NCBI GenBank assembly: GCA_903813345.2
Contig: CAIIXF020000003.1
Coordinates: forward strand, 8,147,815-8,211,814
Reading direction: 5' to 3'
Length of the DNA: 64,000 bases
Source: Owenia fusiformis
Taxonomy: Eukaryota > Annelida > Polychaeta > Sabellida > Oweniidae
The number at the start of each line of letters is the position of its first letter. Position 1 is the stretch's first letter. Position numbers and translations under genes: made by a program. Below the pieces are notes generated by a model. It was not told where the DNA came from. It saw nothing but the letters and a program-made list of their open reading frames with translations, and made no database searches. Positions 1-64,000 of this stretch are shown piece by piece.

Positions 1-960
1 TTTAAAGCAAAAATACATCCACGTGAGAGCAGTGCAAAGAGTTACTTTCCAATATTACTAGAACGGGTGTTTAACAAGGCTCTGCATTAGGCCCTGTATC
101 ATTTTAAAAGCATTGACTGAATGTGCTCATCATTATTTATTTAAAAAAGAGAGTCACATATTTGATTGATAATGAATGCGAATCCATCAAACTCCAAAAC
201 ATCCTGCAGAAATATATTGCTAGATACTTAAAATAAAAATATCTGTTACTTCACAAGGTAAGGTCAACTTCTAGGTTGCAGACAATTGAATTACACCACA
301 AAGTGAAGAAATAAGCAAATGGACTAAGAGGTGTAGCGCTGAATAGTCTCAGCAGTGCAATAAATAGTGTGACTTGTGTTGGAAAGCATTGATCTTCCTC
401 ATAGAGGAGCATATTAAGTCTATTCGGCTGTTTGCAAAATATTTTCTATCAAACTCATGTTTACACAGTCAATTTCGTCGCTGACTATTTTTGAAGCATG
501 AGTAAATTATTTCCGCATTTTTACCACCACTCTGTAAGATTTGTCATTTTGAATAAACATCAGTTAAGAAATAGGTATAGAAACCAGCCATAATTTGTAG
601 CTTTAGTAATTATTTCCGCATTTTTACCATCACTCTGTTTTGTCACTAAATGTACTTTATAAGATTTGGCATTTTAAAAAGTACTGGATGAGAATTAGTT
701 GAGAATGGTGATGACTTGGCTATCATTTTTAAAATTATTCTTGACGTGTATTGTAATGACTCCATTATGAATGAAATATCCCTCTCGAAATATGATATTG
801 GCAATTATTCGATGGGCACACCAACCTTTTTTTCAGGGGCCTTTTTACAGAGACAGAGACCACACTTCATATTTTTGAATAAGTGTTACATAAAAATCTG
901 AAAATGTACATCAAATTAAATTAATTACATAATGTACAAAGGTTTAAAGTATAAAAAAGA
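1..960. other. Intergenic, no gene seen
   Basis: No credible coding exon is visible. A short direct repeat containing atttccgcatttttacc occurs near 508-540 and again near 609-640. The stretch around 740-810 (tgtaatgactccattatgaatg) resembles 63467-63540 near the other end of the window, so it belongs to a dispersed repeat. Confidence 0.5.
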
Positions 961-964
961 GATT

Positions 965-1232
965 CAACATAGTTCATCCTCCTAAGCAGGTGTCCAGAAT
1001 CCGTACCTCCTTCTTCCCCCTGCTATAAGCAGTTAGCATTTCCCCGATTAAGAACTCGCAATTTGATTGGCTGTCGCAACACTGCGACTGCAATCATGTA
1101 TACGTCATCGGTGCATAATTAGATCACGTGATTCAGTTTAATCGGGCGCGTCCAACTTGGTTATAGCAGGGGGTAAAAAGAAAGAAGATATTCTGGATTT
1201 TGAAGCCCTGTGATCGGAGGATGACATAGTTG
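965..1232. repeat. Small foldback (MITE-like) element
   Basis: The ends are imperfect inverted copies: aacatagttcatcctcc on the left against ggaggatgacatagtt on the right. Inside them ccccctgctataa on the left pairs with ttatagcaggggg on the right. There is no coding capacity. The motif ctgctataagcagttagc recurs near 30190, so the family is dispersed. Confidence 0.6.
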
Positions 1233-1467
1233 GGAAGCAAGGAACGAGAGGTATTCGAAATCCACTGGAGGAATAAAGGATTCGGAAATTCAAGTTACGT
1301 ACTGTTATAAATGAACATACAAGAGAGCTTTCGATATAAGTTAATTGGAATACGTGTACGTAAACCTGTACTTACTTACAACAAGTCAGGTAAAACACCG
1401 GGGTGGAACTCTGAAAACGAAGAAAGGATGATTTCATCCTTCAAATCCCAACAAAATATTCGACAAG

Positions 1468-1991
1468 CAGGGTGAGCCAAAAAGGTAACCCAAACAAATG
1501 CATGTTAATAACTCAGTCATTCAGCATGGGTTTAAAATCATATTTGACACAATTAAATCTTGTTCAATGTTCTTTCATTCAACAAAGTGTCATTGATCTA
1601 TCCCTAGTCATGATTTTATGGTCATTTACAAAACATGGCCAAAATGACGAAATGTGCCTCACTGACGATTGGGCCTATTTTCTACACTAACAACCCTTGA
1701 AACATTAAAATAAGAGATGAAGAAAGTTGAGCCATAACAGAAGATGTATTTTCTCATGTTGTGAACAACTACATCCGATACCTTCAAGTTGGCCTCCAGA
1801 CATGACGCCCATAGTTTATGGCATGTTTTGTAAAGTGGCCATAAAATTGTTACCACTAGGAATAGACCACTGGAACTCAGAAGAATGACAATATATTGGA
1901 CAATGCCTAATTGTGCCAAATATGACACTAAAACCATGCAAGGTGACTGGTTTGTTATGATTTTTCTAGGTTACCTTTTTGGCTCACCCTG
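1468..1991. repeat. 524 bp element with terminal inverted repeats
   Basis: It begins cagggtgagccaaaaaggt and ends with the inverse, acctttttggctcaccctg. Open frames inside (1472-1690 plus, 1659-1937 minus) are chance readings across the arms. The cagggtg start is shared with the element at 26737-27254, and such ends are common in non-autonomous Tc1/mariner-like elements. The superfamily is an inference. Confidence 0.65.
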
Positions 1992-2002
1992 TATGTAGTT
2001 CC

Positions 2003-2200
2003 TGAGTTCCGGTGTGAAAGAAACTATGGTCCCCTGGGGATTATAGTCCCCTTTCGTCACGGCCTTTACTGGCCCTGACTGTGTATAAATAATAAGGAAA
2101 ATAATTGAAATTAGGTCACCATATAAATCAATAGAGAGTAGGACCAAAATTTGATTTTTCTTTCATACTACTAAGGTGTTTTGGTCTTATTCAAATGGTC
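2003..2200 (-). repeat. Dispersed repeat, inverted copy of 10545-10705
   Basis: This stretch (ccggtgtgaaagaaact then taggaccaaaatttgat) matches the reverse complement of 10545-10705 with scattered differences. A fragment of the same motif (ccggtgtgaaagaaat) appears near 35562. No coding capacity. Confidence 0.55.
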
Positions 2201-3160
2201 CCGATTTTAGCCATTTTACAAAACTTTAGAGGCAAATTTGAATGCATCAGGTGAAGTTATTCTGACTACACGCTCACAGATATCTTAAGTAACGGCTAAC
2301 ATCTTTCTTCTAAACTCTTGTTTCTACTTACCAGAAGATAGCTGGGGGTCCATAATGAATGATACATGAATTTAAACCAAATTCTGGATAGCTGATTTAT
2401 TATCGTTTGTTATCGCTTTTGACTTACCCTGTAGAAATACTCCCCAGGGACTTAAGATAAGTTATTAGAGTATTCTTCATATATAAACAAATACAGCCTC
2501 AAATGATTTAGATCTCGCATCATACTTTCACTGTACCACATGCAATTAATCTCGACATTTTTACTAGATCGGTATATATTTATAGTGATCGTGTAACATG
2601 GAATATACAATTAACAAACACACGATGATACTAAAACTTTCTTTCAAAGTTCATGAATTTGCAATCCTTGAAATGCAGAATATACAGCATTCGTTGTTAA
2701 ACACACGGGTGTTTCTATTTTGTTGAAACCAATAATAATGAGTAACTTTGAGTAAATGTTTATACAGTAGTACAGGGCTTAATACCGAACCTTGCTGATC
2801 ATCCATTTTGGTAGAACAATAATGGCAAGTACTCACTGTGCCACCTGTTACTCTCTTCATGCGAATATAATTGCTTTAGAATTACAATACATTGTCGATA
2901 CAAATATTATACCAAAATGTCTTAAAAATCTCCATATACTGGCGGTCATCTATGATTCTCCGGATCAATTGCTACCTTGCGTCATATATTTTCAACTGCC
3001 TTTAGCTACACTTGTACCAGATTTGGTGCTTATACCAAAAAACAATTATCGGGGAATTTTTTCAAGTGATCCCGTATAACTTTTTCAAGTGATTCAGCAA
3101 GAACTGAAGAAGTATATGTAAACAGCATCTGCATAGATAGAAGAGTAGCAGGCTGGTAAC
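2201..3160. other. 5' flank of the alcohol dehydrogenase gene
   Basis: No exon or element could be recognised. The last 60 bases before the ATG at 3161 are presumably 5' UTR. No clear TATA box or initiator stands out, so the transcription start is not called. Confidence 0.35.
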
Positions 3161-3256
3161 ATGTACAAGTGTTTGGAGGTCCAGGTTCCTGCCGAGCCAC
3201 CAAAGCTGGTAGAGAAACCGATTCCAGCCCCACCCGCCAAGGGACTGGTTATTAAA
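3161..3256 (+). CDS. ADH exon 1 (residues 1-32)
   Basis: Starts MYKCLEVQVPAEPPK and ends in phase 0 at the donor gtaagt (3257). It is the N-terminal beta strand of the GroES-like catalytic fold. Confidence 0.85.
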
Positions 3257-6200
3257 GTAAGTTGCTGTTTATTAAATAACTTAACTTAATGTATTAAGAT
3301 AATAATATTAACTAGTATCCTGTGCAATTAGCAGGTACCTACCATGCCACGCCTTCTTGTCCTTAAAAGGTACATTATGTATATATCTATCAGATTTATT
3401 TTCATTTTCTGGCAAACAAAATACTATGTGTTGTTAGCTCACATGGTGAGCTTTTGCAATCGCTCACTTGTCCGTCTGTCTGTCTGTCTGTCTGTCCGTC
3501 AACAATAGTGGCACGTTTTAAAACCTCTGTCGATAGGATTCCTGTTTTAAGTTATTTCTGCTCAACATCAATACAGAAAACTCCCCTATGACTCCTGGTT
3601 CAAAAGCTCGCCTATTTTCAAAATGGCCGCCATTTTTGTCTCGCGAAATTCACTTTTGACTGGCACGTTTTAAAACCTCTGTCGATAGGATTCCTGTTTT
3701 AAGTTATTTCTGTTCAACATCAATACAGAAAACTCCCCTATGACTCCTGGTTCAAAAGCTCGCCTATTTTCAAAATGGCCACCATTTTTGTCTCGCGAAA
3801 TTCACTTTTGACCCATTTCCTAGCTTTACAAATAATTTCAGGTGTCCTACATTGTAAAAATCTGTGTCATTGTAAAGAGTAGATATATGAACTAATTTTG
3901 TTACAAAAAATCAGCGAAACATTATATCTATTTTTTTATTTTCAGCCATTTTAGTTAACATTGATTTGTCCATCTGACTTGTGAAATCCACTTTTCCGTC
4001 AACAACAGTGGCACGTTTTAAAACCTCTGTCGATAGGATTCCTGTTTTAAGTTATTTCTGTTCAACATCAATACAGAAAGCTCCCCTATGACTCCTGGCT
4101 CAAAAGCTCGCCTATTTTCAAAATGGCCACCATTTTTGTCTCGCGAAATTCACTTTTGACCTATTTCCTAGCTTTACAAATAATTTCAAGTGTCCTACAT
4201 TGTTAAAATCCATGTCAATGTAAAGAGTAGATGTATGAAATAATTTTGTTACGAAAAATCAGCAAAAAATTATATCCATTTTTTTTATTTTCAGCCATTT
4301 TAGTTAACATTGATTTGTCCATCTGTCTCCCAAAATCCACTTTTGGACCATTTGCCTTAAACCCTCTGTCGATAGGATTCCTGTTTTAAGTTAATTTTGT
4401 TCAACATCAATACAAAAAAACTCTCCTATGACTCTTGGTTCAAAAGCTCGCCTATTTTCAAAATGGTCACCATTCTTGTCTCGCGAAATTCACTTTTGGC
4501 CCATTTCCTAGCTTTACAGATAATTTCAGCTGTCCTGCATTGTAAAAAGCCATGTCACTGTAAAGAATAGTTGTATGAAATAATTTTGATACAAAAAATC
4601 GGCAAAATATTAAATCAGTTTTTTTTTTCAGCCATTTTAGTTAACATTGATTCGTCCATCTGTCTCTCAGTCAGTCCAAAAAAGTGGCAAGTTTTAAACC
4701 TCTGTCAACACTTTTTAAATCCTCTGAAGATAGGATTCCCGATTTAAAATAATTTTGTTCAACATCAATAAAGAAAAAAAACCTGTGACTCCTGCTTCAA
4801 AATCTCGCCTAATTTCAAAATGGCCACCATTTTTGTCTCGGGAAATTCACTTTTGGCCCATTTCCTAGCTTTACAAATAAGTTCAGGTGTCCTGCATTGT
4901 AAAAAGCCATGTCTTTGTAAAGAGTAGTTGTATGAAATAATTTTGTCACAAAAAATCTGCAAAAAATTATACCCGTCTTTTTTATTTTCACTTTTGAGCA
5001 ACACCATGTGAGCCCAGTACCCACGGTACTAATTTTTTTTATTGAAATGGCAAAAATACACCGAAAGTCTCTCCTATATTACTTTCGACCTCATTTGACC
5101 TACTTTTTGAAAAATTTAATTCTACTTCCTCGAGAGTTTTGAATGATCTATAATATGGTACATGTACCTTAGATTTTACTGCATCCCTTTTGGAAATGCC
5201 TACCCCGCCCATGGAAAAATACGTTGCCAGCATTAGGGTCAAATAACCTAACAAGTTAAAGTTCTTACTTGAATTTTCCAACAATAAGAAATTGTTACTG
5301 AACATGTAATAATAGGTTAATCACTGAACATACGTTTTTTTATTATACAGACCGGGGCAGCCGGAATGTGCCACTCTGATATAGCAATAGGTGATGACTA
5401 TTTAAAGTTAGGTGATTCCATAGAGGATAACTCACTAAGTCAGTTTGACTCTGGCTTTAAATGCCCAACAGTTATGGGTAAGTGGGTCATTCACTTTCTC
5501 AACTAGAACTAATATTTTGCACTTATATATTCGTAGATTTTCTGGACTGTCAACATCTTGAACAAATATGAAAGCACGATGTTGATGATGAATATCCAAG
5601 ATCCAGCAATATTTCAAATGTTATACATTTTAAGCTAAAAGAATTTATATTAAATTCTATTTTAGGTCACGAGATTGCTGGGACAGTATATAGCATTGGA
5701 AAGGAACAATGTGCAGGTAAATAAAACAACATATGAACAAATATGTGTTCTCTATTTTGTTTTTCTGAACAAAATGCAGTACATATCCAGAAATGAATAC
5801 AGAAAGTCAGACATTGGCTTATCTTCTAATTGCCCCATTTTTGAGATTGCTTATCATCGCTAGCATCGTTACCCGTGAAACTAATACTCCTCTCCTACCA
5901 TTCACTATTAGAGATTTTACATTTTGGCATGCCAACCTAAGGTCCTTACCATGGCATGGGTGCACTAAGGTCCTATCACTTTTGGAAGAGTTTATTTTCA
6001 TTCAAAAGGTAGTATAGGAGTCGATATATTTTATAAGCACAACATTTGAATACACACTCAGTGGAGTCAGTTACTTGAATAAAACCTAGACATTGCAAAT
6101 CTATATAGTAATGTATAAGTATAGTATATAATTTATCAATTGTGCAAAAGACGCCATGCAGAACAGTTCTAGTGATAAAGACAATCTTCCCATTACAAAC

Positions 6201-9200
6201 CAAAGGCTTTACCAAAATGCCCAAAAAATCACTATTGATTTTTCTATTATTGCAGACATTTATGGTTAGTTTATTGACTAAATTTCACAAACAGGCACAA
6301 TTCTAAAAAATCTTACTTGGAAATACAAATTAAGGTGCTATGGAAGTTAACAGGAAATGACAAAACAAAAAATGTCAAAACCATGCTGGATTTTGAAAAT
6401 TTTTTGAATCAAGATAACAGAGTTCTGTTTGGACCTCCAGTCAGTTTAATTAGTTCCACATATCATTTACATGACTGGGAACACAAGGAAAATGGTCAGA
6501 ATGACCATAAACATGATGAAATAACATTTTCAGCCCTGAAAATGTGACTGAAAAATAGCTAAGAGTAGGTCCTCAGGAAAGGTCACTGAAGAGAATCTTT
6601 TGACTTTTTCAGAAAATGTGCCCAATATATTACTCTAAATGATACAATTTAAAAAAAATTCATATCATTCTGAGAAAAAGAAAAAAAAGAAAAAAAACTG
6701 AATTTAAAATCGATCTATTTTCCTTTTAACTACAGCAATTATTGTTTCAGACAATTTTTTAAAATTTCAAAGATTGTATCATTTAGAGCAATATATTAGA
6801 CACATTTTCTGAAAAAATCAAGAGATTCTGTTCATTGACCTTTCCTGAGCACCTACCTTTAGCTATTTTCAGTCACATTTTCAGAGGGCTGAAAAGGTTA
6901 TTTCATCATGTTTATGGTCATTCTGACCATTTTCCTTGTGTTCCCGGTCATGTAAATATATTGAACTAGTTAAACTGACTGTAGGTCCAAACAGAACTCT
7001 GTTATCTTGGTTCAAAAATTTCAGAATCCAGCATGGTTTTGACATTTTTTGTTTTGTCATTTCTGTTAACTTACATAGCACCTTAAATTAAAAAAATTAA
7101 AATGTGTTGCATGAAACACATTGATTAATTTTTTCATACAAACTGGAGAAAGTATATAATCTGGGTTCTCCGCTTGTACTTTGTTCTTTCTTCTTCTTCT
7201 TCTTCTTGTACTTTCTCCTGCATGTATGAACAAATATTTTGTGTCCATTCTCCAACATGCATAAGCCAGTAAGCAAATGATTTGTACTTTCTCCATTGTG
7301 CATGAACCAAAACGTTGTTCATTTTCTTCCGTGTTTTCAATATTTTGTTAATTAATCAATGTGTCAGAACGAATAAAATGTACCTAAACCAGTGAGTATG
7401 AACGAATTTAATGTACTACAATATCTATAATGTGTATGAAGAGACATTACGCTCTTTCTCCAGTATGGACATGTATATGAACCAACACGCCTGTGTATAT
7501 ACTTTCTCCAGTATGTATGAACAAATATCATGTACTCCATTGTTTATGAACACATATTTTGTATGAACAAATACTATGTACTTTCTCCATTGTGTATGAA
7601 CGTACAGAGTATTGGTTAAATAACTAGTGAAAGTACATAATATTTGCTCATACACACTGGAGAAAGTACATGATATTTGTCAATACACACAGTTAAAATT
7701 TATTGTTTCATATATACACTGGAAAAATATAAATAGTAGTCCATACACACATACACGGAAAGTAAATAAAACAATAAAATATTGGTTTAGGCACATGGGA
7801 AATTAACCTAGTTTCGATTCATACATACTGGAGAAAGTATACATAGAGGAGTGTGACTCAGAAAATGTGACACAAAAACAGTTAAAAGTTGGACTTTTAG
7901 AAAGGTCGCCAGACAGAATCTATTGCATTTTTGAGAAAGTGTGCCAAATATATTATTTGAAATTATAGAAGCTTTTGAAAATTTGAATTCATTCCTAAAA
8001 ATAGAAAAAATGAGAAAACTGCTTTAGAAAGCAATCCATTCTCTTTTTATGATCACAATTTTTGTTTCAGACAACTTTTCAAAATTTCAAAGGTCCTATG
8101 ACATGTATGATTTATAGTAATATATTGGGCACATTTTCTGAGAAGTCTTTCACATGATGTTTAGGGTCATTCATTCATACAAGCTAGAGAGAGTATGAGA
8201 ATATTGATTAATCCAATCTGAGTAATATGATAGATAGTTGGTTCCTCAAAAAGAGAGGTTTACTTAGATTTTGAATATCAAATAGATTTGGATCAAGTGT
8301 TATAAAGAATCTGATCTTCTTAACTTACTTAACTTCGAGCATGCAGATAAATATTCAATGGATTTACATAAAATGCAGAGTTCCTGTGACAATGGCATTT
8401 ATTTTTAATGATCAAGAAAGTACTTTGCACCCTCCCGCCAAGTTAGGAAGAAGCCAGAGCTTTCATTCTGGTACACATCGCATCTAGAAACATGTCTGTG
8501 TCTATCAAATAAGAAGAGAGGGTCAAGGTATTCCATGATGGAGCATTTTGGAAACCCTTCTTAGAAATTGCTATGCTGAAAATGGGCTATTGGTATACAC
8601 TGTGTACAAGTAATGCAGATTGCTCCGATTTTCACTACGGTGCCATGCCGATTGAGTATTTTGTTCAAAATTGAATACAATATTGAACAAACGGAGCAAA
8701 TGTGACCCAGGCATCAGTGTAGTATGAATTTATTTTGTTAGGATGCCAGTCAGAGCTCTTGATGCAAGTACTAAGTTTGCAAACATGCATGTCAACCATG
8801 GCCAATTAGAAAAGTGCACCCCTTCTATATGATAATATAAACCCTTCCTACACCTTGATTTAGCTTTGGATCACTATGCTATCACTATGTGGCGGAAATG
8901 CATTCTGATTGGATATAAATGATCACATGACTTAGTTCACCAAGGTATCAGGAGATGGCATGCCAAAATGTAAAATCTCTATTAGGGCCTGCTACTCTGA
9001 GTACAGAGTATTGTATTACAGCATGCTAGCAGCATAGAGGCTGGATGATTTTGAGGTTATACATAGTGGCACTGTAACTCAATAACTTGTGTCCCTGATT
9101 CTGAATAAATGTAATAAAGAATGCCTATAGTTTAAGTTAAGTTTTACATGAGACCTAATTCTATCACAGTAACTTCCTTCACATGTTCGATCGCCAGTAA

Positions 9201-12200
9201 ACATTCACACAAAATGACAGAATTTGGGAAAAGAAAAAGGAAAGCTCCAGAAATGTATAGGGATTGGAAGGTCATGGGCTAACAGTGCAAGATCTTAACG
9301 TTTTGTATTTTACTTTATAGCTAGAATAATGGGTGCATTTGACTTTTTAACCAAAATTGATGTTTGATGCACTAAAAAGTTTTACTAAATGCTTTAGTTG
9401 TTTTTACGATTTATATAATAAATTCATAATGCACAAAAATCCCGGACCAAAATCAGCTGTTCTTCAGTCTGGTTTGTTTTGGTACACTTTGTATCTTAAT
9501 GTACTTAGTCTACTAAATTGATTTCAAGAACTGGTATACGTGAGATTTAATGCAGGATATTTCATACAGACTATAAACTACCACCTTTGATTAAAGTGTT
9601 ATGCTGATTTGCGCATTCCCTCACTTTCTTCAAGAAATAGAGAATAATTTCAAAATTACATGATGAGAAACACACTCGGACATGTGCCACAACATAGTAT
9701 ATATTCAGTCTTATTTATAATATATTTCACTCTGGAATTACGCACAATGATGGCTGTATTTTATTTACAAGTAGGCTACATCTTGTTAGAGGTGAAAACA
9801 TAGCATCAAGTTTCAATAGAGCAGCTTGGAGCACTTCTCATCCGTTGTGTTGACAGCTCTCCTACTACATTAGTCTATTACTGATAGAGAAAGTGGCCGC
9901 TCATTTCTGGATTTGACTTCGGTCCGTTACATTGCTTAAAAATAACTAGTTGAACCTAAAAATCAAAAATCTAGAGACTATTGTGAAATAATATATAGAA
10001 AAAATATTCGTATTGCTCACGAATGACATTTCTTTTTCTTAGTTTGCCTGTGAATTGGCTTAGAAAGTCTGTAACCTCTTATATTTTGATGCAATATTAT
10101 TGCACAATAGTCTTAAGATTTCTTATATTTTAGGCTGAGCTGGTTGTTTTGAAGTCACAAACTTTGTCTCACGATATACCTTTTGTTCTTCAGATAGTGA
10201 CACTTTCAAAGTCGGCGATCGTGTGGTGATCTATGCATTTCCAGGATGTCAAGATTGTCCGTTCTGCGCGGCAGGTAACCAACTGATGTGTCCAAAGCTA
10301 AATCCAAATAGTTTGGGGATAGGTAAAGACGGAGGGTAAGTATAGATCATTACCATTACTTGTTGGGTAATGAACACTCATAGGAAGTCATTTCTACATT
10401 CATTCTTAACAGCTTTTATTTTTATAGACGTTTAGATACAAATCGATAATAATGATACTTTCATCTATTTGTAACCATGTATATAATGGCGTCATGGTCA
10501 GAGAACAATGGAGACTGGTTAATGGCAATATACAAAGCAGGTGTAAAAGGGTAGGTGGTCCTATCAAATTTTGGTCCGACTCTCTATTGATTTATGTGGC
10601 GACCTAATTACAATTATTCTCCTTATTATTTAAACACAGTCGGGGCAAGAAAGGGCCGCAAGGAAAGGGGACCAAAATTTCTTTCACACCGGCTTTGAGA
10701 AGCTGCAGTATGAAGCTGGCTTCTGAAAACTGGCTTTTAGCTGCCAGTTCACACTAACATACTAGCATGATTGTATGACCTTTAAAGAGACTCTATTGAG
10801 ACTTCTCTGTGGCATTTTTTCTTTATTCCTTTTTGTTTTGAATTTTTAACACCATAACATTAACTAACTACTCAATATGCAACTTTTCACCACGTAGAAT
10901 TTTAAAATATTAAGTTTGAAAATTCCATTTTTATAATGGAGCTCAATGGGAAAAACTACATAATTTGAATTATATTCAAACGTAAGGGCGCGATTTTGAT
11001 AAAATTGACAGATATAATAAATATTGGTAAGACGAAATGTTTGATGAAAAATGAAGAAAATTCACCGTTCTGGTTACGCAAACTATAGAAAAATCTGAAA
11101 TAATCATAAAAACCTGTAAAAATAGATTGAAGGGGGTGATATTCATTTCTAATGTGCCTTTCACTACTACAGGGTAACCATAATTTTGGTACTGATTTGA
11201 TTTTTCAATGAAAATCATTTCTATAGTGTATAGTCAGTTTAAATAATACAATTGCTATATTTCTTTACTGAACAGTGCAATCATTTATTTATTTATCAGC
11301 AGTAATGCAAACTACATATTAAACAGTTAGTAAAATATTAAAATAATTCTATTAAAATTAAAGCATTGAGATGATACTTAAATAATTACATATTATATTG
11401 ATAGACATATTATATTATAAGATTTAAGTCAATGACTCAATGCATTGTAGATGATTAAATTTAACATATGTCCTGATTCTTGACTATGAACGAGGGTGGT
11501 AGTCCGAATTCAAAGCCTAGACTAGAAGACATAAGTGAATTGAAGCATCCATTATTCATTGAATCATGTGCTTTAATTCAATTTCACACATTGCAAAATC
11601 TTTTTTACAATTTCACTTAACAGAATGATATTTTTTCAAAGATATGTTGTACTTTTAGAATCATTTGCTTCAAAGAATTGAACTATAGCGGCCTTTACTC
11701 GTTATTTTACGATTTCTGCTGTAACTCGAAAAGTAGTCGAGCGATTTTGTTCATATTTGGTATATGAATACTATAAGCATGGCACACTGTGTAATGACTC
11801 TTCTGGTAGAAGGCGGCCATTTGAACGTATTTTACTAAAACACGAAAAGTAGTGGAGCGATTTTGTTCATATTTGGTATGTGAATACTATAAGCATTGCA
11901 CACTGTCTAATGACACTTTTGGTAGAAGGCAGCCATTTTGAAAAATGGCCGTCATGTTAACGTATTTTACTATAACTCGAAAAGTAGTAGAGCGATTTTG
12001 TTCATATTTGATGCGTGAATACTATAAGCGTGGCACACTGTCTAATGACACTTTTGGTATAAGGTGGCCATTTTGAAAAATGGCTGCCATTTTTGCTGTA
12101 TACTTTGTTTGTAAAAAAAATGCCAGCCATGGCTGTTCGATGGGATTTGCTACACTTTGGTGTTGCTGTTGTCTAGTTGAAGGATGGATGGACGGACAAA

Positions 12201-15200
12201 TATCTCTATAGCGTATCCCCTAATCTTCGTTGGATTGAACAATTGTGAATATGGTTTGTTGGACAAATAAAACTGATTGAATGTCTAAAAGCAAATAATG
12301 AAGTGGTAATTACTAATTTATTTAACATCATTAAAATTTCAAACATGCTTGCTTTGGTCTAGTCACTTAATTCCTAAATGTCCCGTAATTAGTTTCTATA
12401 TACCTTATTAGATGCAGTGAAGGAGTTAAATCATTGGGATATGAATAAATCATGCAAAACATATTTTGTACATATTTCTCATCATTTAGGGTTACCCAGT
12501 AGTTTACAAGCTGACCTTTGCAAAATATATTTCACTTACTATCCTCATTCGCTATCACGCTATCTAGTTTCTTTCCAAATTGTCCTGAATTGCCTGGTTT
12601 ATTGGTTTGAGCGAACCGTCCATTTCGTCGAACCATCATTTTGCTAAGGTTGTTTGTGATGAATATACAATATTCAGTTACATATAACTGTACAGCAACT
12701 TTATGCAAGGGAAGGTAATTGTGTGAGAGCACATAACGTACACGAAGTATTGACCCACTTGTCTCAGTGAATCTTATAAACAGTGCATAAAGTTTTTTCT
12801 ATGCAATGATTGGCTCACAGTTACTTATAGTGTAAGTTATTTTATTTCTATACAGTGTGGAATAGAGTGTATAAACTTTTACAGTTTCAAGCAGGTTTTA
12901 GTGTTTTCTGACCAATGATATATTCAGACTTATTCATTTCACGATTATGTAATTCTGACCTACATATCTGTATAGCATATCTTTAATGATAAATGAGAAG
13001 GTTAGGCTAACCCCTTCCGTTTAGATGTGAGAAACATCACGTAGACAAACATTCCTCCTTAGTTAGCGCTAATTTATTTGGCGATTATTGGGATTTATGT
13101 ATCGGACATATTGGCGTCTATTTAATTCGGCGCTTTTCAAAGGGATACATTTCAAATCTGTATCTAGCATTTGCCCTCTGTTAAGATCGAGTTTGATTCT
13201 TGTTGATAAACAATTGAAAATGATCTAAATGAACCAGTTTAAGCGCCCTCGGCCATCTTATAATCAGAATTAGAAGTTCACCGAACGAAAAAGAAGTCGA
13301 TCCCCCGGGCATTTTGGCGACTAATTCATTTAGCAATTTTTGATTCGTCAAATTAAAACACTCGAAAAATTAAAGACAAATAGTAGTAGGTGGGTTAACT
13401 ACATTTCGACTTCACTTTATGATGCAAATGTCCCCTTTGGCATGGGAGGACCGTAGAGCAATAGAACTAATTATCTCCAAAGACACAAGCTAGATGGCGC
13501 TTTATATTGGAAATAAACGCATTTTAAAAATGGCCACCAAAAAACAACAACACAGACTTAATCTTTGCTTGTATGCATGCTATAAGGATAAGATTGGTGC
13601 CTAAATCTTCATTTTCGTGGGTGTAGAATCCATTTAATTTCGAGTCTTAAAAATTAAGAACTACCACTTTTTATTCAAAATATGTGGCTTTTTCCAAAAT
13701 GGCTTCCGGAAATATAACAAAGATGGTATTCTCACTTCTATGCATGCTACAAACGTGAGATTGGTGTCAAAGTATTGGAACAATGGATCACTTAACTTAA
13801 TCATCACCATAACTTTCCCTGGAAATCAGCGTAAATGGTCTACTCATATGTTTATATTGTAGATATGCAGAATATGTGAGCGTCCCAAACAGGAAGTTTG
13901 TTTTCAAACTACCAGATTCTATTACCATGGATATAGCATGTTTGATTTCGTGCAGTGCATTAACTGCCTACAATTCCGTCAGTAAGACTAAACCTGCTAT
14001 TGAAAATGCTCTCAAAATGACAGGTAAGATCCTCCCTTAAATGTTTATAGATAATATGTATCTAAACTTTATTTGTTAAAGTAAATCTAAATTTAAAAAC
14101 AATTTAAAGTTCAAATTCAACTTGCAAAATAGTATGGCCTCAAATATTGAAAAAATATAATGGTTGCTAATATCACATTAAGTCTATTTCACTCTGCACT
14201 GCAACTTTTTCAGGTTCTGCAACACTTTTGATCATAGGAGCAGGAGGGGTAGGTCAATGGGCAATTCAGATTGCAAAGGTTGTACTTCCCAAGGAGGCTA
14301 AAGTTTTGGTAGCTGATATAACAGTAAGACTATTCAAAATAGTCTTGAGTATATAATCCGGTGTAAGCCAATCAAAACAGTACAAATATACATGTGATCC
14401 AAATCTTCGAAACCTCGAAAATGACATTTTGTGTAGAAAAATAATTAACATTCATCAACCTATCTCTGATTTTCCTTTTTTCATCGAATTCAACTATGGT
14501 CAACTCTCGACCAATTAGATTATGTATTTCACTATTAAACACTAAGTTCAATGAACTCCACATATATGCATCATTAATTGATATAGATGAATCCAATTCA
14601 TTCATTATTCGACAACACTCTTAGTTTCTAATTTCTTACATAATACAATTTTTCATGCAGGATGAGAGATTAGCAGTTGTAAAGGAGAAAGCTGATATGA
14701 CAGTTCAATGGTCTAACGATGGTAAATATAATACAATAATAGTCACTATATACAGCATTTATCCTAAATAAAATGAAGAAAAGTTTCCATTTATCTACCT
14801 ACTAGTATAACTAGTGATATTTAAAGAAACATAGTATGTAAGCAGAAAAATCACAAATTAGAAAAATACTTTATCATAAAGTAACGAATCTCCAACAACC
14901 TACAATAATACAATAGTCTAAATTTAAAAGAAACTGTGTATTACCTCCCCTCAATTCTGAAACCATTATTACCACTGATATATACTAGCCTACATTATTT
15001 ATATATTGCAATTCATCAGACAAGAAGACCGACACGCTAGTATCAAAAATAGTCAAAGATGCTGGGTCAGCACTCAGACAAGATCGAGCATTCAATATTA
15101 AACCATGAATTCACTTCAATAATAGTTTACAGAAAATGCCATTTGCAGAAGATGACATGTCTTTCATGGCTAAAGTTACTGAGGTGACTGGAAGGTCAGC

Positions 15201-18200
15201 AGTTGAGGCCTCTATAGACTTTGTAGGAACACCCGCTACTATGAAACGTGCCGTGTGGTTAGCAAACAAGGTGTGTATAAACGTCTACGTACGTCTTCAA
15301 TAAAAACCGATTCATTTATTGAAGAATTAAGTTGGAAATGTGCATAGATTACGGGCAACACTGCCCAAATGTCGAGGAAATACCATTACATTGTTTTCGT
15401 ATTGTTTCTATTATTTTTGCTAGTTCGTTTCAGTTTGAAGCAATACTAAGGTTTGCTTCGATATTTTTCAGGGTTCCACACTTTGCACAATTGGATTATT
15501 TGGGGGAGCTGCAACATTTCCAATAGCATTTATACCAATGAAGCAATTAAATATCCAAGGGAATTATCTAGGATCCACCCAGCAAATACAAGAAGTTATA
15601 AAACTGGTAGCAGAGAACAAAGTAAGGAAAGCACATAGTTCTCGAGAGGAATTGAAAGTCTGATTAGTATTTCATTTTCGTAAAAATACAATCCTGTATA
15701 AGTAGTAATTTTGCCTCATCATTTAATTTGCCTATTGCCTAATTTTTGCCAGATTCAGAAAATTAAATGTCAGAAATATTATCTTCACAATATTATTCGA
15801 TGGGAAAATCCTTGTCATTAGGAAAATTTAAATTAAACAGGATCTTAAGAGGTTCTGGACAAATCATTTGATTCTGGACTTGTCATATTTTTTTTTCAAC
15901 GAAATCACATCCAAGGGTTGAATTTTTATTAGCTATTTAGAGAGTGAGTCCTGCCTAGTATTAATTTCAATACAAAAGTTAAAATAGAACCCTATTTGAG
16001 AGTCAATCTAATACTTACATTACATTGATAAATTAAGGCAAATCCTGAAATATTTTTAAAGTGCGTTTTTTTAATGAAATATTATCCAGCAAGTATTTAA
16101 ATGAAACGGTCTTATTTAAATACAAATCATAACATGATATTTTTCATGAAACATTTTTCAATGAAATTCAATTGAAGGGTCAAGATAAAACGAGCTAATT
16201 TAGCTGAAAACCCTTACATGATGATGTGTTTTCATAACTTCTTTCATAAAATTCCATCAAGGGGTGAAGATAAAATGATCGAATTTAAGTGATTTAAGGA
16301 TCACGAGAATATGTTTTCTTTGATATTTTCTATGAAATCCCATCCAATGGTCAAGGTAAAATTTTGATTTTGATTTTGATTTGGTCACGTGTTCGAAAGA
16401 TCCATATAAGGCCCATAGACCATATAGGAACGTCATTTTGAATGTCACATGATAGATCCATATAAGGCTTTTAGAACCATTTATGGAAAGATGAGGGGAA
16501 GCCCCTGACACCTGTTTCACGATTTTTATGCACTTCATTATTGTACCGAAGTTTGCCGATTCGATTCGTCGTATTTCGGAATCCTGGTGACAATTTTATA
16601 CTCCATTGGAGTATTTTTGACCTACTTCTTATGACGGAAATTCCCGAACCTTGTTCGGATTAATCCGGATTTTCTGACCTACCTTATCTACCGAGATTTC
16701 ACGAGTTAACATTCGTCTCATTCCGGAATCCTGGTGACAATTTTATTTTTGATCTACTTTTTCTGGATTTTGCCCTACTTATTATATCTTGACAACAAGC
16801 AAATCAAAAAGTTCGACATGAACGGGTCTCGATCAACTAACCTAGACTATGGAAGCCAGGCACGCTAACCATGAGACCAACGAGCTACCGATATGAAAGA
16901 ACAAAAGTATTATATATTTATACCGAGCGTCAATTCAAAATGATCCTCACTTTTGTCTCCACTTAAATACGACTCGTCAGTTGTATCCAGAATAGTAGAA
17001 CGCCTATGGCGCTAGTGAATAACCAAGTCCCAGGTGAGTGGTTCGTATCCCTCCGTGATATACTATTTTTGTTTTATTAAATACGACAGAAAGGAGCAAG
17101 GTGTAGGTTGAAAACAAGACGTTAGTTTGTTTCAAAACAGTTTGGAAACATTAATCTCTGGAACATTATTTTTTCAACACTGATACAAATTTCCCTGACA
17201 TTTCCCTGACATGTCTACCGTTTCAAAATTCCCGGTCATCTTTGGCCCTTTTGACCTAATTTTAAAATTACCTGACATTTCCAGCACTTGGAAAATCAAG
17301 TCAATTTCCCTGACATTTCCAGGTGTGTATGAACCCTGGAAATATCCCACTGGCTCGCCCTATGAATCGCTAGCACAGATTGGATTGATTAGTGTTTCAA
17401 AATGGTGGACGAAGTGTTTGATTAGATAATTTACATATTAAGCTTCTTAAAGGGGCAACAAGGCCTGTACATAGAAAATTCGAAATTTTTTACATTTTCT
17501 GAATTTTTAGGGCAACGTTTGGCTTTAACATCTTTTTTTATACATTTTTTCTTAAAATGTATGGATAAACAATAAAATTTCAGCATTAAGCATCAAAGCT
17601 TCTATAAAGGGAGTCCAACTTATAGATTTTGAAAATCCGACTCGTTTAAAGAAGAATATCAGCAGCTTAAATCACGCCTTGTGATCATACAAAATGGATG
17701 GAGGGGGGGGGGGGGGTAGGCGATTTCTGCAAGAAAACTCAACAAATTTGGAAGATTTATTTTTTTCAAGATAAAATTTACAACTGAATTGCCAAATGAA
17801 TAGGCGCAGTTCATGGCAAAATATGTAAGGTCTTCTAGTATTTTTTGAACTGATACGCTTCTAAGATATGAGATCTATTATAAGAGGCGCATCATCATCA
17901 TCATCATCATCAACGTGCAAAAGTCAATGTTTTTGCTATAAATCAGGCAACAATGGTCTACACGACCTGTAATAAATAGGTATGAGGGGCGTTATTAGAG
18001 AATTTTCGTTATAAGTTTTTTTTAAAACTTATACGTATACTTATACTTATAAACCCAATAAACAAGGTGTTTCATAATTTCCTAATTCGTCGGGAAATAT
18101 CTCCTTGGACGGTAATAAAAAGGGCCAATGGCATACCATCCGTACCCCCTTGATGTAAAGCATGTTTAGTTGTGTCAAATGTGTTTTCTAGAATCAAATA

Positions 18201-21200
18201 GGCTGATATAGCACACGGGTTTTACAGATTCATCTACTCTCAAATATATTTTTTGTAGATGATCGTTTTGAATCACCTTGTAGAAATAACGAAGGGAGAA
18301 TTAGTTCAGCTAATGAATGAGTCGAGCTATTTGATTGGATACTATGCCTATTCAGCCGATTAATTTTAATAAACCATTCTGGTCAGTAGGTCCACACATA
18401 TACTATGCGGAGATCCAACTCTGTAAGTTTATAATCTGCGTATAAAGGCCCTTTTATACGTAAAAACTTAAAAATTGACCGTATAATTTCATGAGAACTT
18501 TGAAATGATCGACTCGTTCGTGTAGTGATTCACTTTAAAGGGTCTTGTTTATTGTACACTACAAGGACCCGTCAACTAGAATTTAGTTTATCGTGTTCAT
18601 AATTGAAACTAGCAAAGGACATTGTATTCGCAGTCCCTAGTTGATGATGAAGCTTGACTATATCGGGAATAGTTATGCCCCACTTGGTACAGATTATGAA
18701 AATCAATTTGAATTGATTTTAGTTCGACAAGACCCTTTAAACTATCAGTATACGTATAAGTTTTTGAAACAACTTATAACGAAAATTCTCTATTATCACA
18801 ACACTGACATTGCTCACTTTTTAAAGTTGTTTCAAAGCGTTATATGTAAATGGGCGTGTGGAAGGCCCGTGGGTGGCAATAAAATAACTCGAACTTCAAA
18901 TTAAAATATATATAAAATAGTATATTTCAAACTTCAATGTTTAAAATACAATGCTCTGTAATGTACAACATGAACTCTTACAGCAACTACTGACAAGCCA
19001 ACACCCAATGCAAACTCAGCTACATGTGAGTGAGAAAGACCATATAGGGGAACAATAGATATATAAAACTGACACAGTTTGCATAGTTGAATAACTCAAG
19101 GTGAAAAGTGAACATGGTATTAAAAGAGTAAAACTGCAAACAACCTACTTAGGGACCTGTTATATTGAGATGAATAGGGATTGATTAATATGAACAGTAA
19201 TAATATAAAATGTGAAAATGACCATGTTACATATACAAAAAATAACCCCATTGTTACAAAATCACAAAAAGTGAAATATCTATTCTTGTATTGCATTTTC
19301 GTTCACTGGACATATTTTAATTGCATTGCTATTAGATACATTTTAAGGGTGATATGAAAATTGAACCACGAAAACAGATGTACTTTAAGTTAAAGGGAAC
19401 TTTCTACCATACCCGCTATGCTATCTGACCCGAACGAGCCACCTTGTGGTGAGATTGGTAACTACCTGCTCGCATCTGCGTTATTACGCAGAGACATAAA
19501 CGTATACACAAGGAAACGATAGGAGATAACCTATTTTATCTCTGTATACATTTTAACTTTAATACATCGTTGAATCGAATTTGTCCAAAGGTCTTGAAAC
19601 GTAAAATACCTAAATATTTATCTTAGACCTTGGGATGACCTTGTACAAGAAACATTAATGTTGACCTCGGTTCATCTAATCATAATTCGCCAAGGGCCAT
19701 AGTATCATCAAACGCCAAATACCTAGACATTGATCGTTTACTTGGATTTAAATAAGGAGTATGATTTTAAAATTGGCTAGGTCGTGGTTAAGCAACAATA
19801 GTATGTTCGAAATACCGCTGTGTAATGCCTGGATCACATTTGCTGCGAGTATTTTGTTCAAAATTGAATACATTTCTGAACACAATACTCAATCGGCCGG
19901 GCGCCGTAGTGAAAATCGGAGCAAATGTGACCAAGACATAAAACAATTGAATAATACTGTATCAGTTTCACATTTACAGCGGTCAAAAGCATTTACAAAA
20001 AAACCGCCAGAGTTGGCAATCATATAAAATGAAACCAATCCCGCTGTGATTCATAGAAATAACTAATTTACTGAATTGAGTTCAATGTTATAACCATGTC
20101 GATTTACATGAGTGTCCGATTCATTGTACCAAAGGATCTTGTACACCTGCCATTATGATCTCCCCATGAACAAAATGAATCATTTTTAGGTGTAATATAA
20201 AGAATACAATGTTACATAATACTTTGGAAAATATTTAAGCGTTTGGCCCCACATGGGCTGATGTTGGGGTCATTAAGTTCAGCAAGGGTGTATTGACTTG
20301 ACATTGGATGTGTTCTATTGACTAACATGTGGATACCATCAGATTCCAATGGAGGCCATTGGTTTCTATTGATTTTCACAAAAATACCTAAAATACACTA
20401 TGACCTGAATCGATTGCAAATTAAATAATTTCACAATATGACACAAATGGTATTTCAGATCAGATGTGCAAATATAAAGTTTGCAATCGATTCAGGTCAT
20501 ACTTCAAATTAAAAGATTATTCATTTTTTTCATCATTTTTTTCCTACAAAATGGCTATAGAAAAATGCTTCAAAAGCAACTTTTACACTTATGAAATCCC
20601 ATACAACTTTGTAAATCCAAAGATTATACTGTTATGATTCATTAATTAATAACATATTTTGATAAGATGTAGGGATGTGTAGGATGCAAATGGATTTTGA
20701 CAGACACAAAAAGACTTCCTGGTTTGGCATCTCTACCCCTGTACACTTTATGATTGAATATTGCCCTAAAAAGTGGCCAATTCATCAATTCAGTGCTGAA
20801 TATAGGTCAACAAGATACTAGTGTACATATAAATGTAATAATAAAAGCAGTATATTTATTTTGAAAAATCAGATGAATTTATTTTTGTTCATGGGGAGAT
20901 CATAATGGCAGGTGTACAAGATCCTTTAAACCTTGACTGTTCTCCAGAAAGCAATAAGCTGACATATATCATATTTTACATTTTAATACAACTGAAAAGA
21001 TAATAAATGTTTTAATATAAAGTTGACGTAGTTATAAATCTTTTCAGCGTAAAATCAAAGCACAACCATATAATTAAAAACATTACGCTGGGATTCCAAC
21101 TAGATACAACTGACGAGTTGTATTTAGGTGGCCTAAAGTGCTGCTTATTTTTTCGTGAAGCCACTCAGTAAAATTACGATTTCTCTCAACCCTGGTGTTC

Positions 21201-24200
21201 AATCAACATCATTCGAGTATCTATATGTTTCTGACACGTTCGGGCATCCGGTTATGACAACGTCTACCCAATGTTTGCACGAGAAATTGACGTAATTCAT
21301 GACTGAAATCGGGAAGACAAAAATATGTGATATTCTTTCAGAATTGTTTATAATAACTATTTACAAAAACGTTCCCGAGACACAATCCATTTAGGTAGGG
21401 TTTGTTTTAAAGTCGAAAAGCCCCAATAAGACAATACAAACCCAGATTAAACCCAGAAGAATGCAGATTTCATGTAATGATTTACGTTCATGTAAACAAG
21501 GAAAGTACATATAATCCCCATATAAAACACTGGCCTACGTGACATGTAAACACAGGTTCAAATTGAAATATAGAAAATTTTCAACATAGCATTTGCTTCT
21601 GTGTTCTGTATGCCCCTCTACCTGCTAATAAGGCAATGTATCTTCAAATAAAACCTTAGCCAAGTAGATAAGGGTCTCTGGAACACTTTTGTAAATAGTT
21701 TTCACAAGCAATTTTATTCCCGGACGCCCAAACGTGTCAGGAACACATATATATTTGAATGATCTTGATTGGACATCAGGTTGCAGAGAAATCGTATTTT
21801 TACTGAGTGGATTATTGAATTTCATAGATCTAGAGGCCCTTCAGGAGTGGAAAACCTTAAATTATCAGAGATTAATGTTTCCAAACTGTTTTGAAACAAA
21901 CTAACGTCTTGTTTTCAACCTACACCTTGCTCCTTTCTGTCGTATTTAATAAAACAAAAATAGTATATCACGGAGGGATACGAACCACTCACCTTGGACT
22001 TGGTTATTCACTAGCGCCATAGGCGTTCTACTATTCTGGATACAACTGACGAGTCGTATTTAAGTGGAGACAAAAGTGAGGATCATTTTGAATTGACGCT
22101 CGGTATAAATATATAATACTTTTGTTCTTTCATATCGGTAGCTCGTTGGTCTCATGGTTAGCGTGCCTGGCTTCCATAGTCTAGGTTAGTTGATCGAGAC
22201 CCGTTCATGTCGAACTTTTTGATTTGCTTGTTGTCAAGATATAATAAGTAGGGCAAAATCCAGAAAAAGTAGATCAAAAATACTCCAATGGAGTATAAAA
22301 TTGTCACCAGGATTCCGGAATGAGACGAATGTTAACTCGTGAAATCTCGGTAGATAAGGTAGGTCAGAAAATCCGGATTAATCCGAACAAGGTTCGGGAA
22401 TTTCCGTCATAAGAAGTAGGTCAAAAATACTCCAATGGAGTATAAAATTGTCACCAGGATTCCGAAATACGACGAATCGAATCGGCAAACTTCGGTACAA
22501 TAATGAAGTGCATAAAAATCGTGAAACAGGTGTCAGGGGCTTCCCCTCATCTTTCCATAAATGGTTCTAAAAGCCTTATATGGATCTATCATGTGACATT
22601 CAAAATGACGTTCCTATATGGTCTATGGGCCTTATATGGATCTTTCGAACACGTGACCAAATCAAAATCAAAATCAAAATTTTACCTTGACCATTGGATG
22701 GGATTTCATAGAAAATATCAAAGAAAACATATTCTCGTGATCCTTAAATCACTTAAATTCGATCATTTTATCTTCACCCCTTGATGGAATTTTATGAAAG
22801 AAGTTATGAAAACACATCATCATGTAAGGGTTTTCACCTAAATTAGCTCGTTTTATCTTGACCCTTCAATTGAATTTCATTGAAAAATGTTTCATGAAAA
22901 ATATCATGTTATGATTTGTATTTAAATAAGACCGTTTCATTTAAATACTTGCTGGATAATATTTCATAAAAAAATGCACTTTAAAAATATTTCAGGATTT
23001 GCCTTAATTTATCAATGTAATGTAAGTATTAGATTGACTCTCTTTTTTATTGAAATTAATACTAGGCAGGACTCACTCTCTAAATAGCTAATAAAAATTC
23101 AACCCTTGGATGTGATTTCGTTGAAAAAAATATATGACAAGTCCAGAATCAAATGATTTGTCCAGAACCTCTTAAGATCCTGTTATTAGGAAAATTATAA
23201 AATTTGCCCATTCGGGAAATTAACAAATCGGATTAAATACCACTTAAATACCACCATACAGTATATTTGAAATAAAGGATTTAACAACTTACTAGATAAA
23301 ATACATTGGGTATAGTCATGTAATGTTCTGAAGAAGTCTGGATAATATTTTCATCTTTTTTTGTTATTTTATCTAAACAACCATGCCATTCTACCAGGTT
23401 TGTAGTCAGGACAGTTGGCACATATATAGAAAGAACAGTCGAGTTTTTGCAAATTTTTATTAAGTTACTGAAGGGTATCTGCAAACGATGAAAAAGTAGA
23501 TGAATTGGTCACTTATTTCAGTCTACATGAAGCCATTTTCACGCTAGGAAACTCACTTGAGATGACCCTCAAAATAGCCGAATAAATACAATACATATTT
23601 TTCAGATAACCCCTCCATGGTGTGAATGATGCTTTGAATAGACTTATAACATATTATACAAAACATATTTACCCCTTTTCAGATAACTCTCCACCTTCGG
23701 AGCATGTTACACTAGATGGTGTGAAATATGCTTTGGATAGACTTGTAACATATTATATAAAACATATTTACCCCTTTTCAGATAACTCCACCACATTTGG
23801 AGCATGTTACACTAGATGGTGTAAATGGTGCTTTGGATAGACTTATAACATATTATGTAAAACATATTTACACTTTTTCAGAAAACTCCCCCACCTTTGG
23901 AGCATGAAACACTAGATGGTGTAAATGATGCTCTTGATAGACTTATAACATATTATACAAACTATATTTACCATTTTTCAGATAACCCCCCCCCCCCAAC
24001 CTTTGGAACATGTTACACTAGATGGTGTAAATGATGCTTTGGATAGACTTATAACATATTATATAAAACATATTTACACTTTTTCAGAAAACTCCCCCAC
24101 CTTTGGAGCATGAAACACTAGATGGTGTAAATGATGCTTTTGATAGACTTTTAAGATATTATTATACAAACTATATTAACCATTTTTCAGATAACCCCCC

Positions 24201-25601
24201 CAACCTTTGGAACATGTTACACAAGATAGTGTAAATGATGCTTTGGATAGACTTATAACATATTATATAAAACATATTTGCCGCCTTTCAGATAACTCTC
24301 CACCTTTGGAGGATTCTACACTAGTTGGTGTAAATGATACTTTGGTTAGACTCATACCATATTATACAAAATATATTTACACTTTTTCAGATAACTCCTC
24401 CACCTTTGGAGCATGTTACACTAGATGGTGTAAATGGTGCTTTGGATAGACTTATAACATATTATATAAAACATATTTACACATTTTCAGATAACTCCCC
24501 CACCTGTGGAGCATGTTACACTAGATGGTGTAAATGGTGCTTTGGATAGACTTATAACATATTATATAAAACATATTTACACATTTTCAGATAACTCCCC
24601 CACCTGTGGAGCATGTTACACTAGATGGTGTGAATTATGCTTTGAATAGACTTATAACATATTATACAAAATATGTTTACACTTTTTCAGATAACCCCCC
24701 CCCAACCTTTGGAGCATGTTACACTAGATGGTGTAAATGGTGCTTTGGATAGACTTATAACATATTATGTAAAACATATTTACCCATTTTCAGATGACCC
24801 CTCTACATTTGGAGTATTTTACACTAGATGGTGTGAATTATGCTTCGAGTAGACTAATAACATACTATATAAAACATATTTAGCCATTTTCAGATGACCC
24901 CTCTACATTTGGAGCATGTTACACGAGATGGTGTAAATGATGCTTTGGATAGAATTATAACATATTATATAAAACATATTTACACATTTTCAGATAACTC
25001 CCCCGCCTTTGCAGCATTTTACACTAGATGGTGTAAATGGTGCTTTGGATAGACTTATAACATATTATGTAAAACATATTTACACATTTTCAGATAACTC
25101 CCCAACCTTTGGAGCATGTTACACTAGATGGTGTAAATGGTGATTTGGATAGACTTATAACATATTATATAAAACATATTTACACTTTTTCAGATAACTC
25201 CCCCACCTTTGGAGCATGTTTCACTATATGGTGTAAATGATGCTTTGGATAGACTTATAACATATTATATAAAACATATTTACACATTTTCAGATAACTC
25301 CCCCACCTTTGCAGCATTTTACACTAGATGGTGTAAATGGTGCTTTGGATAGACTTATACCATATTATATAAAACATATTTACCCATTTTCAGATGACCC
25401 CTCGACATTTGGAGAATGTTACACAAGATGGTGTGAATTATGCTTTGAATAGACTAATAACATATTATACAAAATATATTTACACTTTTTCAGATAACTC
25501 CCCCACCTTTGGAGCATGTTTCACTAGATGGTGTAAATGATGCTTTGGATAGACTCAGAAAGGGCCAGATTAAAGGAAGAGCAGTTATCACGTTTGATTA
25601 A
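3161..25601 (+). CDS. Zinc/NAD-dependent medium-chain alcohol dehydrogenase, ten exons
   Basis: Coding exons: 3161-3256, 5351-5477, 5666-5716, 10194-10335, 13863-14023, 14214-14323, 14661-14721, 15149-15270, 15472-15621 and 25494-25601. All introns are GT-AG and the phases close to 375 codons plus TAA, within the usual length of the family. Visible motifs are GMCHSD (Cys39) and GHE (His76) for the catalytic zinc, a probable third ligand Cys169, four structural-zinc cysteines (110, 113, 116, 124), the Rossmann loop GAGGVG (201-206) and Asp227 at the end of the next strand, which favours NAD over NADP. The family oxidises alcohols or reduces aldehydes in the cytosol; the substrate cannot be read here. 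The start is the first ATG of exon 1. The last intron is 9.9 kb and ends in a tandem array of last-exon copies. Confidence 0.92.
3257..5350. other. ADH intron 1
   Basis: Intron 1 runs from gtaagt at 3257 to the acceptor tattatacag ending at 5350. Most of it is the degenerate repeat block at 3437-5030. Open frames at 4765-5305 (minus) are repeat readings, not genes. Confidence 0.8.
3437..5030. repeat. Degenerate tandem repeat block with inverted ends
   Basis: The block opens with gctcacatggtg and closes with caccatgtgagc. Between them the unit containing acctctgtcgataggattcc, then caaaatggccaccattttt and cctagctttacaaataatttc recurs at about 3510, 3662, 4009, 4350 and 4690. Full units are about 340 bp and decay to the right. 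A (tctg)n tract lies at 3474-3498. Non-coding. Confidence 0.7.
5351..5477 (+). CDS. ADH exon 2 (catalytic zinc Cys, GMCHSD)
   Basis: Begins TGAAGMCHSD, the first catalytic-zinc site of medium-chain alcohol dehydrogenases, and ends in PTVMG. The donor gtaagt at 5478 leaves one base of a Gly codon completed by exon 3. Confidence 0.93.
5666..5716 (+). CDS. ADH exon 3 (GHEIAG)
   Basis: A 51-base exon. It completes Gly75 and encodes HEIAGTVYSIGKEQCA, with His76 as the second catalytic-zinc ligand and Glu77 of the GHE motif. Phase 1 on both sides. Confidence 0.92.
6331..7086. repeat. 756 bp foldback element
   Basis: Left arm starts taaggtgctatggaagttaac; the right arm ends with its inverse, gttaacttacatagcacctta. 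The arms are about 350 bp each, centred near 6700 in an A-rich spacer. The open frames 6317-6547 (+) and 6881-7081 (-) are the same arm read twice and are not a protein. Confidence 0.75.
7120..7850. repeat. Array of a ~30-50 bp motif in both orientations
   Basis: The motif tactttctccattgtgtatg with variants recurs irregularly from about 7135 to 7610. Its inverse, catacacactggagaaagta, recurs from about 7630 to 7850. The block is thus a loose inverted repeat of two arrays. A (ttc)n run lies at 7187-7207. Confidence 0.6.
7850..8180. repeat. Diverged relative of the 6331-7086 element
   Basis: It shares the order of motifs with the core of the foldback: aaaatgtgac, aaaggtc, agaatct, gtgcc-aatatatta, tttcagacaa and ttgggcacattttctga. 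The outer arms are missing. Confidence 0.55.
8590..8715. repeat. Dispersed repeat, related to 19825-19945
   Basis: Both stretches contain gagtattttgttcaaaattg followed by aatac, and a closing cggagcaaatgtgacc. The copy at 19825 also has an internal inverted pair (cgagtattttg against caatactc). Confidence 0.5.
10194..10335 (+). CDS. ADH exon 4 (structural zinc)
   Basis: Encodes DSDTFKVGDRVVIYAFPG and then CQDCPFCAAGNQLMC, the four-cysteine structural zinc lobe. It ends in the second base of a Gly codon before gtaagt at 10336. Confidence 0.94.
10545..10705 (+). repeat. Dispersed repeat, inverted relative of 2003-2200
   Basis: Reads aaattttggtccgactctct through to ttctttcacaccgg, the reverse complement of the copy upstream of the gene, with point differences and small indels. 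Confidence 0.55.
11695..12110 (+). repeat. Tandem repeat, three units of ~115-135 bp
   Basis: Each unit has aactcgaaaagtagtcgagc (or a variant), ttgttcatatttggt, actataagc-tggcacactgt and ggcggccattttgaaaaatgg. Units start near 11722, 11836 and 11973. Confidence 0.7.
13863..14023 (+). CDS. ADH exon 5
   Basis: Encodes GYAEYVSVPNRKFVF, then CLISCSALTAYNSV, in which Cys169 sits where the third catalytic-zinc ligand is expected. It ends in phase 1 at gtaaga (14024). Confidence 0.93.
14214..14323 (+). CDS. ADH exon 6 (NAD-binding Rossmann motif)
   Basis: Encodes the betaalphabeta unit with GAGGVG at residues 201-206 and the acidic Asp227 in VLVADIT, the residue that usually binds the adenosine ribose of NAD. 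Ends in phase 0. Confidence 0.94.
14661..14721 (+). CDS. ADH exon 7
   Basis: A 61-base exon, DERLAVVKEKADMTVQWSND, between acceptor tttcatgcag and donor gtaaat. Phase 0 in, phase 1 out. Confidence 0.85.
15020..15108 (+). pseudogene. Possible relict alternative exon between ADH exons 7 and 8
   Basis: After a plausible acceptor (attcatcag) the phase-1 frame reads DKKTDTLVSKIVKDAGSA and stops at TGA 15106-15108. The pattern LVSKIVKDAG-SA is reminiscent of exon 8 (FMAKVTEVTGRSA). No donor is evident. It could be a decayed duplicate of exon 8, a premature-termination exon, or chance. Confidence 0.35.
15149..15270 (+). CDS. ADH exon 8
   Basis: Encodes EDDMSFMAKVTEVTG, then EASIDFVG, the strand typical of the family (usually V-D-FVG), and ends VWLANK in phase 0 before gtgtgt at 15271. 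Confidence 0.92.
15472..15621 (+). CDS. ADH exon 9
   Basis: Encodes GSTLCTIGLFGGAATFP through QQIQEVIKLVAENK. Reading on gives a stop after 22 more codons and would lose the C-terminal strand, whereas the donor gtaagg at 15622 joins in phase 0 to the terminal exon at 25494, giving a normal family tail. Confidence 0.9.
15836..17160 (+). repeat. Left arm (1.3 kb) of a long inverted-repeat element
   Basis: Starts aacaggatcttaagaggttc; the right arm ends with the inverse at 23184. The inner edge is attaatctctg at 17150-17160, matching 21866-21876. The 93-codon frame at 16257-16538 (minus) is identical to 22503-22784 (plus) because it lies in both arms; it resembles no known protein and is read as arm sequence. 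Confidence 0.85.
16821..16890 (-). repeat. tRNA-derived segment in left arm
   Basis: The minus strand reads gttggtctcatggttagcgt and ends gatcgagacccg, like a degenerate pol III A box and B box. The anticodon arm does not fold cleanly, so a working tRNA is unlikely. An inverted copy lies at 22136-22205. Confidence 0.5.
17993..18795. repeat. ~800 bp element with ~50 bp inverted ends
   Basis: Left end agagaattttcgttataagt with acttatacgtatact; right end is the inverse, agtatacgtataagt with acttataacgaaaattctct. No coding capacity. Confidence 0.6.
18844..19250 (+). repeat. Dispersed repeat, relative of 48460-48850
   Basis: Shared blocks are ggaag-ccc-tgggtggcaat near the start and gggacctgtta, gatgaat-gggattg and aatatgaa-agta near the end, in the same order in both places. 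Confidence 0.55.
20128..20935. repeat. ~800 bp foldback element
   Basis: Left end has ggatcttgtacacctgccat and tgatctccccatgaacaaaa; the right end at 20885-20930 is their inverse. A second inner pair, tatgacctgaatcgattgca (20399) against tgcaatcgattcaggtcata (20483), is centred between them. Confidence 0.65.
21866..23184 (-). repeat. Right arm (1.3 kb) of the long inverted-repeat element
   Basis: Inverted copy of 15836-17160, ending gaacctcttaagatcctgtt at 23184. A few differences are visible, such as small indels near 23040 and 22330, so the arms are not identical. Confidence 0.85.
22136..22205 (+). repeat. tRNA-derived segment in right arm
   Basis: Reads cggtagctcgttggtctcat and ends gatcgagacccg. 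A-box-like and B-box-like, but not a foldable modern tRNA. Mirror copy of 16821-16890. Confidence 0.5.
23606..25493 (+). repeat. Tandem array of 19 partial copies of the ADH terminal exon plus acceptor
   Basis: Units begin at about 23606, 23683, 23782, 23882, 23982, 24088, 24191, 24292, 24391, 24491, 24591, 24691, 24794, 24894, 24994, 25094, 25194, 25294 and 25394, so the period is close to 100 bp. Each unit has about 62 bases matching the start of the real last exon (ccacctttggagcatgttac to gatagact), then about 38 bases of intron end (acatattatataaaacatat plus a pyrimidine tract and cag). All 19 keep the AG acceptor, and most keep the exon frame (TPPPLEHVTLDGVNDALDRL or close). None has the rest of the exon, so using one would replace the enzyme's tail by intron-coded residues and a stop. 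Confidence 0.9.
25494..25601 (+). CDS. ADH exon 10 (terminal, last unit of the array)
   Basis: After tacactttttcag the frame reads ITPPPLEHVSLDGVNDALDR and continues LRKGQIKGRAVITFD, stop TAA 25599-25601. The proline-led segment, the alpha helix V-ALDRLRKG and the GRAV strand are the usual end of medium-chain alcohol dehydrogenases. The first 55 bases are unit 20 of the array; the part after gatagact is unique to this copy. Confidence 0.92.
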   Translation: MTPPPLEHVSLDGVNDALDRLRKGQIKGRAVITFD

Positions 25602-25955
25602 AGATGTTCTTCAACGAGGACTTGTCTGCCAACATACTGCCAGTTATAAACAATACTCAATAATAGCATTTATATGAAACAGCTCCCGTGGACAGACTCA
25701 GAAAGGGCCAGATTAAAGGAAGAGCAGTTATCACATTTGATAAAAGATGTTCTTCAACGAGGTCTGCGGAAATACTGCCAGTTATAAACAATACTCAATA
25801 ATAACATTTATATGGAACAGCTCCCGTGGACAGACTCAGAAAGTGCCAGATTAAAGGAAGAGAAATTATCATGTTCTTCAATGAAGATTTTTGACAAACA
25901 TGCTCTCAGTTATAAGCAATACTCAATAATAACATATATACGGAAGAGATTCTGT
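25548..25955 (+). repeat. Three-copy tandem repeat of exon 10 end and 3' UTR
   Basis: Units start at 25548, 25691 and 25829 (periods 143 and 138). Each begins with gacagactcagaaagg or a variant and runs through actgccagttataaacaata and gctcccgtg. In the second unit the stop is changed (ttgattaa to ttgataaa), so only the first can end the enzyme as expected. The third is more diverged. Confidence 0.85.
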
Positions 25956-26173
25956 GGTTTCTGTGGCAATACACTTTCACGACTATATTAGCTATAAGTT
26001 CCTGTCACTCTCTTCTTTGAATGTAATACATAATCTTTGTAGGATGCAATGGTTCTTGAGTGATATCATTTCATCCAATAGAGAGTATAACAAATGAGTG
26101 CATATATTGATATTGATGAGTGGATTAAGATGATAATGCGAAAATGATTGCAATGTTCTATTTATCCAATAAT

Positions 26174-26179
26174 AATAAA
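26174..26179 (+). terminator. Candidate polyadenylation signal
   Basis: aataaa about 570 bases after the ADH stop. No cleavage site or GT-rich element could be confirmed. Confidence 0.3.
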
Positions 26180-26736
26180 ACCAAACCAAGTATTTCAAAC
26201 AACATTTAATTTTATTTGTCATATCAACTGTATAATTTCATCATTATAACGTGACGCCATGATATCACATACCCAGAAGAATACTCGTCATATTGGTGGG
26301 AGTAAGACGGGGAAAACCCCAGGGTTCAGAGAAGACATGTAAATGTAATGTAAATGTCCATTGAGAAGACATCGTCGCATTTACAAAATATCATGAATAT
26401 ATTTACATGTTATCATCCATCACAGAGTTGACCTCAATTGAGGGATAAAATATAATATACATGTAATATAATCTAACATAATTTTATAACATTATACTAT
26501 ACCTAAATGTAGATTTTGTTAAGTTTCGTTGGTAACTCTCTTGGAACAACATTATTTTGGTATCGTACAATATCGTACAATGAAACTTAAGATGTCAAAA
26601 ACTGGGTATAATTTTCCAAAATGTGTCATATAAAGAGCCAATACTCTAAAAATAATTTGGAAAAGTGCACGATATATGTTTCGTTATAACGTATCAATAA
26701 GCAACAGAAATTGAGCAAAAGCTCTATCCTACATGA

Positions 26737-27254
26737 ACAGGGTGTCCCGAAAGTACCCCCCCCCCCCTAGGCAGACATATTGTCATCTTAAAAGATAGTG
26801 TTTTGTCAAAATAAAGTTCAATTTTACACAAGATTACTAGACAATGTGTCCCCCCTTGGCCATGTTAACAGCAGCAATAATTTTAAGATATGACCTTAAA
26901 AACCCTTCAAATAGGGGTGTGGAATTTTATAACCCTCTTAAAACCTTTTAAGGGACTTTAGAAGAGTTTCCTTAGAGTTTCTACCCTCACTGTTCTCTTT
27001 TTTCATCCCTCCGACCCAAAAAGAATTGCTGCTGTTAAGATGGCCCAGGAGGACACGTTGACTAGTGATTTGGTGTAAAATTGAACTTAATTTTGACCAA
27101 ACACTAACTTTTGAAATGCCTGTTATTTTTCACATTTGAGAGTTGAACCATGATACTTGGCAAATCAATGTAACTTTGAATAAGCTTTAAAATGATATAT
27201 GACGCATACTATGACGAAACTGGTGTATGTCTGCCTAGGGGGGGGACACCCTGT
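26737..27254. repeat. 518 bp element with long inverted ends
   Basis: Begins acagggtgtcccgaaagtac and ends gggggacaccctgt; arms of about 150-190 bp include ctaggcagacata against tatgtctgcctag and gttcaattttacac against gtgtaaaattgaac. TIR starts of the form cagggtg are shared with 1468-1991. Non-autonomous. Confidence 0.75.
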
Positions 27255-27619
27255 ATGTACAGTCCAAAAACTTTAGTTGAGTTACAATGTTCACATACAC
27301 ATACAATGTACTTTATAAATAAGAAATAAATTTAGGGTATGTTTAAATAGTTAACATTTAGATAATATACTTCATGACATGATAAGGTGATCTTTTTTCT
27401 TCGTATACTTTGATGTGTATTTTACTCCCCAGTTAGTGTTAAGAAAAAATCTCCTCAGACCTGCTTTCTCTAATTGCTCTAAATTTTTCCACATTGCTAA
27501 ATATTGTTGTTTTTGGTACTTTATTATGAGAGCTTGCTATAGAATTGCCAGTGTGTTTTCGCATGTGTGTGTGATATTTATAAACTATTTTTTTGTATCC
27601 CCCAGAATTCCATCCTCGA

Positions 27620-27705
27620 TCAAGCTCGGCTATGACTCAATGGCAGAGCCAAGGTTTCCACTATCACTTGGCCCTGGGTTCGATTCCTGGTTAAGACGAA
27701 TCAAT
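27620..27705 (+). repeat. tRNA-derived SINE head
   Basis: A near-perfect B box, gggttcgattcctgg, follows an A-box-like gactcaatggcagagc about 40 bases upstream. The middle does not form a clean seven-base anticodon loop. Open frames on either strand here are incidental. Confidence 0.6.
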
Positions 27706-27949
27706 TTTTGCGTTATGCAATTCTGGGTGTTTGACTGAGTGGTCCACAACTCGTATAAAAAGGATGTATTTGTATGTCTGTGTAAAGGTGTACATAAAAT
27801 ATACGGGACTCCTCCAACATGTCCAACGATGTTTTTTTGCCTCTGTCTTTGAGTGTACGTGTAAAACACGTAAGATACGGAAATATACCAATGAATGAGG
27901 TAATGCTCGCCAAAATAAGGCGGTAACCAAAATACAAGACATTGAGCTG

Positions 27950-28310
27950 TGACATGGAATATTACTAGAGATTACAATGAGTGACATGGTCTTCTACAAG
28001 AGATAAATGATATGGTAACAAGATATGACAGCGTGAAATGATATGATACATGAAATGACAGCGTGTGACATGGCATGTACAAGCTGTGATTGACTTTGTA
28101 GGATACAAAATACTGACAGTGAGAAGAGAGTGAAATGATATGATACCATTTCACATTATGTTACAAGATATGACAGTGAGTGATATGGTATTTTACAAGA
28201 TATGACAGTGAGTGACGGGTTTACGAAAAACACCGACCGCCGACCACCGACCACCGACCAGTCACTCTCCACAGTTGGGTACATGTGGTCGGTGGTCGGC
28301 TGACGGTCTT
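27950..28310. repeat. Degenerate simple repeat and hairpin
   Basis: 27950-28215 repeats acaagatatgacagtgagtg and gaaatgatatgatac. It is followed by a strong hairpin, ccgaccaccgacca at 28240-28262 against tggtcggtggtcgg at 28287-28300. gtcggtcttttacaca near 29036 echoes the outer part of this hairpin. Confidence 0.55.
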
Positions 28311-29060
28311 TTACATAAAGATGAAAAATGCAAAATTAGAAGTAAAACTAAAACTGGGAATCCAATGACTATAGTACCTTTACTAGGTCGTGATTCAGTT
28401 AAAAACGTATAATTAATCATTTCAAATCACGATGAAAACGTTACATCGTCGTGGTGTGTAATGTCATATTTTTAAGTGATGTTTCAGTTGTTAGATCCAA
28501 TTTCATCCTGGTTAGTCACTTTGGAAAAAAACGCACGTAACATTGCATTAAGTTCATTCATATGAAACGCAATAAAAAAACATACAAACATCGTCGATGT
28601 TGACCAGTTGACGTCGTAACGTTATGTTTGATTTCTCAGTTGTTAAACGTCAACTAGTAAAAACTACATTTGATTTGACAAAAAAAGCTTTTTAATGGCG
28701 TACTGAAATGGTAAGTCACTTTTAATCCCGATAAGAGAACGCATGTAACATTATATCGTTTTCAGTATTCAGTAGACTATGACGATAACAAATCATTTTT
28801 GTTTCGAAATTGTTAAATTTCATTAAAAAGAAAGGATAGGTTGGTTAATGATAGGTTAGGACCTAAGGCAGGACAATTAATCGAGAGGAGACGGTCATTC
28901 CCAATTTGTTTGCTTGCCATTCGTTGCAAGGTACAAAATCGGTAAAACGCCTGCCTAGTCCAACGATTGACATTCAAAATCAAATTATTAATATTTTAAG
29001 GCTACAAATATGTTCGGTCTTTTACATGATATGGTCGGTCTTTTACACATTTTCTTCTTT
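28311..29060. other. No feature recognised
   Basis: AT-rich sequence without a plausible exon. The end, 29008-29050, repeats the ggtcttttaca motif twice. Confidence 0.4.
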
Positions 29061-31952
29061 CAAACAAAAATGAATTCAAGTTCACATCCAGTTTACACTC
29101 AGTTTACACTTAATTTACACCAGACCTTGGTATATACTTCGATGTTAACTTTACCTCAAGTAAATAGGTATTTACTAGCAGAAAGTAAACACTGATTTAC
29201 TAGGTGTAAACTTGACTTAGAATTTGTTAAAAGTGAAAAATGGGTGTAAATTAGACTCAGAAAAATCAAATATTGGTCAAGGTGTAAACTAAGTGTATAC
29301 TTGATTGAATCCTTATTCCAAAACGAGGCTCGTGCAGCCTCTCTTTCAATCAAAGCTGGCTTAGCCATTTTGGTTTTGGTAAGTCTTTACAAAATCCTAT
29401 AACATCGGCCCTGATACAGTTTTACTTTATTTGATTTTGGTGTCAACTTTACCATTAGGTATTAGTTGTGCATTTGTTCGTGTCATCTTCATTGTTCATT
29501 TAGTTATCCATTTTCTTAAGCTTCAAATTTCTTTTCAATATATCCATTGAATCTTTCTACTTTTTGTGCTTGCCTGTTTATTTTGATCTTTTCACCTAGA
29601 ATTCATTCTAATCTGCATCATGATGGCACTATATCCTAGGTTGTAATTCAATAGCCTATGGGTCAGTTTATTTGAATAGGTTTTTATAGACATACATTTA
29701 TTTATACCTTGAAGACTGGCAACTTTTTGGAAAAATGAAGAAAATGAAAAAATGTTATTTGTAAAAGAGTCTAGAAGCAAGAGAAGGAAACAAGAGCCAA
29801 TAAATTATATAGACCTATATTTTATGGATTTTTCTTGAAAATTTTGAATATGCAAAAGAGTGTCATTCATAATTCAGGATGGCGGATTTTGACTTTTTAC
29901 AAAACAGAATTATTTTAGCATTTTTTGTTTAAAACTTCAATCTAAAAATCTGAGCAGAATTACTCGTATAGATCTTTAATGATGATCATTCTGTGATATT
30001 TGTACTAACTCCTACAAATACGTTTAAAGCGCTAAGACAGAAAATTCCAGGAAAATCCCTATGGCGATGGGATTTTTTGTTTTTGCAATATTTTGCAATT
30101 CGTTATGCTTTGGACCCCCTGTATCTCCATTGATAATATTCTCTGATCACAGTGCTTTAAAATTCAGACTATCTTTGCATTCTCTTTCCCTGCTATAAGC
30201 AGTTAGCATTTCGACAATTAAGGATTAGGTGAACTACATGTATGTGAACTAACTGCAAATTAGTTTAAAATCTGACCAATCAGAGTGTGCTCTTGATGTA
30301 AATTGGATGTATAAATTAGCTCAATTGTATGTGAAATTTGTCACCTATTTACTGGGTGTAAGTGTAAACTGAGTGTAAACTTAAGTGAAAACTAAGTGCG
30401 AACTGGATGTAAACTAGATGTAAACTAGATGTAAACTTAAGTGTAAATTGAATGTATACTAAGGTGTAAACTGAGTGTAAATTAAAGTGTAAATTAGCTC
30501 ATTTGCATATGAAATTGGTCACCTATTTACTGGGTGTAAACTTAGTGTAAATTGTAGGAAAGCCTTTGTAAATTTTGATATGGGATTGGACGTGACATGT
30601 TGTGTTACAATGGAAGTGAGTTATATTACAAGATATGACAGGGATCTAGAGTGATTGAGTGACATGATTTTCTTACTTCGGTCCAAAGCCTTCTCTATAT
30701 TCCGGCTTTGAGGAGGAAGATTGAGCTGCCTGAGTATTATAAATATTGTAAATCATTGTGTCACACGCACAGTAAATATGGCATAATAATATGAAATATA
30801 CCTTTATGTATAGATTTGAAGAACATCAGCTCACATCCCCGTCTGAATCCCCGTCTGAATCTATTGTTATATTTGATTTCTTTAAGCGAGAATAATTTCA
30901 AATGTTATTCACGTCCAGAACCGGAAGCCATTTTTAGCTACAGCGAGAAAATTTCACCATGTGTCAAACTCCGAAATGAAATTTTGAAATATCTAAATCC
31001 AGACAAGCAACGCTTCCCATATCAAAATTTACAAAGGCTTTACACCTACAATTTACACTCAGTTTATACTTACTTTAAAAATACTTACTAAAAAATGCTA
31101 AAATAATTCTGTTTTGTAAAAAGTCCAAATTCGCCATCTTGAATTATGATGTCACAATGACACTATTTTGCATTTTCATTTTTTTTCAAGAAAAAACTCC
31201 TAAAATATGGGTCTATATAATTTATTGGGCCTTGCTTCCTTCTCTTGCTTCTAGATTCTTTTACAAATAACTTTTTTATTTTCTTCATTTTTCCAAAAAG
31301 TTGCCAGTCTCCAAGGAGTTAATGAATGTATATGTCCTATGTAAAACCTATACAAATAAACTGACCCATATTGAATTGCAGCCCAGGGTATAATGCCATC
31401 ATGATTCAGATTAGAATGAATTCTAGGTGAAAAGATCAAAACAAGCAGGCAAGCACAAAAGGTAGAAAGATTCAATGGATATATTGAAAAGAAATTTGAA
31501 GCTTAAGAAAATGTATAACTAAATGAACAATGATGATGAAACTGGAACAAATTCACAACTAATACCTAATGGTAAAGTTGACACCAAAATCAAATAAAGT
31601 AAAACTGTATCAGGGCCGATGTTATAGGATTTTGTGAAGACTTACCAAAACCAAAATGGCTAAGCCAGCTTTGATTGAAAGAGAGGCTGCATGAGCCTCG
31701 TTTTGGAATTAGGATTCAGTCAAGTATACACTTAGTTTACACTTTGACCAATATTTGATTTTTCTGAGTCTAATTTACATCCAGTTTTCACTTTTAACAA
31801 ATTCAAAGTCAAGTTTACACCTAGTAAATCAGTGTTTACTTTCTGCTAGTAAATACCTATTTACTTGAGGTTAAGTTAACATCGAAGTATACACCAAGGT
31901 CTGGTGTAAATTAAGTGTAAACTGGATGTAAACTTGAATTCATTTTTGTTTG
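29061..31952. mobile_element. 2.9 kb foldback element with nested inverted repeats
   Basis: Outer arms of about 870 bp: 29061-29930 (starts caaacaaaaatgaattcaag) against 31087-31952 (ends cttgaattcatttttgtttg). Both arms have many copies of gtaaact/agtttac, and the gtaaactgagt motif is amplified in 30330-30560. A second pair inside, 30535-30588 against 31014-31060 (gcctttgtaaattttgatat and inverse), is nested in the spacer. No transposase is visible. Confidence 0.75.
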
Positions 31953-32559
31953 GGTTCATCCTTAATATGATTAATATTCTTAAAAATATTTATAAAATTT
32001 ATTAAAAATGAGTTCTATGTGCGTGTAGGTGCGTGTAGCACAGTACATACGAAATCAATGAAGTTTCGTCTAGCTGTAAGCTAGAGACTCGAGTAATGAT
32101 TTTCAAATTCACCCCCGTTTTTTCACAACTTGACTATTTGATATTAAAGAGCGCCCAAAAAGATGTATGAATTTTCCCGATCTTTTAAACCAATCAAATT
32201 CGATCTTTGACGCATTCGAGCAGTAGTTTGGGAAGTTGAAATTCCTGCAGATTTTCTCCACATTTATGCACCGTTTTGCAGTTGTAAAGGCGCATGTTCC
32301 CATGGACAATCGATTATACGTGAGTTTAGTTTGATTTCTAAATATAGGAATTCAATTATTGAATATAGAGCTATTTGTTATTGTAAGAAAAATGATTTTG
32401 ATACACGATGGCACAATCAGACTAAAGAATAGTCCAACAACATTAGACCTAGCCCGGGACTCGTTTCTTATCTGACGTGTGTTATGGCCCGGCTAGGTCT
32501 AACCTCCATGACTTACTTCCTGCGAAAGCTATTGGATTTTGATATAATAGCTTTCCCAC
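31953..32559. other. No gene seen; small hairpin
   Basis: A hairpin is formed by ttagacctagcccggg (32441-32456) and cccggctaggtctaa (about 32488-32502). No exon is supported. Confidence 0.4.
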
Positions 32560-33058
32560 GGAGCATTTGGACAGCTCAATGATCGTGACCTTTGAAATCG
32601 AATTAAGTCGATCCGCGGCTTACTTTTGGTCTCTAACTGTGTCTTACATCAGTATCATCAATCCGTGTAAGTATCGGAGCGCTGGAGTACTTCTTTTTCG
32701 ATCAAGACTTGTAATTGTTAGTCGAGTGAATCGTTTTACTGCCAAATTCCAATATGGCGGTTTCTGCTCGGACATTTTCGTAAATCTCCGGAGGTTGTCC
32801 GAACCTTACTAATTCTCAAAATTCATTTCGTTCGTTGCGTATCTCGCACCTAGCAAACCGCCATATTGGAAATAGGTCTAAAAAACTTTCACTCGATGAA
32901 CTATTTACAAGTCTTGATCGAAAAAGAAGTACTCCAGCGCTCCAATACTTACACGGATTGATGATACTGATGTAAGACACAGTTAGAGACCAAAAGTAAG
33001 CCGCGGATCGACTTAATTCGATTTCAAAGGTCACGATCATTGAGCTGTTCACTTCTCC
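32560..33058. repeat. ~500 bp palindrome with near-identical arms
   Basis: 32567-32720 and 32905-33052 are inverted copies with very few differences. Each arm reads the same peptide outward (MIVTFEIELSRSAAYFW and on to LLFRSRLV), with frame 1 on plus and frame 2 on minus. The matching peptides follow from the palindrome and do not prove coding. The spacer also carries ccaatatggcgg / ccgccatattgg as a pair. Confidence 0.75.
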
Positions 33059-34081
33059 GTTTGAGAGCCATAAGTTTCAAAATCTAACATGGCTCTCGAA
33101 GTGAGTAATCCATGACCATTTTGCCTTTGATGCGTTAATTTAATCGTTCAGCAGGTTTCGACAAGCGGAACAAATTAAAACCCTGAAAACATGGCAATAT
33201 TACATAAAGAATGTGATTCAAACATGCATACATACCTTAGAAACACATACACCCTGTCCCGTATCCCCCTTAGACCCTATTGATGCATAATTATGAAAAT
33301 ATTGGAGACAGGTTTGGAAATGACGAAAATGTCGGTCAGTTTCGGTAACATCGAAATTGCAAATCGTTTCAGGAATTAACCGTCATCACGGCACTGCATT
33401 AACGAACAGTGGGTTTGCAATTAATAACTATTTTGCGTGTATACACGCGCTATATAAATTAATCAAAGATACCTGTTATCCTCAAAATTGATCTTTTTAT
33501 CCCGAGTAATCGCGATAATAATTATCAATCTATTTGACAACAATTTCGTTTCGCTGGTAGTTTAATTTTACGATCCGGGACACTCAGACGAACAGACACA
33601 ATGACGGACATGCGGAATGTCACTTTAGAGATTGGTAAGTGTAGCCTCATTTTCCTCTTATAGATGAACATTTAACACAAAAATATTGTGTTAAATCGCT
33701 TGATGTTATGTGTTTTTATATTACTGTCAAGTATCAGTTGCACGTTATCGCGGAAAAATGGTTTCGATGGATTCAGAACTTGCATCAAAGTGTAGCATAT
33801 ATATATACTTGCTATTTATTACTCAGTGGTCTTTTTAGTGACAAACAAGCACTATTACGGTTATTAAACTTTATTAATACACATATAAATTACAGTAAAT
33901 ACGATCTGAAATATTACGTGTTTTAGAGAATTAAGTTAATATTTATTAAGCACGATAGTCCATAAAGATGCACCAATACGTTAATGAAATGAATGTTTAT
34001 TGGTATGTTTACTATATGAATATATTTAGTGTCAATGTTCACTTTAATTCAATAGATTGTGATCCAATATTTCATCAACAA
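33059..34081. other. Spacer with a possible first exon
   Basis: At 33601 an ATG in good context (gacacaatgacgg) reads MTDMRNVTLEI to a donor gtaagt at 33635; tatataaat occurs at 33451. No downstream exon was found, so this may be chance. The remainder shows nothing. Confidence 0.25.
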
Positions 34082-35199
34082 TGACAACTCTCTTCGGCTA
34101 ATGGTTCGGCTAATAAATTTGGCTAATTCGTCGACTAATCTGTCGGCTAATTCGTCGGCTAATCTGTCGGCTAATTCTTCGGCTAACAGGGTTGTTTATG
34201 ATATTAAGTTCGGCTAACCAGCTTCGGCTAAACAGGATTATTTATAATGTTCGGCTAACTCTTTCGGCTAGCAGAACAATGTTTATAACAATTAGAATTC
34301 AGCAACTTGTTTCGGCTAATCACTTGATTGAGCTACCATGAAGACTTTTTGTGTGCTTCAATAGGCTAACCAAGAATAACATAACCTTAAACCTGGAAAT
34401 ATATAGAATACAATTCGGCTAATTAACACAATTCGGCTAATTGCTCTGTTCTACTGAGTTGACCCAGAGATTCGGCTAATTTCCCTGATCGGCCGGCTAA
34501 TGTTGTGGAATTTCCGGCTAAACACCAGGCTAAACTCCAAAACAATCGGCTAATTGTAACCCTAGAACAACCCAATATAGAGGGAGAATGCACCGTCGGC
34601 TAATATACCTTTACAATAGCTCAATAGTCGGCTAAAATGGCTAGCTCGGCTAACTTACCACAAGTCTTGTCAGTGGTTTCTGATTCTTCACGAGAATGGC
34701 GGTCGTAACCAGGACACGGACTTATATAGGAATCCAAACCATTGTTTTACGTCATATTCAAACTTCGCGCTTCTATAATGGCAAACTTTTTGCAGAACGG
34801 AAATAATCTATATATCACTAGTTTTACTTATTTACTCCAAATTAAAGCTTCAATTATATTCTAATAAATCATTTACCATCCTTGCATTTAATTGCAACAT
34901 TATCAAATATTCAGAAACAGCTGAACGCTTCTCATAAGTTTTGATTTCGTTTCACCATTAATAATCTACTTCCGGTCAGAGCAGAAGAAACCAATTTTAA
35001 AGATTTCTCGGGACATTTTGTAAGTTTTCTCATTTTTATACTAGACTTCATGTCATTTACGTATAATTTATCGTTTCTTTACATTACAGGGGTAACTTTG
35101 ATCACTGATATAAGTTCGATTTATTATATATATCATATCTTATTGTATAAAAGGACTTCAGATTTTCATTCATAAAAATGACGATCCACGATCGTCACA
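34082..35199 (-). repeat. 3' LTR of the Gypsy element
   Basis: On the minus strand it starts tgtgacgatcgtggatcgtc directly after a polypurine tract and ends ttgtca, giving TG...CA ends. 34221-35199 matches 39326-40304 almost base for base. The plus-strand left part (34090-34665) holds over twenty copies of (c)ggctaa. Confidence 0.85.
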
Positions 35200-35215
35200 T
35201 TACTCCCCTCTCTGG
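35200..35215 (-). promoter_or_regulatory. Polypurine tract
   Basis: The minus strand reads ccagagaggggagtaa immediately before the LTR start tgtgacg. In LTR retrotransposons this tract primes plus-strand DNA, and it fixes the LTR boundary and element orientation here. Confidence 0.75.
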
Positions 35216-36067
35216 GTTTTTAACAACGCCGTCCTCCCATTATGAGGACGTAAATAAATAGTCATGGACGCAGAAAAAATTGTTGGTGCGTTCTTGGGAC
35301 GCATTACTCACCATAGGTTGCAAACAAATGTTATTTTATATGAAAAACGTCCCTAATTGGCGAAAACATATCAGAAATAAAATTGTCGAATGAAAAAAAT
35401 AGAAAGTAAATTATTTTAGGTCAACTGCATTTTCTCCAAGTTTAACCCGATAAATCAAGCTTATACAACTTAAACTTAAAAAATATAGTATAACTTACCT
35501 TAATAATACTTATTTTGCTGAAACAATATGATAAAACCGGTACATTTTGGTCAAAATGTGGCCGGTGTGAAAGAAATGATGTTGCAAAAAGATTTCAATG
35601 TGAGAAGTGATATAAACACTGCCATCTTTTGGATTTTATAGTTAGTTTTTTGCTTAGAGAAATCAGTCTACACACGTGCCATCTATATTCAGATATACAG
35701 CTGTGATTACATTGAATTGCATTGACTGGGGTTTAGAATTTGACATGGGATTAAATATGATGATTATTTAGGATATACAAAATGTGAAAATACAAAATAT
35801 TAAAATTGAAATTTAGAAATGCATCAAGGCAAGCTGTTGAAAGACTTCCTGGAAATGCTTAGATTGCTCAATTTTGAAGGTATAAATATAGAAAATTTCT
35901 GTGGGGAGGCTAGGCCCCTCTTTCATGTCTTTAGAGTTCGCTTCGCTTGCATGGATTGGGTCAATTGGGTCTATATAATTAATGTTTTTGCAAATAATTT
36001 TTAATTTTAGGATAGAATCTGAGTATTATTAATTGAATCATAAAGTCACGAGGTAAAGGGTATAATC
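35216..36067. other. Non-coding internal sequence of the Gypsy element
   Basis: No frame on the minus strand has coding character. It contains the ccggtgtgaaagaaatga fragment of the repeat family seen at 2003 and 10545. The 61-codon frame at 35819-36004 (+) has no recognisable features. Confidence 0.4.
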
Positions 36068-36316
36068 ATGCCACGCCCTCCTAAAGTTAAGAGGTACCTC
36101 CCAGAATGGGAAAACACATACCCCTGGCTGCAGTATGTTGCAGGCCAAGGAATGCGGTGCAGTTTATGCATCAGGGCTGGAAAGAGGAACATTTTCACCA
36201 GCCCAAATGGGTGCAAAGACTTTCAAATGGCCTTGGATGTGACATTCTGTAACGCCTTGTGTATAAACGTTACTTATTCATCATTTACACTTGTACAATC
36301 TGACCCCAGGGTCTAA
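36068..36316 (+). pseudogene. Fragment of a TTF/BED-like zinc finger (hAT-type N-terminus)
   Basis: Reads MPRPPKVKRYLPEWENTYPW and later MRCSLCIRAGKRNIFTS. The pattern YLPEW-YPWL, then C-x2-C, then K-N-F resembles the N-terminal zinc finger of hAT-derived (ZNF862-like) proteins. The similarity fades after GCKDFQ, with no His pair, so it is truncated. It is opposite in strand to the Gypsy element in which it lies. Confidence 0.45.
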
Positions 36317-36559
36317 ATACATGCAATAAAATCATGATAAAGCAACATAAAGAATACATGTTTATTAAGTGTTTCTCTTTTTTCAATTGGGACCCACTTT
36401 TTTTGGGAGGGACCCCAAATTTTTATAACACTGGGTCCCCGGGACTCACTTTTCATAGTCCCTATTGAAAACGCTGCCTCTTCTTTATGAGATGTGTCCT
36501 CACATCTGTAACATAAAAGAATAAATATATATATTTAACATATTTACAATTTCCCTTTA

Positions 36560-36957
36560 TTACAATATAATACAATTTCTATTAGAGGTCTCTGGTCTAT
36601 CCCATTGTAGTCTTGCCTGACAGGCAACGTCCTTAGTGTTCAAATTGCTGTCTACAACATTCCCTACACTACAACTGTCCTCATCACTACCGCTATCACC
36701 ATCACTTTCACCGCTACTACTATCACTGTCCCCACAACTACCATCACTGTCCCCACTACTACCATCATTGTCCCCACTTCTACCATCACTGTCCCCACTA
36801 CTACCATCACTGTCCCCACTACTACCATCACTGTCACTACTACTACCACTGCTCTCACTGCCATCACCCTGTCCATCCCTGCATTCATCGTCACCAGAAC
36901 CATCACCTCTATCGCCACATTCACCATCATCATCCTCCACTTCTACACTCTCCTTCG
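36560..36957 (-). CDS. Zinc-finger gene exon 3 (acidic Ser/Asp repeat)
   Basis: Completes the split codon and encodes AKESVEVEDDDGECGDRG, then repeated DGSSGDS units and a C-terminus ending NRNCIIL. The 15-base DNA repeat (ccactactaccatcactgtc on plus) gives low-complexity shadows in other frames. Confidence 0.65.
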
Positions 36958-37985
36958 CTACAACAGAGTTCATATATTTCAATATCTCTCACATATTATT
37001 TGTGTTTACTTATTCATTATATACCTTCTATGTATATTACTTTTATTAGTTAAATTATCTCACCTTCTACACTCTCCTTCGCTTTCTGCTCTTTCTCCCA
37101 CTCTTCTCTCAACTCCTTCCTCATTGTCTCCCGTTTCCTCTCTTCTCTTTTCTCGTTCTCCTTCGTTCGTCTAATCATTCTCTGCAAGTTGCTTTCTTGC
37201 CTTGGGTTTCTCTTGAGACGAACTAGTGTTGGCGATTCTGAATAAACAGGCAATCCAACCAAATCTATCGGCACCCCTGGCTCCTCTCCCAAATCCTCTT
37301 CCGCTTGTATCAGTCTTTGTTCCACCACTTTCTTGTTTTCCACTTCCATCCTCCTTCGCTTTCTCTCCGCATCAACCCTCTTCACCTGCTCCTTACACTT
37401 CTGCTCATGCTCCCTCACTCCCTCAGCCAACTTCTGCTCCAATCCTCGCATCTCCTCATCGAACTTGTTGCATCTTTCCTTGAACTCCATCTCTTTACGT
37501 CTTCCGCTTCCTGCTTCTTCTCTCTCCTTCGTCCTCTCATCTTCTACTTTCCTCCTTTTTACACTCTCCTCCTCCTCCTCGGACCTTCTCTTCAACGGTT
37601 CTACGTAGTACTTGTTTGGGACAACTTCAAAACCAAACTGATGTTCTCTTGACAACTTATGAAGCCTGAGCCTGTGGTTAAAGAGATCTTCTTTCCTTGT
37701 GAAACGTCTATTGCATACATCACATATAAACAACTTGACTGTCCTTTGGTGGACCCGCCTATGCCTGCTCAGGCTACTTGAATGTGAGAAGCTCACGTCA
37801 CAGGATTCACAGGGAAACATCTGCAAATATAACATGGCAGTTATTAATGATATCTCTCTATCATTTATTTATTATTACTTAATTATTACTATTTTTTATA
37901 TTTTCCTTTTACAGAGCCTATTTAATCACATCAGGATTTACTACATAAATTTTAATACTAAATTTACAATAACCTGACAGCTCAT
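36560..37985 (-). CDS. C2H2 zinc-finger, coiled-coil, acidic-tail protein; three exons
   Basis: Minus-strand exons 37985-37974 (MSCQ), 37820-37064 and 36957-36560 join in phase to 388 residues. Introns are gttatt...tttgcag (153 bp) and gtgaga...tgttgtag (106 bp). Two C2H2 fingers lie near the N-terminus (CESCDVSFSHSSSLSRHRRVH and CDVCNRRFTRKEDLFNHRLR), followed by about 180 charged residues likely to form a coiled coil, then an acidic Ser/Asp/Gly repeat region. This suggests DNA binding with an acidic region; the target is unknown. AKESVE is encoded on both sides of intron 2 by an approximately 20-base repeat. The gene lies between integrase and polypurine tract on the same strand. The start could be further upstream; the first exon is the weakest part. 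Confidence 0.65.
37064..37820 (-). CDS. Zinc-finger gene exon 2
   Basis: Starts MFPCESCDVSF after a clear acceptor (atatttgcag) and carries both C2H2 fingers and the Lys/Arg/Glu-rich coiled-coil region. Ends GAGAGTGTAGAAG before gtgaga, phase 1. Confidence 0.75.
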
Positions 37986-38141
37986 TCTCCCAACATCCTC
38001 TTCAAAATCCTCCTTCCCCGGAACAGATTTGTTTAAAAAAAACAAAATCAAAAAAAAAAACAACAACAACAACGATAAACATGCGTCATTATAAATCAAT
38101 ATTTATTAACAGCATATTTTATAAACACTATTTCAATGGAT

Positions 38142-39325
38142 CTAATAAATCCAATCTCCATATCTATTTGGTGACTTCCATAACCTTCCCCTTTCACTTG
38201 TTTTAAGGATAGGTTGGGTATTGTCTTCATCTTCTTGATAATCTGGTTCCTCTATGACTATCTCTTGTTCCATATTTTCGCTACTCATACTTTCATTGTT
38301 AGTTTGAACATCTTGGAAATATTTCTTAAGTCTGTCTATGTGCACAACTTTTGGAGTTCTATCACTGCTTAATATCTGAACTCTGTAATTCACGTCAGAC
38401 ATTTTCTCTGTTACTACACATGGACCCTTCCATGGACAACTCAGTTTCTTAGTGTTACCAACTGGGATAGCAGGACAATGCACCCAAACATGATCATTCT
38501 TTTCAAAGGTTCTTGGCTGGACTCTGACATCATAATTCTTCTTCTGTCTATTTGCAGCTTTTCCTAGAACTTCCCTTGCAATTTGATGTGCCTCTTCCAT
38601 CTTTTGTCGAAGTTCAAAGGCATATACATTCGAGGGCATTGTTGTATTAGGTGGTGCACCAATCTGCAGATCAATAGGCATCTCCACTTCTCTTCCAAGC
38701 ATTAACATGTTTGGACTTTGTCTGGTACTCTCGTGTTGAGTCGCTCTGTATGCCATCAAAAGACACGGTAAATGTTCGTCCCAATCCCTCTGATTCTTTT
38801 GTACATACATGCTCAACATCGTCTCCATGGTTCTGTTAAACCTCTCTACAAGGCCATTATAATCTAGGGTGAAACGCTGTCGTACGTGTTTTCTTTACAT
38901 CCAGAAGAGAGCACATTTCACTGAACAAAATCGATTCAAAGTTCGACCCCTGGTCTGAGTGAATTTCACGAGGAATTCCAAATCGTACGATAAATTCATT
39001 GACTATTTTCTTTGCCACAGTTACAGCTGTCTGATTTGGCATTGGGTAACATTCAACCCATTTAGTGAAGTAATCTGTAAGCACCAGTATATTCCTATTT
39101 CCGGAATATGTTTCTGGTAATGGCCCTACAACATCAACAGCCAGCCTCTCCAGAGGTGCTCCAACAGTAAACTGTTGAAGTTGAGCATTTTTACTACCAC
39201 CATGATGCTTCTTGGATCCACATTGGTGACACTTTTTAACCCAATCGACAACATCTTCCTTCATTTGATACCAGAAGAAACGATTGCGCACTTCAGTTAA
39301 CGTTCTTGCCATACCCAAATGTCCT
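38142..39325 (-). pseudogene. Gypsy integrase, frameshifted and 5' truncated
   Basis: Two frames, 39318-38857 and 38828-38142, together cover an integrase. Visible in order: CHQCG of the HHCC zinc domain, LAVDVVGPLP (first catalytic Asp), IHSDQGSNFES (second Asp), then after the break a MAYRATQHESTRQSPN block and WKGPCVVTEKMSDVNYRV, a GPY/F-like C-terminal module. The break, between TTAFHP and the following Glu-Arg-Phe-Asn block, is a one-base shift plus a stop near 38855. The upstream end is fused to LTR sequence. It cannot encode a working enzyme as it stands. Confidence 0.85.
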
Positions 39326-40304
39326 GCTTCGGCTAAACAGGATTATTTATAATGTTCGGCTAACTCTTTCGGCTAGCAGAACAATGTTTATAACAATTAG
39401 AATTCAGCAACTTGTTTCGGCTAATCACTTGATTGAGCTACCATGAAGACTTTTTGTGTACTTCAATAGGCTAACCAAGAATAACATAACCTTAAACCTG
39501 GAAATATATAGAATACAATTCGGCTAATCAACACAATTCGGCTAATTGCTCTGTTCTACTGAATTGACCCAGAGATTCGGCTAATTTCCCTGATCGGCCG
39601 GCTAATGTTGTGGAATTTCCGGCTAAACACCAGGCTAAACTCCAAAACAATCGGCTAATTGTAACCCTAGAACAACCCAATATAGAGGGAGAATGCACCG
39701 TCGGCTAATATACCTTTACAATAGCTCAATAGTCGGCTAAAATGGCTAGCTCGGCTAACTTACCACAAGTCTTGTCAGTGGTTTCCGATTCTTCACGAGA
39801 ATGGCGGTCGTAACCAGGACACGGACTTATATAGGAATCCAAACCATTGTTTTACGTCATATTCAAACTTCGCGCTTCTATAATGGCAAACTTTTTGCAG
39901 AACGGAAATAATCTATATATCACTAGTTTTACTTATTTACTCCAAATTAAAGCTTCAATTATATTCTAATAAATCATTTACCATCCTTGCATTTAATTGC
40001 AACATTATCAAATATTCAGAAACAGCTGAACGCTTCTCATAAGTTTTGATTTCGTTTCACCATTAATAATCTACTTCCGGTCAGAGCAGAAGAAACCAAT
40101 TTTAAAGATTTCTCGGAACATTTTGTAAGTTTTCTCATTTTTATACTAGACTTCATGTCATTTACGTATAATTTATCGTTTCTTTACATTACAGGGGTAA
40201 CTTTGATCACTGATATAAGTTCGATTTATTATATATATCATATCTTATTGTATAAAAGGACTTCAGATTTTCATTCATAAGAATGACGATCCACGATCGT
40301 CACA
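39326..40304 (-). repeat. 5' LTR of the Gypsy element, 3' end missing
   Basis: Near-identical to 34221-35199 with scattered substitutions. About 140 bases present at the end of the 3' LTR (34082-34220) are absent here, replaced directly by integrase sequence, so one deletion removed the LTR end and the internal region to mid-integrase. Confidence 0.85.
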
Positions 40305-41349
40305 AAAGGAAAGAATAGTAAGGAGGTTAAACTCAATAATGGCCCCAAGAAAATTCCTAATATTAAAGAACGCCGTTATTGAGTTTAACGACGTTGAACT
40401 AACTAAAGAATTGAAGTACAGCGGGGATCATAAAGAATTGCAAAAGCTATGAAAATTACATGCTGTCGCATATGTAATAAATTCTTACCTCAGTGTATTC
40501 AGTGCTCTATTTTCTGCGTCTTAGTAAGTCCAAATATAGTGGAATATGTGTCCCAAATGACAAATAAGAACTTCAACAGTTGAATTGGATATTCACATGT
40601 TTTGCCGACTCTTCAAATGTTGAGGTGATTTTGTCGCTGATTGCGCCGGAACGGAGGATTGGCTCCTAGAATGCAACATGACACGTGCCAGCTTTCAAAA
40701 TGCTGTTCCGCCATTTTGAAACCTGTCATGAGTAAATACGGTTAACTGATGTTGCATTCTGGGAGTCAACCGTCCTTGGATAACAAACATGGCGATTCAT
40801 GAAAACATTCATTTGATTTGGTAGGGATTTATCCATTATTTGCAGGTATGAAGCTTTGGATTCATTTATTGTGCTACTTTAGTGAACGGGAATTATTTTT
40901 CTACCGCTTGGGAGAGTTTGAGACACGAAACTTGGAAATTAGCTCATTGTGACAACTTGTGAACGTTGAGTTTTATTTTTGTCCCCCACTGTAAAGTCAG
41001 TCGATTCATAATTCCATTGACCCACAAACTTGGAGCGCCTTGGGCCTGGATCATATACTAAAGCCTATAGTATATGATGAATGATGAAATTTCGGAAACT
41101 GGAAGTAAAAAAGATGAAATAGAGTCTAGGTACTACTTTTTGTTAAGGCCAGGGTGCATGTTGGGAAATCTTCTGCATTCCTTGAAAGGTCCGCTCAGTA
41201 AATTGACAATTTCTACTGCTCATGTGTCATGACCTACTTTAGGTTGTGAAACACTGGACGACATGGTTTGGTAAATTTCAAGCTATTTGATTGGTCAAAA
41301 AAATTTTCAGTGTTTTTTTTAAAAATGGTACACATGTTTCATCACGTAA
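40305..41349. other. Spacer with two small inverted repeats
   Basis: gttaaactcaataa (40326) pairs with ttattgagtttaac (40374). Around 40660-40770 ctcctagaatgcaacat pairs with atgttgcattctgggag. No exon is supported. Confidence 0.45.
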
Positions 41350-41475
41350 AATTGGAAGTTAAACGAGCCTTTGGAAAAGGTGAAGTTTGACTGGAATTCT
41401 ACCTGTTACATTGATTCAAGGAGATCATGTGAGAAAGCATTGCACACGCAACAGACTAATAAGTAATCAGCCTTT
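41350..41475 (-). repeat. Left inverted terminal repeat of the DIRS-like element
   Basis: From attctacctgttacat to gactaataagtaatcag it is the inverse of 47790-47875. About 50 more bases at the outer side (aattggaagttaaacgag...) are absent from the right repeat, so the two repeats are unequal, as is common in DIRS elements. Confidence 0.75.
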
Positions 41476-41644
41476 AACGATGAATGTGTCTAGATGAATA
41501 AATCAAACGTGAATTCAATTCAATAGTTCTGAAATTATTTTGACTTACGTTTGTGATCTAGAATACTTTAATCATAGGTATATAAAGTATGTTAAAGTTC
41601 ACACCACACACTGGAGTATAATAAAGGGAGGGTAGTCCCTGGGT

Positions 41645-41768
41645 ATGGGCACATGATCTCCTTGAATCAATGTAACAGGTAGAATTCCAGTCTAACTTCA
41701 CCTTTTCCAAAGGCTCGTTTAACTTCCAATTCTACCATGTTACATATTCAAGGAGATCACGTGAGATG
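41645..41768 (-). repeat. Internal complementary region of the DIRS-like element
   Basis: 41645-41731 is the inverse of the outer left end (41350-41435), and 41729-41768 is the inverse of the outer right end (47840-47875). The two join at an ATT shared by both. In DIRS elements this region is thought to template circular DNA. Confidence 0.75.
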
Positions 41769-41973
41769 TTTAAAGCCCAGATGGACACATTCATCAAAAA
41801 ATTATTTGACAAGACATTTTATAATGTAAATCAATCACTTTCACAAGGCATAATATAATGAGGTATTCATTATTTATTAAACAATCAAATGCAAATAATA
41901 CAAAAACGTCATAAAATGACGACGCCAATATTGACACAGAGCCTAATAAGTGTTACTATGAAGAATATAATAA

Positions 41974-43174
41974 TCACTTACATGTAGTAGCCGAGTTTAA
42001 AACAGCTAAACCAAATTGACTTTTGTCATTTTTACAATGTAAGGGCTTATTATAGAACTTTGCAAACGTTGCACTGCTGCTCCATCCTGCAGCATTAAGA
42101 ATAGAATCTTAACTACTGCCTGCCCTCAGGGCTGCTGAAGTAGAGGCAGAACGTGTTGAATGTGGTTTGAATAATTGTACATTGACGCCTGATTTTTCTA
42201 ATGCACATTTAATCCAAAGACTGATAGTATCTAAAGATATTGCAGAAAATGGTTTTTGACAGCTTATGAATAATTGTTTTTCATTACCCCGCAGAGTGTC
42301 CGTGCGGTCAATGTAATTCTTCAATGCATCACATACACATAATCGTGTATTCCCATATTTAGGCAATGTTAAAACAGGTAAACTTTTACCACATTTGGAT
42401 GTCTTAAGACATTTAGATACTAAGAGTTTGTAACAAGTTTTTTCTTCAACACAGTTATGTACTTCAAGTGAATGTAGAGTTTGTCGACGTTGTCCTGTGA
42501 CTAAGGCTAGTAATGTCACTAATTTCATCGCAAGATCTCTAAGTGTTAAAGTTTAATTAGGCGATAGCGTTTCAAGATAATTGAGTACAGTAGAAACCTC
42601 CCAAGTAGAGTCATATTTAGGCAAAGGAGGTCTATCATTGTATACACCTTTCATGAATCTGGAAACGAGAGGATTGGATCCAAAAGTCACAGAGTCATAC
42701 GACATGGTCAAAGAGAGTGCTGATAGCACTATAACTTAGGTTATCTTTGAATAATGACGTAAGGAAATCAAGTCCCAAACTCAAAGATGCGTGTAAGGGA
42801 TCGTAATTCCGTCGACGAGAGAAGAGTACCCACTTACGTAAGTATACTGAGTACTGTTTCTTGGATGCCGCTTTCCACGAGAGTAAAATAACGTTTGCAG
42901 TGTCCTTCGAAACGCCTTGGCTTTCGATTGATGTCCTGATAAAAGACAACAGATCAAACTCATCTTGTTCCAAAGTGGATGGACCTTGGTCCGATCGTAC
43001 GGTAATGTCAGTAATGTTTGACGTTTTGGTAGAATCACCGGGGGGTCGATCAACATTCTTAGAAGTTTTGGCCACCACGGCTGCATTGTCCACATCGGAA
43101 CGATGATGATCACGTGAGTCAGGCCCTCGCATTCTATCTTCTGCAGGACTTTCGTGATTAAACTGAAAGGACAA
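41974..43174 (-). pseudogene. Tyrosine recombinase of the DIRS-like element, broken
   Basis: The N-terminal part reads from 43174 to 42695 (contains LLSWKAASKKQYSVYLRKW, a core-binding-like segment). The catalytic domain continues 42528-42109 with GQRRQTL (first catalytic Arg) and HSTRSAS (His-x-x-Arg). After a TAA at 42106-42108 the same frame resumes with ILNAAGWSSSATF and KFY, whose Tyr is the expected nucleophile, ending TGA at 41974. Breaks are a frameshift near 42712, an in-frame TAA near 42553, and the TAA at 42106. The ORF start overlaps the RNase H ORF. Confidence 0.8.
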
Positions 43175-44996
43175 AAAACATAGATTGATTCATTATCCCA
43201 TTTGATATTTAATGCGTCAACGTTTTCAGCATTTGGATCAGGTCTCCAAGAGACATAGCGTGGCAACTGGTGATTCAACCTAGATGCAAACATATCAATT
43301 ACTGGTGATGGCCAGTTTGGCAGATTACAAATACGATCAAAGACCGATTTATCAACCATCCACTCCGTTTCATCATGAAACACTCTGGATTCTGCGTCGG
43401 CTTCGACATTTTGACACCCTGGAATGAATGCAGCGCTCAGCCAGATTTTTCTAAAAATACAGAAATTCCAAATTTGTTTTGCTAACAAATCACAATCTGG
43501 TGATGTCATTCCACCCATCTTGTTAACATAAGCAAGAGCTGTGGTATTGTCCGTTTGTACACGAACGTGGATGTCGGAATGTGCTTTACAAAAGCATTTC
43601 AAACCTAAAAATATAGCCAGTAATTCAAGATAGTTGATATGATGTTTAGATTCCTCGTCTGACCAACGCCCTCCGGTCTTCACATCATTAACAACATCAA
43701 ATGTACCCCAACCTAGGGTACTACTGTCCGTTCTCAGAAAGACAATTGGTTCTGGAATTGAGATTGATCTGAAAGCAGTATCAACATTATTTATCCACCA
43801 TTGTAAATCAGACTTAGCAGCTTCAGATAAAATCATGCATGCATCAAAATTGCCTTTATTTAAGGACAGAGCCAATGTTTTATCTCGTTCAACATTCCTG
43901 TAGTGCAATTGACCATATTGAACTCCAGGAAAAGAAGAAACAAATTTCCCAATGATTTGTGCAACTTCTCTAATAGTGCAATTATCACGTGATATCATAT
44001 TTCTACACAATTTTTTGAGTGTCTGAGACTTTTCTGGTGGTAATTTTACAGTCATTTCGACAGAGTTCAAAATGAATCCAAGAAACGTTATTACCTGTGT
44101 AGGTTCTAGTGTCACCTTCTCAGGGTGGATTATGAAGCCAAGCTTTCGAAGCAATGTGATCGTGTCAAACAAATTCTGCTTGCATTGTTCATAGGTTTCT
44201 GCAATAAACAGCAATCGTCAATGAATGCTACTGACAAATGACCTTCATTTCGCAATTTAGCGTACACAGGCTTCATTATTTTAGTGAATATTCTAGGAGC
44301 GGAACTCAGCCCTTGAGCCAAACATGTATACTGATACAATTGGCCTTTCCATTCAAATTGCAGAAATCTTTGAGAATCATAAGCAATCGGAACACTGTAA
44401 TAAGCGTCCTTAGCGTTGACGCAGGACATGTACATATTTGGTAACAAAATGTCAATAGCATGCTGTAGATTCTCCATTTCTACGTTTTTATTTAAATCAG
44501 ATAAATTGAGGATTTTTCTTTTTGATCCATCATGTTTGGGCATAAGAAAGATAGGTGAAACATAACCTCTCTCTGAGTGATTAACCGGGATGATTATACC
44601 CTTCTTTAGAAATTTATTGATTTCTATATCCATGTTTTCGTTCTCAGATTTAGAGAATTTTGAATTTCGAGCCCATTGATTTTGTATAATATCATCGTTA
44701 CAAAATTCAATTGTATAGCCATTAATTGCATTTAAGATTGATTTGTCTGACGTCAACAATTGCCATTCATGCATAAATTGTTTGAGACGACCACCTTGAA
44801 ATTCTTTGACTGAATTATATAGAATTGATCTTACCTTTTCAGGCTCGGTGTCAATCTTGATAGGCTCTTCTACTGTGAAGCAGCTTGGTCCTGGGACGAC
44901 TTGTTCTGGGACTTGGTCTTTGACCACTTGCCTCTCTTGGTGCCATTTCCTTTGTAGGAATTCCGCTGACCGGTGTTTGACTTGTCGCCTTGCCAT
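42781..44996 (-). pseudogene. Reverse transcriptase/RNase H of the DIRS-like element, one frameshift
   Basis: First frame 44996-44130: RT fingers and palm with SPIFLMPKHDGSKRKILNLS, VNAKDAYYSVPI and the catalytic AFIDD. Second frame 44214-42781: RT thumb (LRKLGFIIHPEK, TFLGF), then RNase H with LRTDSSTLGWG (Asp), INYLELLAIF (Glu), VQTDNTTALAYVN (Asp) and ADAESR (Asp). The frame changes by one base in a short T run immediately after the catalytic Asp pair. The last part (43174-42781) overlaps the recombinase ORF in another frame. Confidence 0.88.
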
Positions 44997-46042
44997 AAAA
45001 AATGGTTATTGGCTCCACGTCCACGACCACGGCCTTTATAGCCTCCACGGTAACCACGACCTCGGTTACTGAAAACGCCTCTCAGTTGGGTTTTATTCAT
45101 CTCGGAAATTTCCTTGACTTGTTTTGAGATATCGTCTCCGAATAGCCACTGAGTGATTGGGACGGATTTTGCGCATAGGTGTTTAAAACCCTGGTTGATT
45201 TCGTTTTTGAACAATTCTCGTCTGCGCATATTCAACTTCAGGTTCGCATACGTGCAGAAAAGTATATTTTCATATACCATTTGGGCGATATTCCCCAGCA
45301 CGTCGTCGTATTCATCAGTATCTTTAGATAACGATTGTTTACGGCTGTCCACTTTCTCAAGAGCACGTGACGAGGCAATTATGCCTTTCACCAGAGGTGA
45401 TTGGACCTTCTGATATTTTATATCATTGGAGCGTACCTCAGACGTTACCCTTGCCCAAATAGGTTCGTTTACCTTGGTAGTGCATAATAAGGGTACATTC
45501 TTGGGAGTTTTGTGCTCCTCCATTTTAGCGGTCATATCATCTTCGTCTGGCTTCGATTGCACAAGCTCCGTAACCATTTCGGCCATAAATTTATTTAACG
45601 GAGGGCCCATTTCCTCTTGTAACTTGGCCTTATCATGGATTTTCTTCATGAAAGTGGACAGAGCATTAGCCTCGGAGTTTCCTTCATGTGTTTTACCAGA
45701 GGTTTCACACGAATCAACATCCATAGCATTATCAGACTGTTCATAATCCTCATCATAATCAATTTGATTGGAAATATCCCAGGAGGATTTCATATCCTGA
45801 ATTGCTTCTGTCATGCTATCTTTAATATTTCCTAGACCGACAGTCAATGCTTGCGTGATGTCGTGGACTAATTTCAGTCCAGAATCCTCATTTGATACAC
45901 TTGGTGTATCTGTTACAGAAGACCTCTTAGAGGTGGTAGATTTACTAGTAGACTTTGATTTACTAGAACCAGAATCCATGGTTAGTGTAGTTGGCGTCTT
46001 CTTTCCCTGTTTGGGACTAGAAACTTGTGCTTCAGCCATCAT
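44870..46042 (-). CDS. Gag-like ORF of the DIRS-like element
   Basis: 390 codons, intact. N-terminus is Ser/Thr/Lys-rich, the middle is acidic then helical (DEYDDVLGNIAQMVYENILF), and the C-terminus is a Gly/Arg-rich tract (GRGYRGGYKGRGRGRG) probably for nucleic-acid binding. No CCHC knuckle. It overlaps the RT frame by 127 bases at its 3' end, typical of DIRS gag/pol arrangement. Role as structural protein is inferred from position. Confidence 0.7.
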   Translation of the reverse strand: MMAEAQVSSPKQGKKTPTTLTMDSGSSKSKSTSKSTTSKRSSVTDTPSVSNEDSGLKLVHDITQALTVGLGNIKDSMTEAIQDMKSSWDISNQIDYDEDYEQSDNAMDVDSCETSGKTHEGNSEANALSTFMKKIHDKAKLQEEMGPPLNKFMAEMVTELVQSKPDEDDMTAKMEEHKTPKNVPLLCTTKVNEPIWARVTSEVRSNDIKYQKVQSPLVKGIIASSRALEKVDSRKQSLSKDTDEYDDVLGNIAQMVYENILFCTYANLKLNMRRRELFKNEINQGFKHLCAKSVPITQWLFGDDISKQVKEISEMNKTQLRGVFSNRGRGYRGGYKGRGRGRGANNHFLWQGDKSNTGQRNSYKGNGTKRGKWSKTKSQNKSSQDQAASQ

Positions 46043-46489
46043 ATAAATTCCACGTGGTATAATTTAGCTTGCCACGTAGGTCTATTCAAATAACACACCT
46101 GAATAGAATTGACTCAATTATGAGCTTTGCGTTGTACAGTAAAACCTGTATATCTGAACACCTGGCTAATCTGAACACCTTCCAATTTGAACACTTTTTT
46201 TCGGTCCCATTTTTTCCTCCCATTGACTCCCATGTTAAAAAAACCTTGAAATCTGAACACCTCCTAATTTGAACAGTGAACAACCAGATTTGAAAAATTG
46301 ACCTGTCTAATCTGAACATTTTTATCAGAAATCACATGTCTGGACATTTCAATTATAGCCAAATATTGAGTCAATGTTATAGTTGTTATTTATCTTTACA
46401 TATACAATGTAATCAAAGAACCAATATTGTCCTAACTAACTTATTTAGTCTCAGTGACATCCCTAATTTGTGGAAAACAACAGGATGTT

Positions 46490-46899
46490 TTGGAAAGGTG
46501 TGAATACAGGAGTTAATTGGTTTATCCTTATTGTAAATTAACTGGATGTTTTTGATTTGGATTATGAACAGGTCTTGACTGTTTTATATCCCATGGGTCT
46601 GTTATGATAGCTAAGATTCAATCAGCAAATGTTTTATAATCACAAGGACAACACAGACGACATTTGCAGACAAGATTTAGAAAAGAACTGAATGTTTTTG
46701 ATTTGGATTAAGAGAAAGGTGAGAATCTGGGAGATAATTGGTTTATCCTTATTGTAAATTAACTGGATGTTTTTGATTTGGATTATGAACAGGTCTTAAC
46801 TGTTTTATATCCCATGGGTCTGTTATGATAGCTAAGATTCAATCAGCAAAGGTTTTATAATCACAAGGACAACACAGACGACATTTGCAGACAAGATTA
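46490..46899 (+). repeat. Internal tandem duplication in the pogo-like element
   Basis: The block from aattggtttatccttattgt to cgacatttgcagacaagatt occurs twice (starting near 46515 and 46736) with a few substitutions. Confidence 0.75.
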
Positions 46900-46949
46900 T
46901 ATCACAAGAAAGAGAAAAAAATTCAACTTTATAATATCCTATCACTAAA

Positions 46950-47138
46950 ATGTCTCCTAAAAGGCATACATCTGACATCCTGAATGCCCTTGATATTTTG
47001 AAGGATTATACATCATCTCGAATGAACACTCATGAAAAATTCTTTTTACTTGAAGAGGATATCTACTCAAATATTGCTAATGCTAAAAGTGTGAACAAGA
47101 AACAAACAACAATGAAGGACTTTTTCAAGCAAAAGTAA
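46950..47138 (+). pseudogene. C-terminal remnant of a pogo-like transposase
   Basis: Reads MSPKRHTSDILNALDILKDY and ends KKQTTMKDFFKQK. A helix of the form ILNALDIL, an FFLLEEDI segment and the terminal KQTT-DFF motif are characteristic of the C-termini of Tigger/jerky transposases. The DDE core and DNA-binding domain are missing. The ATG may not be a true start. Confidence 0.65.
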
Positions 47139-47789
47139 AGCAGTGCTATATTACCATAATATGGGATAAGTCATTTGATAAGCATAAGATTTCATATGAG
47201 ACTATCATATACTTTTACAGTGTATTACAAAGTTTTTGCCAAAATATAAGAGTTATTTTTACTAAAATGATGATATTGTTCAAAATATAAATAAAACATA
47301 GCATAGGCTATATGACTATTGTAGAATTAACTCATCAACACCATTTATTGTTTACTGACTTAGTATCAAGTGTTCAATATAGTGGACTGAACAATGAAAA
47401 TCCCCCCCCCCCGACCAACAAAATCCTCGAAATTTGAACACCTGCCAATTTGAACGCTTTTGGCTGGTCCCATGGGTGTTCGGATTAGACAGGTTTTACT
47501 GTAATTGGTTGACCAAATAGGCTTAGCACAGTATATACGCATTCAATATTGAATGCTTCACTGAACACACGTTACAAATTTAGAGAATTCTCATAACGTA
47601 CTAATGAATAAGGTTGTATCAATGTACATGTATACTAGTAAGTTGTAAGCTTACTGAGGGAAATGGATTCCTAATATAAATATCCCTGCAATTTTGCAGT
47701 TAAGTTCAATTTTGAACTGATGTGAAATAATTATATTTCAAACATGAACATGTGAAGCTGCTTTGAGCCCACATCTGTTCTCTTTGCGT

Positions 47790-47875
47790 GTCTGCAACAC
47801 ACTGATTACTTATTAGTCTGTTGCGTGCGCAATGCTTTCTCACGTGATCTCCTTGAATATGTAACATGGTAGAAT
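47790..47875 (-). repeat. Right inverted terminal repeat of the DIRS-like element
   Basis: ctgattacttattagtctgt through gtgatctccttgaatatgta to tggtagaat, the inverse of the left repeat with a few substitutions. Confidence 0.75.
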
Positions 47876-49145
47876 ATATAAGGAACTCCATGAAGTTTGT
47901 TTTTGAGTTTCTTTTGAAAAAATGAACCTCTTAAAATGCATGTTTACAAAAATAATTTAGAAGTGATGTAAAAGATGGCAATGTTTTTCAATAATAACAT
48001 GCATAGGTGGGTGAATTACTCATGTGTGTTGCGTTTTAATCCTGAATTCACTGACTGAGTTAACCTATTGAAAAACCATAGAGATTAATAATACAAACAG
48101 TAATACCATGAATACTTCTACTTCAAGCTCAAATAGAGCTTTCAGGGTCCTGTGTTGAAATACTAGATCACCTTATGTGCATGAATTTTTCATTTGTAAG
48201 GAATCAAGAGAAAGCATTAGTGCAAGCAATTAAATGAAAGCATCATCCGAACATCACTTGAAAAGTACTAAAGTGGTGAAAAATTGCAGGATGTTGACAG
48301 AAAATGTGGCTAGGGGAGAGTGTCGTCTCTCAACCCCCCCCCCTCCTCCCCCTCCCTGGTCACGGGACTAATACATGTGATATGGCAAAGTCCAATTGAT
48401 ACATTAAGTTCCCTTGCAGTCTTGTTGGCATTTTTATTAGAGTTCATGTTTTGTTTATGTAATGGGAGAGTGGAAGACCCTTGGGTGGCAATCCAATATA
48501 AAATGTTTTCTAAAATATATATTTGAAATACTTTGTGTATGTACAGTCACAAACTCTAGGCAACATTAACTAGTAATGGGGCAACACCCCAACTCAATTG
48601 AGTGAATGTGTAAACCATATATGGAACCAAAAACATTACATAAAAGAAACTCAGCATGCAAACATGTAAAACTGGCATGGCAAAACAATAGATTGTGAAA
48701 CTGAATAATAAAAGCACATACGACTAGAAATCAAGGGATTAATAAACACTGGTGTAAAGTAATGAAGGGACCTGTTAAAATGACATGAATGGGGATTGGT
48801 AAATATGAATAGTAGAAATATAAAAAATGTCAAAATTTTACATTTAGTATTGATCATGAACATTAGAGAGGTTAAGTTCACAGGCTCGTAGCCAGGTAGA
48901 GTGGGAGGGATAAAGGGAGCTGTTGCTCCCCCAAGAGATTTTTTCAAAAATAATAAAGATAAAGGATCCGTTACCTCATGTACCTAAAAGTGCCCCAAAA
49001 GGTTTCATTGAATATAACATGGAAATAGTTACTTTTATCAATTATGAACACATCCAAAACAAAATTAGGTCATAGGGATAAAACTAAGGTCATTCAGTGC
49101 ATTTAAGTTTGACTATGCAAATCATTCTAAATATCATGTTAGGGG
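47876..49145. other. Spacer; dispersed repeat at 48460-48850
   Basis: 48460-48850 shares ordered motifs with 18844-19250 (gggtggcaat, gggacctgtta, gggattgg). A C run lies at 48334-48352. No exon is supported elsewhere. Confidence 0.5.
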
Positions 49146-49189
49146 TACACAGCAAATATTTCCCAAGGTTGAATCAATGTTGATGGCAA

Positions 49190-49430
49190 ATCAGGGTTGG
49201 TTCAAGCTTGATATCAAGCTTGATTCAACATTGAAAAACCTCAATGCTGAATCAACCTTAAAATCAAGCTTGATTAAACATTGATATTCTCAAGCTTGAA
49301 TCAAGCCTGAAAAATCAACACTGAATCAAGCTTGAGATTTTCAAGCCAAAATCTACAATGAATCAAGCATGAATCAATGTTGATTTTCTCAAGCTTGATT
49401 TTTTCAGGCTTGATTCAAGCTTGAGGACAT
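49190..49430. repeat. Left subterminal aatcaagcttgat array
   Basis: At least ten half-sites of ttcaagcttgat / atcaagcttgaa, the core aagctt being palindromic, so the region can fold on itself repeatedly. The matching right block is 52900-53270. Confidence 0.65.
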
Positions 49431-49560
49431 ATTTCAGATTTTTTCAACTTTTTTTTCAAACTTTTTTTTTAAACTTTTTTTTCAATTTTTTTTCGAATTT
49501 TTGCAATTTTTTTCAAAATCTTTTTTCAACTTTTTTCCCAAATTTTTTTTCAATATCTGA
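49430..49560 (+). repeat. T-rich low-complexity tract
   Basis: Runs of 5-9 T separated by caa or gaa, for example caacttttttttcaaac. The 82-codon Phe-rich frame here is an artefact of it. Confidence 0.6.
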
Positions 49561-49667
49561 AGCGGGGAGATATGTTCGGAAGCCTGGGAATATGGCGGGA
49601 GATATGGAGGTTCTGGATATGGAAACCTCAAAATCAGGATTACAGGATATATCTACACTGCCAAAAT

Positions 49668-49865
49668 AACTCCACGCTAAATCAGCGCTAATCTTTTTTG
49701 GCGCTAATTTAGCGCCGAATTGGTACAGAATTGGTACAAATAATGTTTGTGTGGAATTAGCGCTAATAAATCAGTACCAAATCAGTACAAACCTCAGTTA
49801 GTGCGAAATCAGCACTAACTTAGCAGTGCTTATTTAGTGCTAAGTTAGTGCTGATTTAGCACTAA
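49668..49865. repeat. gcgctaa / agtgct palindromic array
   Basis: Repeated self-complementary words such as tagcgcta, agcgctaat, ttagtgctaa and ttggtaca occur at short spacing. Distinct in sequence from the neighbouring aagctt array but similar in design. Confidence 0.55.
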
Positions 49866-50497
49866 CAAAACTTATATTTTTTCTGACTATTATTACAGTA
49901 TTATTGATTGAATTAAGCAATATTGATATTACTTATTTAGAGTTTGAAATATTTTATTATAAATAACATTCATTATTGTAATTTCTTCATTGAGTTTGAC
50001 ATCTTAGGGAAATCCCTGGGAAATCCCCTTGAACTTTTGACCTATGACGTCACACATTCTATGACTCATACAGGAAGTTTGAGAAGCCACATATTTTAAA
50101 TTTTGATTTCTGTGCCAGTCTCTGCCATCTGTCTGCAATTTTCACTTGTAAGTATATATTTGATTGTTTTGTTATGAATAAATGAGCATATGTTAGGTGC
50201 ACCTATTATATAGAAGACTTTCAAATACCAGATAGGCTCTATGGGATAGGCTAGGGTGAAATTCAAAGATAGATCTAAAAATAAATTCAGGAGAAATTAA
50301 AAAAAAAAATTCAAAGTCACTGAAAGTCTTGTCTTAAAAGTCCAGGGCATAGTCTAGTTCTTTGGAGTTTTAAAAAAGATATTTTTAATCTGCAATGCAT
50401 AACGTTTTCTGAATGAAGCCAGACAGGGGCCAAAATCCTGGCCAAAATGTAATTTCTGAGTGATATTTCTAGGCTACCTTTTTATTTTATAGACTTG

Positions 50498-50626
50498 ATG
50501 TTGGCATTGGTTAGATGTTGGCATATCATGAGGAGTGAAGGCAGTGAAGAATACAATAATTACATAATCAATGGATGGAGGGCCATGTATCAGCAATGTG
50601 GAATGCAACCGGGAATAGCTATTTAG
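50498..50626 (+). CDS. Possible small coding exon
   Basis: After an acceptor-like ttattttatag the frame reads MLALVRCWHIMRSEG and ends GMQPGIAI, stop TAG, 42 codons. An exon-like stretch with donor gtaagt lies upstream at 50145. Its connection to the exons at 51490-52621 is not evident. It may be an upstream ORF. Confidence 0.3.
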   Translation: MLALVRCWHIMRSEGSEEYNNYIINGWRAMYQQCGMQPGIAI

Positions 50627-50715
50627 GCTAGGTGCGTAGAGTAAACGTTTTAACAGTTTTATGAAATCTAGGCTAATAATAATTTATTTTGCTTATTCAG
50701 CGTATCGTTGGAATC

Positions 50716-51110
50716 GTGCCCCCATGTCATATCACCATGTCCATTTCACATCACCATGTTCCCATGTTATATCACCATGTTCATTTCATATCACCATGTT
50801 CCCATGTTAGATCACAATGTTCATGTCATATCACCATGCTCCCATGTTATATCACCATGTTCATGTCATATCACCATGATCCCATGTTATATCACCATGT
50901 TCATTTCATATCACCATGTACCCTTTTATATCACCACGTTCATTTCATATCACCATGTTCCCATGTTATGTCACCATGTTCATTTCATATTACCTGCTCC
51001 CATGTTATATCACCATGTTTGTTTTATATCATCATGCCCCAATGTTATATCACCAATCATTTCATCATGCTACCATGTTCATATCCTTATTATGCCCTCA
51101 TGTCATATCA
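50716..51110 (+). repeat. Tandem repeat of tatcaccatgttc
   Basis: About 20 copies of a 19-21 bp unit (atatcaccatgttcatttc, atatcaccatgttcccatgt) alternating as a ~38 bp higher-order unit. Two long frames with His/Ile/Phe repeats (50689-51195, 50708-51127) come only from the repeat. Confidence 0.8.
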
Positions 51111-51489
51111 CCAATTCAACATGTTAATAGCCTATGCTTCCTCACAGGGCTATAATGAAATTGTAAATATGTCAACCCTAACTATGACAAAATAATCTAG
51201 CATTATATATTAACTTTTGGCCCCTGTTAAAATATTATAAACAATTTGTGTATGCAAACTGAATTCTCTGTTCAAAGATATTATTTCGAACTTTAATTTA
51301 CATTAACTATTTTGGTAAGCAAATCTGCCAATGTTCATAGAAAACTATATTTTCAGGTAACTGTTATCAGTTATAACAACAAAAAGCTTGTGGGGGTGGA
51401 GCAAAAACCCAAAAGGATGGTTAAACTATGAACAACTTTCACGAGGTATGTATTGATTTATCAAATTAATTGATTAATTCACAATTAAG

Positions 51490-52621
51490 ATGCACCAAAA
51501 GGGCAAGCATATGCAGGGTAAAACATTACTACACCTAAGAAGAGCTGTATTTAGTAACATTCCAACTGGCACCTCTTCAGAAGAGGATGTGCAGCAATGC
51601 CTCATGGCAATGGTGAGTATTATAGCATTGGAAAATACAATTATTAGAACAGGTTCAATGATGCAGTCATGTTCTTATCTTATTGACATTTTCAGGATTT
51701 ATTCTGGAGACAATTTCCAACTTGTAAATTAAATATTGTATCAAAATTAATAATCTTATGATTTTGATAGCTTTTTTAAAAAACACTTCAGTGTCAATAA
51801 AATACAGTTTTCCATGTTGGAAATTGCCTCCAGAATGAATCTTAAAAATTTCAAGAAGAATAGTTGTTCCATTGAAGTTGTCTGGGGTACTATACACTAT
51901 GCAGCCTATAGGTGATCTAGTTAATATATCCATTGAAGAATCAGTTAATTAACAATGAACATTTAACAATAATTTGAAAAGTAGGCCTAATGTGAAATAA
52001 CTTCTTTGAATGTGTCAACAAATGTATAGATAGACATTGAGAGCGTGGAAGCATTCACTTTCCTTTTCTGAATGGTGCATACAAAGGGCATTTTGAATAT
52101 GGAATCAAATACTTCTTTCAGAGGAAGGCAACAGATATGTCCCAATTATGGGAAAGTGTAGAAGGCAACAAAGGCCTAAAGGATTCAACATCCTTCTTTG
52201 AGGATGTCAAAGGAGTTGCTCATCGGTAAGTGTAAATGGGCAATATGGAGTTTTTAAACTTATTTAATTTACACACTTCTAATAAATACACTTTTTGTAA
52301 TTCCTATATATGGTGCCCTATATGCCAGCAATCTTACTCCAATGGTAATAGAATTCAAAATTATTGAACTTGATAATTTTTTTTTTTACCTCAGTTGAAG
52401 TCTACACATTGAGTCAAAAGTAATAAGGATAACATGATAAGTAATAATAAGTAGACGGCTTATGCATAATTTTGTAATAATATTGGTAAAGAATATTATA
52501 CTTACAGTGTATTAATGTATAGGACATTCATAATTCCAGTTACCACACAAGATTGGAGGACCTTAAAAAGATCCAAACAGAAGCCATCGCCATGACAAAT
52601 ACAAGGACTTCAGACGAATAG
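51490..52621 (+). CDS. Three-exon gene of unknown function, ~102 residues
   Basis: Exons 51490-51612, 52122-52225 and 52540-52621 join in phase through GT-AG introns (gtgagt...ttctttcag; gtaagt...taattccag) to one frame ending TAG. The product reads MHQKGKHMQGKTLLHLRRAV at the start, QLWESVEGNKGLKDSTSFF in the middle and EDLKKIQTEAIAMTNTRTS near the end. It is hydrophilic with no signal peptide or membrane segment, and I recognise no domain. The frame may extend upstream: another stretch ending VEQKPKRMVKL at 51349-51432 follows an acceptor-like ttttcag but stops. The gene lies within the 49146-53284 element and may be its cargo or its own gene. Confidence 0.5.
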
Positions 52622-52899
52622 ACAGAAGTATATCCTTCTGTGCTGCAACTTTGACAATATTTTAGAGACTGCTGATCATTTCCGAAACAAATGTGTTCCT
52701 TTGTTACACAAATACTTAAAGAGAGAATCGCAGAGATAGCGAGCAGGCCAAATAGATATACTAGTAGTACTTACATACTAAATTCAATGTTAATTCAAGT
52801 TATGGGAAAATAAATTATAATATATATTTCGATAAAATTGTGTATATTATGTTTTTGAATAAAAAAAACATAGAATTAGCATTAAACATCTTCTTACTT

Positions 52900-53270
52900 G
52901 ATTAGCTTGTTTCAAGCTTGATTTATTATTAAATCAGTCCTTAATTTAGTATTAATCCTAAACCTTTATTAAGCTTACTTAAAGCTTGATTGATCATTAA
53001 TTCAACCATAATTTTACCCAAAATATCATCAACCTTGATTTAGCATTAATATCCTCAGCCTTGATTAAGCTTATTTTAAGCTTGATTTAACATTGATTTA
53101 GCCTTGATTTACCCAAAATATTCTCAACCTTGATTTAGCATTGATTTTTTCAAGCCTGAATCAAGCTTGATTCAGCACTGAAATAACACTTGGGCAAATA
53201 TTGCTTTTTCAATGCTTGAGAAGATCAATGTTGAATCAAGGTTGATTTTTTGTTAAATCAACATTGAGAA
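52900..53270. repeat. Right subterminal aagctt array
   Basis: Repeats such as gcttgatttagcattaa and caagcttgattcagcactg mirror the left subterminal block. Confidence 0.6.
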
Positions 53271-53284
53271 ATGTTTGCTGTGTA

Positions 53285-53811
53285 TGTTAGTCTTCACTCA
53301 TGACTATTTTAAGTATATTGACCATTCAATCAATCGATATATCAAAATATCATTAAGGTAAAGGGCAACATATTGAAAACATAAATCATAAAACAACCCC
53401 TAAAATGTAATATATCTATGAATCTTAATCTTGAATCTCAGCAAAAGTATCACCTCAGTTGGTATGCAGTAGGTTTAACCTATGATATTCAATTTACAGG
53501 ACATATTAAACATCATTATCAAAGGTAGGACACAAAGGGTAACATATTGAAAACACAAAACCTAGGTATTCAACTCAAATATTAAAAATCTAGTTGTGAC
53601 TTTCCAATATATGATATATTTATTTGGCATCTTCAAAGAATAATTCAATTGAAGATAAAGGTATAAAGTCAAATGGTTGCTTTTTAAAATTGAAAAGGTG
53701 CATGTAGGAGAGTTTTTTCGTCAGTTTGAAACCCATTGTTTGCTATCAAACAAGTGGAGGTATTTTAATCTATCCATTGAATAACATATAATTGTTATGA
53801 AGTAAAATGTT
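53285..53811. other. No feature recognised
   Basis: AT-rich; a loose repeat of gggcaacatattgaaaacat (53366) and gggtaacatattgaaaacac (53538). Confidence 0.4.
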
Positions 53812-54731
53812 TTATGCATCATCATCACTCTCTGATTCATCTAACACATCCATATCACTGTCATCCTCATCTGAAACCTCATCAGGTCTTATTCCGAGCA
53901 CACTTGATGCATTGGCAAGTTCTGTCTCCTCTGCTTGTTGTTTTTCTGCAATGAGTCTAGCCTCTGAAGGAGGTAAACATTTCGTGGACTTGACCACTCT
54001 ATACCTTCGAGGCTTCATATTTTCCCAAACAGTGTGAGCATCCCTACACACCCTGTCAATGGCATCGGTGTCTTCTAATGTTGGGCCATTGATGGCTATC
54101 CCCATCAAACTATGAAGCATTGTATTATTCAAACGATTCCGCAATCTATTTTTTACATTCCTCATTCTGCTGAATCCTCTTTCCGGCCAAGCATTAGAGA
54201 CGGGAATCACGAGCAAACACTCAGCAATCCTGGTCAAACAGGGAAATAATACCCTCATATGGGGCTGCTGAAGTTTCAGACAGCTCCATTCCGCAGGCGT
54301 GCTTTCAGGGTCGATGACCTTGACACCTGTAAATTGATAATCACATATTAAGGACAAGCAGAAACTATCAAAATAATACTCAAAATGCTGAAATATAAGG
54401 TTAGGTTAACCATACACCTTAATATGGAGTCATACATGTAGGAAATAAAATGGAGGGCACAAGAAGCAAGCTTAAGTGGAATCAGACGATACAACAGTGT
54501 CACACAGTATACAACAAATAAAAAAGTTGAGCAAGTGTTTTATTATTTCATTTTTATGAATTTACATATTTAAGACCTTCTACCTTCAGCTGTTGCTTTC
54601 TGGAGATGTTCCTTCCACTTCAGAAAATCATATCTAAATTTCCCCCATTCAGTTAAAACTTGTTGATGGTCCATATCATGGTTTTGTAAGAATTTCGTGG
54701 CAAGTTCTCTGATGTCGGCTGTGCCATACAT
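53812..54731 (-). CDS. hAT-like transposase-derived protein, C-terminal exons
   Basis: Minus-strand exons 54731-54584 (MYGTADIRELATKFL to LQKATAE) and 54326-53812 join in phase 1 (gtagaa...tttacag). The second contains LLVIPVSNAWPERGFSRM and NRLNNTMLHSLMGIAING, the hAT C-terminal dimerisation domain, as in ZNF862-like proteins. The end is an acidic tail. A further upstream exon may end at 54829 (gcatttcag before gtaagt), but its frame meets a TGA, so the upstream part may be decayed. Whether this is a transposon remnant or a domesticated gene cannot be decided here. Confidence 0.7.
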
Positions 54732-54831
54732 CTAAAAAGTAATTTTAATTTTCAGTTTAAGTGTGAAACATTAAAGCAAGTAAAGAATACTCTTCAGATG
54801 ATCACAATACCCGAAAAATAACTTACCTGAA

Positions 54832-56045
54832 ATGCTGTAGATGAAGCATCTCAACAAGAAGGATCATAAAAAATAATAAATAAAAAATACTATAGCTATG
54901 TTACTACATTGTGTACTATTGCCCATTCATAAAAATGACATCGAGGCTCGTGACCCATTTGACCATATATGACAAATTGGTAAACATTTCCATTCAGACT
55001 CCATTCATGTAATTATTCGTTGAAAATCTTATCATCCGGATTCCAATTTCTATCAATTGAATGTGCAAAGTGTTTTTATCATGCTATGTATTGCTTACCA
55101 TACTATGTTTGAAGTTGGCATTAGCCTAGGCTGGGAATACTAATGATTTTATTCCAAGGCCTAGGCAAAAAATTTTGCGAAGCCTGCAAAAATCAAGACA
55201 AAAATGATGGTTGATCTCTGGCTTTCCATGGGAGTTATCTTACGAAACCTATAATTAAACTATAGCATAGTAATATATCTACTCACATCTAATGTCATTA
55301 TGCCAAAGAACGTCTCCGTTCTGAGACATTGTTATCTTTAAAGCAATATTGTCAAAAAAATTATGGCGTACATTAGACGCGCAAGCTGAGCTGAGCAAGC
55401 TGAGGTTGCGCAAAATTTGCAAATCTGTAGATTCTCCGAAGCTGTTCGTTCGTTGCGTACACTGCCCTGAACAGATGCTCGGAGATTGTTTGCTTTGGAT
55501 TTTGCGCTAATTAAAAAACAGGAAATAAAGAGGCCTTAAGATGGATTGTCAGCGAAATAACACATGCATAGACTCTTTGCTGTAGCGATCTCATGCCATA
55601 TAAGGATTGAATGACAGCTCAAGTGGGAGCTTAACCACGCCACTAATTTATTTCGTTTACTTAGTATCGAAGTCAGCCAATCAACAGGTCTAATTTTCTC
55701 ACGTGATCATAAACACGTGCTAATAAACTCACCCAAACTCAAAACAAGGGGGTGTTATTTCGGTAATGGACTCACCCTGGTTTGGTGCGCATGCACACTT
55801 GGAGTTTTAAACCCCAAGAAGAAAATATCAAAATTTTGCAAAATAAGATCGAATTTACGGGGATTTTGTCAGAAATAGACGAGTTTAAGGTAATCAAAAT
55901 TGTTCTTGGGTAAAGGTCATGTTCCGGGAACAATTTAAGTTGTTTAAAAGCCGGAGATTTTCGCCTGAAAGCCGGAGAATTCTCCGTGATCCGGCTTGTA
56001 GTGACATCCCTGTTAGGGCATGGTCTACATTGCCTAAAAACCTTG
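54832..56045. other. No gene seen
   Basis: A small hairpin around 55950-56005 (gccggagattttcgcctgaa, aagccggagaattctccg, tccggctt). No exon supported. Confidence 0.4.
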
Positions 56046-56840
56046 TGGTATATAGATGTAACCTACATACCATCATACAAAGCCAATTGAGCATTGGAAA
56101 CCACCCAATATGTTCTACTCAAACCATAATAATGTATTTTGAATTTGCGGTAACATAAAAAATTGATGGACGGTTACGCGAACCTGATTCAAATATAACC
56201 CCGATTCATTGTTGTTAATTTTGTCATCTTCATCAGTACTCGATCCTAAATCTTCTTTTGCCTCTCCATTGCTATTTTTACACTTTCATCGGTTTCATAA
56301 ATAAAGCAAGCGACAGTTTTTTCCTTGCCTTATAGAGGCTGAAACAAGAGCGTCTCTAGCGAGTCCTGTATTAGTTGTACATAAGATATTAAGCGGACGG
56401 TTACGTGCCTGTACATCTGTCAAGTCAAGGTTGCTAGATCTGATAGCCTCTTTCCATGTTATTGTTATAATGGGTAAGAAATGGAATATTGAATTTCCTA
56501 TATTTGTTTTCAGGTCTCGCAAGAGACGCTCTTGTTTCAGCCTCTATAGGGCAAGGAAAAAAACTATCGCTTGCTTTATTTATGAAACCAATGAACGTGT
56601 AAAAGATAGTAATGAAGAGGCAAAAGAAGATTAAGGATCAAGTACTGATGAAGATGAAAAAATTAATAACAATGAATCGAGGTTTCCGATATTTGGCTCA
56701 GGTTCACTTAATCGTCCATCAATTGTTTACATTACCGCAAATTCAAAATACATCATTATGGCTTGAGTAGAACATATTAGGTAGTTTCCAATGCTAAATT
56801 GGCTTTGTATGATCGTATGTAGGTTACATCTACAGGTAAA
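56046..56840. repeat. Inverted repeat with ~330 bp arms
   Basis: Left arm 56046-56375 and right arm 56515-56840 are imperfect inverses (for example ggctgaaacaagagcgtctc on the left and gagacgctcttgtttcagcc on the right). The plus strand of the right arm has protein-like reading (KKTIACFIYETNERVKDSNE, then STDEDEK after a stop), which suggests a duplicated gene fragment. The right arm extends into the tandem duplication that starts at 56691. Confidence 0.7.
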
Positions 56841-57856
56841 CACTAGTAATTGGCAACTCACTTGCATAGCAAAACCCAATGAACACTATTTTCACAAATC
56901 TGTATGTCAAAATGTTAAAGGCCTATGTAACATGTACTCTAACCTCCATTTAATTGGCAGATATTCCATTAATAATTTCAAAGGCACAAATTATAAATAC
57001 GGTTAAATGTTTGAGATCTAATAAACTGTTCCACAAGTAAGTTGAATCTTGATTCGAAATGTTTCACCTACTGCAAATTAGTAAATAAACTATGATTGTA
57101 TTCAACCACAAATGAATACCCAGACACCCGCAATATTATAGAATTTTGAAGAAACTGGCATCACTTAGAATGTCACTCAAGAAGTTGATTCTCCACCTCA
57201 TCATTACATGAACTTCAGTAAGAGTCATTCTAAGTGAAGTTGTTTTATTTTAAAATTCTCCAATATCACGTTTGTTTTAGCAGTTTTTTGGTTATTTACC
57301 ATTGCATGGCAAAACATTTGGAATCCAGTTTCATTAAGGTTAAGCTGAAATCTGAGCTTTATCTAAAATGAAAACTGCAGTTAGAGTCATCCAGCTATGG
57401 AACAATTTAATAGAGTATAATTTAATAAAGTTATCATATATTGTTACAATGAATTTCATCAATTAGTATTGAGCTGTAAAATTGAAAACCAGTAATATGA
57501 ATAAATTACCACAGATGTACAAGTAGGGCAACACCATTCATTGTCACCAATTTCTGCTACAAATGGCAGTGACTCCCCACTACATGACTGATGCCACCAC
57601 TCCTCACAAAAGGTGCAGGCTATCCAAGACTCCTTATCCTTAGCTGTATTGTCACAGTTGAAACACATAGACTTCCTCGAGGGTCCTGCAGACCCCTTTG
57701 ATGATGGTTGTTTGGATGATGAATTTGATGTCATGATTTGTGTCCTGTGTTTTAATTTTTTTTCTTCGCGATTCGTTTCAGTAGTAACTTTTTGGCATTA
57801 GTTGCATTCAAAAATTTGGAGGTGACTGGTTTAAAGAGCTCATCGATGGCCTGAGC
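56691..57856 (+). repeat. First copy of a 1166 bp tandem duplication
   Basis: Begins atttggctcaggttcactta and ends catcgatggcctgagc. It looks base-for-base identical to 57857-59022, including all frames. The PHD exon is inside. Confidence 0.9.
57459..57734 (-). CDS. PHD-finger exon, copy 1
   Basis: Minus strand, 91 codons to a stop. A Ser/Lys-rich N-terminus is followed by CFNCDNTAKDKESW, CTFCEEWWHQSC and WCCPTC, a complete C4HC3 PHD finger (about residues 24-73). A donor-like tctgtg-gtaatt follows the finger, so the true protein may continue by splicing. PHD fingers bind histone H3 tails; they also occur in transposon proteins, and decayed transposon pieces lie next to it. Identical to copy 2. 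Confidence 0.7.
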   Translation of the reverse strand: MTSNSSSKQPSSKGSAGPSRKSMCFNCDNTAKDKESWIACTFCEEWWHQSCSGESLPFVAEIGDNEWCCPTCTSVVIYSYYWFSILQLNTN

Positions 57857-59022
57857 ATTTGGCTCAGGTTCACTTAATCGTCCATCAATTGTTTACATTA
57901 CCGCAAATTCAAAATACATCATTATGGCTTGAGTAGAACATATTAGGTAGTTTCCAATGCTAAATTGGCTTTGTATGATCGTATGTAGGTTACATCTACA
58001 GGTAAACACTAGTAATTGGCAACTCACTTGCATAGCAAAACCCAATGAACACTATTTTCACAAATCTGTATGTCAAAATGTTAAAGGCCTATGTAACATG
58101 TACTCTAACCTCCATTTAATTGGCAGATATTCCATTAATAATTTCAAAGGCACAAATTATAAATACGGTTAAATGTTTGAGATCTAATAAACTGTTCCAC
58201 AAGTAAGTTGAATCTTGATTCGAAATGTTTCACCTACTGCAAATTAGTAAATAAACTATGATTGTATTCAACCACAAATGAATACCCAGACACCCGCAAT
58301 ATTATAGAATTTTGAAGAAACTGGCATCACTTAGAATGTCACTCAAGAAGTTGATTCTCCACCTCATCATTACATGAACTTCAGTAAGAGTCATTCTAAG
58401 TGAAGTTGTTTTATTTTAAAATTCTCCAATATCACGTTTGTTTTAGCAGTTTTTTGGTTATTTACCATTGCATGGCAAAACATTTGGAATCCAGTTTCAT
58501 TAAGGTTAAGCTGAAATCTGAGCTTTATCTAAAATGAAAACTGCAGTTAGAGTCATCCAGCTATGGAACAATTTAATAGAGTATAATTTAATAAAGTTAT
58601 CATATATTGTTACAATGAATTTCATCAATTAGTATTGAGCTGTAAAATTGAAAACCAGTAATATGAATAAATTACCACAGATGTACAAGTAGGGCAACAC
58701 CATTCATTGTCACCAATTTCTGCTACAAATGGCAGTGACTCCCCACTACATGACTGATGCCACCACTCCTCACAAAAGGTGCAGGCTATCCAAGACTCCT
58801 TATCCTTAGCTGTATTGTCACAGTTGAAACACATAGACTTCCTCGAGGGTCCTGCAGACCCCTTTGATGATGGTTGTTTGGATGATGAATTTGATGTCAT
58901 GATTTGTGTCCTGTGTTTTAATTTTTTTTCTTCGCGATTCGTTTCAGTAGTAACTTTTTGGCATTAGTTGCATTCAAAAATTTGGAGGTGACTGGTTTAA
59001 AGAGCTCATCGATGGCCTGAGC
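57857..59022 (+). repeat. Second copy of the 1166 bp tandem duplication
   Basis: Follows the first copy without a gap. Only this copy is continuous on its right with the ORF at 58918-59259, so this is the copy in original context on that side. Confidence 0.9.
58625..58900 (-). CDS. PHD-finger exon, copy 2
   Basis: Same sequence as 57459-57734. It lies 18 bases after the stop of the minus-strand ORF 59259-58918, so both may have belonged to one transcription unit. Domain evidence as for copy 1. Confidence 0.7.
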   Translation of the reverse strand: MTSNSSSKQPSSKGSAGPSRKSMCFNCDNTAKDKESWIACTFCEEWWHQSCSGESLPFVAEIGDNEWCCPTCTSVVIYSYYWFSILQLNTN

Positions 59023-59617
59023 ATGACTTTCCGCAAGATCAATATCCTCATATCTCGAGTGCAAACTTTCTGTTGGTTCCTGTGGAAATAGTTCTCTCCA
59101 AATTATAGGCAGTGTATTGTCAGATAAGACTTTGTCCTTAATATACTCAGGATAATCTTCTCCATGGACTGATACAGTTGCATCATTAGCAAACATCAGC
59201 CTGCACGATTCTACCTTAAGCCAATACTCAAATGTTGTGTCTTTGATGTGTGAGTCCACCAGCCCTGTTGCTGCTTTTCAACTAGCTTCAGCGAATCGGG
59301 ATATTGAGTTGTGTCTTTCAATACAGACACTTTCTCCTCAAGGTGAGAAAGGAGTCCAATTCTCCTAAGTAATTCTCCAGAGTCTTCATATGAAGCAGCC
59401 TGTAGGTTCCTTGTCACTTTTCTACGCATCACTTTTTGTAAGAGCTGCTGGCAAAACCTCCGATAAATCTAAGCAGGCCGTATCCAGTGGGTTTTATTTC
59501 AACAGGCTGTTTAGGCACAGGATGGGTAATTTTCATTGTTTCTTTGATGTGGTTTTCCAGTACAATAGTAGTAGCTCTGACGAGGACTGTTCGTTTCAAA
59601 CTTTTGTTGCTTGGCAT
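58918..59617 (-). pseudogene. Unknown minus-strand ORF broken by frameshifts
   Basis: Three overlapping frames follow each other: 59617-59429 (ends KPTGYGLLRFIGG), 59432-59211 (NLQAASYEDSGELLRRIG, ending near KLVEKQQQG) and 59259-58918 (IKDTTFEYWLKVESC, then WRELFPQEPTESLH, ending LLLKRIAKKKN). Sense-like composition carries on across one-base shifts near 59455 and 59260. I recognise no domain. A decayed transposon protein linked to the PHD exon is likely but unproven. Confidence 0.5.
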
Positions 59618-59839
59618 TTTCTGTATGGCTGAGGAAAATGTTTGAGAATGGAGAAATTTTGTTAGATTATGCCTTGAGGAGGTTCTTACTTTTGTTGTGC
59701 TTCCTTGATAGTTTTGAATAATTTCAGTGTTTATGAGAGTGTTGAATTGATCTAATGATTGTTACTGTTCCAACTTCACATTATATTTTTATTAAGAGAA
59801 GAACAATAATTTTTTGCAGTGTCCATCATATACCATCAT

Positions 59840-61366
59840 CAGTCATTACATACTTTTAATTTGACATCTGGGTTCCTGTCCTGGAGAGAATGCAGAAATG
59901 CTTGGATCATCTTCTGGTCCTCACAGTCAGCAAGTAGGAATACTATCAGATGTCCTGAATAATATGTATAACAAACTTATTAGTGTTTTTATCATACTTA
60001 TATTTGAGGTTTGATATTGTTAACACATTGTGCCTTGTTATTTTTCATTAGTCAAAATATAAGATATCTATTACCAATGGCCGAAATGTTATAACATTGA
60101 TGCATTTAGAGTGATAAACATCTATTTTATATCATTTGTAAGTGTTGTGCAGGGGAATGTCTTCAATGTGGGCTCAAGAGATTATTTAATATTATTGTAA
60201 TAATGGATTTTTTGGTGAGAGGTATATTATCAGTTAGAAATCTGGAAATCACCCTTTCCAAATTTGTCTTGAACAACTAAAGTTATTAGTTTGAATCTGT
60301 ATTCGTTTGTGTTGTGGGTACTGTCTATACATAGAATCTTCTCTGCAAATTCTTTAAAAAACAAGAGATTGTTGTTCAGTCTGTATACCCAAAATGAACC
60401 TGGACTCATTAAAATGAAGATTAGAAAATGTCATTGCTTTTCCTTGGGGTTTAAATAATAAGATAAGATTAAATTTATCTTGTTCTAATTCAGAAAGTAA
60501 AATACACGTTGACTGATGGTCATCGGAATGTCTCCTCTCTTGATTGATAAAGCAATCCTTGAGACTGTTAATGTTCTTCATTGTAATTAGGTGTTTTTGT
60601 CTGAATTTTTGTATACTGCTTCTCTCTTCTCTATTTCCAACGTCATTCTGTATATCTGACAAAAATATTTGTTTAGAAAATATGTTTCTTTCGTGACATG
60701 TATTCAGGTCAAGAAAATGCTAGTCAACAAATATGGTGAATATGAAAACTGAGATATATCATACATGGACATGAAGTAAAACCTGCAAATCTGGCATACA
60801 TATGGACCAGCCAATAGGTTTTCAATAAGTAGGTATATTTAAACCTGCACAATATGTCAAATGTCGGCACATATTATTTTTACTTTTTCATACAGCTAAC
60901 AAGATTATTAAAGCTCCGGTATATAAGCTTAATATCATTAATATCATTAAGCACAATTATTTAGTTCAATAAACAAAAAAAGATTGACGCATGGATCCAA
61001 CCAAGGCCATTATCAACACAATTATCATTAGCTATTGTACATGAGATTTGCCCCATTTGTTCACCATTGCATAATCTTTGATTAAAGCTAAAAATCTTAA
61101 AGTTGACCCCAGAACAACCCAGGATTGCTTTCTCGAGGGATGGTCAGGTTTAAGGTTCTCTCTCATATTGGTTTTATCTAAAGTCCTATCAGCTTGTACA
61201 CCTTCCACCAGCTTTTCTTTATAGTATTCCGAATGTCTTGAGGTATCAGGTGATATTGGGCATCGGAGATGTTAATTTCATGGCTAAGTGTTTTAATGAA
61301 CTTCACAGTCACAGTGTTATCATTGCTCTCCCTAACACTCATACTTGATAAACAGTTGATATTCAA
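59840..61366 (-). pseudogene. MULE/ZSWIM-like transposase remnant in several exons
   Basis: Minus-strand pieces in order: 61366-61178 (VTVKFIKTLSHEINISDAQY, IRNTIKK; a frameshift follows, then LVEGVQADRTLD), 60662-60253 (FNESRFILGIQTEQQ, then after a shift in a T run ILCIDSTHNTNEYRFKLITL, and KFGKG), and 59954-59840 (HLIVFLLADCEDQKMIQAFL, RNPDVK). The C-DSTH-TN-Y-F-L pattern carries the first catalytic Asp of MULE transposases. The last two pieces join in phase by gtgatt...ttattcag. There are at least three frameshifts. No SWIM finger or terminal repeats are seen. Confidence 0.7.
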
Positions 61367-61539
61367 TCTGCAGGACCCCTTATTTCTTCTTATTTTGTTT
61401 TATGCTTTGTCTCTTCTTGTCTTCTTTGAGGTCTGGTGGCAAAACCATCTCGATTGAATCTGTAGTATGTTAATGTTGCTGAAATTAACATTTAGAAGTT
61501 TACTCCATCATATCATTGACACTTCTGATGTAGCATACA

Positions 61540-61820
61540 TATCTCTGGGATGTATAGTCAACAATGATCTCATAATATCATACATCAATGTTCTGTATGA
61601 AAACCTCATGGTATCATACCTCCATCTTCTGCATAATAATCTCATAGTATCATACCTCAATGATCTGTATAACCTCAATGATCTGTATAACCTCATGGTA
61701 TCATACCTCCATCCTCTGCATAATAACCTCAAGGTATCATACCTCAATGATCTGTATAACCTCAATGATCTGTATAACTTATGGTATCATGCCTTAATAT
61801 TGTGCATAATAACCTCTTGG
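61540..61820 (+). repeat. Tandem repeat of catacctcaatgatctgtat
   Basis: Units of about 21-63 bp built from atggtatcatacctccat, cctctgcataataacctca and cctcaatgatctgtataa. The Leu/Tyr-rich frames on both strands are repeat artefacts. Confidence 0.75.
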
Positions 61821-61824
61821 CATC

Positions 61825-62356
61825 ATGCATTCTTTTTCAATTTGAGCATATTTACGCTCTGCTTCCGTTAGAGTTTTGGATACAAAACTAATTGGCAGCC
61901 AATCTTTCTCCGCCTATACCATATGAAGATGCATCTGCACTGACTTAAGTTGGTTTTCCAAGTTCATAAAATGCTAAACATGGCGATTGAGACAATTTTG
62001 ACTTGATATCTTCAAACGCTCTTTTTTGAGGTTCAGCCTATATAAAGCTTACATCTTTTCGTAAAAGATCACTGCATGACATACCTTTCCCTTCTGACAA
62101 ATTTGTTCAACTCTGAAAAATCAATGCACACCCTAATAGGATCATTAGAATCATTTTTGTGAGCTAGAACAATACCTGCACACCATTCAGTGGGCTCAGT
62201 AATTTTTTGAGATATAATCCCATCCCTTACCATTTTATCAAATTTTCCCCTCAATTTAGGAACTAGGGGTAATGGGACATGGCGAGGGGTCGACAGAGCA
62301 CAGGGTACAGCATCTGGTTCCAGTTGTATCTTGTAAGGTTCTGCCATCTCGCCCAA
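61825..62356 (-). pseudogene. Ty3/Gypsy reverse transcriptase/RNase H remnant
   Basis: 62356-62069 reads YKIQLEPDAVPCALSTPRH, KMVRDGIISQKITEPTEW and RVCIDFSELNKFV, the fingers of a Gypsy RT. It then jumps, without the palm (no catalytic Asp pair), to sequence reading LLRKDVSFI, AEPQKRAFEDIK and SADASSYGIG, the tether and RNase H start (Asp), with frameshifts and stops. So an internal deletion of roughly the RT palm has occurred. No LTR nearby; not the same copy as the 34-40 kb element, which lacks this region. Confidence 0.75.
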
Positions 62357-62504
62357 ACCATTGAATCGGTCTGGATATTTGTCACGATATCCTTTGTTGA
62401 TTTGTTCCTGGTCTATCTTTCATGAGTTTTTAAAAAATTGTGAATATAATTTCTGAACCCTAAGAGAACAAGCTTCTGTTTTTTTGTTAATAATTAAAAA
62501 ATTG

Positions 62505-62585
62505 TTCCAACCTGGAATCGAACCTGAGCTGTGTGAGTGCTAGGCGAAGCCATTACCACAACTGGAGTGGCTTATATGCATGTTT
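62505..62585 (-). repeat. tRNA-derived SINE head
   Basis: The minus strand has the B box caggttcgattccaggtt preceded by tgtggtaatggcttcgcc, an A-box-like stretch, at tRNA spacing. The following t-rich sequence (aacaattttttaattatt) fits a SINE body. Not a functional tRNA by eye. Confidence 0.55.
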
Positions 62586-62664
62586 TTTGCAACTATAGTG
62601 ATTTATCCCACCCTAAGTGCTTTATATGATTGTATAATAGCATTGTATAACTGCAATATAAAAC

Positions 62665-62770
62665 CAACACTCATCGTATACAACTCTTGAGAACGATATA
62701 CAACTCCTGGATAGCGTATACAACTCCTGGGCAGCGTATACAACTCTTCGACTTGATATACAACTGCGGT
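62665..62770 (+). repeat. Tandem repeat of tatacaactc
   Basis: Five units of about 24 bp: cgtatacaactcttgagaa, cgatatacaactcctggat, cgtatacaactcctgggca and so on. Confidence 0.75.
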
Positions 62771-62821
62771 ATTTATATTAACCTTTTATTGATTAAAGAT
62801 TAGGGTGGGATAATAAGATCA

Positions 62822-62957
62822 TATAATGGTTGATTCTGTATATCGTTATACTCTCGTGAGTATATGATATATTCACTCGTTCCCTTCAGTCACTCGTGAA
62901 TATATCATATACTCACGAGAGTATAAACACGATATACGGAATCAACCATTATATAAC
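62822..62957. repeat. Near-perfect ~136 bp palindrome
   Basis: ataatggttgattctgtata and tactctcgtgagtatatga on the left pair with their inverses on the right around a loop at about 62882-62898. A wider pair, tttatcccaccctaa at 62592 against ttagggtgggataa at 62802, flanks the tandem repeat. Confidence 0.8.
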
Positions 62958-63087
62958 CTCATAATATAATATTTTTAAGTTTAAGGTTCTACAGACACTT
63001 TGAAAAAATAAACCTATCTGATTGGTTGTTGTAAACAGTGGGAGCTCTAAAAATATTTGGTGCCAAATTTATTTTTCAGTGTTTTAC

Positions 63088-63268
63088 CTCTTGTGCAGCA
63101 TTTTTGGCAGACACTAAGAGCTCCCACAGAAGAGTTGTTTTAGCAGTACCTGCCTGTCCAAGTATACAAACGCGATGTCCATTGGCAACAAGATTTCTGC
63201 ATAAGTCAACTTGTGGATTGCGGATGTTTTCCATTTTTAGGCCATACTGTATTACCCAGGATGCATCT
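63088..63268 (-). CDS. Exon with Walker A motif (helicase/ATPase-like)
   Basis: Between acceptor cctcttctcag and donor gtaaaa the minus strand is open for 60 codons: DASWVIQYGLKMENIRNPQV, then NGHRVCILGQAGTAKTTLL and ELLVSAKNAAQE. GQAGTAKTT is a P-loop (GxxGxxKT/S), with the Gly of the common GTGKT replaced by Ala. The context resembles the N-terminus of PIF1-like or AAA-type proteins, often transposon linked. Neighbouring exons were not found, so function and family remain open. Confidence 0.55.
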
Positions 63269-64000
63269 CTGAGAAGAGGAGATTAAGATAGAGATTTAAA
63301 CGAGATTTAGCGGGAGGACGCAGTTGAGAAACATTTTGTGAAGAAAGAGCACATTTATATGTTTTCTACGATCTCGACGTAATTTGAGGTATGGACTTTC
63401 ATTTTTATTTTGCAAATGGATTTTGACCCTCTGAATTGCCTAAGGACTTCAATTTTTCTTCAACATATATTGTAATGACTTCAATATGAATGAAATGTCC
63501 CTTTGTGTTCTGGTCCTCAATTGTGATATTGGTTCTCGATTGGAGGGGGATGTTAGACATTGTTTCTTTTCACGTTAGATCATGGTTTTGGGATATATAG
63601 GGTCTACTTTTCGTATGACAGATTTACACTTACAGTTTGATTTTCTTAGTGGGTTTCTTTAATGTTTTAAGTCCCCATTCCCTTTTGATTTTGCGCTTAT
63701 ATATTTCCACCCATTCAACCTAAAAGTAATACAGCCCGAGTTTAAGCCAATTTTAGCAAAAAATATTTAATATCATCTGAAGAACACTGTCTTACCTTGA
63801 TACTAGGATATATTCAACCCATATAACTGAAGGATATCGGAGATTTCTCATATTGAAGTGGGTACATTCAATTTGATATATCATATTTAGAATCTACATG
63901 TAAAATTACATTTAGAAATGTGGTTTTGAAAAGAGTTAATCAACTTTGAAAATTAAATTTTCTTTGAAAATGTGATTTCTAGGTTGGGGAGATTCCCCAT
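63269..64000. other. No gene seen
   Basis: AT-rich. 63467-63540 is related to 740-810 (tgtaatgact-caatatgaatgaaat). No exon could be supported. Confidence 0.4.

Follow-up and report, generated by a model that had tools for sequence, protein, structure and literature searches.

A tandem array of terminal-exon splice acceptors in an alcohol dehydrogenase gene of Owenia fusiformis and in two neighbouring paralogues

Duplicated splice sites in described genes

Choice among near-identical splice acceptors has, to our knowledge, been studied mostly in engineered genes with few copies. Reed and Maniatis reportedly showed in 1986 that duplicated 3' splice sites with truncated exons compete, exon content and proximity deciding the outcome; theirs were engineered minigenes with few copies, whereas the locus described here, in the annelid Owenia fusiformis, is a natural array of 20. 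In mutually exclusive exons each copy has an acceptor and a donor (or a stop and a poly(A) signal) and forms an equivalent coding unit. The Owenia locus is like them in holding tandem copies of exon sequence within one gene, but its decoys carry neither a strong donor nor the true C-terminus, cannot replace the exon, and are therefore not mutually exclusive exons.

Two natural systems invite comparison. In a potato gene, as set out in the part of PMC4974935 that deals with it, a cryptic GTAAG became a donor after an intron end and exon had been duplicated, and an intron was gained. In the Owenia gene, too, an intron end and the adjoining exon were duplicated together, the copies inheriting their signals from the parent, namely a branch site (here recognised by motif), a pyrimidine tract and a 3' splice site. 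The potato case as described there, however, comprises one duplication and a new intron that is used, whereas here there are 19 extra copies of terminal-exon sequence, no good donor and no new intron in the proteins as annotated. As to the donor that marks intron gain, in 18 of the 19 units the score of the cryptic donor is lower than that of any of the 36 real donors. The human UBC gene, in the section of PMC10809524 concerned, possesses tandem dual-specific splice sites, in which AGGT at each monomer boundary acts as donor or acceptor. Both loci display splice sites at the repeat period and many near-identical competitors, but in the UBC description whole coding monomers are removed, whereas the Owenia boundary, CAG/A, is acceptor-only and just one copy has the complete exon. 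AGGT is absent from the unit boundaries, and a dual-specific array of the UBC type was rejected. The Owenia array resembles both intron gain by tandem duplication (PMC4974935) and UBC (PMC10809524), with the full set of defining features of neither. A search of the open-licence PubMed Central literature found no many-copy terminal-exon acceptor array and no paper on the splicing of Owenia alcohol dehydrogenase (ADH).

The gene and its acceptor array

The window, the whole 64,000-nt stretch of DNA that was analysed, corresponds to positions 8147815-8211814 of contig C3 and contains a gene for a zinc medium-chain ADH (Table 1). Exons 2-10 join into a 343-residue product that is identical across its full length to the published Owenia fusiformis protein P0001 (375 aa), while exon 1 was placed by tblastn of P0001. 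All nine splice junctions are GT-AG. For exon 8 there are two possible acceptors, separated by 16 nt (exon start 15133 or 15149), of which 15149, not 15133, keeps the frame and matches P0001. The product is recognised by the Pfam models ADH_N (76.2 bits; cut-off 23.5) and ADH_zinc_N (74.9 bits; cut-off 31.8), and its nearest solved structure by sequence is 2eer, an NAD-dependent ADH from Sulfolobus tokodaii. H76, E77, C110, C113, C116 and C124 are unchanged in 9/9 aligned proteins; we take the first two to be the catalytic His-Glu pair and the cysteines to be the four-cysteine structural zinc lobe.

Table 1. Positions of the ADH gene, its arrays and its paralogues (window positions unless preceded by C3; decoy acceptors are given by the first base on the exon side)
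Feature	Position	Strand	Remarks
ADH gene	3161-25601	+	ten exons
ADH exons 1-5	3161-3256, 5351-5477, 5666-5716, 10194-10335, 13863-14023	+	
ADH exons 6-9	14214-14323, 14661-14721, 15149-15270, 15472-15621	+	
Donor of intron 9	15622-15627	+	AAA/GTAAGG; the one donor opposite the acceptors
Intron ends of the 20 acceptors	23567-25493	+	~38 nt; pyrimidine tract and CAG
19 decoy units	23606-25493	+	first ~62 nt of exon 10 and intron end
Decoy acceptors 1-10	23606, 23683, 23782, 23882, 23982, 24088, 24191, 24292, 24391, 24491	+	
Decoy acceptors 11-19	24591, 24691, 24794, 24894, 24994, 25094, 25194, 25294, 25394	+	
Unit 20, true exon 10	25494-25601	+	coding as far as the stop; encodes HVSLDG...RKGQIKGRAVITFD as in P0001
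Second array	25546-25871	+	138 bp x 2.3; latter half of exon 10 with the beginning of the 3'UTR
P0003 gene	C3:8125365-8131942		exon 9 ends at 8131306; five acceptors at 8131463, 8131563, 8131649, 8131749 and 8131835; 186-bp dimer pattern
P0002 gene	C3:8136715-8146211		two acceptors; first unit broken by deletion
P0004 gene	C3:8028458-8035906		one last exon

The original prediction was of units of about 100 bp, each with an AG acceptor and the first ~62 bases of the last exon, which together offer some 20 competing acceptors to one donor. TRF reported an array at 23617-25555 (period 100, 19.3 copies, 86% matches, score 2831, far above chance), and the listing of acceptors bears out the same units, each consisting of ~38 nt of intron end and the first ~62 nt of exon 10. 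Twenty TTTCAG/A acceptors were counted, which are more exactly 19 decoys plus the true acceptor, and the single donor lies where it was expected, its GT (15622-15623) directly following exon 9. The units were located by TTTCAG, and their regular spacing leaves none without this motif. Among the 19 repeat units, 12 measure 100 bp exactly, six others span 99-106 bp, and the first, which has lost 23 nt of its exon part, comes to 77 bp; the boundary reads CAG/AT at 18/20 acceptors and CAG/AA at two.

As had been proposed, unit 20 alone runs on into the C-terminus and stop (...RKGQIKGRAVITFD), and most decoys keep the frame (15/19; units 3-6 and 9-19). If these were used as acceptors, the 62-nt part would be read in frame and translation would continue onward to a stop, giving 29-53 residues in total, while use of units 1, 2, 7 or 8, in which the frame is lost, would lead to a stop 7-12 residues in. 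All 19 decoys end in a foreign tail and a stop. P0001 carries HVSLDG...RKGQIKG, the product of unit 20, and its annotated junction is therefore 15621 to 25494, which gives intron 9 a length of 9872 nt.

The decoy units share 75-98% identity pairwise. No higher-order periodicity was found within the array, mean identity being 0.87-0.89 at every lag from 1 to 14, and a tree of the units has mostly weak support. The second array lies directly downstream and overlaps the first by 10 bp (TGGAYAGACT). An assembly artefact was judged unlikely in view of the divergent units, the three loci with unequal lengths and a common breakpoint, and the PacBio reads, which are far longer than the array; the part of PMC9977687 on the published Owenia assembly, probably the one analysed here and put there at 505.8 Mb as against 498 Mb, gives a read N50 of 25.75-30.75 kb.

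Intron 9 also contains an inverted repeat with arms of ~1.3 kb (15836-17160 and 21866-23184) lying ~4.7 kb apart. The arms are 97% identical overall, with blocks of 680 and 417 nt at 100%. A 12-base direct repeat, ATTAGGAAAATT, was seen by eye just outside both arms; a scripted scan for target duplications around the inverted repeat reported none. The element is probably a transposon with long inverted ends that inserted recently, and its folding in the pre-mRNA could bring the donor near the acceptor array.

Related arrays in the gene cluster

Searching the 498-Mb assembly with the array, by a DNA search that skips very common words and so yields lower bounds, returned at least five places including the array itself, all within one ~42-kb stretch of a single chromosome. 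Apart from the window with its 3' copies, two matching places lie just upstream of the window. With matches confined to this stretch the array does not look dispersed, and a dispersed satellite, a mobile repeat or an introner is unsupported, the matches returned by this search all falling in the ADH cluster, where an introner would have copies in many unrelated genes. Beyond the original prediction, two adjacent paralogues, P0003 and P0002, carry the same array, with five and two acceptors, respectively, against 20 in P0001, and all three share the breakpoint junction GATAGACT/TAT (GACT/TAT). With its head-to-tail units of tens of bases and a copy number that differs among paralogous loci, the array has the attributes of a minisatellite (VNTR). 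A further three, distant ADH homologues are located at C8:27688001-27722500, two of them identical over the matched exon stretches; each of the three has one match to the last exon. Some 480 nt past the P0004 stop, outside the exons of that gene, there is a 117-bp x 3.8 array (C3:8036387-8036829).

Synonymous divergence (dS) over exons 1-9 is 0.67 for P0001-P0003, 0.70 for P0001-P0002 and 0.37 for P0002-P0003, and 0.92-1.11 for P0004 against the other three. By contrast, exon 10 of P0001 and P0003 displays a dS of 0.18 and 94% identity, with similarity extending ~50 nt into the 3'UTR. As exon 10 is far closer than exons 1-9 between these two genes, the module has been homogenised. We infer from these comparisons that the array had one origin, after P0004 split off, with later homogenisation among neighbours; alternatively, neighbours that had already split may have passed the array to one another, which would also explain the sharing. 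The founding event was probably a tandem duplication that linked position 62 of the last exon (...GATAGACT) back to a point ~38 nt before the acceptor, most likely in the ancestor of the three adjacent genes. Since such a duplication spans the intron end and part of the exon, each unit would form a portable 3' splice site bearing half an exon. Unequal exchange would then have grown and shrunk the array and homogenised it within and between neighbours.

Tandem arrays also touch other exon edges in the cluster. At the donor of P0002 exon 2 there are 11 tandem 40-bp copies (C3:8137423-8137863), mostly TGG or TGT/GTAAGT; GT is present in 11/11 and GTAAGT in 10, and the annotated donor is that of the first copy. 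P0002 exon 7 occurs as four copies in 142-bp units (C3:8144412-8144978) in which the donors are kept, while the acceptor position reads GG in the three upstream copies versus AG in the used copy. In every annotated case here except P0003 exon 10, it is the copy with the complete exon attached that is used. Elsewhere in the window a minus-strand ORF (36563-36988) covers a 21-bp tandem array at 36698-36848, across which it encodes serine/glycine/aspartate repeats. Over the 188 kb examined, which are not a random sample, 31 tandem arrays occupy 6% of the sequence. Exon overlap by arrays in the ADH cluster is not significantly enriched (5/9 versus 2.8 expected, P 0.097; 3/7 versus 1.96 expected, P 0.30, when the index array and its neighbour are left out), and the idea that tandem arrays are in general drawn to exon edges was discarded for want of significance.

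Use of the decoys, rival readings and significance

It had also been proposed that the choice of acceptor would switch between the enzyme and a tail-altered form. This gains partial and indirect support, as the published P0003 ends in a decoy tail, but the published protein of the window gene uses the last acceptor; it is the sole one found for that gene, and no switch is seen there. The C-terminus of P0003, ...VILDGVDDALDRLISYLSIFR (ITPPPLEHVILDGVDDALDRLISYLSIFR), corresponds exactly to unit 2 of five (acceptor 8131563), whereas unit 5 (acceptor 8131835) encodes the complete C-terminus ITPPPLEHVTLDGVNDALDRLRKGQIKGRAIITFD; at two codons units 2 and 4 read ATA and GAT and unit 5 reads ACA and AAT. 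AlphaFold places a strand in the true tail with confidence (369-373; block pLDDT 90-93) but models the decoy tail poorly (block pLDDT 56). The decoy product is predicted to lack the last strand of the catalytic domain. The P0003 gene model may be an annotation error. PMC9977687 states, however, that the Owenia annotation was built from RNA-seq assemblies, splice junctions, Augustus and PASA and that 99.29% of its transcripts have RNA support; as this annotation is likely of the assembly analysed here, the P0003 decoy junction may be real.

The splice signals of the array vary among units. An AG-free stretch of 35-41 nt precedes 18/20 acceptors, the exceptions being the first (28 nt) and the fourteenth (10 nt), and branch-like YTNAY motifs, identified as such by motif, lie within 60 nt of the 20 acceptors. 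CTAAT at -37 precedes only acceptors 14 and 20, and the former has an AG at -10, such that acceptor 20 alone has both CTAAT at -37 and an AG-free stretch without a break (41 nt); other YTRAY motifs occur ahead of acceptors 5 and 7. With a weight matrix built from 32 acceptors of four genes, exon 10 being left out, the array acceptors score 0.7-12.8 (median 4.6), compared with 0.8-15.1 (median 8.3) for real acceptors scored by leave-one-out. The highest score in the array belongs to the first acceptor (12.8), while the true acceptor, at 7.5, is equalled by acceptors 9 (7.5) and 12 (7.6); strength alone therefore fails to explain use of the last acceptor. Similarly, the annotated decoy of P0003 scores 5.5 versus 9.2 for the true acceptor, and its use is unexplained by score.

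Of the changes within the decoy exon parts, 26 are synonymous, 58 non-synonymous and none creates a stop, in agreement with the neutral fractions (0.27/0.71/0.02). Exon parts diverge by 7.4% per site and spacers by a similar 6.8%, and the codon positions are nearly alike. No sign of selection on the decoy coding sequence was seen, which argues against a selected alternative protein. The acceptor hexamers are somewhat better conserved than the remainder: no invariant run across 19 units is longer than TTTCAG, with which the intron ends (permutation P 0.015, in a test chosen post hoc), but the AG by itself would stay invariant without selection at P 0.15-0.23. The invariance of TTTCAG hints at some selection on the acceptors that a purely neutral account does not need.

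Exon definition predicts use of the copy attached to a complete exon, and in terminal exon definition the acceptor pairs with the poly(A) signal of the full exon. The reading that we consider probable is of an acceptor-bearing minisatellite, homogenised across the gene cluster, in which the complete exon is normally chosen and the decoys probably leak. Productive enzyme mRNA would result from splicing to the copy that has the complete exon. The likely cause is terminal exon definition, in which the acceptor of this copy would be paired with a poly(A) signal close by and with the full exon, perhaps aided by the unique combination of CTAAT and unbroken AG-free stretch. The decoys would remain splice-competent and probably leak, the annotated decoy of P0003 being an example, and the array would be tolerated because the complete exon remains selectable. 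The same observations could reflect chance only, in a minisatellite-rich region where some arrays happen to lie on exon edges, the decoys are never used and the P0003 model is wrong. This is consistent with the abundance of tandem arrays, with their unremarkable overlap with exons whether or not the index arrays are counted, and with the decoy of P0003 being weaker than its true acceptor. We find it unlikely, however, given that nearly all decoy scores fall within the range of real acceptors and that the P0003 tail reproduces unit 2 letter for letter in an annotation that used RNA-seq hints (PMC9977687).

A regulatory switch is possible. Here the array would be a selected switch or valve, acceptor choice setting active enzyme against a tail-altered or unproductive mRNA and copy number tuning the outcome. 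Decoy acceptors in three paralogues, the decoy-tailed P0003 and the invariant TTTCAG of P0001 speak for it, as does AG at all 27 acceptors recognised in the three arrays, which were located partly by AG but are regularly spaced; the GG of the upstream copies of P0002 exon 7 provides a contrast. The absence of codon constraint, the 20/5/2 copy numbers, the AG invariance expected without selection and the mostly weaker array acceptors argue the other way, as do the first decoys of P0001 and P0002, which are broken by deletions and end in short dead tails (ITPPWCE-stop and MI-stop). Such selection is accordingly doubtful, and its more elaborate form, a copy-number-tuned splicing valve kept in the three sister genes since before their split, with P0003 as its decoy output and the P0002 donor array as a mirrored device, is in our view quite unlikely. 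Highly improbable is a chain of cassette microexons, in which a 39-nt in-frame exon (ITPPPLEHVTLDG), a cryptic donor (GGT/GTAAAT) and a 61-nt intron would yield variable 13-residue inserts. Such a chain is a prediction of intron gain by tandem duplication and has a precedent in the recruited cryptic GTAAG of potato (as described in that part of PMC4974935); a scripted scan detected GTRAA in 19/20 units of P0001, in 14 of them 39 nt, a multiple of three, from the acceptor. Against it, 18/19 donor motifs score at or below -1.4 and one (AGT/GTAAAT) 4.2, compared with 0.6-12.7 for the 36 real donors, no intron among the 36 of these genes is shorter than 86 nt, and none of four aligned Owenia proteins contains such inserts. 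The chain was rejected for its weak donor.

Returning to the homogenised minisatellite with leaking decoys, the published P0003 may be a decoy or an annotation product, a warning to its users. The cluster represents a natural experiment on splice-site competition, with 20, 5 and 2 acceptors facing one donor and 11 donors in P0002, for which the single-copy sister genes serve as controls. If the right copy is always chosen, the locus would be a strong in vivo demonstration of exon definition. If the valve is true, decoy number would set the share of pre-mRNA that becomes full enzyme as opposed to decoy-tailed or unproductive mRNA, and if copy number indeed sets the isoform ratio, minisatellites at exon edges would be tunable splicing elements.
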